Part shown: piece after piece, positions 1 through 64,000 of the stretch
Layout: each line of letters opens with the position of its first letter
How positions within the stretch are numbered: position 1 is the stretch's first letter
Assembly (NCBI RefSeq): GCF_029946185.1
Contig: NZ_JAQSEA010000010.1
Coordinates: 21,176 to 85,175 of the forward strand
Source: Prosthecobacter sp.
GTDB taxonomy: Bacteria > Verrucomicrobiota > Verrucomicrobiia > Verrucomicrobiales > Verrucomicrobiaceae
Direction of reading: 5' to 3'
DNA: 64,000 nt
The notes under the pieces: generated by a model
What the model was told of the DNA's origin: nothing
Seen by the model: the letters and a program-made list of their open reading frames with translations, nothing else
The model's database searches: none
Position numbers and translations under genes: made by a program

Positions 1-1929
1 GCGGAAGAGCGTCCACTGGCCGCGGTTTTCCATGCGCTTCATGAAGAGATCGGGCACCCAGTTGGCGGTGTTCAGGTCGTGCGTGCGGCGGCGTTCGTCG
101 CCGGTGTTCACACGGAGCTGGAGGAAGTCTTCGATGTCGTTGTGCCAGACTTCGAGGTAGGCGCAGCCGGAGCCACGGCGCTTGCCGCCCTGATTGACCG
201 CGATGAGCTGGTCATTGTGCAGCTTGAGGAAGGGGATGACGCCCTGGCTTTCGCCATTGGTGCCCTTGATGTGGCCGCCGGTGCCGCGCACGGCGGTCCA
301 GGAGCCACCGAGGCCACCGGCCCACTTGGAGAGGTAGGCGTTGTCGGCGATGCCGCGCTGCATGATGGATTCAATGCTGTCGTCCACCTTGTAGAGGTAG
401 CAGGAGGAGAGCTGGCTGTGCATCGTGCCGCTGTTGAAAAGCGTGGGCGTGCTGGAGCAGAAGCGGCGGCCTTTGTAGAGCTTGTACAGCGCGATGATCT
501 TGTCTTCGGCGTTCTCCTTTTCCTGGACGCAGAGGCCCATGGCGACGCGGAGCCAGAAGAGCTGCGGGGTTTCGAGGCGCTTCGAAGGCTTGGAGACTTT
601 ATCGATGATCAAGTAGCGGTCATAGAGCGTCTGGATGCCGAGGAAGTCGAAGTCCATGTCGGCGGCCGGATCGAGGGCGTCGGCGAGCTTGTCGAGGTCG
701 TACTTGAGGAGCTGCGGGTGCAGGCGCTCGATCTCGATGCCACGGGCGAGGTTCTTGCGGAAGCCACGGCGATGGTAGTTTGGGAGCTGCTCAATGCCGT
801 GATCGACGATGCTCCAGCCGAGCACTTCTTCATAGATGTAGGTGAGGAGCATGCGGCCGGCGAACTTCGCGAAGTCGGCGTCCTTCTCCATCAAGGTGCG
901 CGAATTGAGGATGATGGTGGTCTTGAGAGATTCGACGGAGATCTCGCTGAAGATGGAGCGGCGCAGCTCCATTTCGATCTCGGCACGGGAGACGCAGAGG
1001 TCGAGGCCGAGGCTGGCGAAGTCGATGCGCTTCTTGAGGTCCTGGCCGTCCCAGAGGAAGGTCTCCGTGGGGGAAACACGCACGAGGATGAGCGTCTGCT
1101 GCTGGTCGGACTCCTGCTCGTCCAAGATGGCGGCGGCCTGCTCGTCGCCGAAGCGCATGTTGGAGCGCAGCGCACGGTACTGGATGTAGGAGCGGGCGAC
1201 TTTAAAGTAGCCCTGCTTCATGAGCTCTTCTTCGACGAGGTTCTGCACGTCTTCGATGTGCATGAACTGCTTGCCGTCATGGATGATGGCACGGCTGACG
1301 GCCTCAGCGATCTGCACGGCGGGGGTGGAATCCATCTCCATGGAGAGGAAGGCCTTGCGCACGGCGATCTCGATCTTGTTGTGATTCCAAGAAACAAGCT
1401 GGCCGTTGCGACGGATGACTTTGGTGGTGACCATGATGGGTTGGAGTGAGCCGGCGTCGTTTGCGTCGGAGTTGGCGAGGGTTCCGGTGCGCTTGCGACG
1501 TTCGGCCAGACTGCGGGCGACATCGTGGGCGTTGTGACGTACCAGCGCCTGCTCAATGACCTGGTAGATCTCCTTGGTGCTCAGCATGGGGGCCTCAGCG
1601 CCATTGTCCGCCGTGCGCTGGGCGACCTCCTCGGCCACCGCACGTGAAATGACCTGAACCAACTGGCGGTTCGAGTCATTGAAGATTTCGCTCTGGCGCT
1701 CGCGTGCCATGAGCAGATCGGTGATCGCATTGCCCACGGTGTCGGCGATTTCACCGACATCGAAATCACGCTCGCTGCTGCCGATGCGCACCTTGGTGTT
1801 TCCCGTCATGGGAATGCCAAGCACACCTGCGGTCAGGGCACTCCATTGGAACTGGGGTTTTTGGTGCTGAGGCGTGTTGTGGGCGACGTTTTTAAGCGCC
1901 TTGTCTTCGTGGAGCAGGTCTGTGATCAT
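1..1929 (-). CDS. nrdA: Ribonucleoside-diphosphate reductase, alpha subunit (class I), 3'-truncated by window edge
   Basis: Reverse-strand reading from ATG at 1929 (MITDLLHEDKALKNVAHNTPQ...) runs open to the window edge; contains ATP-cone (VTTKVIRRNGQLVSWNHNKIEIAVRKAF...YFKVARSYIQYRALR) and RNR large-chain motifs (RRFCSSTPTLFNSGT, SSCYLYKVDDS, NQGGKRRGSGCAYLEVWHNDIEDFLQLR). Adjacent to nrdB. Confidence 0.95.
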   Translation of the reverse strand, partial: MITDLLHEDKALKNVAHNTPQHQKPQFQWSALTAGVLGIPMTGNTKVRIGSSERDFDVGEIADTVGNAITDLLMARERQSEIFNDSNRQLVQVISRAVAEEVAQRTADNGAEAPMLSTKEIYQVIEQALVRHNAHDVARSLAERRKRTGTLANSDANDAGSLQPIMVTTKVIRRNGQLVSWNHNKIEIAVRKAFLSMEMDSTPAVQIAEAVSRAIIHDGKQFMHIEDVQNLVEEELMKQGYFKVARSYIQYRALRSNMRFGDEQAAAILDEQESDQQQTLILVRVSPTETFLWDGQDLKKRIDFASLGLDLCVSRAEIEMELRRSIFSEISVESLKTTIILNSRTLMEKDADFAKFAGRMLLTYIYEEVLGWSIVDHGIEQLPNYHRRGFRKNLARGIEIERLHPQLLKYDLDKLADALDPAADMDFDFLGIQTLYDRYLIIDKVSKPSKRLETPQLFWLRVAMGLCVQEKENAEDKIIALYKLYKGRRFCSSTPTLFNSGTMHSQLSSCYLYKVDDSIESIMQRGIADNAYLSKWAGGLGGSWTAVRGTGGHIKGTNGESQGVIPFLKLHNDQLIAVNQGGKRRGSGCAYLEVWHNDIEDFLQLRVNTGDERRRTHDLNTANWVPDLFMKRMENRGQWTLFR

Positions 1930-2038
1930 GGCGGGAGGTCCAGGCTTTGAGTTTAACGTGAGCAGGTGATTAACGGAAATGAGTCGGTGTGAAAGTTGAC
2001 CTGAGAACTCCAGCGGGAAGTCGGCCAGTAAGGATAAA

Positions 2039-3121
2039 TTAAAGATCGTCGTCGGAGCAGGCGGCAAGCGCGGAGGACTTCTGATAGTCGGTGACCTTGC
2101 CTTCGAAGAAATTCTGCTCCTTCTTGATGTCCATCAGCTCCGCCAGCCATGGCAGCGGATTGGTGATGCCTGGGTTCAGCGCCGGGAGGCCGCAGCCGTC
2201 CAGACGACGGTCAGCGATGTAGTCGGTGTAGCGCTCAAATTCTTCCGCGCTCAGGCCCACGGCATTCACGGGCAGGCAGTCACGGATGAATTCCTTCTCC
2301 AGCGCCACGCCTTCACGCATGATGTTGAGCAGTTCCTCGCGGAAGTCAGCGGTCCAGATGTCAGGGTTTTCCTCGATGAGGTCCATGAACAGATTGCGGA
2401 AGACTTCGATGTGGTTCGACTCATCCCGCAGCGTGTAGCGGAACATCGAGCCGATGCCGGGGAACTTGTTCTGGCGGTACAGGCTCAGGATCATGCCGAA
2501 CAGGCCGTAGAACTGCGTGCCTTCCATGCACTGGCCAAAGACGAAGATGTTCTTGGCCAGGAGCTGCTTGTTCTCGAGCAGGGTGAGGTCGAGATCGCGG
2601 CGCAGGTTGTTGGAGTGTTTGGTGACGAACTCGTTTTTCTTCACGATCGTCGGGATCTGCTCAAACATCGCCTCGCACTCATGCGGGTTGATGCCCAGGG
2701 AGGAAATCATGTACAGCAGGGAATCCGCATGGATGTTCTCTTCATGGGCATGGCGGCCCAGGACGAGCTTCAATTCGGGGGCGGTCACCAGCTCGCGCAC
2801 CACATGCTGCACGTTGTCTCCCACGATGCCTTCGGCAGCGCTGAAGTAGCCGATGCCCATCATGATGATCCAGCGTTCGTTCTGGGAGACATCGTTGGAA
2901 CGCCATTGTTCCACATCCTTCTGCATCTGAATGTCTTCTGGCTCCCAGTGGTTGGCCTTCATGATCCGGTATAGGTCATAAGCCCATTGATATTTCAGCG
3001 GGAGGAGGTTGAAGGTCATGCTCTTACGACCATTGATCACCTTCTTGGCTGCGAAGGCAGCTTCAGCTTTGTCTTGATCGAGTTGGAACTCGCGGTTGCC
3101 AATCTTGTAGGTCTTTTCCAT
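2039..3121 (-). CDS. nrdB: Ribonucleoside-diphosphate reductase, beta subunit
   Basis: 360 aa; RNR small-subunit features (WRSNDVSQNERWII, HEENIHADSLLYMI, RDESNHIEVFRNLF), next to nrdA on same strand. Confidence 0.95.
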   Translation of the reverse strand: MEKTYKIGNREFQLDQDKAEAAFAAKKVINGRKSMTFNLLPLKYQWAYDLYRIMKANHWEPEDIQMQKDVEQWRSNDVSQNERWIIMMGIGYFSAAEGIVGDNVQHVVRELVTAPELKLVLGRHAHEENIHADSLLYMISSLGINPHECEAMFEQIPTIVKKNEFVTKHSNNLRRDLDLTLLENKQLLAKNIFVFGQCMEGTQFYGLFGMILSLYRQNKFPGIGSMFRYTLRDESNHIEVFRNLFMDLIEENPDIWTADFREELLNIMREGVALEKEFIRDCLPVNAVGLSAEEFERYTDYIADRRLDGCGLPALNPGITNPLPWLAELMDIKKEQNFFEGKVTDYQKSSALAACSDDDL

Positions 3122-3187
3122 GACGATTTCGTTGCAGAGTGAAGGGTGTTTATTTGATTTTTCGCGAAAATGACTGATAATCGACCA

Positions 3188-3245
3188 ACACTATAAATAC
3201 TAGATGTAGCGGGTGCCGAGGCGGATCATGCACAAGATATTGTGT
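3188..3245 (-). promoter_or_regulatory. Candidate pair of NrdR-like boxes upstream of nrdB
   Basis: 3230-3245 GCACAAGATATTGTGT matches 14/16 of ACACwATATATwGTGT; 3188-3203 ACACTATAAATACTAG matches 12/16; 42 bp start-to-start. Confidence 0.6.
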
Positions 3246-3486
3246 TCTGGCGAGATGTTTTTCCCAGCCATTGTGCAAAAATGCGTTTCACATCGAAGAT
3301 TCAAGGGTTCCACGGCGAAAAAATTTTTCTCGCGTCAAAATGCCGACCGTGAAGAGCGAATTTGAGAATCTTTGCATCCTTGCTCGAGCGCATCGAAAAC
3401 CAAGGTAAACCAAAAAATACCTAGAACTCGATAACGACATGGGACCGGAAGCGGATCTTGTCACGTAAACTGCTCATATTGAACCT

Positions 3487-4131
3487 ATGAAATTCCCCCA
3501 CATCGCCCGCTACGCTCTCCTCGCGGCCCTCTTGAGCTCCTGTTCGGTCATCGTTCCCCAGGGCACGCCGCCGGGTGTCACGGTCGATTTGATACCGAAC
3601 GGACGCTACGCGCGCCGTCAGCACCGGCCCATGCGGCCCACCTACATCACCATCCACGCCACGGAGAATTATGGGAGGGGTGCTGGGGCCTATGCCCATG
3701 CCCAGATGCTCAAAACCGGCTCAATCAAAGGCAGGCACAACGCCATCGGCTACATCGGCTGGCATTTCACCGTGGATGACCATTCCATTTACCAAAGCAT
3801 GCCCACCCATGAGCGCGGCGAACACGCCGACTATGACGGGCAGGGCAATCGCAGCTCCATTGGCATCGAAATGTGTGAGAACCGTGGCAATAACCGCACC
3901 CGCACCTTGGACAAAACCGCGCGTCTCACCGCCTGGCTCATGAAAGAGCACGGCATTCCGCTGAGTCACGTCGTCCCACATCAGCACTGGCTCATGATCC
4001 GCCATGATGATCACCGCAATCTGGGCCACAAAAACTGCCCGCACTTCCTGATGGAGCATGGGCGCCCCGGGGCGAAGTGGCAGGCATTCCTCAACAAGAT
4101 CGCGGCGTATCGGCGCGCATTGGGAAATTAA
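3487..4131 (+). CDS. N-acetylmuramoyl-L-alanine amidase (Amidase_2/PGRP fold), lipoprotein
   Basis: Lipobox-like LLSSCS; ITIHATENYGRGAGAYAHAQML...IGYIGWHFTVDDHSIYQSMP...HQHW...HKNCPHFL typical of Amidase_2. Confidence 0.85.
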   Translation: MKFPHIARYALLAALLSSCSVIVPQGTPPGVTVDLIPNGRYARRQHRPMRPTYITIHATENYGRGAGAYAHAQMLKTGSIKGRHNAIGYIGWHFTVDDHSIYQSMPTHERGEHADYDGQGNRSSIGIEMCENRGNNRTRTLDKTARLTAWLMKEHGIPLSHVVPHQHWLMIRHDDHRNLGHKNCPHFLMEHGRPGAKWQAFLNKIAAYRRALGN

Positions 4132-4173
4132 AAGCCCTTGCCACGCCAGCCACCCCACGCTGGAGTCCTCCAC

Positions 4174-5580
4174 ATGGCTCAAAATCTCGACGCTCTTCGT
4201 CTAGCACTCCAACATTCGCCCGACAACGCGCCGCTGCTCATGCTCTTTGCGGACGGCTGCCTGGATGATGGGCTGCTGGAAGAGGCTGAACAGAGCTTTC
4301 AGCGCGTGCTGAAGGACGATCCTGCCCATGCAGACGCACGTCTGGGCCTCGCCCGCGTCGCTTTGCTGCAAGGCAAGACCTCTCAGGCGGCGGTGCGCGC
4401 TGAGCAGATCGTGTCTGACACCCCCACCTGCGCCGCCGCCTTCCTGCTGCTCGCACGCATTCACATCACCGAGGGCGATCTGCCCAAGGCCCGGGCCATG
4501 TATGACAAGGGCATCGCCTTGAACCGCTCTTTGGCAGATCCCGGCATCGAAAAAGATCTTCACGGCATCAAACCCTCCGGGGATGATGCCTCCGGCCCCA
4601 AGCGAGGTGCCATGACGTCCAGCGGCACTCTCATCGAAATGGTGGAAGAAGACAAAGACGATGATGAAGGTCATCCACGCGGCGGTGCCGCCTACGATCT
4701 CGGGCTGGCTGAATTTGGCAAACCAGAGCTGAATTTTTCCAATGTCGGCGGCATGGAGGCGCTGAAGGAAGAGATCCGCATGAAGATCATCTATCCGCTG
4801 AAGCATGCGGAGCTGTTCAAGGCCTACGATAAAAAAGTCGGTGGCGGCGTGCTGCTCTACGGCCCGCCCGGCGTGGGCAAGACGCTGATCAGCAAGGCCA
4901 CCGCCGGCGAGATCAATGCCAACTTCATCGCCCTGGGTCTGCACCAGATTCTCGACATGTGGATCGGTGGCTCGGAGAAAAACATGCACGAGGTCTTCGA
5001 ACTCGCCCGGCAGAATGCTCCCAGCATTCTGTTCTTTGATGAAGTGGATGCACTGGCTGCGGACCGCCGTGATCTGCGGCAAAGCGCTGGTCGCAATCTC
5101 ATCAACGCCTTCCTCTCTGAAATGGATGGCGCGGAGGGCAATAACGACGGCGTGCTCATCCTCGGTGCCACGAATGCCCCGTGGCATATCGACCCCGCCT
5201 TTCGCCGCCCGGGCCGCTTTGACCGCACCTTGTTTGTGCCGCCGCCGGATGAAGCCGGACGCGTGTCCATCATCGAAGTCATGGCGAAGAATAAACCGAT
5301 CGGTGAGCTCGATCCACGCGCCCTCGCCAAAAAAACCGAAGGCTTCTCCGGTGCCGATCTCAAGGCGGTCTTCGATCTCGCCACGGAAGACGTCATGAAC
5401 GAAGTCATGCGCACCGGCAAAATCATCCCGCTGACGACGAAGGATCTGATCAAGGCGGCAGGTCGTCACAAAGCCACGACGAAGGCCTGGTTCGAGAGCG
5501 CGAAAAATTACGCGATGTATTCCAATCAAAGCGGCTTCTACGATGACGTCTTGAAACACCTCGGCCTCATGAAGCGCTGA
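4174..5580 (+). CDS. TPR-containing AAA+ ATPase
   Basis: ORF 4138-5580, likely start MAQNLDALRL at 4174; N-terminal TPR-like repeats; Walker A GPPGVGKT, Walker B ILFFDEVDAL, Arg-finger region RRPGRFDRTLFV. Confidence 0.85.
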   Translation: MAQNLDALRLALQHSPDNAPLLMLFADGCLDDGLLEEAEQSFQRVLKDDPAHADARLGLARVALLQGKTSQAAVRAEQIVSDTPTCAAAFLLLARIHITEGDLPKARAMYDKGIALNRSLADPGIEKDLHGIKPSGDDASGPKRGAMTSSGTLIEMVEEDKDDDEGHPRGGAAYDLGLAEFGKPELNFSNVGGMEALKEEIRMKIIYPLKHAELFKAYDKKVGGGVLLYGPPGVGKTLISKATAGEINANFIALGLHQILDMWIGGSEKNMHEVFELARQNAPSILFFDEVDALAADRRDLRQSAGRNLINAFLSEMDGAEGNNDGVLILGATNAPWHIDPAFRRPGRFDRTLFVPPPDEAGRVSIIEVMAKNKPIGELDPRALAKKTEGFSGADLKAVFDLATEDVMNEVMRTGKIIPLTTKDLIKAAGRHKATTKAWFESAKNYAMYSNQSGFYDDVLKHLGLMKR

Positions 5581-5594
5581 ACCCCTGACGGCGC

Positions 5595-6890
5595 ATGTCT
5601 GACGATTTTCATCCCTCCCCTGAGGCCGCATTTGCCCGTGGCCGCCTGCTGCAGAGCCAGCACCGCACGCAGGACGCCATCGCCTGCTATCAGCAGGCGC
5701 TCGAGCTCGACGCGCATCACACGCTCAGTTACATCATGCTCGCGCTGTGCTGGATGCACGAGGATGGCACCGCGCCGAAGTCGATCGACGCGGCCCAGCG
5801 TGCCGTGGCGCTGGAGCCGGAAAACGCCTTCGCCCGCAGCGTCCTGGCGCTCGCCTTGAATGCGAATGCCAAAGACGGGCAGAACGCTGCCGTCAAAGTG
5901 GCACTGCAGCATGCTGAAGAAGCGGTGAGTCTCGACCCCGACAGCGATTTCAGCCACGCCGTGCTCGCACGCCTGCACCTGCGCCAGCGCGATTATCCGA
6001 AAGCGGAAGCCTCCGCCCGCGCCGCTCTCTCACTGGACACCGAGAACACCATGGCCGCCGAGGTGCTCTCCGCCGCGCTGCTGCTGCAGAAAAAGGACGG
6101 CGACAACGCGGAGCTCATTAAATATCAACTGCAACGCAATGCGGAAGATGACAGCGCGCATACCAGCGCTGGCTGGATGGCCGTGATGAAGGGGGATCAC
6201 AAAAAAGCCAACGAGCACTTCCTCGAAGCGCTGCGGCTGAACCCCATGAATGAAAACGCAAGGCTGGGACTCATCGAGTCCTTTCGTGCGCGGTCATGGC
6301 CCTACCGCCTGCAGCTGAAGTTCGCGCACTTCATGAATCAGTTCACGGACGGCCGGCAGACCGCCATCATGCTCGGCGGTTTCATCGGCTACCGGATTCT
6401 CAGCAGCTATCTCAAGACCGTCTCGCCCATTCTCGCCTCGGTCGTCATCGGCGCATGGTTGCTGTTCGTGCTGTGGGCGCATCTGGCGCGCGGACTCAGC
6501 TCAGCCTTCATTGTGATGGATCGTTTCGCACGGCAGGCGCTGCGCCCGCGCGAATACTGGGAGGGCGTGGTGGTGGGCGGGCTGATCGTTGCCGCCGTCT
6601 CCAGCCTCCTGCTCGGCTTTGCATGGCATCTGGTGGACGCGGGCAGCTATGCCGCCCTCGTTTGCATCTTCGCCGCCGTGGTCAATGCCGCTGCCTTCAC
6701 CAATGACCACTGGATTGGCCGCTATGTCTATGGCGTGGCCGCCGCGCTGGCCGGCACAGGCGCGCTCTACGCCACGCTGGATGTCTTTGCCGACCTGCAC
6801 CTGCCCTTCGCCGGAGAATTCGGTTCTCTGGCTCTCCTCCTCGGCGTAGCTGCTACCTGGCTGCGCGGGTTCGGTGTCTTGTATCGGTGA
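5595..6890 (+). CDS. TPR-repeat protein with C-terminal transmembrane segments
   Basis: Repeated TPR pattern (GRLLQSQHRTQDAIACYQQALELD...) then several hydrophobic helices. Confidence 0.75.
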   Translation: MSDDFHPSPEAAFARGRLLQSQHRTQDAIACYQQALELDAHHTLSYIMLALCWMHEDGTAPKSIDAAQRAVALEPENAFARSVLALALNANAKDGQNAAVKVALQHAEEAVSLDPDSDFSHAVLARLHLRQRDYPKAEASARAALSLDTENTMAAEVLSAALLLQKKDGDNAELIKYQLQRNAEDDSAHTSAGWMAVMKGDHKKANEHFLEALRLNPMNENARLGLIESFRARSWPYRLQLKFAHFMNQFTDGRQTAIMLGGFIGYRILSSYLKTVSPILASVVIGAWLLFVLWAHLARGLSSAFIVMDRFARQALRPREYWEGVVVGGLIVAAVSSLLLGFAWHLVDAGSYAALVCIFAAVVNAAAFTNDHWIGRYVYGVAAALAGTGALYATLDVFADLHLPFAGEFGSLALLLGVAATWLRGFGVLYR

Positions 6891-6972
6891 GGTGGAGTGG
6901 GGCTTGCTCTCCTGCGGAGGACAGGAGGAAAAGCGGCTTGTTAGGCGATTCCTGTCCTGGTATCTTCTAGGC

Positions 6973-7188
6973 GTGAGCGCCCGTGACCTATTGCTGCAAG
7001 TTAAAGCTCTGCCCCTGGCCGAGCAGCTTCACTTCATGGACGCCATGATGGATTTTGGGGCCGCCACGCACATGCCCTCTGTTCAAATGCAGGTTCCCGA
7101 TTTTGAGGCCTATTGGGAGCGCCTGCATGGTCTGGGCATGCCAAGATTGACGGCTGAGCAGACCGCAGGACTGGCAATGATAAACTGA
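6973..7188 (+). CDS. Small hypothetical protein (possible antitoxin-like helix-rich protein)
   Basis: Within ORF 6874-7188; plausible GTG start at 6973 (VSARDLLLQVKALPLAEQLHFMDAMMDFG). Confidence 0.35.
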   Translation: MSARDLLLQVKALPLAEQLHFMDAMMDFGAATHMPSVQMQVPDFEAYWERLHGLGMPRLTAEQTAGLAMIN

Positions 7189-7203
7189 CCTGCTTGAGGC
7201 AGA

Positions 7204-10200
7204 TCACTTCTTCATCAAATACGCAAAGAAGTCCTTCAGGTCCGCGTCGCTCATGCCGGTGGTGAGGCCTTCTGGCATCAGCGAAATGGGTGACGCTGTC
7301 ATGGATTCGATGTCGGTCTGTTTGAGCGCGGTTTTGTTGTTGGCCATGTCCTTGATGACGATGCCCTTGGCGTCCTGCGCGTCCATGAGCCCGGTGAGGA
7401 TCTGGCCGCCCTTTGTTTTCACGATGTAGGCGCCGAAGCCCTCGCGGATTTCCATGCTGGGCATGAAGAGGTTGTCGAGCCAGAAGTCGGCGTTGCTGCG
7501 GTCATAGCCGGTGAGTTCGGGGCCGATGGCTCCGCCTTCGCCAAAGAGCTTGTGGCAGATGAAACAGCGGCCCATGAACTGGATCTTGCCCTTCTCGGCA
7601 TCGCCTAGTCCGGTTTTCAGCACGGCCTTGATGCGCTCCGACTCCTTTTTCTTTTCCGGTGTGGGACCGGTTGCCAGCAGGCCCTTCCAGTGCTTGTCGA
7701 TGGCCGCATCAATCTCCGGGTCTTTGTGCAGGCTGAGCTGGCGTACGATGTCGATGGTGAAATGCTTCACCGGCACCTTCCAGTCGTTAACAAAACTCAC
7801 CAAAATCTGCGCCCACTCCTTGCGGCCTGCCATCACGCGCAGGGCGTCTTCACGCAGCGCCTGGTCACCGGAAATTTGAGTTTCCCAGCCGAGCAGTAGC
7901 GCTTCGGGGATGCGCTTGTCGCCAAACTTAGCCGCCGCTTGCAGCATGCCACGTTTGAGACTCGCCGGATTGGTGGTCTTCAAAATCGCCACCATCGGCA
8001 TCACCGCTTCCTGTTTGCCCAGTTCGGCCAGCGTCTTCGCGATGCCGATGCGTGCGGTGTTGCTGGCTTTCTTGTCGGACAGCAGCGCGAGCGCCTTCTT
8101 AAGCGCGTCGGCATTGCCACTGCGCAGCGCCAGCGTGAGGTCGCCGCCCCCTTGCTTCGCCATGTAGTCGTTGAGCGCTTTGGTAAGTGATTCCGGCAGC
8201 TTCGGCATCTCCGCGCCTTCAAACGCGGACGCAATGCCCGCGATGAACTTGCCACGCAGCGCTTCGTCGTTGGTCAGCGCGAGCAGATCGGCGCAGGACT
8301 GGAAGTTCTCCTCACCACCCGCCAGCGCGTAGCGTTTCGCGAGCTTTTCAGCGAGGTGATCGAGGAAGAGGGTGGTCTTGAGAAAAGCGGTGTCGGCTTT
8401 GAGGAAGGTGAAGACGGCGGCGCGTTCCTTTTCCGCCTTCGATTCGAGCGCCCACCATGCGAGTAGCGGCAGATGGCCGCTGATGTCTTCGGCATCACCA
8501 ACCCAGAGCAGGGGCAGGGCGGACTGGGCCGGAATCTTTTTGGCCGTAGCAAGAATCTGGGCGCGGACTTCGGGATGTTTCTCTGTTTTAGCCATTTTCA
8601 GAAGGGCGTCCGTGTTCCGGTTTTCCTCCCCGACCATCTTCACGGACCAGCGCCGGATGTAAGGATCGCTGCTGGTGAAGGGCAGATCGTCGGCCAGCCC
8701 CAGCGCATCCAGTGCCCACAGGGTTTCGAGCGTCTGCGGCAGGGCCTTGAGCTTGGGGCCGAGTTCGGTGAGATGACGCCACCCGATCTCCAAGATGGCC
8801 TGCTTGCGGAACCACTCATTCGGATGGCTCAGGTAACCGAGCAACTCCTCCCCGCTCGCCTTGCTCAGATCAAATGGCTTCAACTTCGGCGCACCCGCAG
8901 CAGGCCGTACGCGATAGATCCGGCCGCTCGTCTTGTGCCAGTCGTCGATGGGGCTGACGTGGCTCAGGCGGGTGTCATACCAGTCGGCCATGTAGAAGCC
9001 GCCGTCGGGACCCACACCAGCCCAGACGGGGCGGAACCAGCGGTCCGGGGTGCTGAGGAGATTTTCCTCATCCTTCGTGCGGAAGGTGGAGCCGTCCGGG
9101 AGGCGCTCGCTGACATAGACGAGGTTATGCAGCGCGTTCGGGGCGATGATTTTACCCTCGTAGGCGCTGCCGAGCAGGCCGCCTTCATACACGGTGAAGG
9201 CCTGGGGGAAGCGTTTGTTATCGCCCTCATGCTTCATGTGCTCGAACCAGCCGAAGGCATACGGATTGGTCAGCGGGCCGTGCTTGCCCCAGCCTTTGAT
9301 GCCGTAGCTGCCCTGCTCATAATGCATGCCGCGTGTGGCACCGTTCGTGCCGGAGAACAGGCGGCCCTTGCTGTCGAAGTCGAGGCTGAAGGTGTTGCCT
9401 CCGCCTTCACCGTAGATTTCGAAGGTCATCTTCTTGGGGTGGTAGCGCCAGATGCACTGGCCCTCCCACTTCACATTCTTGGTGTTGGCGCTGCTGACGT
9501 TGCCGGTGGTGGTGCTGCCGTTCGCACCGTAGAGCCAGCCGTCCATGCCCCATTGCAGATTCGTGGCGACGCTGTGCGTGTCTTCCAGGCCGAAGCCGCT
9601 GAGCTCCACCTCGGGCGTGTCATTGTCGGGCTTCGCGTCAAAATCGGCGTCCGCATAGCTGAGCAGATACGGGGGATTCAGCACCCAGATGCGCCCCATG
9701 CCATGCAGCGCGGCGCTGGCGATGTTCAGACCGGTGATGACGTCCTCGTGCTTGTCGAAAAAGCCGTCGCCATCCGTGTCTTCAAAGACGGTGATCTTGT
9801 CGGCCCCCTTTTCGCCCCGTGGCGGCGGCAGCGGCACCTTGTCAAACTTGGCGCGCAGGTGCTGATCGTAGCTGATGATCTTCAGCCCGGCGGGGAATTG
9901 GTACTGCCGGTACTGCACCACCCACATGCGGCCCTTGGAATCCCAGCTCACATACAGCGGCTGCTCCACCACCGGCTCGGCAGCCATGAGGTCGATGACG
10001 ACATCGCTGCGTATTTTGAATTTCTTCAATGCCTCCTCGGGGGGCGTGGGCGGCGTGTCGTCACGCATGACCCCGCGTCCGGCGCGGGTTTCCATGATCT
10101 TTTTCACGGCCTCATTCCCCGCGACGGCGTCGGTTTTGACGTTCGGGTCGGCAGCGAGCGCGGAACTGCCGAGCATGAGGAGAAGGAAGCGCGTTTTCAT
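7204..10200 (-). CDS. PVC-type heme-binding CxxCH protein (membrane-bound dehydrogenase-like beta-propeller, HEAT-like region, C-terminal cytochrome c)
   Basis: Signal peptide from MKTRFLLLMLGSSALAAD; propeller-like N-terminal part; C-terminal GRCFICHKLFGEGGAIGPELTGYDRSN heme-binding segment. Confidence 0.85.
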   Translation of the reverse strand: MKTRFLLLMLGSSALAADPNVKTDAVAGNEAVKKIMETRAGRGVMRDDTPPTPPEEALKKFKIRSDVVIDLMAAEPVVEQPLYVSWDSKGRMWVVQYRQYQFPAGLKIISYDQHLRAKFDKVPLPPPRGEKGADKITVFEDTDGDGFFDKHEDVITGLNIASAALHGMGRIWVLNPPYLLSYADADFDAKPDNDTPEVELSGFGLEDTHSVATNLQWGMDGWLYGANGSTTTGNVSSANTKNVKWEGQCIWRYHPKKMTFEIYGEGGGNTFSLDFDSKGRLFSGTNGATRGMHYEQGSYGIKGWGKHGPLTNPYAFGWFEHMKHEGDNKRFPQAFTVYEGGLLGSAYEGKIIAPNALHNLVYVSERLPDGSTFRTKDEENLLSTPDRWFRPVWAGVGPDGGFYMADWYDTRLSHVSPIDDWHKTSGRIYRVRPAAGAPKLKPFDLSKASGEELLGYLSHPNEWFRKQAILEIGWRHLTELGPKLKALPQTLETLWALDALGLADDLPFTSSDPYIRRWSVKMVGEENRNTDALLKMAKTEKHPEVRAQILATAKKIPAQSALPLLWVGDAEDISGHLPLLAWWALESKAEKERAAVFTFLKADTAFLKTTLFLDHLAEKLAKRYALAGGEENFQSCADLLALTNDEALRGKFIAGIASAFEGAEMPKLPESLTKALNDYMAKQGGGDLTLALRSGNADALKKALALLSDKKASNTARIGIAKTLAELGKQEAVMPMVAILKTTNPASLKRGMLQAAAKFGDKRIPEALLLGWETQISGDQALREDALRVMAGRKEWAQILVSFVNDWKVPVKHFTIDIVRQLSLHKDPEIDAAIDKHWKGLLATGPTPEKKKESERIKAVLKTGLGDAEKGKIQFMGRCFICHKLFGEGGAIGPELTGYDRSNADFWLDNLFMPSMEIREGFGAYIVKTKGGQILTGLMDAQDAKGIVIKDMANNKTALKQTDIESMTASPISLMPEGLTTGMSDADLKDFFAYLMKK

Positions 10201-10338
10201 AAGTGAGAGACTAACAAACGAAGCTGCGGTGCTTTCTTGCCGCCTTGTCACTGGTTCCGGTATTTTCGTGTGGCAGAAAAAAGAAGAGGTCAGGCGGGAT
10301 TTGCACTCCAATTTACGAAATCCACCCAATTCTATTCC

Positions 10339-11499
10339 ATGGCTGACTCCTACACCGAAGTGACTTCACAAAACTGGTTCAGCCGCATTGGCGGATCGAT
10401 CAAAGGCATCCTGTTTGGCATCATTATCATTCCCGTGACGATCGTTCTGCTCTGGTGGAATGAAGGCCGTGCCGTCACCACCGCGAACAGTCTGAAGGAA
10501 GGTGCCGCCGCCGTGGTGCATGTGGCTGCGGACAAAGTGGACCCTGCCAATGACAAAAAACTCGTGCATGTGACAGGGGACGCGAAAGCCACGGGCATGG
10601 TGGAAGACACAAATTACGGCATCAGCGTGCCAGCGCTCCGGATTGTTCGCACCGAGGAGATTTATCAGTGGGTGGAGAACACGAAGACGGAGACAAAGGA
10701 AAAAGTCGGTGGCAGTGAAGAAACCACGACTACCTACACTTATGAAAAGAAATGGGTGGATGAGCCGGTGAAGTCCTCCGAATTCAAAAAGCCCGAAGGC
10801 CACACCAATAAGGGAGACTTGATCCCCGAAAACGCGAACATCGCTGCCGGGGAGGTCACCCTAGGTGTGTTCGATGTGCCGGAAGACTTCGTGAAACAGA
10901 TGGGCAGCCCGATCAAGAATGCGGTCACGGATGCGGATCTGGCCAGGCTGCCTGAGGATCTCAAAACTGGAACGAAAATCCAGGACGGGGCCTTTTACAT
11001 TGGTGAAAACCCCAAAACGCCCCAGGTCGGTGACGTGCGCGTATCCTTTGAAATCGTGAAGCCCGGCACCTACAGCATCCTGGCGGCGCAGATCGATGAA
11101 ACCTTTGAGCCCTACCAGACCAAGGCCGGTGACGCGATCAACTTCATCGAGGAGGGCACGGTCAGTGCCGAAGCGATGTTTAAAAACGCCGCCGCCGCGA
11201 ACTCGATGATCACCTGGCTGGTGCGCTTTTTCGGCTTCCTCTTCATGGCCTTCGGTTTCATGGCCATCATGAAGCCGCTTAGCGTGCTGGGCAGTGTGAT
11301 CCCCTTCATTGGGAACATCATCGGCATGGGCACGGGCCTGATCTCTTTTGTCCTTGCCGGCACCATTTCCTTCCTGGTGATCGCCATCGCCTGGATCTTT
11401 GTCCGCCCGCTGCTGGGCATCGCCATGCTGGCGCTGGCCATCGGTGGATTTATCTACATGCGTAAACTGGCAGCCGCCAGCAAGCCCGCCACGGTTTGA
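10339..11499 (+). CDS. TMEM43 (LUMA)-family membrane protein
   Basis: MADSYTEVTSQNWFSRIGGSIKGILFGIIIIPVTIVLLWWNEGRAV...; N-terminal TM, large soluble domain, C-terminal TM cluster, as in bacterial TMEM43-like proteins. Confidence 0.8.
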   Translation: MADSYTEVTSQNWFSRIGGSIKGILFGIIIIPVTIVLLWWNEGRAVTTANSLKEGAAAVVHVAADKVDPANDKKLVHVTGDAKATGMVEDTNYGISVPALRIVRTEEIYQWVENTKTETKEKVGGSEETTTTYTYEKKWVDEPVKSSEFKKPEGHTNKGDLIPENANIAAGEVTLGVFDVPEDFVKQMGSPIKNAVTDADLARLPEDLKTGTKIQDGAFYIGENPKTPQVGDVRVSFEIVKPGTYSILAAQIDETFEPYQTKAGDAINFIEEGTVSAEAMFKNAAAANSMITWLVRFFGFLFMAFGFMAIMKPLSVLGSVIPFIGNIIGMGTGLISFVLAGTISFLVIAIAWIFVRPLLGIAMLALAIGGFIYMRKLAAASKPATV

Positions 11500-11552
11500 A
11501 ACGGAACACCTAAATATACCCCAAGGTTTAAGGTTGTTGCTCCCTTGGGCAG

Positions 11553-12866
11553 GTGTGTCACAGTACCTCACTGATGCGACTTACCAGCAGTTCCGCCGCT
11601 CCCCTTGTGACTCGTTCCGCTCCACCTTCCTCGCAGGAGCTTTCCGCCATGATGCCCTTTGGGCGTTATTCGGTGCAGGCGCAGGTGGGCATTGGCGGCA
11701 TGGGTACGGTGTATCGTGGCACCCAGCTCAGCCTGGGGCGGCCGGTGGCCATCAAGGTGCTGCGTGTGACCGACGGGTATGACTTTGCCTTTGAAGACCG
11801 CTTCCGTCGTGAAGCGCGGGCCATGGCCACGCTCAACCACCCAAACATTGTCGCCATCTACGACTATGGCCACATCGGCACTGAGTTTTTGTTTTTCGTC
11901 ATGGAGTTCGTCGATGGCACCGACCTCGGTGAAATCATGAGCACCGGGCGCATGACGCGCGAACTCGCGCTGCAGCTGCTGCCGCAGATCTGCGCCGGAC
12001 TCGAATACGCGCACTCCAAAGGCATCGTCCATCGTGACATCAAGCCCGCGAACATCATGCTCACGCGGCAGGGGGAGGTGAAGATCACAGACTTCGGGCT
12101 CGCCAAGGACGTCATGCGTTCGCCCTCCATGGTCACAGAAACGCACATGGTCATGGGCACGCCGGAGTACGCCGCACCGGAGCAGTTCAACGCCCATCGG
12201 GATGTCGATCATCGTGCCGACATCTATGCTTTCGGCGTGCTGATGTATCAGATGCTTACCGGGGCTCTGCCGCGCGGCTCCTGGCAGCCACCTTCGTCCT
12301 TGCTGCCTGGCCTGGACCCCCGCTTTGACGCCATCATCATCCGGGCGCTGATGACAGATCCGCAGCACCGTTATCAGTCGTTGGGTGACATGCGCCACAT
12401 GATTGAGGCTGCGCGAGTGCCGGTGGCGCAGACTCCCAGCAGACCGTTGATGCAGGTCGCCAAACCCTCTGCCGGACGCATCCTGCTGCTCGAGGACGAT
12501 CTCATGGTGCGCGATCTGATGCGGCGTGCTCTGGAAAAGTTCTCTTTTGAAGTCGTCGAAACCGGAGACGGCAAGGACACGCTGCGACTGTATCAGGAGG
12601 CGATGCAGCAGGGCCGCCCCTATGACCTCGCCATTCTCGACCTCACCATTCCCGATGGCATGTGCGGCCGGGAAACCATGATGTATCTCCGTCGTCTCGA
12701 TCCACAAATCCTCGCCATCGTCTCCTCCGGCTACCGGGATGATGCCGTGATGAGGGACTGCGCCGCCTACGGCTTTGCTGCTGCGCTGCCGAAGCCCTAT
12801 CAGGTCGAAGGCCTGCTGCACGTGGTGAATGGTGCTCTCGCCGTGGGCCGCCGACGGACGGTGTAG
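11553..12866 (+). CDS. Serine/threonine protein kinase with C-terminal receiver (REC) domain
   Basis: Kinase motifs GIGGMGTVYRG, VAIKVL, HRDIKPANIML, DFGLAKD, APEQF; REC motifs LLEDD, LAILDLTIP, LPKPYQ. Start could be 11553, 11574 or further downstream. Confidence 0.9.
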   Translation: MCHSTSLMRLTSSSAAPLVTRSAPPSSQELSAMMPFGRYSVQAQVGIGGMGTVYRGTQLSLGRPVAIKVLRVTDGYDFAFEDRFRREARAMATLNHPNIVAIYDYGHIGTEFLFFVMEFVDGTDLGEIMSTGRMTRELALQLLPQICAGLEYAHSKGIVHRDIKPANIMLTRQGEVKITDFGLAKDVMRSPSMVTETHMVMGTPEYAAPEQFNAHRDVDHRADIYAFGVLMYQMLTGALPRGSWQPPSSLLPGLDPRFDAIIIRALMTDPQHRYQSLGDMRHMIEAARVPVAQTPSRPLMQVAKPSAGRILLLEDDLMVRDLMRRALEKFSFEVVETGDGKDTLRLYQEAMQQGRPYDLAILDLTIPDGMCGRETMMYLRRLDPQILAIVSSGYRDDAVMRDCAAYGFAAALPKPYQVEGLLHVVNGALAVGRRRTV

Positions 12867-12900
12867 TACATGCCTTCAAAGGTATCGGGGCTCATAAGGT

Positions 12901-13314
12901 TCATTCAGCATAGTCGGGCACACGATTTCCTGAGCCAAACTGTCTGCGCCAGGCAATGAATCTCGTGTGAGCTGGGCTGATTTGGTGAACCTGAGTTGCC
13001 ACGAACACTTCGTTTGAATAAATGTTCTCAAAGTGACCAGAAACGTCCACCCAAGCGGCGGTTCCTTTCTTATTTAGCGAGGAGCCGTCTCTATGAGCGG
13101 GTTGAGATTGAACATAATCCCAGACGCTCCGGGGGAAACAGCAGCTGAGAGCCTGATACCTGCGATACACGGGGGTGGTCACAATAAAGTCCGCTCCACC
13201 AGCTACGACGGTAACGTGCCCTTGACGCCGCAGTTCCTTTTCATGTGAAGCCTTTTGAGAACTGGTGCATCCCAGCGCCGAGGTCAAAGCCAGCATGGCG
13301 AGCAGCGTTTTCAT
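12901..13314 (-). CDS. Hypothetical lipoprotein
   Basis: MKTLLAMLALTSALGCTSSQ lipobox; start at 13314. Confidence 0.6.
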   Translation of the reverse strand: MKTLLAMLALTSALGCTSSQKASHEKELRRQGHVTVVAGGADFIVTTPVYRRYQALSCCFPRSVWDYVQSQPAHRDGSSLNKKGTAAWVDVSGHFENIYSNEVFVATQVHQISPAHTRFIAWRRQFGSGNRVPDYAE

Positions 13315-13340
13315 GCAATTCAGGGATGAAGGTCGTTTTT

Positions 13341-14372
13341 TTACACCACCCTCACCGCCGCCTGGGCGTCCATCGCCTGCCACACGGCATGCACCACTCG
13401 CATGTAGTTCATGCCTTCGCCGAATCCTGGCCGTGGTCGCGGCGCTTGGGGATCTCGCACTGCGGCGATGAAATCGCGCTCCACCGTCCAGCTTCGTTGC
13501 ATCTCGGTGGGAACCGACAGTGACTCCAGTTTGCCGCCGCGTTTGCCGAGTTGGAGGTCGTCCGTGTTGAAGTCATAGCTCAGCGTGCCTTCGGAGCCGA
13601 AGATCCACAGCTTGTCCGTCGGCGCATGCGCGGCCACACCGCTGAAGAGCATCGTTGCTTCGATGCCGCTGCGGAATTTGGCCATCACGTTGACGAAATC
13701 AGGAATATCCACCTCCACGCCCGCACGTTCCGGAATCACCACATTGCCGCGTGCCTCCAGCTCCACGATATGTCCGAGCCAATGCTGCAGCACCTCGGTG
13801 TAAATGCCCAACGTGAGGATTTGAATCCCGCTCAGGTCCGACTGCTGCCGCCAGTGCGCGGGCTTCGCCGCATCCAGCCAGGCATCATTGAAGCTGTGCA
13901 GCAGCACCTGATGCGGCGTGCCGATGGCTCCTTCCGCGAGCAGTTGCTTCACTAGTTCGCCACCATGCATGCCCTGCGGTGCCGGACAGATCGCGGTGAC
14001 GAGTTCCGGATACCGCATGGACGCCTCCCACATCTGGTTCGCCTCTGGAAGGGATGCCGCCATGCGTGCCTGCGTGAAGACATGCTTGCCGTGCTGCAGC
14101 GCGTAGCATGTCATTTCCGAATGCATGTACGGGTGCGTGCCGATCCAGACCACATCCACTTCAGGACTCGACGCCAGCTCTTCCCAGCGCTCCACGGCCT
14201 TCGCTTCGGGTGCAAACTCGCGGCAAAAGGCCTCGGAGCTCTCCAGCGAGCGGTTCGTCACCTGCGTGATCTGCACGTTCGGGATGGCCCGCAGGCCGGG
14301 CATGTGGCGGGATTTGACGATGCCACCGGCACCAATGATGCCGATGCGGATGGGTTGCTCTGTTGCGGTCAT
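13341..14372 (-). CDS. Gfo/Idh/MocA family oxidoreductase
   Basis: MTATEQPIRIGIIGAGGIVKSRHMPGLR Rossmann motif; ATG at 14372 (track ORF extends upstream artefactually). Confidence 0.85.
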   Translation of the reverse strand: MTATEQPIRIGIIGAGGIVKSRHMPGLRAIPNVQITQVTNRSLESSEAFCREFAPEAKAVERWEELASSPEVDVVWIGTHPYMHSEMTCYALQHGKHVFTQARMAASLPEANQMWEASMRYPELVTAICPAPQGMHGGELVKQLLAEGAIGTPHQVLLHSFNDAWLDAAKPAHWRQQSDLSGIQILTLGIYTEVLQHWLGHIVELEARGNVVIPERAGVEVDIPDFVNVMAKFRSGIEATMLFSGVAAHAPTDKLWIFGSEGTLSYDFNTDDLQLGKRGGKLESLSVPTEMQRSWTVERDFIAAVRDPQAPRPRPGFGEGMNYMRVVHAVWQAMDAQAAVRVV

Positions 14373-14417
14373 AGACGTATGGATTGTGACACGTTGGAGC
14401 CAACATCCAAGCCCTGC

Positions 14418-14873
14418 ATGCAAATCCTCCACATCTTCATTTCCCCAGAGCACAACTTCGTCGGTCATCACGGCCTGCCACCCGGCACCGCGCCGACGGT
14501 CGAAGTGCCTGAAGTTGAATGCGTGACCGGCAAGGGCCTGCGCGGCGACCGCTATTTCGACTGGAAGGAAGACTACAAGGGCCAGGTCACCTTTTTTGAG
14601 CACGAGCAGTACGAACGCGTCTGCGAACAATTCAGTGTGATGGGCGTGCCAGTTTCCGCTTTCCGTCGCAACATCATCACCAAAGGCATCGATCTCAACA
14701 CTCTCATTGGCACCGAATTTGAAGTGCAGGGCGTGCGTTTTCTCGGCACGCAGGAGGCCGCGCCCTGCCATTGGATGAACCAGGCCTTCGCCGAAGGCGC
14801 GGAAGCCGCGCTCAAAGGCCACGGCGGCCTGCGTGCCAAAATCTTGAGTGACGGCATCCTCCGCAAAACATGA
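14418..14873 (+). CDS. MOSC domain-containing protein
   Basis: MQILHIFISPEHNFVGHHG...VECVTGKGLRGDRYF...GTQEAAPCHWM (conserved Cys); overlaps mobA start by ATGA. Confidence 0.85.
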   Translation: MQILHIFISPEHNFVGHHGLPPGTAPTVEVPEVECVTGKGLRGDRYFDWKEDYKGQVTFFEHEQYERVCEQFSVMGVPVSAFRRNIITKGIDLNTLIGTEFEVQGVRFLGTQEAAPCHWMNQAFAEGAEAALKGHGGLRAKILSDGILRKT

Positions 14874-15451
14874 CCTCTCCCTTCGCCGCCGCATTGCTCG
14901 CCGGGGGCCGCTCCACCCGGATGAAACAGGACAAAGCCCTGCTTCACTGGCATGGACAGGACCTGTGGCAGGCGCAATTGCACAAGCTGCAATCTTTGGG
15001 TGCCGAACGCGTGCTGCTCTCCTGCCGCAGTGAGCAGTCCTTGTTCGTCAGCCCCGACGAAAGCGTGGAAGTCATGCACGATCCCGAGGGCATCGATGAA
15101 GGCCCGCTCGGTGCCATCACCCGTTGTTTGGAACAGGTGCAAATGCCGCTGCTCGTCCTCGCCGTCGATATGCCCTGGATGACCGCCGCCTTTCTGCGCG
15201 AGCAATTGCACCAGCACGAGAGCCCGGAGAAGGGCTGGTTCTTCCGTGGCCCGCACGGCGATGAAGCCCTGGCCGGACTCTACGTTTCCTCCATGCTGCC
15301 GCTCATGCGCGAGGCGCTGTCCAAGAAAGACTTCAAGCTTCAGCACCTCATCGAGGCCGCCGTCCATTCAGAACTGGCCATCACTCATGCGCTCGGGGAC
15401 GAACAGATGCCGTTTTTCCACAATGCGAACACGCCGGCGGATTTGAAATGA
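14870..15451 (+). CDS. mobA: Molybdenum cofactor guanylyltransferase
   Basis: AALLAGGRSTRMKQDKALLHW signature; VLAVDMPWM. Confidence 0.85.
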   Translation: MTSPFAAALLAGGRSTRMKQDKALLHWHGQDLWQAQLHKLQSLGAERVLLSCRSEQSLFVSPDESVEVMHDPEGIDEGPLGAITRCLEQVQMPLLVLAVDMPWMTAAFLREQLHQHESPEKGWFFRGPHGDEALAGLYVSSMLPLMREALSKKDFKLQHLIEAAVHSELAITHALGDEQMPFFHNANTPADLK

Positions 15452-15471
15452 TGTCGCAATATCGCGCCATC

Positions 15472-15831
15472 TCACAACTTTTGAAGCTGGGCCGTCAGAT
15501 ACTCGCCACAGGGCGTTTCTTTGCCATCCTTGAAGCGGATCAAGTAGGCCTTGCCGGAAGTCCCTGACGAGGAGGCCACTTTGGCGATGAAGTCGGCGGC
15601 GGTCTTCACTTCCTTGTCATTCCGCCCCCATTTGGCGCGGAGGAATTTGGCCGCGTTCGCCGCGCTGTAATCGCTGCCGTTCCGGACGAAGGTGGCGTTT
15701 TCCAGTCCCTGGATATGCGAGATCAGAGATTCGATCTTCGCCTTTTCCGCCGCCGGCGCGGTCTCTGCAGCAGGCAGCGCGGTAAAGAAACAAAGAAGGT
15801 ACAGGAATGGGAGAATGAGCTTCAGTGACAT
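15472..15831 (-). CDS. DUF5329-like small secreted protein
   Basis: Signal peptide MSLKLILPFLYLLCFFTALPAAE; IESLISHIQGLENATFVRNGSDYSAANAAKFLRAKWGRN. Confidence 0.6.
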   Translation of the reverse strand: MSLKLILPFLYLLCFFTALPAAETAPAAEKAKIESLISHIQGLENATFVRNGSDYSAANAAKFLRAKWGRNDKEVKTAADFIAKVASSSGTSGKAYLIRFKDGKETPCGEYLTAQLQKL

Positions 15832-15876
15832 GGCTACTGATGAATCGCGTCTCGCCACCGCATGGGATGTGCTGAG

Positions 15877-16602
15877 TCAACGCAGCTCATGCCCCAAAAT
15901 CGCCAGCGTGGCGATGCAAGCGGTCTCAGCCCGCAGCACCAACGGGCCTAGCGTGACCGGTACAAAGCCCGCCGCAAAAGCCTGCGCTTCTTCTTCCGTA
16001 GTGAAATCGCCTTCCGGGCCGATCAAGACGGCCACGCTGGTGGGTCTCGATTCCGGCAAAGCTTGCTTGAGCGTGCGGCTGTGTTCGCTCAGCGCAGGAA
16101 TCAGTTTGAAGTCAGCCTGAAAAGTCAAACCCATGGCGAGCGCAATGGGTGCCTTCAATTCAGGCACGAACGGTGTGTGACACTGCTTCGCACTTTCGAT
16201 CATGTGACGCCGCCATTTGGCGAGTTTCTTTTCCACCTGCGCGGAATCGAGATGAACCACGGTGCGCTCGGTGATGACAGGCTGCACACTTGCCGCGCCC
16301 AGCTCCACCGCCTTTTCGAGCATCCACTCAAAGGGCTCGGCCTTGATCAGCGCGGGCAGCAGATGGATCGAGGTTTGAAACGGCTCGACGCATGTTTCAG
16401 AACGGATCACGGCCTGCACCGTCGATTTGGTCACCTGCGTGATCTCGCAGACGGCCACGCGGCCTGCCCCATCAAAAATCTCGATGACATCCCCCGCCTG
16501 TTTCCGCATCACCCGCCCACAATGCTGCGCCTCATCCCCGCCGAGCGTGAGACGCGGCGTGGTCCAGTCAGCAGCAGGGAGATGGAAGCGGGGCAGGGAC
16601 AT
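15877..16602 (-). CDS. rsmE: 16S rRNA (uracil(1498)-N(3))-methyltransferase
   Basis: LIPALSEHSRT...VLIGPEGDFTTEEEAQAFAAGFVPVTLGPLVLRAETACIATLAIL, classic RsmE C-terminus; start MSLPRFHL at 16602. Confidence 0.9.
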   Translation of the reverse strand: MSLPRFHLPAADWTTPRLTLGGDEAQHCGRVMRKQAGDVIEIFDGAGRVAVCEITQVTKSTVQAVIRSETCVEPFQTSIHLLPALIKAEPFEWMLEKAVELGAASVQPVITERTVVHLDSAQVEKKLAKWRRHMIESAKQCHTPFVPELKAPIALAMGLTFQADFKLIPALSEHSRTLKQALPESRPTSVAVLIGPEGDFTTEEEAQAFAAGFVPVTLGPLVLRAETACIATLAILGHELR

Positions 16603-16716
16603 AGGTGGGTGCGCGGGTAATGAGCTTGTCTGCTTGGGCTCTTCAGGCAAGCAAGTCAAGCTGGAGGCGGAACCATTCATTGATGGGTATTTTGATCTAG
16701 ACTTCTAGGAAATAGT

Positions 16717-16739
16717 ATGTTTGTTTGTTAAACAAACAT
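16717..16739. repeat. Perfect 10-bp inverted repeat, candidate operator
   Basis: ATGTTTGTTT-GTT-AAACAAACAT, between divergent rsmE and the 16775 CDS. Confidence 0.7.
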
Positions 16740-16774
16740 TCAATAAGAGCCTCAAAAACAGCATATTATTCGTC

Positions 16775-18229
16775 ATGAAATCTTCATCTTTACGTTCCAA
16801 GCCGATGCCACTCCTCGTGCTGTTCTTGATGATGGCGGGCATTTCAGGTGTCGCAGGTGACGAGCCCGCTAACATGATCACGGGCAAAGCGAATCTCGGC
16901 AAGAAGGTGAAGGAACGGCTTCTGTCATCCGATACCGCCATGCCGAAGCTTCTGGCCTTTGGCGAAATCATGGAAGGCGGGAAGTTCCGTCTCGTGCCCG
17001 CCGACACCACCCTCGATGCAAAATTTTCCTCCGATGTCTTCGTGGTCATCAACGACCTTGACGGCTTGTTCGGCGAACTGTTGGAGCCTGAGACCGAGTA
17101 TGCAAAAAACTGGAAATTGATCGTTAACAGGACCGGCGAAGATCAGTTGAAACGAGCAGCGCTTGAACGTGCAGAACAGAAGATTAAACTCGACAACGTT
17201 GACAAGGAACGTCTCGCCAAAGCATCCGATGCCACAGCGATGAACATGCTCAACGTGGAGCGTGGGAAGACCGATCTGGCGCTCAAAGATGCCGACAAAA
17301 AAGAGACGACGCTTACGACGCAGGTCGAATCCGCGAAACGGTTCATCAAACATGGCTTCAAACCGTTGAGTTTGAATTTCCGTCTGCGAATCGGCGGTGA
17401 AACGTTCGACAAACTCCATCCCACCGATGTGGCGGAGATGATCGATTCAGAGAAGTCGCTCTTTCTCCTGCGCTTCAATCTGCGTGACATTAACAAGGAC
17501 AAGGACGCATGGCTGAAGCTTTTGAAATCCAGCCCGATGACGTGCATGGTCGGTGACGTGGCACTGACGTATGTGTCAGAAAGCGGCAAGAAGAGCTACA
17601 TCGGCGTGGACAGCGGCTTTCGTCTCGGGATTCCGCTGTTCCGCTGGGAGTTCTGGATCAGCATGGGCATCATCGTCGGCTGCCTCGGCCTTTTCGTCTG
17701 GAAGGCGCCGACAACGGACGTGCTCCGTGACACCGGCATCACTCTCACCAACCTCACCCAGGTGAACCCGAACTACTGGCATCAGCACAAGCACCCGTTG
17801 AGTCTTGCGCGATTGCAGATGTCCATCTGGTTCTTCATCATCATCGGCTCGTTTGTTTTTCTATGGTCCACGACTGGCAGCCTCGCAGGCGTGAACAACA
17901 CCGCACTCATCCTCATGGGCATCAGCGGCGGGACGTCCATGTTTGCCGCCATCATCTCAGAAAAGAGAGATTGGGACGCGAAAAAGCGCGAGCCCGCAAA
18001 CGTGTCAGACAGCGCCTTCACCAACTGGTTCATCGACATTTTGAGTTCTGACGAAGGTATGACCATCCACCGTTTCCAGATGTTCGCCTGGACTCTGGTG
18101 CTTGCCGTCGTCTTTGTGAACGGCGTCCTGTCCGACTACGCCATGCCGCTGTTCAGTAACGAACTGCTCGGCCTGATGGGCATCAGCTCGGGTATCTATA
18201 TCGGCTTCAAGATCAAGGAAGGCAATTGA
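16775..18229 (+). CDS. Uncharacterised membrane protein with signal peptide, long soluble N-domain and repeated TM module
   Basis: MKSSSLRSKPMPLLVLFLMMAGISGVAG signal; C-terminal TM clusters with two similar segments (LARLQMSIWFFIII...ALILMGISGG and IHRFQMFAWTLVLA...LLGLMGISSG). Confidence 0.75.
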   Translation: MKSSSLRSKPMPLLVLFLMMAGISGVAGDEPANMITGKANLGKKVKERLLSSDTAMPKLLAFGEIMEGGKFRLVPADTTLDAKFSSDVFVVINDLDGLFGELLEPETEYAKNWKLIVNRTGEDQLKRAALERAEQKIKLDNVDKERLAKASDATAMNMLNVERGKTDLALKDADKKETTLTTQVESAKRFIKHGFKPLSLNFRLRIGGETFDKLHPTDVAEMIDSEKSLFLLRFNLRDINKDKDAWLKLLKSSPMTCMVGDVALTYVSESGKKSYIGVDSGFRLGIPLFRWEFWISMGIIVGCLGLFVWKAPTTDVLRDTGITLTNLTQVNPNYWHQHKHPLSLARLQMSIWFFIIIGSFVFLWSTTGSLAGVNNTALILMGISGGTSMFAAIISEKRDWDAKKREPANVSDSAFTNWFIDILSSDEGMTIHRFQMFAWTLVLAVVFVNGVLSDYAMPLFSNELLGLMGISSGIYIGFKIKEGN

Positions 18230-18269
18230 GAAGGCGGTGCGCCTGACGCACCCCCATGCCGCTCACGCG

Positions 18270-19559
18270 TCAGCCAGCCATCAGCGCCTCAATTTCATCC
18301 GCCTCAATCGGAATATGCGCCATGAGATCAATGTTCTCATGCTCGCCGATGAAGATGTTGTTCTCCAGACGCACGCCGAGCTTCTCCTCACGGATGTAGA
18401 TGCCGGGCTCCACGGTGAAGACCATGCCAGCCTGCACCGGCTTCCACATGTGGCCCACGTCATGCACGTCGATGCCCAGCGGATGAGAGGTGCCGTGCGG
18501 AAAGTATTTTTTATACGCGGGCTTTTCGGGGTCCTGTTTGGCGATGTCGTCTTCGGTGATCAGTCCGAGGCCGAGCAGTTCTTTTTCCATCAGCTTGCCC
18601 ACCTCTTCCTGATACTCGCGAATGAGAATGCCTGGGCGCAGGATTTGGCAGCACGTTTTGAAGACGCGCAGCACGGCGTCATACACCTGGCGTTGGCGCG
18701 GCGTGAACTTGCCGTTCACAGGAATCGTCCGCGTGAGGTCGGCGTTGTAGTTGCCGTAGTTCGCGGCCACATCGAGCAGCAGCAGTTCACCATCCTGGCA
18801 CTGGCAGTGATTGGTGATGTAATGCAGCACGCAGGCGTTCGCGCCGCTAGCGATGATCGGCGTGTAGGCAAAGCCGCGCGCACGCTGGCGGATGAACTCA
18901 TGCGAAAGCTCGGCCTCGATCTCGAACTCCTGCACGCCGGGTTTCACAAACTTCAGCAAACGGTCAAAGCCCTCGCCCGTGATGCGGATGGCCTCATTCA
19001 GCGCCGTGATTTCATGCGGGCTCTTGATGACGCGGAGCTCGTGCATGAGCTGCGCGAGGCGGCGGTAGTCATGCAGCGGATACTCGCGCTGGCAGCGCTG
19101 CGTGAAGCGCATCTCCCGCGTTTCTGTGGGGATGGTGGCGCGGGTGTGCTCGTTCGAATTGAGGAAGACATGGTCTGCCTGGCAGATCACGGAGCGGAAC
19201 TGCGTCTCGAAGTCCTCCAGCCAGTGCACACGCGCGATGCCGCTGCGCTCCTGCGCCTGCTCCTTGCTGAGCTTCTCGCCCTCCCACACGGCGATGTGCT
19301 CGTTCGTTTCGCGCACAAACAACATCTCCCGCTGCTTCGGATCAACAGCATCAGGAAAGAGCACCAGAATCGTCTCCTCCTGATCGACACCGCTCAAATA
19401 AAACAGATCACTGTTTTGCACAAAGCCGAGGGAGCCGTCCGCATTCGTCGGCAGCACATCATTGGCATGTACGATCACCACCGACTGCGGCGGCAGCTTG
19501 GCATAAAGATGCTGACGGTTGGAGACAAACAGTTCGGCGGGCAGGGGTTGGTAGCGCAT
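18270..19559 (-). CDS. pepP: Xaa-Pro aminopeptidase (M24 family)
   Basis: MRYQPLPAELFVSNRQHLYAKL...; metal-ligand motifs LLLDVAANYGNYNADLTRT, HGTSHPLGIDVHDVG, TVEPGIYI. Confidence 0.9.
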   Translation of the reverse strand: MRYQPLPAELFVSNRQHLYAKLPPQSVVIVHANDVLPTNADGSLGFVQNSDLFYLSGVDQEETILVLFPDAVDPKQREMLFVRETNEHIAVWEGEKLSKEQAQERSGIARVHWLEDFETQFRSVICQADHVFLNSNEHTRATIPTETREMRFTQRCQREYPLHDYRRLAQLMHELRVIKSPHEITALNEAIRITGEGFDRLLKFVKPGVQEFEIEAELSHEFIRQRARGFAYTPIIASGANACVLHYITNHCQCQDGELLLLDVAANYGNYNADLTRTIPVNGKFTPRQRQVYDAVLRVFKTCCQILRPGILIREYQEEVGKLMEKELLGLGLITEDDIAKQDPEKPAYKKYFPHGTSHPLGIDVHDVGHMWKPVQAGMVFTVEPGIYIREEKLGVRLENNIFIGEHENIDLMAHIPIEADEIEALMAG

Positions 19560-19568
19560 AGGAGTAGG

Positions 19569-19623
19569 GCAAGCGTCCCGCTTGCAGCAGGAAGCCGAAA
19601 TTGCACGCAAGCCGGAGGCTTGC
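19569..19623. repeat. Tandem hairpins with shared GCAAGC arms
   Basis: GCAAGCG-TCC-CGCTTGC (19569-19585) and GCAAGCC-GGA-GGCTTGC (19607-19623), both perfect 7-bp stems. Confidence 0.8.
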
Positions 19624-19629
19624 ACCCCT

Positions 19630-20808
19630 TTATTGCGCCACCACCGCCTTCGGCGGATGGCGGTCGGCCTTGATCCACTGCTGGACCTCGGTCCAGAAGG
19701 CTTCCACGGGCAGGGCAAAGGTGGTGACGCGGTCAACTCGTGCGATGTTGATGCCGACGACCTTGCCTTCGAGCGTGGCGACGGGGCCGCCCATGTCGGC
19801 GGGGAGGAGCGGGATGTCGTGCTGGAGGACTTCGGGGAAGTTGTCGTTGCGCAGGGAGATGCCGCCATTGGCGAAGTCTTCCCCCTCCCAGTTATTCAGC
19901 ACCTTGGTGCGGCTGGCGAGGCGGACCCGGCAGCTTTCCTCCTTGTTTTTGCGCAGGTAGTGGATGTCAATGATCTCACCGGGCTGGCGCCTTTTGACGA
20001 TGTCATAAACGCGATCAAGCGCCGCCACCTTTTCACCTGCAATGGTGATGAGGACATCGTCCTCCTGCAAACCGGCGGCCTCAGCTGGGCTTTCGCTGGC
20101 GATGCCAACGATGCGTACGCCTTTTCCATCTTTGGACGTCTTGGCATCCATGCGGATGCCCATGGCGGCTCCTTCGCCCGGAATGCGGCGGAATTTGGCG
20201 CTGACAATGCCGATGCGCGTTTCTTGGCCTGACTCGGCGACACTGCACAGCCACTGGCCGAGGCCGAGGGAATGGGCACCCCCAAAAGAAACTGCACGCA
20301 GGCCGGTGATGCCAACGGCCTGAGCCAGCACCAGATCCAACCGTGTGTCGCGGTGCACCTCGCGCAGATCGGCGCTGCGCCCGTCGCTGAAATTGATGCG
20401 TGTTTTCTGCAGCTCGGGCACTTCACTGGCCTTGATCAAAACGTAGCCGTCTTCACCCACAATGGTGGCGGTGCAGAGGGTGCGGCCCAGCGGGCTCTTA
20501 ATGCGCGCGGCACAGGCGATCGTGAGCGGCTTGAGCTTCTCGACCGCGGAGAGTGTGTGCTTCCCATTGGTGCGGTCTTCCTGAGGCAGAGGCAGGCGGG
20601 ACGGATCCGCCTGAAGAAAAAGAGGGCTGAGGAGGACGAGAAAGGCGGAATGACGAAAGCCAATGGATAAAACTCCCCACGCACGGCATGCGGCGGGCCT
20701 GACATTCGTCATTGCTTCGCTTTGCTCACCCCTTCGGGGCAGCACACGCTTCGCGGTGCTGGCTGTCTCGCTTCGCTCGGCTCTGAATTCGGCATGCGTC
20801 ATTTTCAC
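19630..20808 (-). CDS. PDZ-domain trypsin-like protein with degraded catalytic triad
   Basis: PDZ region GVRIVGIASESPAEAAGLQEDDVLITIAG; Ser-site reads LPADMGGPV, His-site lacks TAAHV. N-terminus uncertain; ORF start overlaps upstream gene by ATGA. Confidence 0.75.
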   Translation of the reverse strand: MKMTHAEFRAERSETASTAKRVLPRRGEQSEAMTNVRPAACRAWGVLSIGFRHSAFLVLLSPLFLQADPSRLPLPQEDRTNGKHTLSAVEKLKPLTIACAARIKSPLGRTLCTATIVGEDGYVLIKASEVPELQKTRINFSDGRSADLREVHRDTRLDLVLAQAVGITGLRAVSFGGAHSLGLGQWLCSVAESGQETRIGIVSAKFRRIPGEGAAMGIRMDAKTSKDGKGVRIVGIASESPAEAAGLQEDDVLITIAGEKVAALDRVYDIVKRRQPGEIIDIHYLRKNKEESCRVRLASRTKVLNNWEGEDFANGGISLRNDNFPEVLQHDIPLLPADMGGPVATLEGKVVGINIARVDRVTTFALPVEAFWTEVQQWIKADRHPPKAVVAQ

Positions 20809-21839
20809 TGTCCTTCCTCCTGCGGTTTTTGCGCCAGTTGGACGGACAGGTCACGTTCCTTGCCGTGGGTTCTCAGTCTGATTTTGAGGGTGTCGCCGGC
20901 GGCAAGGGCACGCACGGTGGCGGTGAACTGCTGCTGGTCGGTCATGGCGTCGCCATTGACACTGAGGATGACATCCCCGGTACGAATGCCGGCCTTAAGA
21001 GCGGGCGAGGCGTCGATCACATCGGCCACCTCGAGATCGAGGCTGTCGTTCATCACGGTCGCCACCCCGAGATAGCCGCCTGCGCCCGTACCCCAGGTCT
21101 TGATGACCTGCGACTTCTGCATCGCCCCCCAGGAGCGGAGAAAAGGGGCCATGGAAACGTGGACGTTTTGATCCCGGCCCTCCCAGATCTGGCTGTGGAT
21201 GCCGATCACCTCGCCATTGAGATTGAACAGCGGGCCGCCAGAGTCGCCACCCATCAGCACGCAGTCGGTATGCAGGCTGTTGGCGGTTTGTTTGATGATC
21301 TTGCCCACGCGCAGCACGGGGCCGCGTGCCTTTTCGTAGCCGCCAGGGTGTCCGAGCGCAAAGCACCACTCGCCGGGCTGCGCCTTGGCGACTTCACGGC
21401 TCAGATTCACAAAGGGCCAGGGTTTGCCACGATCTTTCAGTCTCGCCAGTGCGGCATCGGTCGTTTTGTCCAGTCCTAGAGATTTGGCCGTGGTGATGGT
21501 GCCATCTTCCAAAATGATCTTCATCTCCTTGCCAGGGCCATTGGGGACATGGGCGGCGGTGAGCAGCAGTCCGTCGGCGGAAATGATGACGCCGCTGGCC
21601 GTGCCGTCGCCGGACTGGATGGCCACCAGCGCCTGACGCACTTGGGGCAGGAACTTCTGCACGCCGTTCTGGATCTTCAGAAGTTCGGCGATGTCGGCCT
21701 TCGGCGCTGGGTTTTTATCCGCCCCCCCCGCAGCCATGGCTGTTGTGGCAATGAGGCCGAACGCCACGGAGACCGTAGCGGCTCTGCGAGCCAAGGAAGT
21801 GCAGAGAGAGAACATGCGCGTGCTGGAGTTTACGTTCAC
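20805..21839 (-). CDS. Trypsin-like serine protease with PDZ domain (HtrA/Deg-like)
   Basis: LLTAAHV, DAALARL, MGGDSGGPLF triad motifs; PDZ ASPALKAGIRTGDVILSVNG; signal peptide. Confidence 0.85.
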   Translation of the reverse strand: MNVNSSTRMFSLCTSLARRAATVSVAFGLIATTAMAAGGADKNPAPKADIAELLKIQNGVQKFLPQVRQALVAIQSGDGTASGVIISADGLLLTAAHVPNGPGKEMKIILEDGTITTAKSLGLDKTTDAALARLKDRGKPWPFVNLSREVAKAQPGEWCFALGHPGGYEKARGPVLRVGKIIKQTANSLHTDCVLMGGDSGGPLFNLNGEVIGIHSQIWEGRDQNVHVSMAPFLRSWGAMQKSQVIKTWGTGAGGYLGVATVMNDSLDLEVADVIDASPALKAGIRTGDVILSVNGDAMTDQQQFTATVRALAAGDTLKIRLRTHGKERDLSVQLAQKPQEEGQ

Positions 21840-21941
21840 CCGCCCGGCAGGTCAAACTGCGATCCTGCGGGGAATCTGCTGTTGAATACGGTGCCGGGCT
21901 GCGCTTCTCTCGGTCGTCTTACTCCCAATTACACTCTTTAC

Positions 21942-23318
21942 ATGAACTACGACCTCATTGTCATCGGCGGCGGGCCTGCGGGCTACGTCGGAGCTATCCG
22001 CGCAGCGCAACTCGGCAAAAAAGTGGCCTGTGTCGAAAACGACCGTGCCGGCGGCACCTGCCTGAACTGGGGCTGTATTCCTACCAAGGCTCTCCTGCGC
22101 AACGCCGAGCTGTATCATACCCTGACCCACCGCGCCGAGGAGTTCGGCCTCAAGATCGGCAGCATCGAGTACGACTGGTCCAAGGTCATCGGCCGCAGCC
22201 GTGGCGTCAGCGACAAGCTCAACAAGGGCATCGAGTTCCTCTTCAAGAAGAACAAGGTCGATTACATCCGTGGCACCGCCAGCATCCCTGCCGCAGGCAA
22301 GGTCGAAGTGACCGCTGCAGACGGCAAAACGGAAACCCACGATGCGGCTAACATCCTCATCGCTACCGGCGCCAAGACCCGCCCGATGCCCGGCTTCCCC
22401 TTCAACGGCAAGACCGTCATCGGCAGCAAGGAAGCCATGATGCTGGAAAAGCAGCCGAAGAGCATCATCGTCATCGGCGCAGGTGCCATCGGCATTGAGT
22501 TTGCCTACTTCTTCAACGCCTACGGCACCAAGGTGACCGTCGTTGAAATGCTGCCAGACGTGCTGCCAGTGGAAGACACCGAAGTCAGCAAGCTCCTGGA
22601 AAAGAGCCTGACCAAGTCCGGCATCCGCATTCTCACGAACACGAAGGTCACCGGCACCTCCGAAGACGGCAATGGCGTCAAAATCACCGTCGAAGGCGCT
22701 GCCAATGAAACGCTGGAGGCAGAAGTTTGCCTCGTCGCCATCGGCGTGGCCCCAGTGCTGCCCGGCGGCATGGAGATCAAGCTCACCGACCGCGGCTGGC
22801 TGCAGACCGACGACCGCTATCAGACCTCCGTCAAAGGCGTCTATGCTGCCGGCGACATCATCGGGCCACCCTGGCTCGCCCACGTGGCCAGCTACGAGGC
22901 TGTCCAGTGCGTGGAAGGTCTCTTCACCAAGAGCAAGCCGAAGAAAGTCGGCGTGTTCCCAGGCTGCACCTACTGCCATCCGCAGGTGGCCAGCATCGGC
23001 CTCACCGAGCGTGCGGCGAAGGAAAAGGGCCTCAAGTTCAAGGTCGGCAAGTTCCCGTATGCGGCCAGTGGCAAGGCTCTCGCCGCTGCTGAGTCCGAAG
23101 GCTTCGTCAAGATCCTCTACGGCGAACCTCACGGCGAAATCATCGGCGCACACATGATCGGCAGCGAAAGCACCGAGATGATCGCCGAGATCGGCCTCGC
23201 CATGAATCTGGAAGCCACCTGGGACGAAATCGAAGCCACCATCCACGCCCATCCGACTCTTAGCGAGATGGTCAAGGAGGCTACCGAAGTCGCCAAGGGG
23301 CATCCGATCCATGTGTGA
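21942..23318 (+). CDS. lpd: Dihydrolipoyl dehydrogenase
   Basis: MNYDLIVIGGGPAGYVGAIRAAQ; redox motif GGTCLNWGCIPTKALL; C-terminal HAHPTLSEMVKEA. Confidence 0.95.
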   Translation: MNYDLIVIGGGPAGYVGAIRAAQLGKKVACVENDRAGGTCLNWGCIPTKALLRNAELYHTLTHRAEEFGLKIGSIEYDWSKVIGRSRGVSDKLNKGIEFLFKKNKVDYIRGTASIPAAGKVEVTAADGKTETHDAANILIATGAKTRPMPGFPFNGKTVIGSKEAMMLEKQPKSIIVIGAGAIGIEFAYFFNAYGTKVTVVEMLPDVLPVEDTEVSKLLEKSLTKSGIRILTNTKVTGTSEDGNGVKITVEGAANETLEAEVCLVAIGVAPVLPGGMEIKLTDRGWLQTDDRYQTSVKGVYAAGDIIGPPWLAHVASYEAVQCVEGLFTKSKPKKVGVFPGCTYCHPQVASIGLTERAAKEKGLKFKVGKFPYAASGKALAAAESEGFVKILYGEPHGEIIGAHMIGSESTEMIAEIGLAMNLEATWDEIEATIHAHPTLSEMVKEATEVAKGHPIHV

Positions 23319-23336
23319 GTGAACTCGTGACGCGCC

Positions 23337-23552
23337 ATGCCGCATGATGATCTGCTCGATTTCGGCGACCTCGCCGAGATGATCATCGGCGGCTGGCGCT
23401 ATCTCTTGAGTCGGAAGTACCGGCTCAAGAAGCACCGCGAGTGGCAGAATGATGGATGGGTTTGGATAACGCTCGAAATCATCCTTGGCGTATTCGGAGT
23501 TCTAGTATCGCTTTGGCTGCTGAATTTGGTGGTCTTTTCAATGTTGAAGTAA
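23337..23552 (+). CDS. Small hypothetical membrane protein
   Basis: 71 aa, C-terminal TM helix WITLEIILGVFGVLVSLWLLNLVVFSML. Confidence 0.45.
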   Translation: MPHDDLLDFGDLAEMIIGGWRYLLSRKYRLKKHREWQNDGWVWITLEIILGVFGVLVSLWLLNLVVFSMLK

Positions 23553-23626
23553 GGCGGCCCGAAGGGCTTAGGATGCTGAAAGAACCTGTCTTGCGTGACA
23601 ACGCTTTACCTCTACCATCAGGGGAT

Positions 23627-23854
23627 ATGTCACCCGCCGCCCTTTCACTGCTGAACATGAACCGTCTGGATCGCACGGCGGTTTCGGTGGGCACGTTCGA
23701 AGATCAGCGACGCGAGGATTACGAGTACTGGATGTCGCGTCCGGCACGGGAGCGCTTTCTAGGAATCGAAAAATTACGACTGGCCTACTATGGAGAGGAT
23801 GCTCTCAGACGATTTGACCGAGTTTTTGAGGTATCTCAACGAGGAGAAGGTTGA
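23627..23854 (+). CDS. Small hypothetical protein paired with nucleotidyltransferase
   Basis: MSPAALSLLNMNRLDRTAVSVGTFEDQRREDYEYWMSRPARERFLGIEKLRLAYYGEDALRRFDRVFEV; overlaps next gene by about 65 bp in another frame. Confidence 0.65.
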   Translation: MSPAALSLLNMNRLDRTAVSVGTFEDQRREDYEYWMSRPARERFLGIEKLRLAYYGEDALRRFDRVFEVSQRGEG

Positions 23855-24245
23855 GTATCTCTTGATCGGCGGCTGGGCGGTGGGATACCACGGCTACCCG
23901 CGACTGACCCAGGATATGGACGTCTGGGTGGAGATGAGCGTCGAGAACACGTGTCGCCTTCTAAAGAGCCTGGAACGCTTCGGTTTTAAACCGGGCATGG
24001 TCGATGAGTCCCTGTTTCTCAAGCCTGGAAACATTGTGCGTTTTGGGTTCCCGCCGAACCGGATCGAAATCCTCAATCAGATTTCAGGCATTGAATTTGC
24101 CGAATGCGTGCCGCGCAAACAAATGGCCGATTTTGACGGCCTCATGGTACCTGTCATTGCATTGGAAGATTTGATCCGCAACAAGCGGGCGAGCGGACGG
24201 CACAAGGACTTGGCGGACATCGAAGGATTGAACGCAGACGAATGA
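23790..24245 (+). CDS. Nucleotidyltransferase-fold protein (AbiEii/DUF6036-like)
   Basis: YLLIGGWAVGYHGYPRLTQDMDVWVEM (GG...DxD core), VIALEDLIRNKRASGRHKDLADIEGL. Confidence 0.8.
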   Translation: MERMLSDDLTEFLRYLNEEKVEYLLIGGWAVGYHGYPRLTQDMDVWVEMSVENTCRLLKSLERFGFKPGMVDESLFLKPGNIVRFGFPPNRIEILNQISGIEFAECVPRKQMADFDGLMVPVIALEDLIRNKRASGRHKDLADIEGLNADE

Positions 24246-24317
24246 TTGCCTGCAAGACCAACGGTTCCTGACAAGGACGCGTTTTGTATCCCGTATTGGC
24301 TTCTCCAACATCACCTC

Positions 24318-25283
24318 ATGAATCGCCGCCAGTTTCTCCAGACCACCTCCGCCGCAGCTCTTACCGCTTCCTCCTGCACTACGACGACCAAGCGGGCAGA
24401 CAAGCTCATCATCGACACCCATCAGCATCTCTGGGGCGGCGATTTCGTGAACCCTCCGTGGGTCAAAACCGCGCCTGAAGTCCTGCGGCACACCTTCCTC
24501 ACGCCGGAATATCAAGAAGCCACACACGGCCTGAACGTAAAAGCCATCTACATGGAAGTCGATGTGGCTCCGCGCGACCACATCAAAGAAGCTGATGCCA
24601 TCGTGGCACAGTGTCGCGCCCGCAACACGCCCACCATCGCCGCCACCATCGGCGGTCGTCCCGCCTCCGCTGATTTCGAAAGCTACGTGCAGCGCTACGC
24701 GGGCAACGGCATCGTCAAAGGCCTGCGCCAGGTGCTGCATGGTCCCTCCACGCCCGCAGGCTACTGCCTGCGCCCGGACTTCGTGCGTGGCGTGCAGACG
24801 CTCGGCAAACACGGCCTCAACTTCGAACTCACCATGCGCCCCACCGAGCTGCACGATGCGGCGAAGCTCATCCAGCAGTGCCCCGAAACTCACTTCGTGC
24901 TCGACCACTGCGGCAACGGCGACCCCAAAGCCTTCAATCCCAAACTCGGTCCCGGTTTGCCACGCACCTGCACCGCCGACGGCTGGAAACGCGGCATCGA
25001 CGCCGTCGCCGCACAGCCCGGCGTGATGTGCAAGATCAGCGGCATCGTTGCCTTCGTGCCACCCGGCGAATGGCGCGCCGAAGACCTCGCCCCCGTGGTG
25101 AATCATTGCCTCGATGCCTTCGGCCCCGACCGCGTCTTCTTCGGCGGTGACTGGCCCGTCTGCCTCCTCGGCAGTCGTGTTCGTGGCTGGGTGGAGGCGC
25201 TGGATCAGATCGTCGCCTCACGCCCCTTCGCCGACCAGCGCAAGCTGTGGTCAGGCAACGCGACCCAGTTTTACAGGCTCTAA
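24318..25283 (+). CDS. Amidohydrolase-family metal-dependent hydrolase with Tat-like signal
   Basis: MNRRQFLQTTSAAALTASSC; IIDTHQHLWGGDF; FVLDHCGNGD; DRVFFGGDWPVCLL. Confidence 0.85.
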   Translation: MNRRQFLQTTSAAALTASSCTTTTKRADKLIIDTHQHLWGGDFVNPPWVKTAPEVLRHTFLTPEYQEATHGLNVKAIYMEVDVAPRDHIKEADAIVAQCRARNTPTIAATIGGRPASADFESYVQRYAGNGIVKGLRQVLHGPSTPAGYCLRPDFVRGVQTLGKHGLNFELTMRPTELHDAAKLIQQCPETHFVLDHCGNGDPKAFNPKLGPGLPRTCTADGWKRGIDAVAAQPGVMCKISGIVAFVPPGEWRAEDLAPVVNHCLDAFGPDRVFFGGDWPVCLLGSRVRGWVEALDQIVASRPFADQRKLWSGNATQFYRL

Positions 25284-25376
25284 GAAACCGCTGCCCAATT
25301 CAGAAAATCTCTGTGGCGTTCCCGCCTCTGCGGTGCAAATCCGTGTCTCCCCCTCGCAACCCGGCAAATCACCGGG

Positions 25377-25778
25377 TCATGCCCACGCCAAAAGCGCCGG
25401 ACAGGCCTTGCGCCAAACCGCATCGTCGAACCACGCAGAACTTACGCGGGTGTAATGCGGCACGCCCGCTTTCTTCCAGGCGATGATGACTCCTGTGGCA
25501 GTCAGAGACACCTCTTCCACCAGTTGCCTGCCGATTTTGAAACTTTGGAACAAGCCAGTCGGCACAAGTATTTCGGCATCAGAAAGCTGAAGGCAGGCAG
25601 CCGGACGCCGCAGCCGCCAAAACCTGTAAATGAAAACCACGCTCACGACACCCAATGCAAAGAGCCAGTGCTCCCACACAATCAATGCAAGGTAGATCCA
25701 TAGCACTTTAAAAAGAGGAGATCTGAGATCAGGGAAACGTCGCAACTCAAAAGACTGGACGGCAGCGTTGGTATTCAT
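25377..25778 (-). CDS. Hypothetical membrane protein
   Basis: MNTNAAVQSFELRRFPDLRSPLFKVLWIYLALIVWEHWLFALGVVSVVFIYRFW; ATG at 25778. Confidence 0.5.
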   Translation of the reverse strand: MNTNAAVQSFELRRFPDLRSPLFKVLWIYLALIVWEHWLFALGVVSVVFIYRFWRLRRPAACLQLSDAEILVPTGLFQSFKIGRQLVEEVSLTATGVIIAWKKAGVPHYTRVSSAWFDDAVWRKACPALLAWA

Positions 25779-25940
25779 GCGAAGAGTATTCCAAGAACAA
25801 TGACCCTCAATCCAGCGTCTGCCGGTAGCGCATCGCGCCGATAAACAAGGCAACGATCGCGAGCAATGCAATCTGCCAGAGCTGCAGGGAAATGTCTGCA
25901 AGTATATTCCCTTCAGATCCTCGCCCGAGGTTGTTCAACT

Positions 25941-25980
25941 ATGTAAAGCATACTTGACATGTGACAAGCATGCTTTACAT
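25941..25980. promoter_or_regulatory. Long near-perfect inverted repeat, candidate operator/promoter
   Basis: ATGTAAAGCATACTTG-ACATGTGA-CAAGCATGCTTTACAT; 16-bp arms with a single mismatch; TTGACA embedded. Confidence 0.8.
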
Positions 25981-26041
25981 GTCGATGCATGCAGAATAAC
26001 CCCTCAACTCTCGGCCACTCCATCACCCACCCTCGCTCCAA

Positions 26042-26455
26042 ATGAATAACTCGATCAATCCGACCACGCGCGCCTTTCACCGGTATTTTGCGGAACTCGG
26101 CGCTGCCATGGCTGGCTATGCGGTGCTTATCATCGCGAGCCGTGTTCTTCTCTCCTCTGAAATCGGCCGGCAGTGGAATGGTGGGTGGCAGTGCGCTCTC
26201 TCACTGGCTCCTGCGATTCCTCTGGCCCTCGTGTTTCTTGCCGTCATTCGTTTTCTCAATGGAATGGACGAACTGGCGCGACGTATCGCTGTGGACTCAC
26301 TCGCCGTCGCCGGCGGCGTCACCGCAATGCTGGCGGCTTCCTATGGACTGATTGAGAGCACCGTGTTTCCACACGTGTCCGCATGGTGGACATTCATGAT
26401 GTTTATGAGCAGCTGGCTGATTGCTGCACTGGTCCTCAAACGCCGTTACCAATGA
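26042..26455 (+). CDS. Small polytopic membrane protein
   Basis: 137 aa, four hydrophobic helices; ends overlapping XRE gene start. Confidence 0.7.
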   Translation: MNNSINPTTRAFHRYFAELGAAMAGYAVLIIASRVLLSSEIGRQWNGGWQCALSLAPAIPLALVFLAVIRFLNGMDELARRIAVDSLAVAGGVTAMLAASYGLIESTVFPHVSAWWTFMMFMSSWLIAALVLKRRYQ

Positions 26456-26649
26456 AAAATAAATTGCGTGAACTGCGGGCGGAGAAGGCGTGGTCGCAGG
26501 GCGATCTCGCGGACAAGCTGGGCGTTTCTCGGCAGACCATCAACGCCATCGAAACGGAGAAATACGATCCCAGCCTGCCGCTCGCCTTCAAGGTGGCGAA
26601 GCTTTTCAAACGGCCGATTGAAGCGATCTTTGAGGACAATGAAAGATAA
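26452..26649 (+). CDS. XRE-family transcriptional regulator (short, YgzD-like)
   Basis: MKNKLRELRAEKAWSQGDLADKLGVSRQTINAIETEKYDPSLPLAFKVAKLFKRPIEAIFEDNER. Confidence 0.9.
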   Translation: MKNKLRELRAEKAWSQGDLADKLGVSRQTINAIETEKYDPSLPLAFKVAKLFKRPIEAIFEDNER

Positions 26650-26694
26650 AAGCAGCCGCCCTGCTGGGAACGCCAGCCCTTCGGCGGCGAGTTG

Positions 26695-26823
26695 ATGAAT
26701 CTGCTGGAGATGGCGACTTACCGATTCGAGGGATTTACCGTCGCGGATGCAAGCAAGTTTCGCTATCGCATCAGGCTGGAAGTCGAAGAGCGGCAGCAGA
26801 CCCACGATCCCTTGAAACTATGA
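26695..26823 (+). CDS. Possible 42-aa small protein
   Basis: MNLLEMATYRFEGFTVADASKFRYRIRLEVEERQQTHDPLKL; stop overlaps ATG of next small ORF (ATGA). Confidence 0.3.
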   Translation: MNLLEMATYRFEGFTVADASKFRYRIRLEVEERQQTHDPLKL

Positions 26824-27047
26824 ACGCCCAATGGCTAAGCGAAAAAGGCGTGGATCAAAATTGCTTGAAACAAATGCGGGCGGATGCACTTGCCGAAGCC
26901 AAAGACGCGGCAGCCTATGCAATGACGAGCGGATTGCCTGAACCTGCCGCGATCATGAACGACATCTATTGGGCAGTTGATTGCGCCACTTCTTCAACAC
27001 CTTGTGATCATGATCACTTCACCACGCCCAGCACCTCCAGCTCATGA
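26820..27047 (+). CDS. Small hypothetical protein
   Basis: 75 aa; overlaps 3' end of the minus-strand gene; weak support. Confidence 0.3.
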   Translation: MNAQWLSEKGVDQNCLKQMRADALAEAKDAAAYAMTSGLPEPAAIMNDIYWAVDCATSSTPCDHDHFTTPSTSSS

Positions 27048-29578
27048 ATGGACCAGTAGGTCCCTTTCCGTTCACCAGTCTGCAGGATGCGGATGTACTT
27101 GGCCTTCGTCGGTTTGGGGAAGAGATATTCGATGGCTCCGGCGTCGCCATTGGCTTGGAGCACGGGCTTCTCCCACTCGGTGCCGTTGAGTGACAGTTCG
27201 ATTTTGTACTGGCGCGGGTAATCGTTATGCGACTTTCCAGTGTCGAGCAACAGCCCGGAGATGTCAGTGGCTTCAGGAAGCTCGATCTGAAACCACATGT
27301 CCGGACTCTGCGAAGCATGCGTGTCCCAGCGGGTGGCGATGTCGCCATCAACGGCTTTGCCAACTTCCTTCGCGCCATGGCTGGCACTGAGCTTCCAGTC
27401 AGCACGGTTTTTCAGCGGCTGCGGGTACAGCGCCAGCAGTTCCTCGATGGTCCATGGTGTGATGCGCTTCGAGAGTTCTTTGCGCAAGGCCTCCACCTGT
27501 TTCTTCTGAACGAGCTTGCCGTTGTTGCCGAAAGCCTTGCGAATGTAGCTGGTGACGTCGGCGATCCATTGGTCGTTGTTCGTGGCCATCGGCACCATCT
27601 GTGCCTCGTAGGTCTTGCCATTGATCGGGCCGGCGAGGCCGTTCATCATCACGCGCACGATGGCGTCTCCTTGCACGGCCGTTTTGGAACCGGCAAGCGG
27701 TGGGGCCAGGGTGGCGCCTTCGCGACCAGCAATCGGCATGCCCGTGCCATCGAAGCCGTGGCAGGCGAAGCAAAGCGAGCGGAAAATTTCCTGTCCGCGC
27801 TCCAACTGCTTCTTCTCATCCTTCGTGAAGCTGCCGCTGATCTTCGGTGCTTCCACGAGCAACTGCGCGCCGATTTCCCTCACGCCAATGCTGAGCGATG
27901 TCATGAGCATGGTCTGCGCTTCGAGCTTCCAGTTCGGCCAGTTGAAGTGGCGGCTGGTGTAAAGTGTCTGCAGCACCACAGTCGGGTCCTTGTCCGCGCG
28001 CAGAGCTTTGATGTCGGCGATCAAAGCGGTGTCGCCTTTCTTCACCAGCGACTCCGCCACGCGGATGCCACTGGCGCGGAGCTGGGGATGCTCATCTTTC
28101 ATCGCCGTGTGGATGATCTCGGGCGTGATGGCATCGAGACCTTCAAGCGTCCACAGCGCGTGCAGTCGTGCGAGATGGTTGTCATTCTTCGCAGCCATCT
28201 CGATGAGTGCGGGCACCACGGACTTGTCATTCTTGACCACCAGCATGCGCTGTGCGGTGTCGCGCCAGAAGCCGTTCGGATGCGTGAGGTGGGCGACGAG
28301 TTGTGCGGGTGTCTCGCCGATCATCTTTGGCTGCGCGCCGGGTTTGAAATCTTTGTGCACCAGACGCCACACGCGGCCATGACCGGTGACGTGCTGCATT
28401 CCGGTAGGTTCGATGGCAGAGCGCAGGAAGCTTCCCGGCTTGACCCAGTTGCCTTCCTGAATAATGCCGCGATACGCATCGACGATATAGAGGCAGCCAT
28501 CCGGGCCGGTGGTCATGTTCAGCGGACGGAAATTCGGATCGCTGCTGCGGATGAACTCATCCATCTGCGCTTCATACGGATTGGTCACGGTGGTGATGCC
28601 ATCCTTCACCTCAACGGTGGAGCGGCGGATCAAACGACCCACCGGCTCTGGGAGGAAGACATTGCCATACAGTTCCTTGGGCAGGCGGTCACCTCGATAC
28701 ACCGTCTGTCCCGCACAGCCCGTGAAGTGATTCAAGCGCAAGTCTTCCGGTGAGTGAAAGCGTCCGGGGCCACCCTGGAAATCGCCCAGTGCGACGATGG
28801 GCCACACGGTGTCAAATTTCTCGCTCTTTTGCTGCGGCACGTTGATTGCGGCATAGAGGATCGGTGCCTGATAGTTCCACAGGCCCTTTTCGCCACCGGC
28901 ATTGCTCCACCACATCTTGCCGTAGTCATCCTGCGCCAGACCCCACTGGCCGCCATTCGGCGCGGTGTTTTCTTTGAGCGGCGCGTCCTTGCAATTCCAG
29001 CGCAGGCGGTAGCCGTTGTAGGTCGTGTAAATCCAGTTGTCGAGACCCCACACGAGGCCGCTGGGCTGATGCTCCATGTTGCCACCGCGCGGGCCGCCGA
29101 CATACCACGGCGCTTGCTCATCCGCCACGCCGTCACCATTCGCATCGCGATGCAGCGTGACGTCGTTCGTGTCCGTGATGCCCACCAGCACACGGTCATC
29201 CAGCGGCAGCACCATGCGGGGTAGCAGGATGTTGTCGAGATAGACGCTGTGCTTGTCGAAGACGCCATCGCCCTTGGTGGATTCATGCAGCGAGATGCGG
29301 CTCTTCGGCGTCAGTTCGTCCGTGCCGTCGATGTCCTGCATGTAGGTGCGCATCTCGACGATGTACATCTTGCCATTGCCATCGAAGGCGATGGCCGTGG
29401 GCTCCTTGATCGTCGGATCACTCAGCACCAGCTCCAGTGAGTAGCCGTCGGGCAGCTGGATCGTTTTCAGTTCCTCCTCGGCAGTCAGCGCCTTGATGGG
29501 GAAGGTGTAAGCCGGCTTCGTTTGAGCGAAGGCGGCGGTGCTCGCGAAGGCGAGGAAGGAAAGGAAGCGGAGGTGCAT
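27014..29578 (-). CDS. PVC-type heme-binding CxxCH protein with C-terminal F5/8 type C-like domain
   Basis: MHLRFLSFLAFASTAAFAQ signal; propeller-like part; cytochrome LCFACHGFDGTGMP; C-terminal discoidin-like WDTHASQSPDMWFQIELPEATDISGLLLDTG. Confidence 0.85.
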   Translation of the reverse strand: MHLRFLSFLAFASTAAFAQTKPAYTFPIKALTAEEELKTIQLPDGYSLELVLSDPTIKEPTAIAFDGNGKMYIVEMRTYMQDIDGTDELTPKSRISLHESTKGDGVFDKHSVYLDNILLPRMVLPLDDRVLVGITDTNDVTLHRDANGDGVADEQAPWYVGGPRGGNMEHQPSGLVWGLDNWIYTTYNGYRLRWNCKDAPLKENTAPNGGQWGLAQDDYGKMWWSNAGGEKGLWNYQAPILYAAINVPQQKSEKFDTVWPIVALGDFQGGPGRFHSPEDLRLNHFTGCAGQTVYRGDRLPKELYGNVFLPEPVGRLIRRSTVEVKDGITTVTNPYEAQMDEFIRSSDPNFRPLNMTTGPDGCLYIVDAYRGIIQEGNWVKPGSFLRSAIEPTGMQHVTGHGRVWRLVHKDFKPGAQPKMIGETPAQLVAHLTHPNGFWRDTAQRMLVVKNDKSVVPALIEMAAKNDNHLARLHALWTLEGLDAITPEIIHTAMKDEHPQLRASGIRVAESLVKKGDTALIADIKALRADKDPTVVLQTLYTSRHFNWPNWKLEAQTMLMTSLSIGVREIGAQLLVEAPKISGSFTKDEKKQLERGQEIFRSLCFACHGFDGTGMPIAGREGATLAPPLAGSKTAVQGDAIVRVMMNGLAGPINGKTYEAQMVPMATNNDQWIADVTSYIRKAFGNNGKLVQKKQVEALRKELSKRITPWTIEELLALYPQPLKNRADWKLSASHGAKEVGKAVDGDIATRWDTHASQSPDMWFQIELPEATDISGLLLDTGKSHNDYPRQYKIELSLNGTEWEKPVLQANGDAGAIEYLFPKPTKAKYIRILQTGERKGTYWSIHELEVLGVVK

Positions 29579-29670
29579 GACGAGCGGAGGTTGAAATATC
29601 GCCATTTACATACTGTCGCAACCGGCCGTTCGTTTGGTGACAGGCTGCCAATCTTTGTTAAAATCCGGCC

Positions 29671-30411
29671 ATGCCGCTGCCACGCCTCCAAGCCGAATTC
29701 TTCGCCCGGATCGCCGATCCGCAGGGCGTGCGGGCCGTCTTTGAGCACATGCCGGGCGTGTTCTTCTTCATGAAGGATGATCAGGGGCGTCACATCGCGG
29801 CGAACAGCGCCACGTATGAGCGCTTCGGCATCAAGAGCGAGCGCGATCTCATCGGCGCGATGGACGAGAAGTTCTTCCCGGCGGATGTCGCCAAGGCCTA
29901 CCGCGAAGACGACCAGAAGGTCATTCGCAGTGGCAAGCCGCTCATCAACCGCCTCGAAGTCTGGTATGACGAGCAGCGAAATTTAAACTGGTTCCTCTGC
30001 ACCAAGCTGCCCGTGCGCGACAGGCGGGGCAGAGTCATTGGCGTCATGGGCATCACGCGGCGCAATGAAGACCGCATGCGGCAGCACGATGTGCGAGAAG
30101 TGGCCGCCGCTGTGAAATATGCCAGCGAACACTGCCAGGAGGTCATCACCACTGCGGAGCTCGCCCGCGCAGCCGGAGTTTCCGAGCGCCACCTGCATCG
30201 CAAACTCCGCGCCGCTCTCGGCCTCAGTCCCTATGAGCTGCTGCTGCGCACTCGCATTCAATCCGCCGCCGAGGCCCTTGCCAAGACGTCAACGCCCATC
30301 ATCCAGATCGCCCTCGATCACGGCTTCTGCGATCAAAGCGCCTTCACCCAGCAGTTCCGCAAACGCACCGGCATGACTCCGAAGGAGTTCCGCACGCGGC
30401 ATCACGGGTGA
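29671..30411 (+). CDS. AraC-family transcriptional regulator with N-terminal PAS domain
   Basis: PAS region MPGVFFFMKDDQGRHIAANSATYERFG; C-terminal ARAAGVSERHLHRKLRAALGLSPYELL...FCDQSAFTQQFRKRTGMTPKEFR. Confidence 0.9.
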   Translation: MPLPRLQAEFFARIADPQGVRAVFEHMPGVFFFMKDDQGRHIAANSATYERFGIKSERDLIGAMDEKFFPADVAKAYREDDQKVIRSGKPLINRLEVWYDEQRNLNWFLCTKLPVRDRRGRVIGVMGITRRNEDRMRQHDVREVAAAVKYASEHCQEVITTAELARAAGVSERHLHRKLRAALGLSPYELLLRTRIQSAAEALAKTSTPIIQIALDHGFCDQSAFTQQFRKRTGMTPKEFRTRHHG

Positions 30412-31061
30412 GACTGCTCACTGTCTGCGGCGCGAATGGCCGCCAGCCTCTGTCGCAAGCTGTTGGCGGCAGACGTGTCTGGCAGCAGAGACTCATCCAG
30501 CGTGAGTGTTAATTCCCAGCCGCCATGAGGCTGCCTGACATGGGCCGCGCCAAGGCTGCTCCACCAGGTGAGCATCACATAATTATCATCCAGCACGTGC
30601 CCCACGAACTGCCGGATGCCAATGGCGTACGCATGCTCCCAGATGGCCGCGAGCAACAGGGTGCCAGCACCCTGCCCTTGAAATTCATCCGCCACGGTGA
30701 AGGAAACCTCTGCCATTTCTGCATTCTCGGCGGAGCGCCAGAACGAGCCACCTCCTACGCCGGGAACATCGTCGTTGTCTTCGATCACAATGATCCAGCT
30801 CGCATGCTGCCCCTGATCTTCCGCACAGAGACGGTCGATGAAGGTTGGATTGGCCCCACGGAAGCTTGTCCAGAACCTGAAGTAAGTGGATTCAGGCGAA
30901 AGCCGCTTGAAGGCATCGATGATCCGCTCCCGATCATCCGGAAGCAGCGGACGCAGGAGCACGGGAAGTTGGTCGCGAAGATGCAGTCGATAGTGGTCCA
31001 GCAAAATGGGGATGTTTGAGTTGAAGCCAACTAGAGACCAATTGGCCGTCTGATCAACCAC
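30402..31061 (-). CDS. GNAT-family N-acetyltransferase
   Basis: LLRPLLPDDRERIIDAFKRLSPESTYFRFW; AEVSFTVADEFQGQGAGTLLLAAI (acetyl-CoA motif). Start uncertain (GTG 31061 suggested; ORF open to 31232). Confidence 0.8.
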   Translation of the reverse strand: MVDQTANWSLVGFNSNIPILLDHYRLHLRDQLPVLLRPLLPDDRERIIDAFKRLSPESTYFRFWTSFRGANPTFIDRLCAEDQGQHASWIIVIEDNDDVPGVGGGSFWRSAENAEMAEVSFTVADEFQGQGAGTLLLAAIWEHAYAIGIRQFVGHVLDDNYVMLTWWSSLGAAHVRQPHGGWELTLTLDESLLPDTSAANSLRQRLAAIRAADSEQSHP

Positions 31062-31112
31062 GACAAAGCAATCGTGTTTGTGAGAAGGCGCATCCGTGTC
31101 TAGCCTGCACCG

Positions 31113-33290
31113 ATGCCAGCCCCACGAAAAACCTCCAAATCCGAAGTCCTGCGCGGACTCGTGGATCGCGTGGTGTTTCACAATGAGGACAACGGCTACT
31201 GCATCTTGAAAATCGTCCCCCAAGGCCGGCACGATGTCGTGAGCCTGATCGGCAAAGCACCGCGCGTCGTGGCCGGAGAGGAATTCGAAGCCAGGGGCAT
31301 CTGGGAGCCGAACCGCGACTTTGGCCCGCAGTTCAAGGCGGAGGCCATCAAGCTCACGCGCCCGGATTCCCTGGCAGGAATCGAGCGCTACCTCGGCAGC
31401 GGCTTGATCGAGGGCATCGGGCCGAAGTATGCGAAGCGTTTGGTGGAGAAATTCGGCCCCAAGGTCTTCGACATCATCGAGAACGAATCGAAAAAACTCG
31501 AAGACGTGGAAGGCGTGGGCAAGAAGCGCCGCATCGAAATCCGCGCCTCATGGATCAAGCAGAAGTCGATTCACGGCATCATGCTCTTCCTGCATCAGCA
31601 CGGCATCAGTTCATCGCGGGCCCTGCGCATCTACAAAACCTACGGCGAAGAGTCGCAGGCGGTGCTGAAGGAGAACCCCTACCGTCTGGCGCAGGACATC
31701 CGCGGTATCGGCTTTAAAACGGCAGACGACATCGCTTATCAACTCGGCGTCGCCGAAGACGCGCCCGAGCGGATCAAAGCAGGCATTCTGCACGTGCTCG
31801 AAACTGCCGCCAGCAGCGGCCATTGCTGCCTGCCAGAAACCAGCGTCATCCAAAAAGCCATCGACCTGCTTGGCGTGGAAGCCTTGATAGCACCACAGGT
31901 CGAAGCCCTCATCGCGGGCGATCAGATTGAGCGCCACGAAACGTTCCTTTATTTACCCTACCTGCGCGCCGCCGAACAAAGCATCGCGGCAAATGTGAAG
32001 TCGCTCGCCGCCCTGCCTGCGGCCTATCCGAGCATCGACGAAGACGCCGCCTTGGCCTGGGTGATGAAGAAGACGGGCAAGGAACTCGCCGAAAGCCAGC
32101 AGCGCGCCGTGCGCGAGGCCCTGCGGCAGCGCCTGCTCATCATCACTGGCGGCCCCGGTGTCGGCAAGACCACCATCCTGCGCAGCATCCTCCTCATTTT
32201 ACAAAGCAAGCAGATCAAACTCGTGCTCGCCGCACCCACCGGCCGTGCAGCCAAGCGCCTCACCGAAAGCACTGGCCTGGAGGCCAAGACGCTGCATCGC
32301 CTGCTCGAATACCAAGGCGAAGGCCAATGGGGCAGGCATCGTGGCAAGCCGCTCGCTGGCCATCTCTTCGTCGTGGATGAAGCATCGATGATTGATGCAC
32401 CTCTCATGGCGCAGTTTCTCTCCGCGCTTCCCGAGGGCGCGCATCTGCTCATCGTGGGAGATGCGGATCAGCTCCCGTCCGTCGGTCCGGGCATGGTGCT
32501 GTATGATTTAATCTCCAGTGAAAAAGTGCCGTGCGTCAAGCTCACCGAGATCTTCCGTCAGGCCGCCAGCAGCCGCATCATCACCAGCGCGCATGCCATC
32601 AATCGCGGTCAGGTGCCCGATCTGAAGCCTTCGCGCAACAGCGACTTCTTTTTCCTCCAAGAGAGCGAGCCGGAGGAGATCAAGCACACGCTCGTCGAAC
32701 TGGCGCACACGCGACTCGCCACCAAATACGGCCTCGATCCCATCCGCGACATCCAGGTGCTCACGCCGATGAATCGCAACCTCCTCGGCACCATCTCGCT
32801 CAATCAATCACTGCAGCTCGCGCTCAATCCGCCCAACGAATTGAAGTTCGAGATCGAGCGCTTCGGCGTGACCTTCCGCGTGGGCGACAAGGTCATCCAA
32901 ACCCACAACAACTACGACAAGGAAGTCTTCAATGGAGACATCGGCCACATCGTCACCATCGATGCCGACCCGGTGAAGATCCACGTCCGCTACGATGCCG
33001 ACCGCCTCGTCGAATACGAGCCCGGAGAGCTTGATGAACTCCAGCTTGCCTACGCTCTCAGCATTCACAAAAGCCAGGGCAGCGAGTTCCTCTGCGTCAT
33101 CATTCCCGTCAGCACCCAGCACTACGTGCTGCTGGAGCGCAGCCTGATCTACACCGCCATCACTCGCGCGAAGAAACTATGCGTCCTCGTCGGGGATGAA
33201 CGCGCCATGTCGCTCGCTGTGAGCAAGCAGGAAAGTCGCAAGCGCTGGACGGGGCTGCGCGGATTATTGTGCTCGTCATCCGGCGGATGA
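31113..33290 (+). CDS. recD2: RecD2-type ATP-dependent DNA helicase
   Basis: OB-like N-terminus, HhH region, Walker A TGGPGVGKTTI, VDEASMID, C-terminal AYALSIHKSQGSEF and TAITRAKKLCVLVG. Confidence 0.92.
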   Translation: MPAPRKTSKSEVLRGLVDRVVFHNEDNGYCILKIVPQGRHDVVSLIGKAPRVVAGEEFEARGIWEPNRDFGPQFKAEAIKLTRPDSLAGIERYLGSGLIEGIGPKYAKRLVEKFGPKVFDIIENESKKLEDVEGVGKKRRIEIRASWIKQKSIHGIMLFLHQHGISSSRALRIYKTYGEESQAVLKENPYRLAQDIRGIGFKTADDIAYQLGVAEDAPERIKAGILHVLETAASSGHCCLPETSVIQKAIDLLGVEALIAPQVEALIAGDQIERHETFLYLPYLRAAEQSIAANVKSLAALPAAYPSIDEDAALAWVMKKTGKELAESQQRAVREALRQRLLIITGGPGVGKTTILRSILLILQSKQIKLVLAAPTGRAAKRLTESTGLEAKTLHRLLEYQGEGQWGRHRGKPLAGHLFVVDEASMIDAPLMAQFLSALPEGAHLLIVGDADQLPSVGPGMVLYDLISSEKVPCVKLTEIFRQAASSRIITSAHAINRGQVPDLKPSRNSDFFFLQESEPEEIKHTLVELAHTRLATKYGLDPIRDIQVLTPMNRNLLGTISLNQSLQLALNPPNELKFEIERFGVTFRVGDKVIQTHNNYDKEVFNGDIGHIVTIDADPVKIHVRYDADRLVEYEPGELDELQLAYALSIHKSQGSEFLCVIIPVSTQHYVLLERSLIYTAITRAKKLCVLVGDERAMSLAVSKQESRKRWTGLRGLLCSSSGG

Positions 33291-33296
33291 TCGGAT

Positions 33297-34649
33297 ATGA
33301 ATCCCGGCATGACGGATCAAGCTCAGCTTTCCACGGCCTGGTTGAGACAGGCTTGCCACACGCGGCGCAAAGTGAACGTCGGCTGGTGGCTGGCACGGGC
33401 AATGCCTCTGCTGGTGGTGGCGGGTGTGCTCGGATTTGCCGTGATTTTTGTACTGCGCTCACGTGGCATGGAGCTGGGGTGGAGCCAGGTCTGGCCATGG
33501 GTGGCGTCTGTCTTTGCAGCTTTAATGCTCACAGGCTGGCTGCTGGCGCGGCGGCAGTTTATTAGCTCGTCGCAGGCCTTGGTGCGGTTGGAGTCAGAGC
33601 TCCAGCTTCACAATGCGCTGACCACCGCTGCCGCCAGCCGAGGTGTCTGGCCGGCATTGGTCGCAAAGGTGGACGATGGCTGGCGCTGGCGCTGGCGGGC
33701 CGTGGGCGGCCCTGTCATTTCATTCGCTGCCAGCCTTGCTCTGGCGGTCTGGCTGCCGGTGGCGCAGGACGTTGAAGCCAAGGGGCCGACGGTGGAGCCG
33801 CAGGCCTGGGCGCAGATGGAAGACTGGCTGGAGAAGCTGAAGGAAGACAAGATCGTCACTGAAGAGGAAAAGGAAGAGCAGCTGGCAAAGATCGCCGAAC
33901 TGCGCAATCAGCCGCCGGAAAAGTGGTTCAGCCATGAGAGCCTCAACGCAGGAGACACGCTCAAGGAGCAACTGCAGCGTGACATCAAACAAATGGCGCA
34001 AAATCTGAGCACGGCGGAGCGCAGCCTCAATGCACTGAAAAATTATGCCGATCAGCTTTCCGTGGAAGCCAAGGAGCAGCTGCTCAAAGACTTTGATCAG
34101 GCGCTGGCGGACATGAAGTCGAGCGCACTGGAGCTTGATCCTGAGCTGCTGAAGTCGATTGCGGCCCTCGATCCGAAGAATCTGAAAGGTCTGACGCAAG
34201 AGCAGATGAAACAGCTAAGCGAGTCGATGAAGAAAAAGGCCGGAAGCTGCAATGGCATGTGCAAAAATCCCGGCTTTCTCGGCGATGGCGAAGGCGAGGA
34301 TGATGAGCTGGCAGACCTGCTGAAAAAGAATGGCCAGGGTCAAGGTGATGGAGAAGGCCCCGGCAATGGCGGAATCACGCGCGGACCGGGGACGGCACCG
34401 CTGACGCTGTCCGATGAAGAGAATAATTTCGGCACCAACAAGAACGAGGCGGTGTCGAACACCGATCTGTCGCGCGCTCAGGTGGGCGACATGCTGGCGC
34501 TGCAAAATGGCAGGCATGGCGTGGACAAATCCGCCAAAGGCCCCCAGGCCGCCGGTGTGGTGCAAGACGCCGGACAAGGTGGCGAGCAGGTCTGGCGCGA
34601 GTCCTTGACGCCAGAAGAGAAGGCCGTGCTGAAGCGCGTGTTTCGCTGA
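33297..34649 (+). CDS. Membrane protein with coiled-coil and Gly-rich region (first gene of MoxR/VWA operon)
   Basis: Two N-terminal TM segments, charged helix-rich middle, GQGQGDGEGPGNGG linker. Confidence 0.7.
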   Translation: MNPGMTDQAQLSTAWLRQACHTRRKVNVGWWLARAMPLLVVAGVLGFAVIFVLRSRGMELGWSQVWPWVASVFAALMLTGWLLARRQFISSSQALVRLESELQLHNALTTAAASRGVWPALVAKVDDGWRWRWRAVGGPVISFAASLALAVWLPVAQDVEAKGPTVEPQAWAQMEDWLEKLKEDKIVTEEEKEEQLAKIAELRNQPPEKWFSHESLNAGDTLKEQLQRDIKQMAQNLSTAERSLNALKNYADQLSVEAKEQLLKDFDQALADMKSSALELDPELLKSIAALDPKNLKGLTQEQMKQLSESMKKKAGSCNGMCKNPGFLGDGEGEDDELADLLKKNGQGQGDGEGPGNGGITRGPGTAPLTLSDEENNFGTNKNEAVSNTDLSRAQVGDMLALQNGRHGVDKSAKGPQAAGVVQDAGQGGEQVWRESLTPEEKAVLKRVFR

Positions 34650-34751
34650 GCTGCGGGTCATTCGCTGACGTGTATGGCATCGTTTGTGAAATGTGTGTGA
34701 ACTGCGGTTTTCAACTCGACTCATGCGTTGGTTCTTGTTTTAGTCGGATGA

Positions 34752-35768
34752 ATGACAGACGCCTACGCTTCAGACTCAGAAATCCAGTCGGCATCCCTAC
34801 CTGTTGATGCCCTGCGCCGCGCCTTGAACGAGGTGCTGTTTGGACAGAGTGAACTCATCGAGCTGATGCTTTGCGGCGTCATCGCACGTGGGCATGTGCT
34901 GCTCGAAGGCCTGCCGGGCTTGGGAAAAACCGAACTGGTGAAAGGGCTCTCAAAGGCGCTGAACCTCACCACGCGCCGCGTGCAGTTCACACCGGACCTG
35001 CTGCCGGGAGACATCACGGGGAATCCGGTGCTGCAGGAGGTGGATGGCAAACGCGAGTTCGTCTTTCAACCTGGGCCGGTATTTACGAATCTGCTGCTCG
35101 CAGATGAAATCAACCGCGCCTCTCCCAAGACGCAGTCCGCATTGCTTGAAGCCATGCAAGAGCGCCGCGTGACGGTGCTCGGGCAGACGCACGTGCTGCC
35201 AGATCCGTTCTTCGTGCTCGCCACGCAGAACCCCATCGAACTCGAAGGCACCTACCCGCTGCCGGAGGCGCAGGTGGACCGCTTTTTGTTCAAGCTGGAG
35301 GTGCTGCGCAATTCGGCCGCGACGCTCGCGAAGATCGTGACCCAGCGCGAACTCGGCGTAGAGCCGCAGGTGGCCTCGGTCGTCACTCGCGAGGCGTTTG
35401 CGCAGATCCAGGCGACGGCGCGGCGCATCTTCCTGCCTGAGATCGTCGCAGACTACATTGCGCGCATTGTGGATGCCACGCATCCCGGCCAGTCCCAGGC
35501 ATCGCAGGGTGTGCGCTTCGGGGCCAGTCCGCGCGCCGCGCTGAGTCTGGCGGCGGCGTCCAAGGCGCGCGCGCTGATGAACGGCAGGCCCAATGCGAGC
35601 TTTGAAGACGTGCAGGCGCTGGCCCTCCCTGTGCTCAATCACCGTGTGCTGCTGGACTACACCGCACGCATGGATGGCAAAACGAGTGTCGGCGTGGTGC
35701 GTGCCATCCTGGCGGAAGTGCCGGTGCAAAATCTCGCCACACCCCGCACCCTGAAGGAGGCGGCATGA
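34752..35768 (+). CDS. MoxR-family AAA+ ATPase
   Basis: LLEGLPGLGKTELVKGL; LLADEINRASPKTQSALLEAMQERRVTV; ATQNPIELEGTYPLPEAQVDRF. Confidence 0.95.
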   Translation: MTDAYASDSEIQSASLPVDALRRALNEVLFGQSELIELMLCGVIARGHVLLEGLPGLGKTELVKGLSKALNLTTRRVQFTPDLLPGDITGNPVLQEVDGKREFVFQPGPVFTNLLLADEINRASPKTQSALLEAMQERRVTVLGQTHVLPDPFFVLATQNPIELEGTYPLPEAQVDRFLFKLEVLRNSAATLAKIVTQRELGVEPQVASVVTREAFAQIQATARRIFLPEIVADYIARIVDATHPGQSQASQGVRFGASPRAALSLAAASKARALMNGRPNASFEDVQALALPVLNHRVLLDYTARMDGKTSVGVVRAILAEVPVQNLATPRTLKEAA

Positions 35769-37558
35769 AGCCTTTTCACCGCCTGCTGCTAAGTGTACTG
35801 CTGCTAGGGGCCACGGCGGCACACGCGCAGAAAAACATCGCCAATGAGGAGCTGGATCCGCTCTCAGGCACTCGCGTGCAGGTTCGCAGCGTGTTTGATC
35901 CGCTGCCTCCCTCGGGATATGCGCCGATGCGCATTGTGGCCACGAACGGCACCGGTCGGAATGCGCGCTGGGGCTTTGATTTCCATTCGCAGACCCAGTA
36001 CTACCGGCAGCAAAACGAGCACGACAGCAGCTTTGCGCTGGATGTGCCGGGACGCTCCACGCAGTCGGCGTTGTTCATGGTGCCGCTGGCCGTGGATTAT
36101 GACGACAGCAGCAGGGGCAACAACAGCCATGCGCTACGTGTGGATTTTTCAGGCACGGGATTTGAGGTGTCGCCTAAAACTGACCACGATAACCGCAGCA
36201 CCGGATTTCCGGCGTTAGCGCTCAGCGAGACGCTGGCTGAGCTCAGCATCTCCAAGCTTAATCACGAGCTGGAGGCGAAGCTGCGTTCAGGCGGCGGCAG
36301 ACATTATGGTGGGAGCACCGTGTTTGGCAGCCGGTTTGAGCCGGCGGATCTGCCGGAGTCATGGCTCGGCTACAGCGGGTTTGATTTCGTGCTCCTGAGC
36401 AGCACGGACTGGCAGAAGCTGAAACCGGCGGTGAAGCGTGCGCTGCTGGAATGGGTGAGGATGGGGGGTAAACTGAACGTGTATGCGACTGCTGGAACCA
36501 CGGCAGATTCACTGGGACTGCCCGATGGGTCGGATGCGGCCAAGGAGAGGGTGTCGCTGGGAAAAATCACGGTGTTGAGCTGGGATGGAAAAACACTGTC
36601 AGCAGGCCCGACGGTGAACCACTACTGGGGTCAGACCCAACGGGTGAACAGTCTTACCGAGGAGCATGCCACCTTGGGTGCCTGGTCGCTGCAGGGACTG
36701 CTGGGCACACGCAGCTTTGCATCCTGGCAGGTGATTGTCTTTCTGGTCGTCTTTGGCCTGCTGGTGGGGCCTGTGAATCTGTTCGTGCTGGCTCCGGCAG
36801 GCAAGCGGCACAAGCTCTTCATCACCACGCCTCTGCTGTCCATCGGTGCCAGTTTGATCATGGTGGTGCTGATTCTGGTGCAGGACGGCACCGGCGGCGT
36901 GGGGCGGCGCTTTGTTACCATCAATCTCGAACCCGGCGAAGCGGCAGCGTATGTGACGCAGGAGCAAATCAGCCGCACCGGCGTGCTGCTGGGCGCAGGT
37001 TTTGAGATGAAGCAGCCCGTGCTGATCGAGCCGCTGGTGATGCCGGACACGCCGTGGGCGAAACTAAAAAAAACCTCCACCGCGCAGTCCGCAAATCTGA
37101 CGCAGGACGGCCGCGAACGGCGCGGCAATTTCTTCCAAAGCCGTGCGGAGCAGGGGCAGGTGCTGCGGGCAGCCGTCTCGACGCGCGCACGCCTGGAACT
37201 CAAGGCCGCCGCACCTGATGCCGCGCCGACATTGATCTCAGCACTCGGTTTCACGGTGGATGAACTGTTTTACACAGATGCTGAGGGCGCTCAGTGGCGG
37301 CTCGAAAAGCCGCTGAGCACCGGCCAGAGTGCGACGCTAGTCAAAACAGATGACAGCGCCCAACGGTTGTGGTGGGAGGCAGCAGTCAATCCCGCCGTGG
37401 ACTCGCTGCGAAATTCGCTCTACAACACGACGATGCACCGTCGCGCGTTCTTCGTCGCGAAGGCCCGGCAGGCTCCGGATTTCACTCTCGATACCCTGTC
37501 CTCCATTCGCTGGGAGGATGATCGCATCGTAGTCTTCGGCCCGGTGACACAGCCCTGA
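35765..37558 (+). CDS. Secreted/membrane protein of MoxR/VWA operon, uncharacterised
   Basis: Signal peptide MKPFHRLLLSVLLLGATAAHAQ; mid-protein TM segments; ATGA overlap with moxR. Confidence 0.75.
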   Translation: MKPFHRLLLSVLLLGATAAHAQKNIANEELDPLSGTRVQVRSVFDPLPPSGYAPMRIVATNGTGRNARWGFDFHSQTQYYRQQNEHDSSFALDVPGRSTQSALFMVPLAVDYDDSSRGNNSHALRVDFSGTGFEVSPKTDHDNRSTGFPALALSETLAELSISKLNHELEAKLRSGGGRHYGGSTVFGSRFEPADLPESWLGYSGFDFVLLSSTDWQKLKPAVKRALLEWVRMGGKLNVYATAGTTADSLGLPDGSDAAKERVSLGKITVLSWDGKTLSAGPTVNHYWGQTQRVNSLTEEHATLGAWSLQGLLGTRSFASWQVIVFLVVFGLLVGPVNLFVLAPAGKRHKLFITTPLLSIGASLIMVVLILVQDGTGGVGRRFVTINLEPGEAAAYVTQEQISRTGVLLGAGFEMKQPVLIEPLVMPDTPWAKLKKTSTAQSANLTQDGRERRGNFFQSRAEQGQVLRAAVSTRARLELKAAAPDAAPTLISALGFTVDELFYTDAEGAQWRLEKPLSTGQSATLVKTDDSAQRLWWEAAVNPAVDSLRNSLYNTTMHRRAFFVAKARQAPDFTLDTLSSIRWEDDRIVVFGPVTQP

Positions 37559-37578
37559 ACTCCGCATCTTCGATCTTC

Positions 37579-38631
37579 ATGTCATCGTCTGTTTCGACTT
37601 CCGCACATGTTCCTGAAATGGACCGCACCAAGCCTGCGGTCGTGGTGGAGGATCTGCATCGCACCTTTGGGGCGCTGAAAGCCGTGGATGGTGTCTCCTT
37701 CCACATTGATCACGGGCGGGTGGTTGGCTTCGTCGGTGCGAACGGTGCGGGCAAAACCACCACCATGCGCATCATGGCCACGCTTGATTCCCCCGGCAGC
37801 GGCAAGGTCAGCATGGGTGGTCACAACGTCGTGCATCATCCAGCCAAGGTGCGCCGTCTGCTGGGCTGGATGCCGGACAGCTTCGGTACCTATGAGCACA
37901 TGACCGTGCTCGAATATCTCGACTTCTATGCGCGTGCCCTTGGTTTCAAAGGCGCGGACCGTCTCCGTCGCATCCAGGAGGTGATGGATTTCACCGATCT
38001 CACGCCGCTGGCCGATCGCATGAGCAACAAGATGTCCAAAGGCCAGACGCAGCGTCTCTGTCTGGGCCGCGCGTTGCTGCATGATCCGCAGATCCTCATC
38101 CTCGATGAACCGGCGGCGGGTCTCGATCCAAAGGCGCGCGTCGAGCTGAAAAACCTCATTCGCATTCTGGCGCAGGAAGGCAAAACCATCCTCATCAGTT
38201 CGCACATCCTCAGCGAGCTCGGGGAGATGTGTGACAGCCTGCTCTTCATCGACAAAGGCCGCATCGTTCATCATGGCGACGCCGAAAGCATGATGCGCGG
38301 CACCGAGACCGCCGGCGAGACACTCGTGCATGTGCAGATTGCCGGTGAACCCGCCAAGCTCATCGAATGGGCACTCACCGCGCCCCTGATCAAGATCGAA
38401 GAAGAAACCAAGCGCGGCGCACGCCTGCGCATTCAGGCTTCCGATGATGACACCCTGGCAGGTGTGCTGCGCCGCATGATCCAAGATGGCCTGCCCGTGC
38501 TCGACTACCACCGCGAGGAGCGCCGGCTCGAAGATGCGTTCATCGACATGCTCGGTCAGATTGACAACAACACGTTCAAAGCGCAGCCGCAGGGAGGGCT
38601 ACCGCAAAAAAACGCAGAAGACGCAAAATGA
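37579..38631 (+). CDS. ABC transporter ATP-binding protein
   Basis: VGANGAGKTTTMRIM; MSKGQTQRLCLGRALLHDP; LILDEPAAGLDP. Confidence 0.95.
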   Translation: MSSSVSTSAHVPEMDRTKPAVVVEDLHRTFGALKAVDGVSFHIDHGRVVGFVGANGAGKTTTMRIMATLDSPGSGKVSMGGHNVVHHPAKVRRLLGWMPDSFGTYEHMTVLEYLDFYARALGFKGADRLRRIQEVMDFTDLTPLADRMSNKMSKGQTQRLCLGRALLHDPQILILDEPAAGLDPKARVELKNLIRILAQEGKTILISSHILSELGEMCDSLLFIDKGRIVHHGDAESMMRGTETAGETLVHVQIAGEPAKLIEWALTAPLIKIEEETKRGARLRIQASDDDTLAGVLRRMIQDGLPVLDYHREERRLEDAFIDMLGQIDNNTFKAQPQGGLPQKNAEDAK

Positions 38632-38681
38632 TGAACCCAAAGTTGAATCACTTTTTTGCGGTTTTTTGCGCCTCTTTGCGG
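38602..38681. repeat. Imperfect inverted-repeat element bridging ABC ATPase 3' end and permease 5' region
   Basis: Left CCGCAAAAAAACGCAGAAGACGCAAAA, right CTTTTTTGCGGTTTTTTGCGCCTCTTTGCGG; arms largely complementary. Confidence 0.7.
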
Positions 38682-38692
38682 CCATCCCAATC

Positions 38693-40138
38693 ATGAGTGC
38701 CGCCCTCTCCATCTCCGACTTTTCGGACCGCCTCTCACCGATGGTGGTGAAGGAGCTGCGGCAGGGGCTGCGCACGCGGCTGTTCGGCGGCGTGCTGCTC
38801 ACGCTGCATCTGATGCTGGTGCTGCTCACGCTTCTGAGCGGCGGCGCGGAAAATGCCGACGTCGTAAGCGGATGGTTTGACGGCATCATCACCCTCGTGC
38901 TGTGCATCATCATGCCGCTGCGCGGATTCTCCGCTGTGGCAGATGAGTTGAAGTCCGGCACGCTGGACATGCTGGCGCTCACCCGCCTTTCAGCCGGGCG
39001 CATCATCTTTGGCAAATGGGCCGCCATCGCCTCGCAGTCGTTGCTGCTCATGCTCAGCATCCTGCCCTATGTCGTGGCACGTTTCGTGTTTGGCGGGTTG
39101 GATCTGTTTGGCGAGATTGCGGCGTTATTTTACAAATGGCTGGCCGGCGTGGTGATTGCGGCGGTGATCGTCGCTCTTTCCACCCAGCGCCAGTTCTGGC
39201 TGCGGGCCGTGGTTGTGTTCCTGCCGCTGCTGATCGGCGGCTGTGGCGCGGCTTCCTTCCTGATGGTGTCACGCATGGGCGGCGGGATGCCTCCGGGCTC
39301 GGTGTTCTCTTTCTTCACCAAGTCCGGCGGGGGTAGTTCCGCCCTGCTGGTGGTGGGGATGGCGGCGTGGGTGATTTTTTTCTCTCTCAGTCTGGCGGCC
39401 ACGCGCATCGCGCCGACCGCTTCACTCCTGAGCGTGGTCAAACGCTCCGTGCATCTGATCATGATCCTGTCATTGATGCTGCTGGGCTGGCTGACCGATT
39501 CGGGCGCAGCCATGGCGATGACCTCTTCATCGATGCTTCCTCTGATCATGATTGATGCCCTGACTGAGCGCGTGAATGAAGTGCCCTCGGTGTATGCTGC
39601 ATTTTACCAGCGTGGGCGGTTGGGCCGGGTGGCGCTATGGCTGCTGGCTCCAGGTTGGGTCACGGGTTTTGTTTACACCGTGGTGCTGATGGGCTTGGTG
39701 GCATTGCAGACGGGGTGGGTCTTCAGTGGGCCGGAAACGCAGCTCGTCGTCGTGAGCGCTGCCGGGACGTGGATGATCGCGGCTTGGGTGCAGCTTTTTT
39801 CCACACGCAAATCGCGCGATCTGCTGCCGCCCTTCATCATTTTCTGGCTGCTCGTGAACGTCCTCATCGCGACCCTTGGCAGCCTCTTGATGATTCCATT
39901 GGCCATGAAGAGCACCACGGTCTGGCTCACCTGCGCGCTTCCCCAGTTTATGCCGAGAGGTTATGCGATGGCGCAGGCAGGAGACAAGGCTGCGCTGCTC
40001 AATCTCGGCATGCTCAGCGCCTGCATCTGGCCTGCGGTGCTGCTGATCGCCGCAGTCTTTGCCTGGCGGCGTGTGCGCGCTGCGCGGCAGGAAGGCTGGC
40101 GCATGACTCACGGCGACAGAGGAGGCACCACAGTCTGA
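38693..40138 (+). CDS. ABC transporter permease
   Basis: MSAALSISDFSDRLSPMVVKELRQGLRTRLFGGVLL; multiple TM helices. Confidence 0.85.
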   Translation: MSAALSISDFSDRLSPMVVKELRQGLRTRLFGGVLLTLHLMLVLLTLLSGGAENADVVSGWFDGIITLVLCIIMPLRGFSAVADELKSGTLDMLALTRLSAGRIIFGKWAAIASQSLLLMLSILPYVVARFVFGGLDLFGEIAALFYKWLAGVVIAAVIVALSTQRQFWLRAVVVFLPLLIGGCGAASFLMVSRMGGGMPPGSVFSFFTKSGGGSSALLVVGMAAWVIFFSLSLAATRIAPTASLLSVVKRSVHLIMILSLMLLGWLTDSGAAMAMTSSSMLPLIMIDALTERVNEVPSVYAAFYQRGRLGRVALWLLAPGWVTGFVYTVVLMGLVALQTGWVFSGPETQLVVVSAAGTWMIAAWVQLFSTRKSRDLLPPFIIFWLLVNVLIATLGSLLMIPLAMKSTTVWLTCALPQFMPRGYAMAQAGDKAALLNLGMLSACIWPAVLLIAAVFAWRRVRAARQEGWRMTHGDRGGTTV

Positions 40139-40139
40139 C

Positions 40140-41618
40140 ATGAATACCGCTCTGCCCATGCTGCGTGATTTCAGTGATCGCTTCAGCCCGATCGTGGTCA
40201 AGGAGCTGCGCCAGGGACTGCGCACACGGTTCTTCACTTCGGCGCTGATCTTATTCCACACTCTCATCATCCTGCTTCTCATCACGGTGACGTTTGGTGC
40301 GCCGGTGGAGGCCGTAAACGGCATTTTCTGGGGGATTGCAGGTTTCATGCTGCTGGCGGTCATGCCGCTGCGTGGCTTTGCCGCCCTGCATACCGAAGCC
40401 ACTGACGGCACGCTGGACATGCTGACGCTGACCTCCATCGCATCGTTTCGGATTCTGTACGGCAAATGGGTGGCGCTCTACAGCCAGGCGCTGCTGGTGG
40501 CAGGCTCCATTCTGCCCTACATGGTCGCACGCTACTTCTTTGGTGGGGTTGAAATCCTGCGGGAGGTCGTGGCGCTGACGATCCTAGTGCTCGGCTCCGG
40601 AGTCATCACAGCGGCGCTGCTGGCCTTTTCTTCGCAGGTGCCGTTGTTGCTGCGCATCTTTCTGGCGCTCTGTGTCGGCGCTGGCGCAGCGCCGCTGGGG
40701 TTCTTCACCGCATTCCTTGTTACGGCTTCGCAGGCAGACTCGATGGTACGCGAATTCTTTGCGCTCGATCTCTGGGCACAGTGCAGCCTCGTCGGCGGCA
40801 TTCTGGCTCTGGTGGTGTATACCGTGTACTACTTTCTGGCGCTCGGTGCCTCACGCATTGCTCCGCCTTCGGAGAATCACAGCACGCAGAAACGACTCAT
40901 CGCATTGGTCGTGCATGGCGCTTTGATGGTGACGGGCCTGCTGCTGTGTTTTCTCAGCACGGAACCACGGGTTGCTCTGTGGGCCTATATTCCCCTGATG
41001 TTCCTGACGCTCATCGTCTGCATGGATGTGCTGACGGAAGAGATGCCGCGCTACCCCACCGCCGTGGCGGTGCTGGCACGGCGTGGGCGTTTTGGCAGGC
41101 TGGCAGGCAGGCTGTTGTACCCAGGCTGGGCTTCCGGCGTGCTTTTCTCCGCCATTTTGTGCATGATGGCGTTGATCATTATTGCGGGCATCACATGGAA
41201 GTCTTCGGCAATGGATTGGGATGTCGGCCCGTTTCCGCACTTGCTCTGCCTCTTCCTGGCCGTTTTCGTACCTGTGATCCTGCGCATCAACCGCACAAAC
41301 ATCTTTGCCAACTGGTGGGTCGTGCAGCTGTGCTCAGTCTTACTCGGCATCCTGCTGTCGATGTTTTGCCACACCATGAATGCGCGTGATCTGGGGGTTC
41401 TCGGCATGGTCTCCCCCATCACCGCCTTGTTTGGTGTCGAGTGTGTGGACTACAGCAGCCGTGGCGGCATCCTGTTCCTTGGCTGTGTTTTCAGTGCCGT
41501 GTGGCTGCTCGCCGCAATGGTGCGTGCAAAGATGAATTTCAAAACCTACACCCTGCTCGAAAGCGAAGCACTGGAGCAAGCCGGTCAGGAAACCCCTCGC
41601 ACTCATGACGCTGCTTGA
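40140..41618 (+). CDS. ABC transporter permease (paralogue of preceding)
   Basis: MNTALPMLRDFSDRFSPIVVKELRQGLRTRFFTSALI; multiple TM helices. Confidence 0.85.
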   Translation: MNTALPMLRDFSDRFSPIVVKELRQGLRTRFFTSALILFHTLIILLLITVTFGAPVEAVNGIFWGIAGFMLLAVMPLRGFAALHTEATDGTLDMLTLTSIASFRILYGKWVALYSQALLVAGSILPYMVARYFFGGVEILREVVALTILVLGSGVITAALLAFSSQVPLLLRIFLALCVGAGAAPLGFFTAFLVTASQADSMVREFFALDLWAQCSLVGGILALVVYTVYYFLALGASRIAPPSENHSTQKRLIALVVHGALMVTGLLLCFLSTEPRVALWAYIPLMFLTLIVCMDVLTEEMPRYPTAVAVLARRGRFGRLAGRLLYPGWASGVLFSAILCMMALIIIAGITWKSSAMDWDVGPFPHLLCLFLAVFVPVILRINRTNIFANWWVVQLCSVLLGILLSMFCHTMNARDLGVLGMVSPITALFGVECVDYSSRGGILFLGCVFSAVWLLAAMVRAKMNFKTYTLLESEALEQAGQETPRTHDAA

Positions 41619-42489
41619 TGACGCCAGCGCACTGCGCACGCTGCACATCCGCGCGCGTGGCTGGGCGCGTGTGCTGAAGCTGCCCTTCCGTCAGCAGCGC
41701 TGGCGTGGCCATGCGGGTGAATTCCTCGGCGGCGGCACCGGCAGCAGTCTCGACTTCCAGGACCATCGCCTCTACCTGCCCGGCGACGATCCACGCCAGA
41801 TCAACTGGCAGGCCTACGCACGCACCGGCACCTACTCGATGAAGCTCTATCGCGAGGAGGTGCGCCCTCTCGTTGATGTGATCCTGGATGTCTCGGCCTC
41901 CATGTTTGCCTTCGCCGCCAAAGAGCAGCGCGCGTTGGAATTGTTTGCCTACACCATCGAGTCGGCGCTGCAGTCGGGTGCCACGCTGCGCTGCTACGCC
42001 GTCGCTGGTTCAAAGCATCAACTCTTGGAGCCGGAGGTCATTCTCAGCGGCCAGTGGCACGCCCGCGTCAGCGCCTTGATCCCCACCCAGGAAACTCCCG
42101 TGCTGAATCGTCTCCCGCTGCGTGCCGGCGCGATGCGCGTCTTCATCAGCGATCTCCTGTTTGCCACGGAGCCGGAAGCCGTTCTCGCCTGCCTCAGCAC
42201 GCGCGGCGGACGCGGCATCGTCTTCGCTCCGCAATCTCAGGAGGAGTCCGATCCCGGCTGGGACGGCAACTACGAATTCATCGACCCCGAAACCGGCCTG
42301 CCACACGAGCACCGGGTCGAAGCCGCCCTGCTGCAGCGCTACGAGGCAGCCTATCGCCGCCATTTTGAACTGTGGAAAGCCGCCGCCCAGAAACACGGCA
42401 TCGCACTCGCCCGTGTGGCGGCGGAGGCAGACTTTCAAAAAGCACTGCAACTCGAAGGCCTTTCCAGTGGAGCCGTGGAAACCGCATGA
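41605..42489 (+). CDS. DUF58 domain-containing protein
   Basis: FLGGGTGSSLDFQDHRLYLPGDDPRQINWQAYARTGTYSMKLYREE (DUF58 signature). Confidence 0.9.
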   Translation: MTLLDDASALRTLHIRARGWARVLKLPFRQQRWRGHAGEFLGGGTGSSLDFQDHRLYLPGDDPRQINWQAYARTGTYSMKLYREEVRPLVDVILDVSASMFAFAAKEQRALELFAYTIESALQSGATLRCYAVAGSKHQLLEPEVILSGQWHARVSALIPTQETPVLNRLPLRAGAMRVFISDLLFATEPEAVLACLSTRGGRGIVFAPQSQEESDPGWDGNYEFIDPETGLPHEHRVEAALLQRYEAAYRRHFELWKAAAQKHGIALARVAAEADFQKALQLEGLSSGAVETA

Positions 42490-44255
42490 ACCTCACGCTC
42501 GCCAATACCTGGGGCCTGTGGGCGCTGCTCGGTCTTCCCGTCGTGATCGCCATTCACTTCTTGCAGCGGCGCAATCGCCGCGTGCCGGCCACCACGCTGT
42601 TCCTGCTGCAGCAGATGAAGCGCGAGAGCCGTACCGGCAGCCGCTTTGAGCGCCTGCGCACCTCCATCCCGTTCTGGCTTCAGCTCTTGATGGTCCTTCT
42701 CCTCACCTGGCTGCTCGTGCAGCCACGCTGGCTCAAACACGACGCCGTGCAGCGCATCGCCATCGTGATGGACAGTTCAGCCAGCATGCAGGCCTTTCGC
42801 TCACCCGCTGTGCAGGCGGCGGATGAAGTGCTCGGCCTGCTCGAAGGGCCTCTAGCACGCGCGGAGCTCACCCTGCTGTCTTCCGATTCCGAAGCCCCCA
42901 GCCTGTATCACGGCACACAGGCGGGTGAAGTGCGCCAGGCGCTGGCCCACTGGGAGCCGCTGCTGGGGGTGCACGATTTCACACCCGCGCTGCGCGTCGC
43001 ACGCGGCCTCGTCGGGCAGCAGGGCGTCGTGGTGCTCATCACCGATCATCCCCTGCCTGTGCCACCGCTCTTTGGCGCACAAGTAGTTTCCGTGGGTCAG
43101 GAAACCGACAACGTCGGCTGGGCGGGCGTGACCGTGGAAGAAAAAGACGGCCAGTGGCTGTGGCATGCGCTGGTGAAAAATTACAGCCGCACCGCACAGG
43201 AGCGCCAGTGGCGTGCGCAGGCCGGTGTTGCGGAGTCGCCCTGGAAGCTGCTCAAGCTCGGTCCCGGTGAAACCCAGACGTTGTCTGGTCCTTTCCCCGC
43301 TGGTGACATCCAGCAAATCGCACTGCATCTCAGCGATGATGCCTTGCAGCTCGACAACGATCTGCCGCTGGTGCGGCCCCAGCCCAAGGTGCTCTCCCTT
43401 TGTCCGCTTGAAGGTGAATCACGGGTGCTGGCAGAGTTGTTCAGCCGCTACGCGCACCTGCGCATGGTCGCTGTGCCGGGCGAGTCAGATCTCGTCGCTG
43501 CAGTGATGACTGAAAATTTCGCCCTGCCGGAACAGCGGCACGGCTGCTTTTTTCAAGCTCCCGCAGACGATGCAGCGCCTTATCTCAAAGGCAGCATCGT
43601 CGCCGAGCCGCATGCGCTGGTGGAAGGACTGAACTGGCAAGGCTTGCTGGTGCGCGAGTCGAAAACCATGCCCCGGCAGTCGCAGGACCGCGTTCTGCTG
43701 TGGCAGGGAGAGCGTCCGCTGATTGTGCTGCGCGTGATGCCCGCAGGCGGCAGGCAGTTGATCTGCCAGTTTGATCTGGAGACTTCCAATGCGCGCAAGC
43801 TGCCGGCGTTTGCCGTGTTGCTGCATCGCTTTCTCGAAGAATTGCGTGCGGACAAACTCGCGCCTGAAGCCGCCAACTTCGATGTGCGTCAGCACCTCGC
43901 CGTCGCGCATCGTCAGGATTCGGAGGCCGGCCCGTTGAAGCAAGGAGAGCAGGAAATCCCCCTCGCGCAGGCCCGGCTGCTGCGCGCCCCCGCGCGGCCC
44001 GGCCACTTCACCGTACATCAGGGGGAGACGCTGCTTCTCACTGCGGCGGCGCATTTTGCCGACACCCGCGAGGCCGATCTCACCCAGGCCAAGCCCTTCA
44101 ACGAACTCGACAAGGTCAAAGCCGTTCAGGTCGAAACCCTGCATGAGGCCGACCCCAACTGGCGGCTCTGGCTGGTGCTGCTGCTCCTGCTATTGCTGGG
44201 TAGCTGGTGGTTCACGACTTCCAAACGCGAAGCCCGGGAGGTGGCACGGCCATGA
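42486..44255 (+). CDS. BatA-like membrane protein with VWA-type domain
   Basis: WALLGLPVVIAIHFLQRRNRRVPATTLFLL (BatA N-terminus), IVMDSSASMQAF MIDAS-like, C-terminal TM. Confidence 0.85.
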   Translation: MNLTLANTWGLWALLGLPVVIAIHFLQRRNRRVPATTLFLLQQMKRESRTGSRFERLRTSIPFWLQLLMVLLLTWLLVQPRWLKHDAVQRIAIVMDSSASMQAFRSPAVQAADEVLGLLEGPLARAELTLLSSDSEAPSLYHGTQAGEVRQALAHWEPLLGVHDFTPALRVARGLVGQQGVVVLITDHPLPVPPLFGAQVVSVGQETDNVGWAGVTVEEKDGQWLWHALVKNYSRTAQERQWRAQAGVAESPWKLLKLGPGETQTLSGPFPAGDIQQIALHLSDDALQLDNDLPLVRPQPKVLSLCPLEGESRVLAELFSRYAHLRMVAVPGESDLVAAVMTENFALPEQRHGCFFQAPADDAAPYLKGSIVAEPHALVEGLNWQGLLVRESKTMPRQSQDRVLLWQGERPLIVLRVMPAGGRQLICQFDLETSNARKLPAFAVLLHRFLEELRADKLAPEAANFDVRQHLAVAHRQDSEAGPLKQGEQEIPLAQARLLRAPARPGHFTVHQGETLLLTAAAHFADTREADLTQAKPFNELDKVKAVQVETLHEADPNWRLWLVLLLLLLLGSWWFTTSKREAREVARP

Positions 44256-46966
44256 TGTTCCGCCATCCAGAATGGTTCGCACTGCTGCCCGTGCTGTTGT
44301 TGGCAGGCTGGCTCCTGCCACGGCTCTCGCTGTGGCGGCCGCTCAGGTTGCTGATGCTCGTGCTGGTCACGGCAACGCTCGCGCAGCCGCAGTGGCGGCG
44401 TCTGGCAGACGGCGTGGATCTCTGGGTCCTGCTGGACAGCTCTGTGTCCGCCGAGCAGCCCATGGCGAAAGGCATGACAGAATGGGAGAAGCTGCTCGAA
44501 AAAAGCCGGGGCAGTCAGGACCGGATCTTTTATCTCAACTATGCGGCGGAAGTGATGCGGCGCGGTGCTGAAGGCGCGGAGATGTATGCCCGCAATCAGA
44601 CCCAGACGCGCACCGCCCAGGCCGTCACGCAGGCGCTCGCCTTTGCGCAGCGCGAAGGCCGTGGCAGGCCAGCGCGCATCCTTGCCATCACGGATGGTTA
44701 TTCAACGGAGCCCCTGACAGGTCTGGCGTCCAAACTCACGCAGCAGGGGGTGGAGCTGGACTACCGCCTCGCCCGTGAAGTCGAGACCACCGACTTCCGC
44801 GTCTCCGCCATGAAGCTGCCTGCGCGCGCTCAGCTCGGTGAGCCGTTTCTGGTCGAGATCGAACTGCGCGGTACGACCGATGGCAAAGTGCCGCTCACGC
44901 TGTTGCGCAATGGACGTGAGATCAAAACAAGCGAAGTGGCCGTGAAACTCGGCAGCGGCATGATCCGCTTCACCGACCGCCTCCCGGCAGCAGGTGTGGC
45001 GCACTACGAAGCCATCATCCAGCCCGCCAAGGACGCGCATGCCGGCAACAACCGCCATGAGGCGATGATTGAAATCGCCGGCGGTCCCCGCGTGCTGCTG
45101 CTCACAAAATACACCAACGATCCCGTCGCGGAAACACTCCAGCGCCAGGGCTTCACCGTCGAAACCGTGAGTGAACTCCGCTCCCTGCGTCCAGGCCAGC
45201 TGGCAGGTGTGAAGTGTGTCATCTTCAACAACGTCCCCGCGTTTGAACTGCCCTCCGAGTTTCTACCTGCTATGGATTTTTATGTGCGCGAGCAGGGTGG
45301 CAGCATCCTCATGGCCGGTGGCAAACAGAGCTTTGCGGCTGGTGGTTATTTCGAATCACCGCTCGATCCGCTGCTGCCAGTGTCCCTCGAAATGAAACAG
45401 GAACACCGCAAGCTCATGGTCGCCATGGCCATCGTGATGGATCGCAGCGGCTCCATGGGCATGACCGTGCAGAACGGCTTCACGAAAATGCAGCTCGCCG
45501 ACGAAGGCGCGGCCAATGCCATCCGTTTCCTCGGGCCGCAGGATCTGCTCGCGGTTTATGCTGTGGATAGCGAGGCCCATGAAATGGTGCCGCTCCAGCA
45601 GGTGGGCCCGAATCGCGAAAAAATGGAAAGCGCCGTGCGCCGCATCGAAAGCACCGGCGGCGGCATCTATGTTTACAACGGCCTCAAAGCCGCATGGGAC
45701 CAGCTCAAAACAGCACCCGCCGGACAGCGGCACATCATTCTCTTCTCCGACGCCGCTGACTCCGAGCAGCCCGATGCCTACAAGAGCCTGATGGATGAAA
45801 TCACCAAGAGCGGCGGCACCGTCAGCGTCATCGCCCTCGGCACCCGCAGTGATCCCGACGCATGGCTGCTTGATGACATCGCCAAGCTCGGCAAAGGCCG
45901 CATCTTTTACACCGACAAAGCAGAAGAACTGCCCAGCATCTTCAGTCAGGAAACCGTCGCGGTGGCACGCAGCGCCTTCATAGAAGAACCCGTCGGCACC
46001 AAGGCCGCTGGCGGCTGGTTTGAGATCAGCAGCCAGGCCTTCGAATGGCCCAAGGAAGTGGATGGTTTTAATCTGAGTTACCTGCGCGAGTGGGCCAGCC
46101 AGGCGCTCATCTCGCAAGATGAATACGCCGCACCACTCGTGTCCTTCGGGCCGCGCGGTACCGGTCGCACCGCCGCAATCAGTTTCCCCCTCGGCGGCGA
46201 GCACTCCCAGCGCGTGCGTGACTGGCCCAAATACGGCGACTTTTTGCAGACGCAGGTGCGCTGGCTGATGGGGGAGGCCGTGCCGCCCGGCATCGGCGTA
46301 CGGCATCGCATCGAGGGCAACACCCTCACGCTGGATCTGCTCTACGAGGAGGAGTGGGAACCGAAGCTGCGCAGCAAAGCGCCGCGCGTAGTGCTCGCGC
46401 ATGGCTTGCGTGCCGAGGGCTCGCACGAGCTCGCCTGGGAGCGCGTCGCACCCGGGCATTTCCAGACCAGCACCGAGCTCCCCGAAGGTGAAATGGTGCG
46501 CGGTGCCGTGCAGGTGGGCGGTCAGGCCATCAGCTTTGGGCCCGCCATCGTCGGCACCAGCACCGAGTGGGCCTTTGACGAGTCACGCGCGGAAGAGCTT
46601 CGCCGCGTCTCACAGACCAGCGGTGGCCGCGAACTGCTGGAAATGAGCCAGGCTTGGCGCAGCCCCACGATCCCGCGCTTCACCGATCTCGGCCTCTATC
46701 TGCTCATCACCACGCTGCTGCTCCTGTTGTTCGAAGCCTTCGTGACACGCACTGGCTGGAAGCTACCACAGCGGGCCCGTGCCGAAGCCACGCAGCGGCT
46801 TAAAGTCGCCAAGCCAGCCCGGGAGACCGTGCAGCACTGGCAGCGGCTGCAGCAAACGCCGCAGGCGGATGCTCCCAAAACAACCGCAGTGGCAGAAACC
46901 ACGCCGCCTGCACCCGCGACGGATGCCGAGCGCCAAAGCCGTTTTCAGCGGGCGAAGAAACGATGA
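44252..46966 (+). CDS. Large membrane protein with GATase-like and VWA domains
   Basis: N-terminal TMs, LWVLLDSSVSAE, canonical MIDAS AIVMDRSGSMGMT, C-terminal TM; ATGA overlap with upstream gene. Confidence 0.85.
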   Translation: MMFRHPEWFALLPVLLLAGWLLPRLSLWRPLRLLMLVLVTATLAQPQWRRLADGVDLWVLLDSSVSAEQPMAKGMTEWEKLLEKSRGSQDRIFYLNYAAEVMRRGAEGAEMYARNQTQTRTAQAVTQALAFAQREGRGRPARILAITDGYSTEPLTGLASKLTQQGVELDYRLAREVETTDFRVSAMKLPARAQLGEPFLVEIELRGTTDGKVPLTLLRNGREIKTSEVAVKLGSGMIRFTDRLPAAGVAHYEAIIQPAKDAHAGNNRHEAMIEIAGGPRVLLLTKYTNDPVAETLQRQGFTVETVSELRSLRPGQLAGVKCVIFNNVPAFELPSEFLPAMDFYVREQGGSILMAGGKQSFAAGGYFESPLDPLLPVSLEMKQEHRKLMVAMAIVMDRSGSMGMTVQNGFTKMQLADEGAANAIRFLGPQDLLAVYAVDSEAHEMVPLQQVGPNREKMESAVRRIESTGGGIYVYNGLKAAWDQLKTAPAGQRHIILFSDAADSEQPDAYKSLMDEITKSGGTVSVIALGTRSDPDAWLLDDIAKLGKGRIFYTDKAEELPSIFSQETVAVARSAFIEEPVGTKAAGGWFEISSQAFEWPKEVDGFNLSYLREWASQALISQDEYAAPLVSFGPRGTGRTAAISFPLGGEHSQRVRDWPKYGDFLQTQVRWLMGEAVPPGIGVRHRIEGNTLTLDLLYEEEWEPKLRSKAPRVVLAHGLRAEGSHELAWERVAPGHFQTSTELPEGEMVRGAVQVGGQAISFGPAIVGTSTEWAFDESRAEELRRVSQTSGGRELLEMSQAWRSPTIPRFTDLGLYLLITTLLLLLFEAFVTRTGWKLPQRARAEATQRLKVAKPARETVQHWQRLQQTPQADAPKTTAVAETTPPAPATDAERQSRFQRAKKR

Positions 46967-47140
46967 TGGAAAGTCGCCACGGACGCGTGTGCGGAAGGAT
47001 CAGACAAAGGCTTGAGTGACTTTGATCCAGACTCTTTTCCAACGGCTCATGGTACTAAACTGCCGTTCTTTGCCTTGCGAGACAAAGAATCCGGCGTGGC
47101 CAACGTACGTTTGAGGCACTCAAATCCATCGAAGATCATC

Positions 47141-48502
47141 ATGCCCAACTCTCGCCGCTCCTTTCTGAAGAACTCCTCTCTCGCCTCCGCCGCCGTCGCA
47201 TTCCCTGCTTTCGTGCGTGGCCAAAATCTCAACAGCAAGCTCCAGGTGGCCTGCGTCGGCGTAAACGGCATGGGCTACAGCGATTTGCACAATGTCGGGT
47301 CGCATGCAGCGGTGAAGTTTGTCGGCTTCTGCGATGTGGATGCAAACCGCTTCGACAAGGCGGACAAGGAGTTCCCCGGCGTGAAGCATTTCTCCGACTA
47401 CCGCGAGATGTTCAGCACCCTGGGCGATGGCTTTGATGCCGTGACCGTGGGCATTCCCGATCACATGCATGCGCCGGTGGCCGTGGCCGCGATGCAGAAG
47501 GGCAAGCACATCTACTGCCAGAAGCCGCTGGCTCACACGGTCTGGGAGGCACGCCAGATGAAACTGTGGGCGGAGAAGAAAAATCTCACCACCCAGATGG
47601 GCAACCAGATCCACTCCTCCATCGAATACCGCATGGGCACCCGCCTGATCAAGGAAGGTGCCATTGGCAAAATCAAAGAAGTCTATTCATGGGTCGGCGT
47701 CACGGGCAATGAGCGCACGCGCATGTTCCAGCCACCACCCTCGGCTCCAGTACCGGCAAATTTGGACTGGGACCTGTGGATCGGTGCGGCACCGATGCGT
47801 GAATACGCACCCTCCTACCATCCCTTCATCTGGCGCGACTGGCAGGACTTCGGCGGTGGCGGTCTCGGCGACTTCGGCTGCCACATCCTGGACCCCGTCT
47901 TCACCGCGCTCGATCTGACCGCGCCGATCAGCGTTCATGCCAAGAACAGCGGTATCAACAACCAGATCTGGCCCACGCATGAGACGATCAACTACGTGTT
48001 CCCTGGCACTGAGTACACCGCAGGCAAGACCATGAAGCTCACATGGATGGACGGCGGTCTGAAACCGAGCCACAAGCTCGCGCAGATGCCAGGAAACATC
48101 GATCTCCCCGGCAGCGGTTCCATCTTTATCGGCGAAGGCGGCACCATGGTGCTCGCACACGTGGCCGGACCACGCCTGTATCCGCTCGACAAGTTCACCG
48201 GCTTCAAATATCCAAAAGAAGAACCGCGCAGTCACTGGCACACCTGGGTGGATGCCTGCCTCGCCAGCAAGAAGACCAGCGATGGCTTCCATTACGCCGC
48301 CCCGCTGGCGGAAACCGTGCAGCTTGGCAACGTCGCCACACGTCTGGCCATTCCGAAGATCGATCCAGTCACGGGCCGCATGGATGAGGCGAACCAAGTC
48401 TTGGAATGGGATGCCGCCAATTTGAAATTCACGAACGCCCCCGAGGCGGACAAGCTGCTCACGAAAACCTACCGCAAGGGCTTCGAAGTGGCGGCGGCAT
48501 AA
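47141..48502 (+). CDS. Gfo/Idh/MocA family oxidoreductase with Tat signal
   Basis: MPNSRRSFLKNSSLASAAVAFPAFVRGQ; CVGVNGMGYSDL; GKHIYCQKPLAHT. Confidence 0.9.
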   Translation: MPNSRRSFLKNSSLASAAVAFPAFVRGQNLNSKLQVACVGVNGMGYSDLHNVGSHAAVKFVGFCDVDANRFDKADKEFPGVKHFSDYREMFSTLGDGFDAVTVGIPDHMHAPVAVAAMQKGKHIYCQKPLAHTVWEARQMKLWAEKKNLTTQMGNQIHSSIEYRMGTRLIKEGAIGKIKEVYSWVGVTGNERTRMFQPPPSAPVPANLDWDLWIGAAPMREYAPSYHPFIWRDWQDFGGGGLGDFGCHILDPVFTALDLTAPISVHAKNSGINNQIWPTHETINYVFPGTEYTAGKTMKLTWMDGGLKPSHKLAQMPGNIDLPGSGSIFIGEGGTMVLAHVAGPRLYPLDKFTGFKYPKEEPRSHWHTWVDACLASKKTSDGFHYAAPLAETVQLGNVATRLAIPKIDPVTGRMDEANQVLEWDAANLKFTNAPEADKLLTKTYRKGFEVAAA

Positions 48503-48611
48503 GACCCCCGTCTAGCCTGATGACAGATGCGCGCTGGCTTGAAAAAGTCAGCGCGCATTTTTTTCGATGCGTAATCGAGCGGCTGGCGTAGTTAATGCGT
48601 CAGACATCGAT

Positions 48612-49175
48612 ATGAATTCGGAAAACACCAACGAATCATCGTCTTCCCTCAGTGGAAGCCTCCTGCTCGCCTCACCGGCCATGCGCGACTCGAATTTTGC
48701 CCGCTCCGTGGTCTTCATGGCGGCGCATAACGAGAAGGACGGAGCCTTTGGCTACATCCTCAACCGGCCTCTGGAGCAGTGCGTCGCCGATCTCCTGCCG
48801 GATCAGGATCTCGGAGCGCTTGGTGAGGTTCCTGTGTTCATAGGTGGCCCTGTTTCGACCGACAAGCTGGCCTTTGCCGCGCTGCATTGGAACAAACGCC
48901 GCCGCACACTGCGCTGCCAGACCCACCTCTCAGTGGCAGACGCCCTGCATGCGCTCAGCCTCGGTCATGATGTGCGCGGCTTCGTTGGCTACTCCGGCTG
49001 GAGCGGCGGCCAGCTTGAAAGCGAGCTTGAAGTGCGTTCCTGGATCACGGCAGACGCCCGCCCGCTGGTGCTCACCGTTGAAAAGCCGGCGCAGATGTGG
49101 TCTGCCATTCTCAAGGACATGGGTCCGGTGTATCAGGTGATGGCCGGGGTGCCCGAGGATGTGGGGCTGAACTGA
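48612..49175 (+). CDS. YqgE/AlgH family protein
   Basis: GSLLLASPAMRDSNFARSVVFMAAHNEKDGAFGYILNRPL; FVGYSGWSGGQLESEL. Confidence 0.92.
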   Translation: MNSENTNESSSSLSGSLLLASPAMRDSNFARSVVFMAAHNEKDGAFGYILNRPLEQCVADLLPDQDLGALGEVPVFIGGPVSTDKLAFAALHWNKRRRTLRCQTHLSVADALHALSLGHDVRGFVGYSGWSGGQLESELEVRSWITADARPLVLTVEKPAQMWSAILKDMGPVYQVMAGVPEDVGLN

Positions 49176-49177
49176 GC

Positions 49178-51868
49178 CTACTTCGTGAACTCCTTGTCGA
49201 TCGCATCCAGATACTTCGAGATCGGATCGGTGCGTGGCGGGAGTTCTTTTTGAATGGTGGCCGGCAGGTTGAGAAAGTCGTCAAACTTGCCGGAGAGGCG
49301 GCCGCTTTCGCTGGCTTCAAACCAGTCGAGGTAGTCGCGCACAGCGATGGACTTCTGATAGGCGATCAGGGCAAACTCATGCAGCGCAGCGAGGCGCTTG
49401 TCCATGTCCTTGGTCCTTCCGGCTTCAATGTCATGCACCGCCACAAGATAGCCGCGGACCACCGGGCGGTATAGAATGCTGACACGCAGCTCCAGCGCGC
49501 GCAGTGAGGCGGTGTTGTAGGCCAGTATCTTGGCGCGATCCGGGAGCTTGAGGATGTGCTGGTATTCTTCCAGCGGCAGATTCACCTGTACGAGGGCAGG
49601 CGCAGCACCCGGGGTTGGGGTTGCTGCTGCGGAGGCTTTGATCTGTTCCGGCGTGGCGGGTTTGGCGTTCGGATTGGTGGTGCGCGGTTTGTCCGCAGAA
49701 GTGGCGGAGGGTTTGGCTGCCGGTTTGGAGTTGCGATTGGTCGCGCGCGGTTTGCTGCTTTTCCTGACGGGGGGCCTGTCCTCCTCTGCTTTTTGGGCGG
49801 GCGGTTCCTCTTTGGGGGCTTCTTCCGCCTTGGGTTTGCTTTTGCGGAAACCAAACAGCGGCTCCGCAGTCGGACGTGCGGCGGCAGGAGCGAGCATCTG
49901 CCAGGCATCCGCCATCAGGGGCGAAATCAGCCGTGCAACATCAAGCGTGGCAGGCGGGGTGAGAAACGCCGCCTTCTCCTTGGCGGGCGTCTCCTCTTTC
50001 TTTTCCTCCGCAGGTTTCTTGCCGCCACGAAACCAGTTCATGGGATTGAGCTTGGTCGGCTTCTTCTCTTCTGGGGGCTCTTCCTTGGCTTCCGGTTCCT
50101 GTTTGACGGAGACCTTGGGTTTTTTGAGGGTGGCAGGTTTCTCCTTTTCTGGCGCCTTTTTGTCAGCCGTTGCGGTCACATCGGGTGTGTCCTCAGGCTT
50201 CTTTTCTTCACTGCCCGCACCAAAGAGACGCCCCATGAATCCGGGCTTCTTTTCCTCTTCCACGGTCTTCTCTTTTTCGACCGTTGCGGGGGGCGCAGGG
50301 GCAGCTGGTTTCTCAGCAACCTTGGCCGTGCTTTCTTTGACGCTCGGCTCATCCGGCGTCTGTTTCTCATCACTGCCAGCACCGAACAGGCGGCCCATGA
50401 ATCCAGGCTTCTTTTCCTCCTCGGCTGGCGGCTCTTTCTCGTCGGCGGGTTTGTCACCTGCCTTGGCTTCACTGTCCTTGGCATCCCCTAGGAAAAGCAT
50501 GCGGCGGATGAGGCTGCGTTTTTCTTTGGGATCCTCCTCTGCCGGCTCTTCCTTGACCTCGGCGGCGCTGTCTTTCGTCTTGGGCTTGGCTGGCGCAGAA
50601 GCCGTATGGGGCGGCGTATGAGGTTCACTAGTTTCACTCGCTGCGACGACTTGCAGCGGTGCTGGGAGGACAAACGGGTGCAGCTTCACGTTCTTCGGGA
50701 CTGCGGCAGGAAGCACCTCGTAGTGGAGGGTGATGGCTTCCTCGATGGCCTTGAGACTTTCAGCTGGCGTGAGGGGTTCGCCGACGCCGGGCTTGGCCAG
50801 AGCGGCAAGCTGCAACGACCACCATTTGTTCAGGCTTGAGGCCGAGGCGGCAAAGTTTGGAAAGGTGGCGCTGAGCAGTTCGCGTTCGGAACGCGGGTCG
50901 CTCGCAAGCACATTGAGAAACTTGTTCAGGTTCTGCGGACCGCTTGGCTGGTCCACCAGCGCCAGTACCAGAGCGCAGCAGGAGGTCTCGTAAATCGTGC
51001 GGGAGAGGTTGTCCATCTCCACCGGGGAGGCTTCGATGATCTCCTCGATACCATAGATTTTACCACTGTGGAACAGTGTGGCAAACATGGCGCTGGGAGT
51101 GGGGCTGGCTCGGTAGTCCAGTGCATGCAGCACGCCGGTCATCACCCAGTCGGGCAGCAGCAGGCGCCCTTCCGGCGTCTCGATCTTCTGATGATTCCGC
51201 AGGATGCGCTCGGCCAGCAGCGCGCGTACGATCTCCTTGCGCAGATCCTCCTTTTTGAGTCCGGGGCCTTCATTGATCGTCACCTGCAGGTGAAAGCCAC
51301 CAAAGCTCAGCTCGGAAATGGCCGTGGAGATAGGCGGGCCTTTCGACTTGGCCGCCTCCTCGCCCGTATTCAACAACACCACGATCGGCAGCACCCACGC
51401 CTCTTTGTCATTGAGCACCTTGCGCACTTCCTCGGAAATCTCCTCACAGCGCGTGGCCATGGCGCTGCGGGTCTCAAACACTTTCCCATGCACAATGAAC
51501 TGCCGGCTGGTGCTGGTGGAACTGGTGACGGGGATCTTGTCCGAAGGAGACGCCACACGGGGAACTTCCTTTAACCCAGGCTTCTGGGTGACGGCTTCCA
51601 GCACCTGCATTTTGCTGGCGGAATTATCAGAGACCGCAGGGGCGGCGGGTGGTTGTTCTACCGCAGGCTTTGCAGCAGCGCCATTCTGCCCTTCGCCGGG
51701 CGGGGGTGGTGTCACGCCAGTCTTCGGCACCTCAATGGCGGCCGCTGCTTCCTTCTGCTCCCGAGTGAGAGGCGAGGCCTGAGGCACGGGCGTCTGTCCC
51801 ACCGCAAGCAGTGTGGCGCAGACAAACGAGAGCACGCCTGCGAGGGCGGATGGGAAACGGCGTTTCAT
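49178..51868 (-). CDS. Large secreted protein with low-complexity tract and repeated GFMGRLFGAGS motifs
   Basis: Signal peptide; 896 aa; EEEKKPGFMGRLFGAGSDEK and EEEKKPGFMGRLFGAGSEEK repeats in K/E/P-rich linkers. Confidence 0.75.
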   Translation of the reverse strand: MKRRFPSALAGVLSFVCATLLAVGQTPVPQASPLTREQKEAAAAIEVPKTGVTPPPPGEGQNGAAAKPAVEQPPAAPAVSDNSASKMQVLEAVTQKPGLKEVPRVASPSDKIPVTSSTSTSRQFIVHGKVFETRSAMATRCEEISEEVRKVLNDKEAWVLPIVVLLNTGEEAAKSKGPPISTAISELSFGGFHLQVTINEGPGLKKEDLRKEIVRALLAERILRNHQKIETPEGRLLLPDWVMTGVLHALDYRASPTPSAMFATLFHSGKIYGIEEIIEASPVEMDNLSRTIYETSCCALVLALVDQPSGPQNLNKFLNVLASDPRSERELLSATFPNFAASASSLNKWWSLQLAALAKPGVGEPLTPAESLKAIEEAITLHYEVLPAAVPKNVKLHPFVLPAPLQVVAASETSEPHTPPHTASAPAKPKTKDSAAEVKEEPAEEDPKEKRSLIRRMLFLGDAKDSEAKAGDKPADEKEPPAEEEKKPGFMGRLFGAGSDEKQTPDEPSVKESTAKVAEKPAAPAPPATVEKEKTVEEEKKPGFMGRLFGAGSEEKKPEDTPDVTATADKKAPEKEKPATLKKPKVSVKQEPEAKEEPPEEKKPTKLNPMNWFRGGKKPAEEKKEETPAKEKAAFLTPPATLDVARLISPLMADAWQMLAPAAARPTAEPLFGFRKSKPKAEEAPKEEPPAQKAEEDRPPVRKSSKPRATNRNSKPAAKPSATSADKPRTTNPNAKPATPEQIKASAAATPTPGAAPALVQVNLPLEEYQHILKLPDRAKILAYNTASLRALELRVSILYRPVVRGYLVAVHDIEAGRTKDMDKRLAALHEFALIAYQKSIAVRDYLDWFEASESGRLSGKFDDFLNLPATIQKELPPRTDPISKYLDAIDKEFTK

Positions 51869-52437
51869 GCGGAAGGGAAGCGGGGATCGAGCACGAGCTT
51901 GTCCTTGGCGATGGTGATTTTGTTCATGAGGAACAAGGCCCGGATTTCCGGATCCAGCGCCTCCGCCAACACCTCCAGAGACGGATAGAGCGGCCGCATC
52001 ATGCCACGTGGCATCTGCAGATGGCCGTAGGCACCGCGCAGCAGCTCAACACGAAAATTCTTGCCGTCGCGGCTGATGCCGAGATCCACGCTGGCGGTGC
52101 GCGTGTAACCTTTGATCTTCCAGATGAGAAACAAGCGTGCGCTGCCCGGCTCCAGGTCAAGGCGAGCGCCGTCAAAAACAATCCAACCACCCAGCATGCC
52201 CGGAATTTTCCCTGCAAGCGTCGTGGCGAGGTGGCGGTTGATTTCAGCCTCGCTGATCTCCATCACCGCCGCACGTTTGATGGTCGTCTGGCGCATGATG
52301 TCGAGCAAGTCATCGACTTTGGCAGCATTTGGCGCGGCGATCTTGGGTAGATCGGCCGGTCGGTGCGCCACCCAGGCAGCTCCAGCCAGCAGACTGAGCC
52401 CAAGCAGCCGCATAGTCTGGAGCAGGGGGCGAATCAC
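51865..52437 (-). CDS. Hypothetical protein
   Basis: 190 aa, N-terminal hydrophobic anchor; ATGA overlap with the 49178-51868 gene. Confidence 0.6.
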   Translation of the reverse strand: MIRPLLQTMRLLGLSLLAGAAWVAHRPADLPKIAAPNAAKVDDLLDIMRQTTIKRAAVMEISEAEINRHLATTLAGKIPGMLGGWIVFDGARLDLEPGSARLFLIWKIKGYTRTASVDLGISRDGKNFRVELLRGAYGHLQMPRGMMRPLYPSLEVLAEALDPEIRALFLMNKITIAKDKLVLDPRFPSA

Positions 52438-52472
52438 GGCGGCTGGGGTGGGGGATGGATGCGGACTCAGTG

Positions 52473-52784
52473 CTAAGCACCCGACGTCTTGGCAGGTGCC
52501 GCCGGGGTGGCAGCGGGCGCCGGACTGGCAGCAGGTGTCGAACTCGTAGAGGCTGCGGCGCTTTCAGAATCCTTCTTCGCCGCCGCTTTGTACGAATCAC
52601 TGCGGTAGTCCGTGATGTAAAAGCCGTTGCCTTTAAAGATGAAACCTGCGCCCAGTCCGATCTTGCGCTTCACCGGACCCGGGCAGCTCTCAACGGGGCA
52701 GTCCGTGAGGTGGGAATCCTTCATCGACTGCTTGGCCTCAAACTTGTGGCCGCACGTCGTGCATTCGTAATCGTAAGTGGGCAT
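52473..52784 (-). CDS. FmdB-family zinc ribbon protein
   Basis: MPTYDYECTTCGHKFEAKQSMKDSHLTDCPVESCPGPVKRKIGLGAGFIFKGNGFYITDYR. Confidence 0.92.
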   Translation of the reverse strand: MPTYDYECTTCGHKFEAKQSMKDSHLTDCPVESCPGPVKRKIGLGAGFIFKGNGFYITDYRSDSYKAAAKKDSESAAASTSSTPAASPAPAATPAAPAKTSGA

Positions 52785-52975
52785 GATGTGTTGGAAATTG
52801 CGTGCGCGGGGGTAATGAGGTGCGCAGCAAGAGGCTAAGTATGCCGCTTGGCACCCTCTGCTGCAAAAGGATTTTCCCCCTCCGTTGCGTCCGGTGCGTA
52901 ATTCAATGCTCGACACTCAGGCGCTCCTGAATGTATTATCCGGCTATGGCTCCGTTGTTCCAAGAAACCGTCTTC

Positions 52976-53806
52976 ATGACGAATCTTTACGCCACCCCCG
53001 CCGACTGGCAGCGTGATTTGTTTTATTCCGTGGTGCGTGCGGGCCATTTAAAGGCGGGTCACGAGCACCGCATCGAGCGTGAAACCTACCCAGGTCACGA
53101 GTTGATTTTCTGCCTCAGAGGCCGCGGCTGGGTCCAAGTCGCAGGCAAACGGCACGAAGTCGTACCCGGCTCACTGCTCTGGGTGAACTGCCATCACCCG
53201 CATATCTACGGTGCCGCAAAAAAAGATCCGTGGGAGCTGTACTGGATGCGCATCGAGGGTAGGTCACTGGACCGCATCGCCGAACTCCTGCAGGTGCGCT
53301 CACAGCCCGTGCTCGAAGGCATCAATGAGCAGGCGGTCTCGCAAGAATTTGAGCGCGCCTTTCAATACATGAGTGGCACCCGTCCCAGCGATGCCGCACT
53401 CGCCAGCGCCGCCGTCGCCGCCGTCATCGGCCTGGCATTCCACGTGCGTCTCTCTGAGCCGGGCCTCGTGCAGCCCGAACTTCCCTCCGCCGTCTCCAAG
53501 GCGCTGGAGCGCATGCGCCTCTATTTCCATCTGCCCATGCGTGTGATCGAGCTCGCCCAGCTCAGCGGCATGAGCGAGAGCCACTTCAGCCGCCAGTTCA
53601 AAGCCGCCATCGGCACCAGCCCCATCGACTGGCTGCGGCGTGAGCGCATCAATCAGGCCAAGCGCCGCCTCATTGAATCCGACGACCCCGTCAAAGAAAT
53701 CGCCCGCCAGGTCGGCTACCACGATCAATTCTTCTTCTCCAAGGACTTCAAGAAAATGACCAAGCTGACTCCCACGCAGTTCCGCGAGCAGGAAAAGCAG
53801 TCCTAG
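52976..53806 (+). CDS. AraC-family transcriptional regulator (cupin-type sensor)
   Basis: HELIFCLRGRGWVQVAGKRHEVVPGSLLWVNCHHPHIY; AQLSGMSESHFSRQFKAAIGTSPIDWLRRERI...VGYHDQFFFSKDFKKMTKLTPTQFR. Start 52931 also possible. Confidence 0.88.
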   Translation: MTNLYATPADWQRDLFYSVVRAGHLKAGHEHRIERETYPGHELIFCLRGRGWVQVAGKRHEVVPGSLLWVNCHHPHIYGAAKKDPWELYWMRIEGRSLDRIAELLQVRSQPVLEGINEQAVSQEFERAFQYMSGTRPSDAALASAAVAAVIGLAFHVRLSEPGLVQPELPSAVSKALERMRLYFHLPMRVIELAQLSGMSESHFSRQFKAAIGTSPIDWLRRERINQAKRRLIESDDPVKEIARQVGYHDQFFFSKDFKKMTKLTPTQFREQEKQS

Positions 53807-54204
53807 CCCGGCAGCGCTTTCCGCTTCATCCGCTCCTCCAGCCACGCATGAGAGCGGCGGAAAATAAAATCCAGCAGCAGCGCCAGCAACGCACCCGCGA
53901 ACGCCCCACCGATGCCGCCATACACGGCGATCATCCAGCTCTCGTCCACGTTCTGCAGCACCGCCCGCCCCACCCACGCCGTGATGGCCCCTGCCGGAAT
54001 ACCCGCCAGGATGCCGCATTGCAGCAGCAGCGCCCGCACCGCCGTGGCTGGCCGTTTCGTGAAGAAACCCAGCGCCACCGAACTGGACACCACTCCCATC
54101 GCTGTCATCCCCGCTGCAATCGCGCAGGCAAACAACCCGATGCCAATACCCACACCGATCAGTACAACCATGACAAGCAGTGCAATGAGGCCGGGGATTC
54201 CCAT
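53803..54204 (-). CDS. Hypothetical membrane protein
   Basis: 133 aa with several hydrophobic helices, convergent with AraC gene. Confidence 0.5.
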   Translation of the reverse strand: MGIPGLIALLVMVVLIGVGIGIGLFACAIAAGMTAMGVVSSSVALGFFTKRPATAVRALLLQCGILAGIPAGAITAWVGRAVLQNVDESWMIAVYGGIGGAFAGALLALLLDFIFRRSHAWLEERMKRKALPG

Positions 54205-54267
54205 GCCACGAGCATCAAACCCAAATCTCGAATTTCAAATGTTCATTTCAACGCCAATAGTGCGCAG

Positions 54268-55395
54268 ATGAGCATCACCCCCGCACCCCAGGGCCTCCTC
54301 GGCATGAAGCCGGAGGAGATCTCTGCCGTGTTCGCAGAGCTCGGCCAGCCCGCCTTTCGTGCCAAACAGCTCGTCGAGTGGGTCTTCGCCAAACGCGCCG
54401 CCACTTTCGAGGCGATGACGAATCTACCCAAAGCGACCCGCGAAGCACTCGCCACCCGCTTCGTCACGCGCACGATGACCATCGCCAAAGTCGCCGGCTC
54501 CAGCGACACCACGCGCAAGTTTCTCCTCAAACTCCACGACGGCCGCTACGTCGAGACCGTGCTCATTCCCGCCAATCCCGCTCTCTACGGCGGCAGTTCG
54601 GATCGCCGCACCCTCTGCGTCTCCAGCCAGGTCGGGTGCGCCTACGACTGCAAATTCTGCGCCAGTGGTCTCGCCGGCTTCGCACGCAATCTGACAGCCG
54701 CGGAAATCGTCGAGCAGATTGTGCAGGTGGAGGCTTACGCCGGAGAGCGCGTGGACAATCTCGTCTTCATGGGCATGGGAGAGCCCCTTGCAAATTACTC
54801 CAACGTCACCAAGGCCATCGAAATCCTGAACGCCGAATGGGGCATCGGCATCGGCGCACGCCACATGACCGTCAGCACCAGCGGCCTCGCCCCGCAGATC
54901 AAAAAACTCGCCGACTTTCCGCTGCAAATCCGCCTCGCCATCTCCCTGCATGGTGCCACCGATGAAGTGCGCGAGAAAATCATGCCGGTGAACCGCAAGC
55001 ACAACCTAGGCGAGCTCTTTGAAGCGCTCGACTACTGGAATCAAAAGCGGAAGCAGTTCCTCACCTTCGAGTTCATCCTCATCGCCGACGTGAACGACAG
55101 CCTCCAGCAGGCCCACGCCCTGGCCAAACGCGCCCGCAGTGCCCATGCCAAGGTCAATTTGATCCCCTACAACACCGTGGATGGCTTGGAGTGGGTCCGC
55201 CCGAGTGAGGCCACCCAGGATGCCTTCCTCGCTGTGCTGGTCAATGCAGGCGTCACGGCCACCCTGCGCCGTGAAAAAGGCCACGACATCGCCGCCGCCT
55301 GCGGACAGCTCCGGTTGAAACAGGAAACGGAACTCGGCATCATCGAATCACCCATTCCAGCCAAACGCATCACGATTGGCAGCGGCGCGGCCTGA
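54268..55395 (+). CDS. rlmN: 23S rRNA (adenine(2503)-C(2))-methyltransferase
   Basis: Radical-SAM motif GCAYDCKFCASG; VDNLVFMGMGEPLANYSNV; VSTSGLAPQIKKLA. Confidence 0.95.
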   Translation: MSITPAPQGLLGMKPEEISAVFAELGQPAFRAKQLVEWVFAKRAATFEAMTNLPKATREALATRFVTRTMTIAKVAGSSDTTRKFLLKLHDGRYVETVLIPANPALYGGSSDRRTLCVSSQVGCAYDCKFCASGLAGFARNLTAAEIVEQIVQVEAYAGERVDNLVFMGMGEPLANYSNVTKAIEILNAEWGIGIGARHMTVSTSGLAPQIKKLADFPLQIRLAISLHGATDEVREKIMPVNRKHNLGELFEALDYWNQKRKQFLTFEFILIADVNDSLQQAHALAKRARSAHAKVNLIPYNTVDGLEWVRPSEATQDAFLAVLVNAGVTATLRREKGHDIAAACGQLRLKQETELGIIESPIPAKRITIGSGAA

Positions 55396-55459
55396 TTCTC
55401 TGAAGCGCCAAAGACGCGCCCTATCGAAGCCCAGGCAACGTTGGGTTGTCTGCACCGTG

Positions 55460-55480
55460 CCTTGTTCCTGTGGAACAAGG
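55460..55480. terminator. Perfect hairpin between convergent rlmN and CNMP gene (possible terminator, no U-tract)
   Basis: CCTTGTTCC-TGT-GGAACAAGG. Confidence 0.5.
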
Positions 55481-55531
55481 AAAGCTCCGCTTCACCCCAA
55501 ACGCTTAACACTGTAGAACCAACGGCAGGCG

Positions 55532-55565
55532 GCTTGATACAACCAGCCGCTCTTCAGTATCAAGC
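55532..55565. repeat. 9-bp inverted repeat
   Basis: GCTTGATAC-16 nt-GTATCAAGC. Confidence 0.6.
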
Positions 55566-55600
55566 GCTCCAAATGAGGAGTGGTTCAACAAACTGCTAAA

Positions 55601-56191
55601 TTACCTCACCCGCGCCGGTTTTCGGACCACCTTGGCAGGGGCACGTTTCACCGGTCGCTTAAGTTTGGGCTTGGCCGCCGGTTTGGCAGGGGCCTTGTCC
55701 CCACGCAGCTCACGCAATTCCTTTTCCACCTCGGCCAGGCGCTTGGAGGTGGCCTCCAGCTTGCGCACGACCAGTCGGGCCACGAATTCGTAGAGCGCAG
55801 CGTGGAAATCCGGGTCTTCCTCGCGCGGATGGATGTCCTGCAGGAATTTCTGGTCCACCGCCAGGCACACAGCCTTCGAGGAGGCGATGACGGAAGCGAG
55901 ACGCTTGTCGTGGTTCACGAGCGCAAGCTCGCCGAAAACTTCCCCGATGCGGGTGATGGCAGCAACTTTCTTGCTGCCGACCCGCACTTCCAGCTCACCA
56001 CTGAGCAGGACGTAGATGCGGGAGTCGATGCTGCCCTCTTTGATGATGTGATCGCCCGGCTCGCATTGCAGCAAGCTGCTGGAGTTCAACACATCATCAA
56101 GCTGGTCATCGCTAAAAATGGCGAGAGCCGGCACCGCCCGCAAAGGCGACGGGCTGTGCTTCTCGTCATGGATGTAAGCAAACTCTTTCAT
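55601..56191 (-). CDS. Cyclic nucleotide-binding domain protein with basic C-terminal tail
   Basis: CEPGDHIIKEGSIDSRIYVLLSGELEVRVG...GEVFGELALVNHDKRLASVIA; tail KAPAKPAAKPKLKRPVKRAPAKVVRKPARVR; no HTH. Confidence 0.85.
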   Translation of the reverse strand: MKEFAYIHDEKHSPSPLRAVPALAIFSDDQLDDVLNSSSLLQCEPGDHIIKEGSIDSRIYVLLSGELEVRVGSKKVAAITRIGEVFGELALVNHDKRLASVIASSKAVCLAVDQKFLQDIHPREEDPDFHAALYEFVARLVVRKLEATSKRLAEVEKELRELRGDKAPAKPAAKPKLKRPVKRAPAKVVRKPARVR

Positions 56192-56244
56192 GGAATTCGC
56201 CGGATTCTGTCAGCGGGAGGGCAGGGGGGAAAGACAAATCTTGT

Positions 56245-57150
56245 TCATTTTCCACCACCCTTCACCGCCGCATCATACGCAGGCCAGAAACTGGCCGGCG
56301 GCATCAGGTCCTTGCCGCCGTCGTCAAACCGCGTGCCAATCTCCTGCAACGGCAGCGATTTCGCCACCTCAATGCCCGCCGTGATATTGGCCGGAGTGAA
56401 CACTAGACGCGTAAGCTGCATGCCCTTCAGCGGGCTCAAATCCGTCACCGGCGTGTCGGCAATATGCAGGCGCTGCAGGGCCGTGCCGGTCAGTGGGGAG
56501 AGATCCTTCACATTCGTACCTTGCAGCGTCACGCTCACCAGCGGCACCGTTTTCAGCGCGCTGATATCCGCCACCGGGCAGTCCGTCAGCCACAGCATCT
56601 GGATCGGGCAGTGGGCGATTCCTGAGATGTCGCCAATCGGGCAGCCCACCGCGTTCAGCTCCACCAGCGGCATGTTTTCCAGCGCCGCCAGATTTTCGAC
56701 CGGCGTGCGGCTCAGGTAGAGTTTTTGCAGCGGCATGCCCCGGATCGGCGAAAGATCCCGCACCTTCGTGTCTTCAAGGTACAGCTCCACCAGCTTCTTG
56801 CCCTGCATCGGCCGCAGGTCAGTGATGGGCGTCTCGCTCAGGTCCAGCGCCATCGGCTCGATGTGTTCGAGAAACTTCACGTTCTCAATTTTCGCCCCAC
56901 GCAGGCTCAGCGCCACCACCTTCCCGTCTTCGATATTGAACTGCCCCGTCCCGGTGTAGCCAGGGTTATGAAACTTGATCTCCGTGTGCATCATCTCCTG
57001 CGTCCAATACACCTTCTTCGGCGCGTCCTTCGTCGGAGCTGGCACAGCCGCAGGTGCTTCCACCACGGCTTTCGGCGCAGGTGCAGGTTTCTTGGCTTCA
57101 TCACCACACTGGGTCAAAAGGAGAGGAAGGAGGAGCAGACTGGGCTTCAT
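56245..57150 (-). CDS. Leucine-rich-repeat-like lipoprotein
   Basis: MKPSLLLLPLLLTQCGDE lipobox; about 9 repeats of ~20-22 aa (PLQKLYLSRTPVENLAALENM, PLVELNAVGCPIGDISGIAHC...). Confidence 0.8.
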   Translation of the reverse strand: MKPSLLLLPLLLTQCGDEAKKPAPAPKAVVEAPAAVPAPTKDAPKKVYWTQEMMHTEIKFHNPGYTGTGQFNIEDGKVVALSLRGAKIENVKFLEHIEPMALDLSETPITDLRPMQGKKLVELYLEDTKVRDLSPIRGMPLQKLYLSRTPVENLAALENMPLVELNAVGCPIGDISGIAHCPIQMLWLTDCPVADISALKTVPLVSVTLQGTNVKDLSPLTGTALQRLHIADTPVTDLSPLKGMQLTRLVFTPANITAGIEVAKSLPLQEIGTRFDDGGKDLMPPASFWPAYDAAVKGGGK

Positions 57151-57250
57151 GCCATGGGCATGCCGGATTTCTCCCCACGTTGCAAGGCGGAAGTGAAACA
57201 AGGGGCAAAGAAGAAAAAGAAATAGGCAGCCGCATCCCGTTTCTGGCAGC

Positions 57251-59509
57251 ATGGCTTTGATCATGCTGCGCTCGCTCACCTTCTTTCTTCTCTGCACCTT
57301 CGCTTACGCGGACGAGTTTGACCCACTGCGTGCCGTGGTCAGCAAAGCCGTCGCCAAAGGGAATCCGCCAGGCGCGGTGCTCTGGTTTGAGAGCGGCCCG
57401 CAGAAGATGACCTTCACGACGGGCCAGCGCGCGCTCATTCCAGCAATGGAAGCAATGACGGAGGACACCGTCTTTGATGCCGCATCTCTCACCAAAGTGG
57501 TCGCAACACTCCCGAGTGTCCTGATCCTGATCGAGCAGGGCAAGATCGCGCTGGAGTCGGAAGTGCGCCAATATCTCCCGGAGTTTCGCAGCGGCATCAC
57601 CGTGCGGCATCTCCTCACCCACACCTCCGGTTTGAAGGCGGGTCTTCCCAAGGTGCCGGAATGGACAGGTTATGCAGCAGGCATCGCACACGCCATCTCC
57701 TCAGAGCCAGACGGACCTCCCGACCGCTTCTTCCGCTACTCCGACATCAATTTCATCCTGCTCGGCGAGATCGTGCAACGCGTCAGCGGCATGCGCTTGA
57801 ACGAATTTGCCGCAAAACATGTGTTCGCGCCGCTGCACATGGACTCCACGCGCTTCCTGCCACCAGCCGAATGGATCCCACGCATCGCACCCACAGAGAA
57901 AGACGAAAGCGGCGTCATGCTGCGCGGCGTAGTCCATGACCCCGCCTCACGCAAGATGGGCGGTGTCACCGGCCACGCCGGCCTCTTCACCACCGCCGCC
58001 GATCTGGCCAAATACTCACGCATGATCCTTCAAGACGGCGCAGGCGTCCTCAAACCGGAGACGGTGAAGCTGATGACGGCACCGCAGACGATTGCCACAG
58101 TCTTCGAACGGCGCGGCCTCGGCTGGGACATCGACTCCACTTTCAGCAGGCCGCGTGGCAAAACATTCCCCATCGGTTCCTTCGGCCACACCGGATTCAC
58201 CGGCACAAGTCTATGGATCGCGCCCGCATCGAAGACCTTCGTCATTTTCATGAGCTCACGCCTGCACCCCGAGGGCAAAGGCAGCGTGCGCGATTTGTAT
58301 GAAGAGATCGGTACCGCAGCAGCTCAATGCGTGAAGCTCACCCCCGCCACTGGCCCACCCTGGCCGCGTGCCGAGACCGAAGTTCCCACGGTATTGAATG
58401 GCATCGACGTCCTCGCGCGGCGCAAGTTCGCAGACTTGCAAGGCCTCCGCGTCGGCCTCATTACCAATCAAACCGGCATCGATGCCCAGCGCCACAGCAC
58501 CATCGATCTTCTGGCAAATGCCCCCGGCGTGAAATTGAAAAAACTCTTCAGTCCCGAGCACGGCATTCGTGGCGAACTCGATCAGGAAAAGATCAGCAAC
58601 TCGACCGACAAAAAGACCGGCCTGCCTGTGCTCAGCCTCTTCGGTGAACAGCGCGCACCCACTCAGGACCAACTCGCAGACTTGGATGCCTTGGTGTTCG
58701 ACATTCAAGACATCGGCTGCCGCTTCTACACCTACATCGGCACCATGCGGCTTTGCATGGAGGCCGCAGCGAAAGCGAAGAAAGCTTTCTACGTGCTGGA
58801 CCGCGTCAATCCCATCGGCGGCATCCAAGTGGAAGGCCCCGCAGCCATCGATGCCGAAAAACCCACCGCCACCCACGCCATCCCTCTGCGCCACGGCATG
58901 ACCGCCGGCGAACTCGCCGCCATGATGAACGCCGAGCGCAGCATCGGCTGCGACTTAAAGGTGATCCCCGTCGAAGGCTGGCAGCGCCACATGCTCTACG
59001 ATCAAACCGGGCTGCCTTGGATTAATCCCTCGCCCAACATGCGCTCATTGAATGCCGCGCTGCTCTATCCAGGCGTCGGCCTCCTGGAGTTCAGCATCAC
59101 CGTCGGGCGCGGCACAGACACCCCGTTCGAAATCCTCGGCGCACCCTACGTGGACGACCTGCGGCTCTCGTATGAACTCAACAAACTGGGCCTTGCAGGT
59201 ATCCAGTTCACCCCGCTGCGCTTCACGCCCACCGCGAGCATTTTCAAAGGCGAGGCATGCGGCGGCGTGCGCATGGCCATCACAGATCGCACTGCATTGC
59301 ATGCGGTCGATGTGGGCATTGCCATCGCCTGCACATTGCAGCGGCTTTACCCAAAAGAGTTTAAGCTGAGCCTGGTGGATACCCTGCTCAATCGCGCCGC
59401 CAGTGTGAAGGCGCTGCGCAGTGGCGAGACATGGAAAAAGGTGTTGGCAGGCTGGGTCGCGGAGACGCAGGTGTTTGAGGCGAGAAGGCGGACCTACCTC
59501 CGCTATTGA
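57251..59509 (+). CDS. Beta-lactamase-fold serine hydrolase fused to NamZ-like (DUF1343) exo-beta-N-acetylmuramidase domain
   Basis: SxxK motif DAASLTKVVATLP, YSDINFILLGE; DUF1343: GLITNQTGID, LFSPEHGIRGE, DIQDIGCRFYTYIGTM, DRVNPIGG. Confidence 0.88.
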   Translation: MALIMLRSLTFFLLCTFAYADEFDPLRAVVSKAVAKGNPPGAVLWFESGPQKMTFTTGQRALIPAMEAMTEDTVFDAASLTKVVATLPSVLILIEQGKIALESEVRQYLPEFRSGITVRHLLTHTSGLKAGLPKVPEWTGYAAGIAHAISSEPDGPPDRFFRYSDINFILLGEIVQRVSGMRLNEFAAKHVFAPLHMDSTRFLPPAEWIPRIAPTEKDESGVMLRGVVHDPASRKMGGVTGHAGLFTTAADLAKYSRMILQDGAGVLKPETVKLMTAPQTIATVFERRGLGWDIDSTFSRPRGKTFPIGSFGHTGFTGTSLWIAPASKTFVIFMSSRLHPEGKGSVRDLYEEIGTAAAQCVKLTPATGPPWPRAETEVPTVLNGIDVLARRKFADLQGLRVGLITNQTGIDAQRHSTIDLLANAPGVKLKKLFSPEHGIRGELDQEKISNSTDKKTGLPVLSLFGEQRAPTQDQLADLDALVFDIQDIGCRFYTYIGTMRLCMEAAAKAKKAFYVLDRVNPIGGIQVEGPAAIDAEKPTATHAIPLRHGMTAGELAAMMNAERSIGCDLKVIPVEGWQRHMLYDQTGLPWINPSPNMRSLNAALLYPGVGLLEFSITVGRGTDTPFEILGAPYVDDLRLSYELNKLGLAGIQFTPLRFTPTASIFKGEACGGVRMAITDRTALHAVDVGIAIACTLQRLYPKEFKLSLVDTLLNRAASVKALRSGETWKKVLAGWVAETQVFEARRRTYLRY

Positions 59510-59533
59510 TGGAGAGGAAGAGTCCGTGCTACC

Positions 59534-60493
59534 ATGCAGCAGATGAAATCCCGCCGCTTCCTTCTCGCCTTCACCCTCCTGATTGTCGCCTGCGGCAAAA
59601 CTACGGATGAGCATGCGGCATCGCGGGGCACCATCGCAGTATCCTTGCTCTCATTGCAGAACCCCTTTTTCAAAGTCATCGGCGACAGCATCATCGCCGA
59701 AGCAAAAAAGAACGGCTATGACACGCTCGTGGTCAGTGCAGATGGCGACGTCGCACGCCAGAGCAATCAGATCAAAGACTTCATCGTGAAGGATGTCGCC
59801 GCCATCGTGTTGAGTCCCACAGATTCCAAGGCGATCGTGACCGTCATCCAGGAGGCAAACGCCGCCGCTATTCCCGTCTTCACCGTGGATGTTCCCTGCA
59901 ACGAGCCCGGTGTGAAAATCGTGACGCAAGTGGCCACCGACAACTTCGGCGGCGGCAAAATGGCGGCAGAGGCCATGATCGAAGCGCTGCAAGGGCAGGG
60001 CGGGAAGATCGGCGTGCTCGACATGAAGCAAGTGGAGTCCTGCATCCTGCGCGTGAAAGGCTTCAAAGAAGTTCTGGCTGCCTACAACGCCACGGCGGCG
60101 AGAAAGATCGAGATCGTGAGCGAGCTCGACTGCGGCGGCGCGAATGACAAGGGCTACAAAGCCACCGAAGACATGCTGCAGGCACAGCCAGATCTCGTCG
60201 GCATCTTTGCCATCAATGACCCCGGCGCGCTCGGCGCACGCGGTGCCATTGAGAAGGCGGGCCGCACTGACAAAGTCGTCATCATCGGCTTCGATGGCCA
60301 GCCCGAAGGCAAACAAGCCATCAAAGAAGGCAAGATCTACGCCGACCCCATCCAGTTCCCCGACAAAATGGGCGCTGAAGTCGTGCGCGCATTCATGCGC
60401 TACTCCAAAGGCGAAGAGCTCCCGCCGCAGCTGCTCATCCCGACCAGCCTGTATCGCAAAGCCGATGGCGTGGCCGATGCTTCGCTGAAATGA
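59534..60493 (+). CDS. Sugar ABC transporter substrate-binding protein (ribose-binding-like), lipoprotein
   Basis: LLIVACGKT lipobox; IAVSLLSLQNPFFKVIGDSIIAEAKKNGYD; VATDNFGGGKMAAEAM; IFAINDPGALGARGAIEKAG. Confidence 0.9.
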   Translation: MQQMKSRRFLLAFTLLIVACGKTTDEHAASRGTIAVSLLSLQNPFFKVIGDSIIAEAKKNGYDTLVVSADGDVARQSNQIKDFIVKDVAAIVLSPTDSKAIVTVIQEANAAAIPVFTVDVPCNEPGVKIVTQVATDNFGGGKMAAEAMIEALQGQGGKIGVLDMKQVESCILRVKGFKEVLAAYNATAARKIEIVSELDCGGANDKGYKATEDMLQAQPDLVGIFAINDPGALGARGAIEKAGRTDKVVIIGFDGQPEGKQAIKEGKIYADPIQFPDKMGAEVVRAFMRYSKGEELPPQLLIPTSLYRKADGVADASLK

Positions 60494-60497
60494 TCCC

Positions 60498-61043
60498 ATG
60501 CTCAATCTCATGAACCCGCTCACCCTCCTCACCTTGCTGGCGCTCGGCGCAGCCACTGTCTCTGCGGCAGAGCCGAAACCCGAATCTGAATTCACCACCA
60601 CCGACCCGAAGAAGGTCAAAATCTTAGAGGACTCATCCCGCGAAAAAGATCCCGAGATCGATCACTTCAAGCATCTCTGCCCCGGTCTCGGTGGCTATCA
60701 GGTCATCCATGAAGGCGGCGATCTCCGCAGCTGGATCAATCTGATTTTCGACGGCAACAAAACCGACCTCATGGGCGATACTCTCAGCGCCTGCCCCGGC
60801 CAGTTCCCCGCAAAAGCCAACGACGTCGTGCAATGGCGCGGCCTCCGCCAGGGCGGCTCCTTCATCCCATACGCAATCATCTACCGCATGATGTCGAGCG
60901 CCGATGACGAAAAGCAGACGCGCCTCGAAACGCTCGTCATCATCAAGCTCGACAAGGATAAATCGACCATCGTCGGGCATGTGCCCGCGAAGGAAGGAAA
61001 TGAAAAAGCCGAACTGCTGGCGGACAAGCTGTGCAAGCCCTGA
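60498..61043 (+). CDS. Hypothetical secreted protein
   Basis: Signal peptide MNPLTLLTLLALGAATVSAAEP; 181 aa. Confidence 0.7.
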   Translation: MLNLMNPLTLLTLLALGAATVSAAEPKPESEFTTTDPKKVKILEDSSREKDPEIDHFKHLCPGLGGYQVIHEGGDLRSWINLIFDGNKTDLMGDTLSACPGQFPAKANDVVQWRGLRQGGSFIPYAIIYRMMSSADDEKQTRLETLVIIKLDKDKSTIVGHVPAKEGNEKAELLADKLCKP

Positions 61044-61171
61044 GCAAAAACGCATGAAGACCGTTATGAATGGCACTCGGTTAAGGCATAGCCTCGTTCG
61101 CTTTTGCAGTTCCAAGGGCATCGAATTTGTCGCCTCGGCATTTCCTTGGCAGCATGCTGCTATAGCAGTTG

Positions 61172-61355
61172 CCAAAACGCATTTCCGTTTAGTTGACTGT
61201 CTCTTGCTCGAAGAGGGTGGCTCCGACGGCGGCTGGCTGAGAGCCGCCAGCCCTACCTGCGCTGGGCATAGGCATGCTCGGCGCGAGGTAGAGCCCTTGG
61301 TCCTCCAAGCGCCGTCGAGCGTCGCCATGCGTCGCTTTCCGGGAAGCCGTTTTGG
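61172..61355. repeat. MITE-like element with imperfect terminal inverted repeats (copy A)
   Basis: Left end CCAAAACGCATTTCCG, right end CTTTCCGGGAAGCCGTTTTGG; internal hairpin GGCTGGC...GCCAGCC; related sequence in opposite orientation at 63881-63975. Confidence 0.6.
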
Positions 61356-61391
61356 AAAACGCTACATCCTTCATCACATGGCTCCGCCGCA

Positions 61392-61526
61392 CACCAGTCC
61401 CAACGGGACTGCGCATCATAGCGAAGGGTTGCCGAGCCTCAGCGAGGCTACCCTGGGGCCCCGCCATCAAATCCGGAAAGCAAACCCAGCACCCCGCTAC
61501 ACCCCACGCTCACCAGCAGCGTTTGC
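61392..61526. repeat. Dispersed two-hairpin repeat, copy 1
   Basis: CACCAGTCCCAACGGGACTGCG...AGGGTTGCCGAGCCTCAGCGAGGCTACCCT...CTCACCAGCAGCGT. Confidence 0.75.
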
Positions 61527-61574
61527 AAAAAGCCCCGCCATGCAGAGAGAGGATCGCCACCTTCACAACCCACG

Positions 61575-62462
61575 ATGAATGCTTTTAAACGAATGCCGCT
61601 CAGGTCTGTGATTTCATTCATCCAATGCTCCCGACGCACACTGTTGCTGGCAGCTCTTGCCACCTGCTTCTGCTGGAATGTGCAGGCCGCCGACGAGGTG
61701 CCGCACGTGCGCATCCTCTTTCTCGGCAACAGCTACACCGCGTTCAATCTCCTGCCCGGCATGGTGGGCGAGCTCATGCTTTCCTCCCAGATGCTGGCTC
61801 CGCATATCGGCAGCAATTTAGAGGGCAGCTACACGCTGGAGCGTCACACCACCAATCCAGAGGGCATGGCCTTGCTGAAAAAAGGCGCCGATGACGGCAA
61901 GCCCTGGGATGTCGTCGTGGTGCAGGAGCACAGCGTCGTGTCTGCTGCCGCTGCGGTGGATGAAGATGCCAGACTGCTGATGGAAAACGGTCTCTCCAAG
62001 CTCGTCAAATCCGCCCACGAATTAAACCCCAAAGTGCTCGTCGTCGTTTTTCAGGTGTGGGCGCGGCACGAAAGACTTTGGAAAGAAAAGTCCCCCGATG
62101 CACTCGCGACGGGCGCAGAGCCTGCGCAGGCACGTGCTCGCACCCACCTCGCGAATGCAAACGCCGTGAAGGCGGCCCAGGAAAAAAATCCAGGTGCAAA
62201 GATCATTGTCAGCCCCGTGGGGGATTTCTGGTGGCTGGTCCATGATGTCTATCCGGCCATGTCGCTTTACGCCGAGGATGGCATGCATCCCGACCTCATG
62301 GGAACATTGCTCAGCGCGTATGTCATCGCCGGCAGCATCGGCGGACGAGAAGTGATCGAACAGTCCACGTGGATGCCGCCAGACTGCCCTGCAGTGCAGG
62401 TGGCGCGAGTGAAGAAGACGGTGCTGGACCACCCCGAAGTGTTCAAGGCGGCAGGGAAATGA
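61575..62462 (+). CDS. SGNH/GDSL-type hydrolase-like secreted protein
   Basis: Signal peptide; VRILFLGNSYTAFNLLPGMV block I-like (GNS); YAEDGMHPDLMGTLLSAYVIAG block V-like (DxxH). Confidence 0.8.
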   Translation: MNAFKRMPLRSVISFIQCSRRTLLLAALATCFCWNVQAADEVPHVRILFLGNSYTAFNLLPGMVGELMLSSQMLAPHIGSNLEGSYTLERHTTNPEGMALLKKGADDGKPWDVVVVQEHSVVSAAAAVDEDARLLMENGLSKLVKSAHELNPKVLVVVFQVWARHERLWKEKSPDALATGAEPAQARARTHLANANAVKAAQEKNPGAKIIVSPVGDFWWLVHDVYPAMSLYAEDGMHPDLMGTLLSAYVIAGSIGGREVIEQSTWMPPDCPAVQVARVKKTVLDHPEVFKAAGK

Positions 62463-62521
62463 TACCACGATCTATTGGAAAATAGGTCTGTTACATCTTT
62501 GCGGATGTCAACCCCGCCATG

Positions 62522-62660
62522 CACCAGCCCTGAATGGGCTGCGTAGTCCAGCCCAGGGTCAGACGAGCCTCAGCGAGGCGACCCTGGGTATGGCAGACAA
62601 TTCCGGGAAGCAAACCGAGCACTCCGCAACATCGCCCCACTCACCAGCAGCGTCCGCACT
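62522..62660. repeat. Dispersed two-hairpin repeat, copy 2
   Basis: CACCAGCCCTGAATGGGCTGCG...CCCAGGGTCAGACGAGCCTCAGCGAGGCGACCCTGGG...CTCACCAGCAGCGT. Confidence 0.75.
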
Positions 62661-62681
62661 CTGTCCCGCCGCAGAAGTCCA

Positions 62682-63302
62682 TCACTTGGGCCGCCAGGTG
62701 GTGACGTCATCCCCTGTGCTCGGAGCCTGGTCTTTGCCACTGCTGTAAACAGCCACCTTCGTGACCAGATGCGCCGCCTGATTCGCCGAGAACTTGGGCT
62801 CAGTGTTGCTGGTGTCGGGATTCTTCACCTGATTGTCACCATTCGTGTCGAGCAGGATGTGATAAGGCTGCCCATACATGTCGGCGAGCTTGTAGGGTCG
62901 TGCAGCACCCACCAGTCCATGGCGACCATTATTCCCAGGGGGGAATGCTACGAAAGGCGTGCGCTTGGGATTCAAATCCACCGTGCCGCTTGATGCTGGA
63001 GGAATACCCATGAGAGTGTCCACCAGCGAGTTGTTGCCATCGGTGAGCAGTTCGGCTGCGTCCTCACCATTGGCTCCTTGGCTGGTGGCAACAATGGGCC
63101 AGCGATTGTAGTCGGTCTGGTAGTGGTCGATGCCATTCTTGAGATCCATCAGCACCGTTCGCACTTTCAGACGATTGGCTTGGTCGATGGCGTTACTGAT
63201 TCCCGCCGCCGTCAGGCTGGCAAGGATCGCGATGATGGTGATCGTAATGAGCAGTTCGATCAGGGTGAACGCTCTCGTGGCCGGTTGCCGGTGCGTTTTC
63301 AT
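62682..63302 (-). CDS. Type II secretion/type IV pilin-like pseudopilin (GspG-like)
   Basis: RAFTLIELLITITIIAILASL N-methylation motif; start at 63302. Confidence 0.88.
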   Translation of the reverse strand: MKTHRQPATRAFTLIELLITITIIAILASLTAAGISNAIDQANRLKVRTVLMDLKNGIDHYQTDYNRWPIVATSQGANGEDAAELLTDGNNSLVDTLMGIPPASSGTVDLNPKRTPFVAFPPGNNGRHGLVGAARPYKLADMYGQPYHILLDTNGDNQVKNPDTSNTEPKFSANQAAHLVTKVAVYSSGKDQAPSTGDDVTTWRPK

Positions 63303-63393
63303 AATATAATAATACCTGAAATGGCAGCCGGGGGTCAATGCTGCTTTTTCATCCTTGAACCATCTGTCGAAACAGCGCACGGCTTGCCTCCCC

Positions 63394-63864
63394 GTGAACA
63401 AGCAAGCCGTCCTCGATCAAATCCTCTCCGTGCTCCATTCCGAACTCGCCGCTCTCACCCGCGCCGCCCAGAGTTCCTTTGCCGCAGCCACAGACCCCGA
63501 CAGCAAGGCGGAAAACAAGTACGACACCCGCACCCTGGAGGCCTCCTACGTCGCCCGTGGCCAGGCCCAGCGCGTGGCGGAGCTCCAGCAGGCCGTGCAG
63601 GCCTTCACGGCCTTTTCAGCCCGCACCCTGGAGTCAGGCGTCACCATCACCCTCGGCTCCTTGGTCACCCTCGCTCTTCCTGCGGAAGCCGCCCACTATT
63701 TCATCGGCCCCTTCGCCGGAGGCACCGAGATCCTGCACGAAGGCACCGAGATCGTCGTCATCACCGCCGCCTCAGCCCTCGGTCAGAAACTCATGGGCAG
63801 ACGGGCAGGAGAGTCCATCCCCCTGCAGCCCGGCCTCTCAGCCAAAATCACCACGGTGCAATAA
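63394..63864 (+). CDS. GreA/GreB-like protein
   Basis: GTG start (VNKQAVLDQIL); coiled N-terminus and C-terminal VTLGSLVTLAL...IVVITAASALGQKLMGRRAGESI, Gre C-domain-like. Confidence 0.7.
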   Translation: MNKQAVLDQILSVLHSELAALTRAAQSSFAAATDPDSKAENKYDTRTLEASYVARGQAQRVAELQQAVQAFTAFSARTLESGVTITLGSLVTLALPAEAAHYFIGPFAGGTEILHEGTEIVVITAASALGQKLMGRRAGESIPLQPGLSAKITTVQ

Positions 63865-63880
63865 ACTTGCTTCCAGCTAG

Positions 63881-63975
63881 AGCGTTTTCCAAAACTGATT
63901 TCCGGAAAGCGGCGCATGGTGACGCGCGCAAGCCCAGCGCTGGTGGGGCTGGCTGTCCTCAGCCAGCCGCCGTCG
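63881..63975. repeat. Element related to copy A at 61172-61355, inverted orientation (copy B, shorter, possibly truncated by window end)
   Basis: Reverse complement shares GACGGCGGCTGGCTGAG...GCCAGCCC...AGCGCTGGG and CCATGCGxCGCTTTCCGG...GTTTTGGAAAACGCT. Confidence 0.65.
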
Positions 63976-64000
63976 AAGCCCATGATCTGCGATCAAGAAA

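Follow-up and report, generated by a model that had tools for sequence, protein, structure and literature searches.

A fused serine hydrolase-NamZ protein of Prosthecobacter and the ribose-class binding lipoprotein encoded behind it

A 752-aa protein of Prosthecobacter sp. combines a serine hydrolase and a NamZ enzyme in one chain, and our verdict is that it is an ordinary fusion enzyme whose genetic neighbour is the separated half of a ribose-class importer. It is quite probable, in our assessment, that the two halves together form a two-enzyme chain for cell-wall fragments and that the lipoprotein encoded next door acts as receptor for a separate importer of the ribose class. Both genes lie in the window, the whole stretch of 64,000 nucleotides that was analysed (G000:C10:21176-85175), the end of which is also the end of its contig. 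The source assembly comprises 6.19 Mb in 317 contigs, with a completeness of 95.9%. The relevant features are as follows.

57251..59509, + strand: fusion protein of 752 aa, consisting of a signal-peptide-like segment, an S12 serine hydrolase and NamZ (open reading frame, Pfam, homologues, structural model)
57329..58294, + strand: serine hydrolase domain, residues 27-348, of the beta-lactamase fold and PBP4B/AmiE-like (Pfam PF00144, motifs, YfeW identity, invariant columns)
58451..59506, + strand: NamZ domains, residues 401-600 (NamZ_N) and 604-752 (NamZ_C) (PF07075, PF20732, match to PDB 4k05)
59534..60493, + strand: ribose-class (CUT2) substrate-binding lipoprotein (SBP) of 319 aa (Pfam, RbsB-like models, pocket residues, co-occurrence)

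Domains and predicted activity of the fusion protein

Pfam divided the fusion protein into Beta-lactamase (residues 27-348, 5e-54), NamZ_N (401-600, 5e-81) and NamZ_C (604-752, 6e-37) domains, all matched far beyond chance. The initial annotation had placed both open reading frames correctly and had named the SLTK (79) and YSD (163) motifs of the N-terminal half; the third S12 motif, HTG (313), which it left unnamed, is also present. The N-terminal half thus carries the full set expected of the S12 family (PF00144), namely S79LTK82, Y163SD165 and H313TG315, together with a GHAGLF stretch at 241. The assignment of the C-terminal half to DUF1343/NamZ was likewise borne out, as NamZ_N scored 271.5 bits against a curated cut-off of 26.9 and NamZ_C 128.1 bits against 25, with the motifs SPEHGIRG at 434 and DIQDIGCRFYTY at 484 retained. 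In an alignment of 52 fusion sequences, the others being 52-89% identical to the window protein, S79, K82, Y163, S164, D165, H313 and G315 of the N-terminal half were invariant, and so were E436, H437, D484, Q486, D487, R491 and others of the NamZ half, whose catalytic residues were judged by conservation alone. Since the catalytic motif residues are invariant across the alignment, both enzyme halves look catalytically intact. The N terminus (MALIMLRSLTFFLLCTFAYADEF) has the appearance of a signal peptide by eye, suggesting that the protein is exported.

An AlphaFold2 model of the fusion gave a mean pLDDT of 88.2 and a pTM of 0.71, the domains being mostly confident and their mutual placement less sure. 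The NamZ half of this predicted model matched PDB 4k05 with a TM-score on the target of 0.90 and an rmsd of 2.2, and the two also matched by sequence (1e-79); this half has the predicted fold of the solved DUF1343 proteins. NamZ corresponds to CAZy family GH171, and ybbC is its gene in B. subtilis. Like the B. subtilis enzyme, the NamZ half described here has both domains complete and above cut-off, with the SPEHG, D.QD.G.R.YTY and GRGT motifs conserved; unlike it, it forms the C-terminal half of a fusion, whereas the B. subtilis protein has a gene to itself, next to amiE and nagZ.

The best NCBIfam model for the N-terminal half was PBP4B (NF002968 equivalog). As its score of 90.6 bits falls far under the cut-off of 385, the N-terminal half is classified by sequence as a PBP4B relative and not as the equivalog. 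It shares with E. coli PBP4B/YfeW the S12 fold, the SxxK, YSD and HTG motifs, a VHD...MGGV.GHAGLF stretch and a link to MurNAc metabolism, but is only 29% identical to it over 314 columns and is fused to NamZ. The yfeW gene belongs to the murQ-murP-yfeW operon of E. coli, and in B. subtilis amiE, nagZ and ybbC come after murQRP, with AmiE and NagZ acting on muropeptides in sequence outside the cell (PMC5061867). The initial annotation was therefore right that the Bacillus amidase and NamZ are encoded by separate genes of one cluster. Because the N-terminal half is nearest to PBP4B/YfeW of a MurNAc operon, an AmiE-like amidase role is plausible; the sequence compared was that of E. coli YfeW.

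According to the proposed mechanism, the exported chain would take peptidoglycan fragments apart in two steps. The N-terminal serine hydrolase would strip the peptide from MurNAc, or trim it, and the NamZ half would then cleave off the MurNAc at the non-reducing terminus of the stripped glycan, both activities on one chain keeping the steps together. We infer the substrate, the order of the steps and an amidase rather than an esterase or DD-carboxypeptidase activity. The initial reading of a single-chain hydrolase plus NamZ stands to this extent, with a PBP4B/AmiE-like domain and muropeptides as the likely substrate, whereas the inclusion of the SBP in it is not supported. If the fusion works as proposed, it would offer a handy way of releasing MurNAc from muropeptides with one polypeptide chain.

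The breadth of the S12 fold, which also holds esterases, D-peptidases and transesterases, is a point against the amidase reading. The N-terminal half could instead have D,D-carboxypeptidase/endopeptidase activity, or could remove a decoration of the wall, such as an O-acyl group, as an esterase, and so clear the glycan for NamZ in another way. All these activities occur among S12 members; the fold matches of this half were S12 esterases and peptidases, with EstG, not an amidase, ranking first and EstB and ClbP also among them, and its other NCBIfam matches included AmpH and the lipase LipE. We nevertheless consider a non-amidase function rather unlikely, since the best family model is PBP4B, the gene of which lies in a MurNAc operon, and the regular association of this half with NamZ suggests that muropeptides are its substrate.

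Distribution of the fusion and the fate of MurNAc

Both halves were matched in all 80 best loci of a GTDB-based collection, a few being cut by a contig end, and the fusion was recovered in 32/32 genus-mates fetched, albeit only in part in G082. The fusion noted in the initial annotation is thus widespread, and it is so in Verrucomicrobiota. In the G082 locus (L051, 7974-10213) the fusion is interrupted and leaves an open reading frame of 510 aa, owing to either a real break or an assembly error. Nearly all genus-mates had two NamZ matches, in open frames of ~750-830 aa and ~420-530 aa: a fused copy and a stand-alone one. The stand-alone paralogue of the source genome (L094 7437-8690, G000:C5) is located downstream of genes for a protein of 818 aa whose C-terminal domain is AhpC/TSA and for a ThuA-domain protein. 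Among 142 genomes drawn from the order, NamZ_N was detected in 100; one genus with small genomes lacked it in those of its members that were listed.

Beyond the phylum, Burkholderia and Cupriavidus plasmids also yielded matches, covering 92-97% of the fusion at ~38-40% identity and annotated, where at all, as a NamZ-domain protein or a serine hydrolase. The two plasmid fusions examined, from Burkholderia savannae (L191 6787-11160) and Cupriavidus metallidurans (L192 6800-11238), differ from the present one in lying 3' of polysaccharide deacetylase and putative glycoside hydrolase genes. A survey from 2008 tabulates one DDPept-DUF1343 protein, YP_439122.1, which is likened to the fusion by its tabulated domains, the same two (PMC2605481). 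The fusion is accordingly not new, having been tabulated in 2008 and being common in its bacterial group; our analysis adds context to a protein that databases annotate only loosely.

On two haloarchaeal plasmids, the serine hydrolase and DUF1343 genes are separate near neighbours. The clusters concerned (L193, NZ_CP096661.1, 8628-17194; L194, NZ_CP044525.1, 9242-17233) encode an anhydro-MurNAc kinase, a serine hydrolase, a glycoside hydrolase or hypothetical protein, DUF1343/NamZ and NagZ, with an ABC importer nearby, and one of the two also includes a peptidoglycan-recognition protein gene. Haloarchaea are not known to make peptidoglycan, and these clusters look like systems for scavenging bacterial wall fragments; a limited literature search found no paper on haloarchaeal peptidoglycan scavenging with NagZ. 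The occurrence of hydrolase and NamZ as a fusion in some lineages and as neighbours in others supports joint action of the two on peptidoglycan fragments.

MurQ above cut-off, AnmK and AmpG were not found in the assembly (96% complete), which leaves no clear sign of the customary route for using MurNAc once it is released, and in the window neither MurQ or AnmK genes nor muropeptide transport genes were linked to the fusion. A 509-aa SIS-domain protein (L092 5516-7045, G000:C197) was considered as MurQ and set aside: it is tandem-SIS-like and GKRP-like and scored under every MurQ cut-off (106.6 versus 302 bits for TIGR00274 and 140.6 versus 168 for NF003915). A short GH3 protein encoded on C108, which by eye has no signal peptide, may be an enzyme similar to NagZ. 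Nutritional recovery of MurNAc is thus at most a possibility.

These observations also bear on whether the fusion acts on the wall of its own cell, in turnover, and not on foreign peptidoglycan, in scavenging. Its genus-wide conservation alongside a stand-alone NamZ paralogue would suit such a role, as would a signal-peptide-like N terminus appropriate to a periplasmic enzyme. With no AmpG, AnmK or above-cut-off MurQ found for reuse of the products, and with NamZ_N not generally required, to judge from the small-genome genus, own-wall turnover is a possibility of some substance but the less favoured one.

Partner and ligand of the binding lipoprotein

The SBP has a Peripla_BP_4 domain (residues 34-295, 6e-57) and a lipobox-like IVAC at residues 17-20. 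It had been described as an orphan, which holds for the window, where no permease or ATPase gene lies beside it, but not for the genome. Two BPD_transp_2 permeases were found genome-wide, one RbsC-like on C80 and another on C65 with GguB as its best model. In ten genus-mates, an SBP orthologue is directly followed by an orthologue of the C80 permease, eight of them (G015, G027, G068, G007, G012, G060, G138 and G108) by orthology and two (G142 and G144) by coordinates. Moreover, among 36 genomes of the genus, the 29 with an SBP orthologue (E below 1e-130) all had the permease, and the other 7 had neither. This adjacency and perfect co-occurrence identify the RbsC-like permease as the partner. 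The Peripla_BP_4 domain and a partner permease (adjacent, and co-occurring in 29/29 and 7/7) place the SBP among CUT2 binding proteins, and it most probably represents the detached receptor of a ribose-class importer, the permease of which is encoded on another contig of the source genome.

The seven genomes lacking both genes (G102, G120, G071, G135, G043, G126 and G117) all possess the fusion. On a tree of fusion proteins from 33 genomes of the genus, the absent state required five changes, at least three of them forced by well-supported branches; 38 of 500 shuffles needed as few, and the tree is a gene tree. The absences therefore look scattered and not the outcome of one event, though how many losses occurred independently is uncertain.

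A single CUT2-type ATPase was found in the assembly, beside a xylose-type SBP on C294, and is kept in nearly every genus-mate. It probably energises the SBP importer as well; such sharing is possible, and the assembly may lack part of the genome. The xylose-type genes of C294 and C65 were rejected as partners of the SBP, as C294 has its own XylF-like SBP.

Both proteins resemble RbsB/RbsC-type (CUT2) ribose importers, the SBP and permease best matching RbsB and RbsC models, and differ from them in that their genes are split in the source genome, with no dedicated ATPase gene seen. The C80 permease (L091 8638-9990) also carries a long N-terminal extension, ~165 residues without a Pfam match preceding the BPD_transp_2 domain. 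The SBP reached 162.6 bits against the cut-off of 337 for RbsB proper (NF007936 equivalog). At the pocket positions of RbsB, it keeps eight residues (N13, F15, F16, D89, R141, N190, D215 and Q235), and R90 is changed to V/I and F164 to G in 30/30 aligned sequences. Our best guess from these residues is that the ligand would be some small sugar different from ribose; nothing in the SBP points to MurNAc.

Adjacency of the fusion and the lipoprotein gene

The SBP gene follows the fusion on the same strand after 24 bp. This order and orientation hold for 14 of the 33 genomes of the genus placed on the tree, and co-expression is possible in those genomes. This arrangement had suggested one compact peptidoglycan-scavenging locus in which the SBP would capture MurNAc or GlcNAc freed by the fusion. 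Such a locus is very unlikely, because the spacing varies across the genus from the 24 bp of the window to ~1.7 kb (G088), the SBP tracks the RbsC-like permease, the fusion also occurs where both are missing, and the RbsB pocket residues are mostly kept. The single-locus proposal is therefore not supported. The position of the SBP gene behind the fusion, confined to part of one genus, is most likely incidental, and a tempting link is thereby corrected: the adjacency of SBP and enzyme is lineage-specific, and cross-genome co-occurrence points to a partner on another contig. We give hardly any credence to the idea that, in the sub-lineage with this arrangement, shared expression has drafted a ribose-class transporter without its own ATPase gene into wall-sugar uptake.

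A promoter and terminator scan of 57000-61600 returned nothing above shuffles. Further downstream, 60498-61043 and 61575-62462 encode two proteins without a Pfam or NCBIfam match, which most of the closest relatives retain 3' of the SBP.
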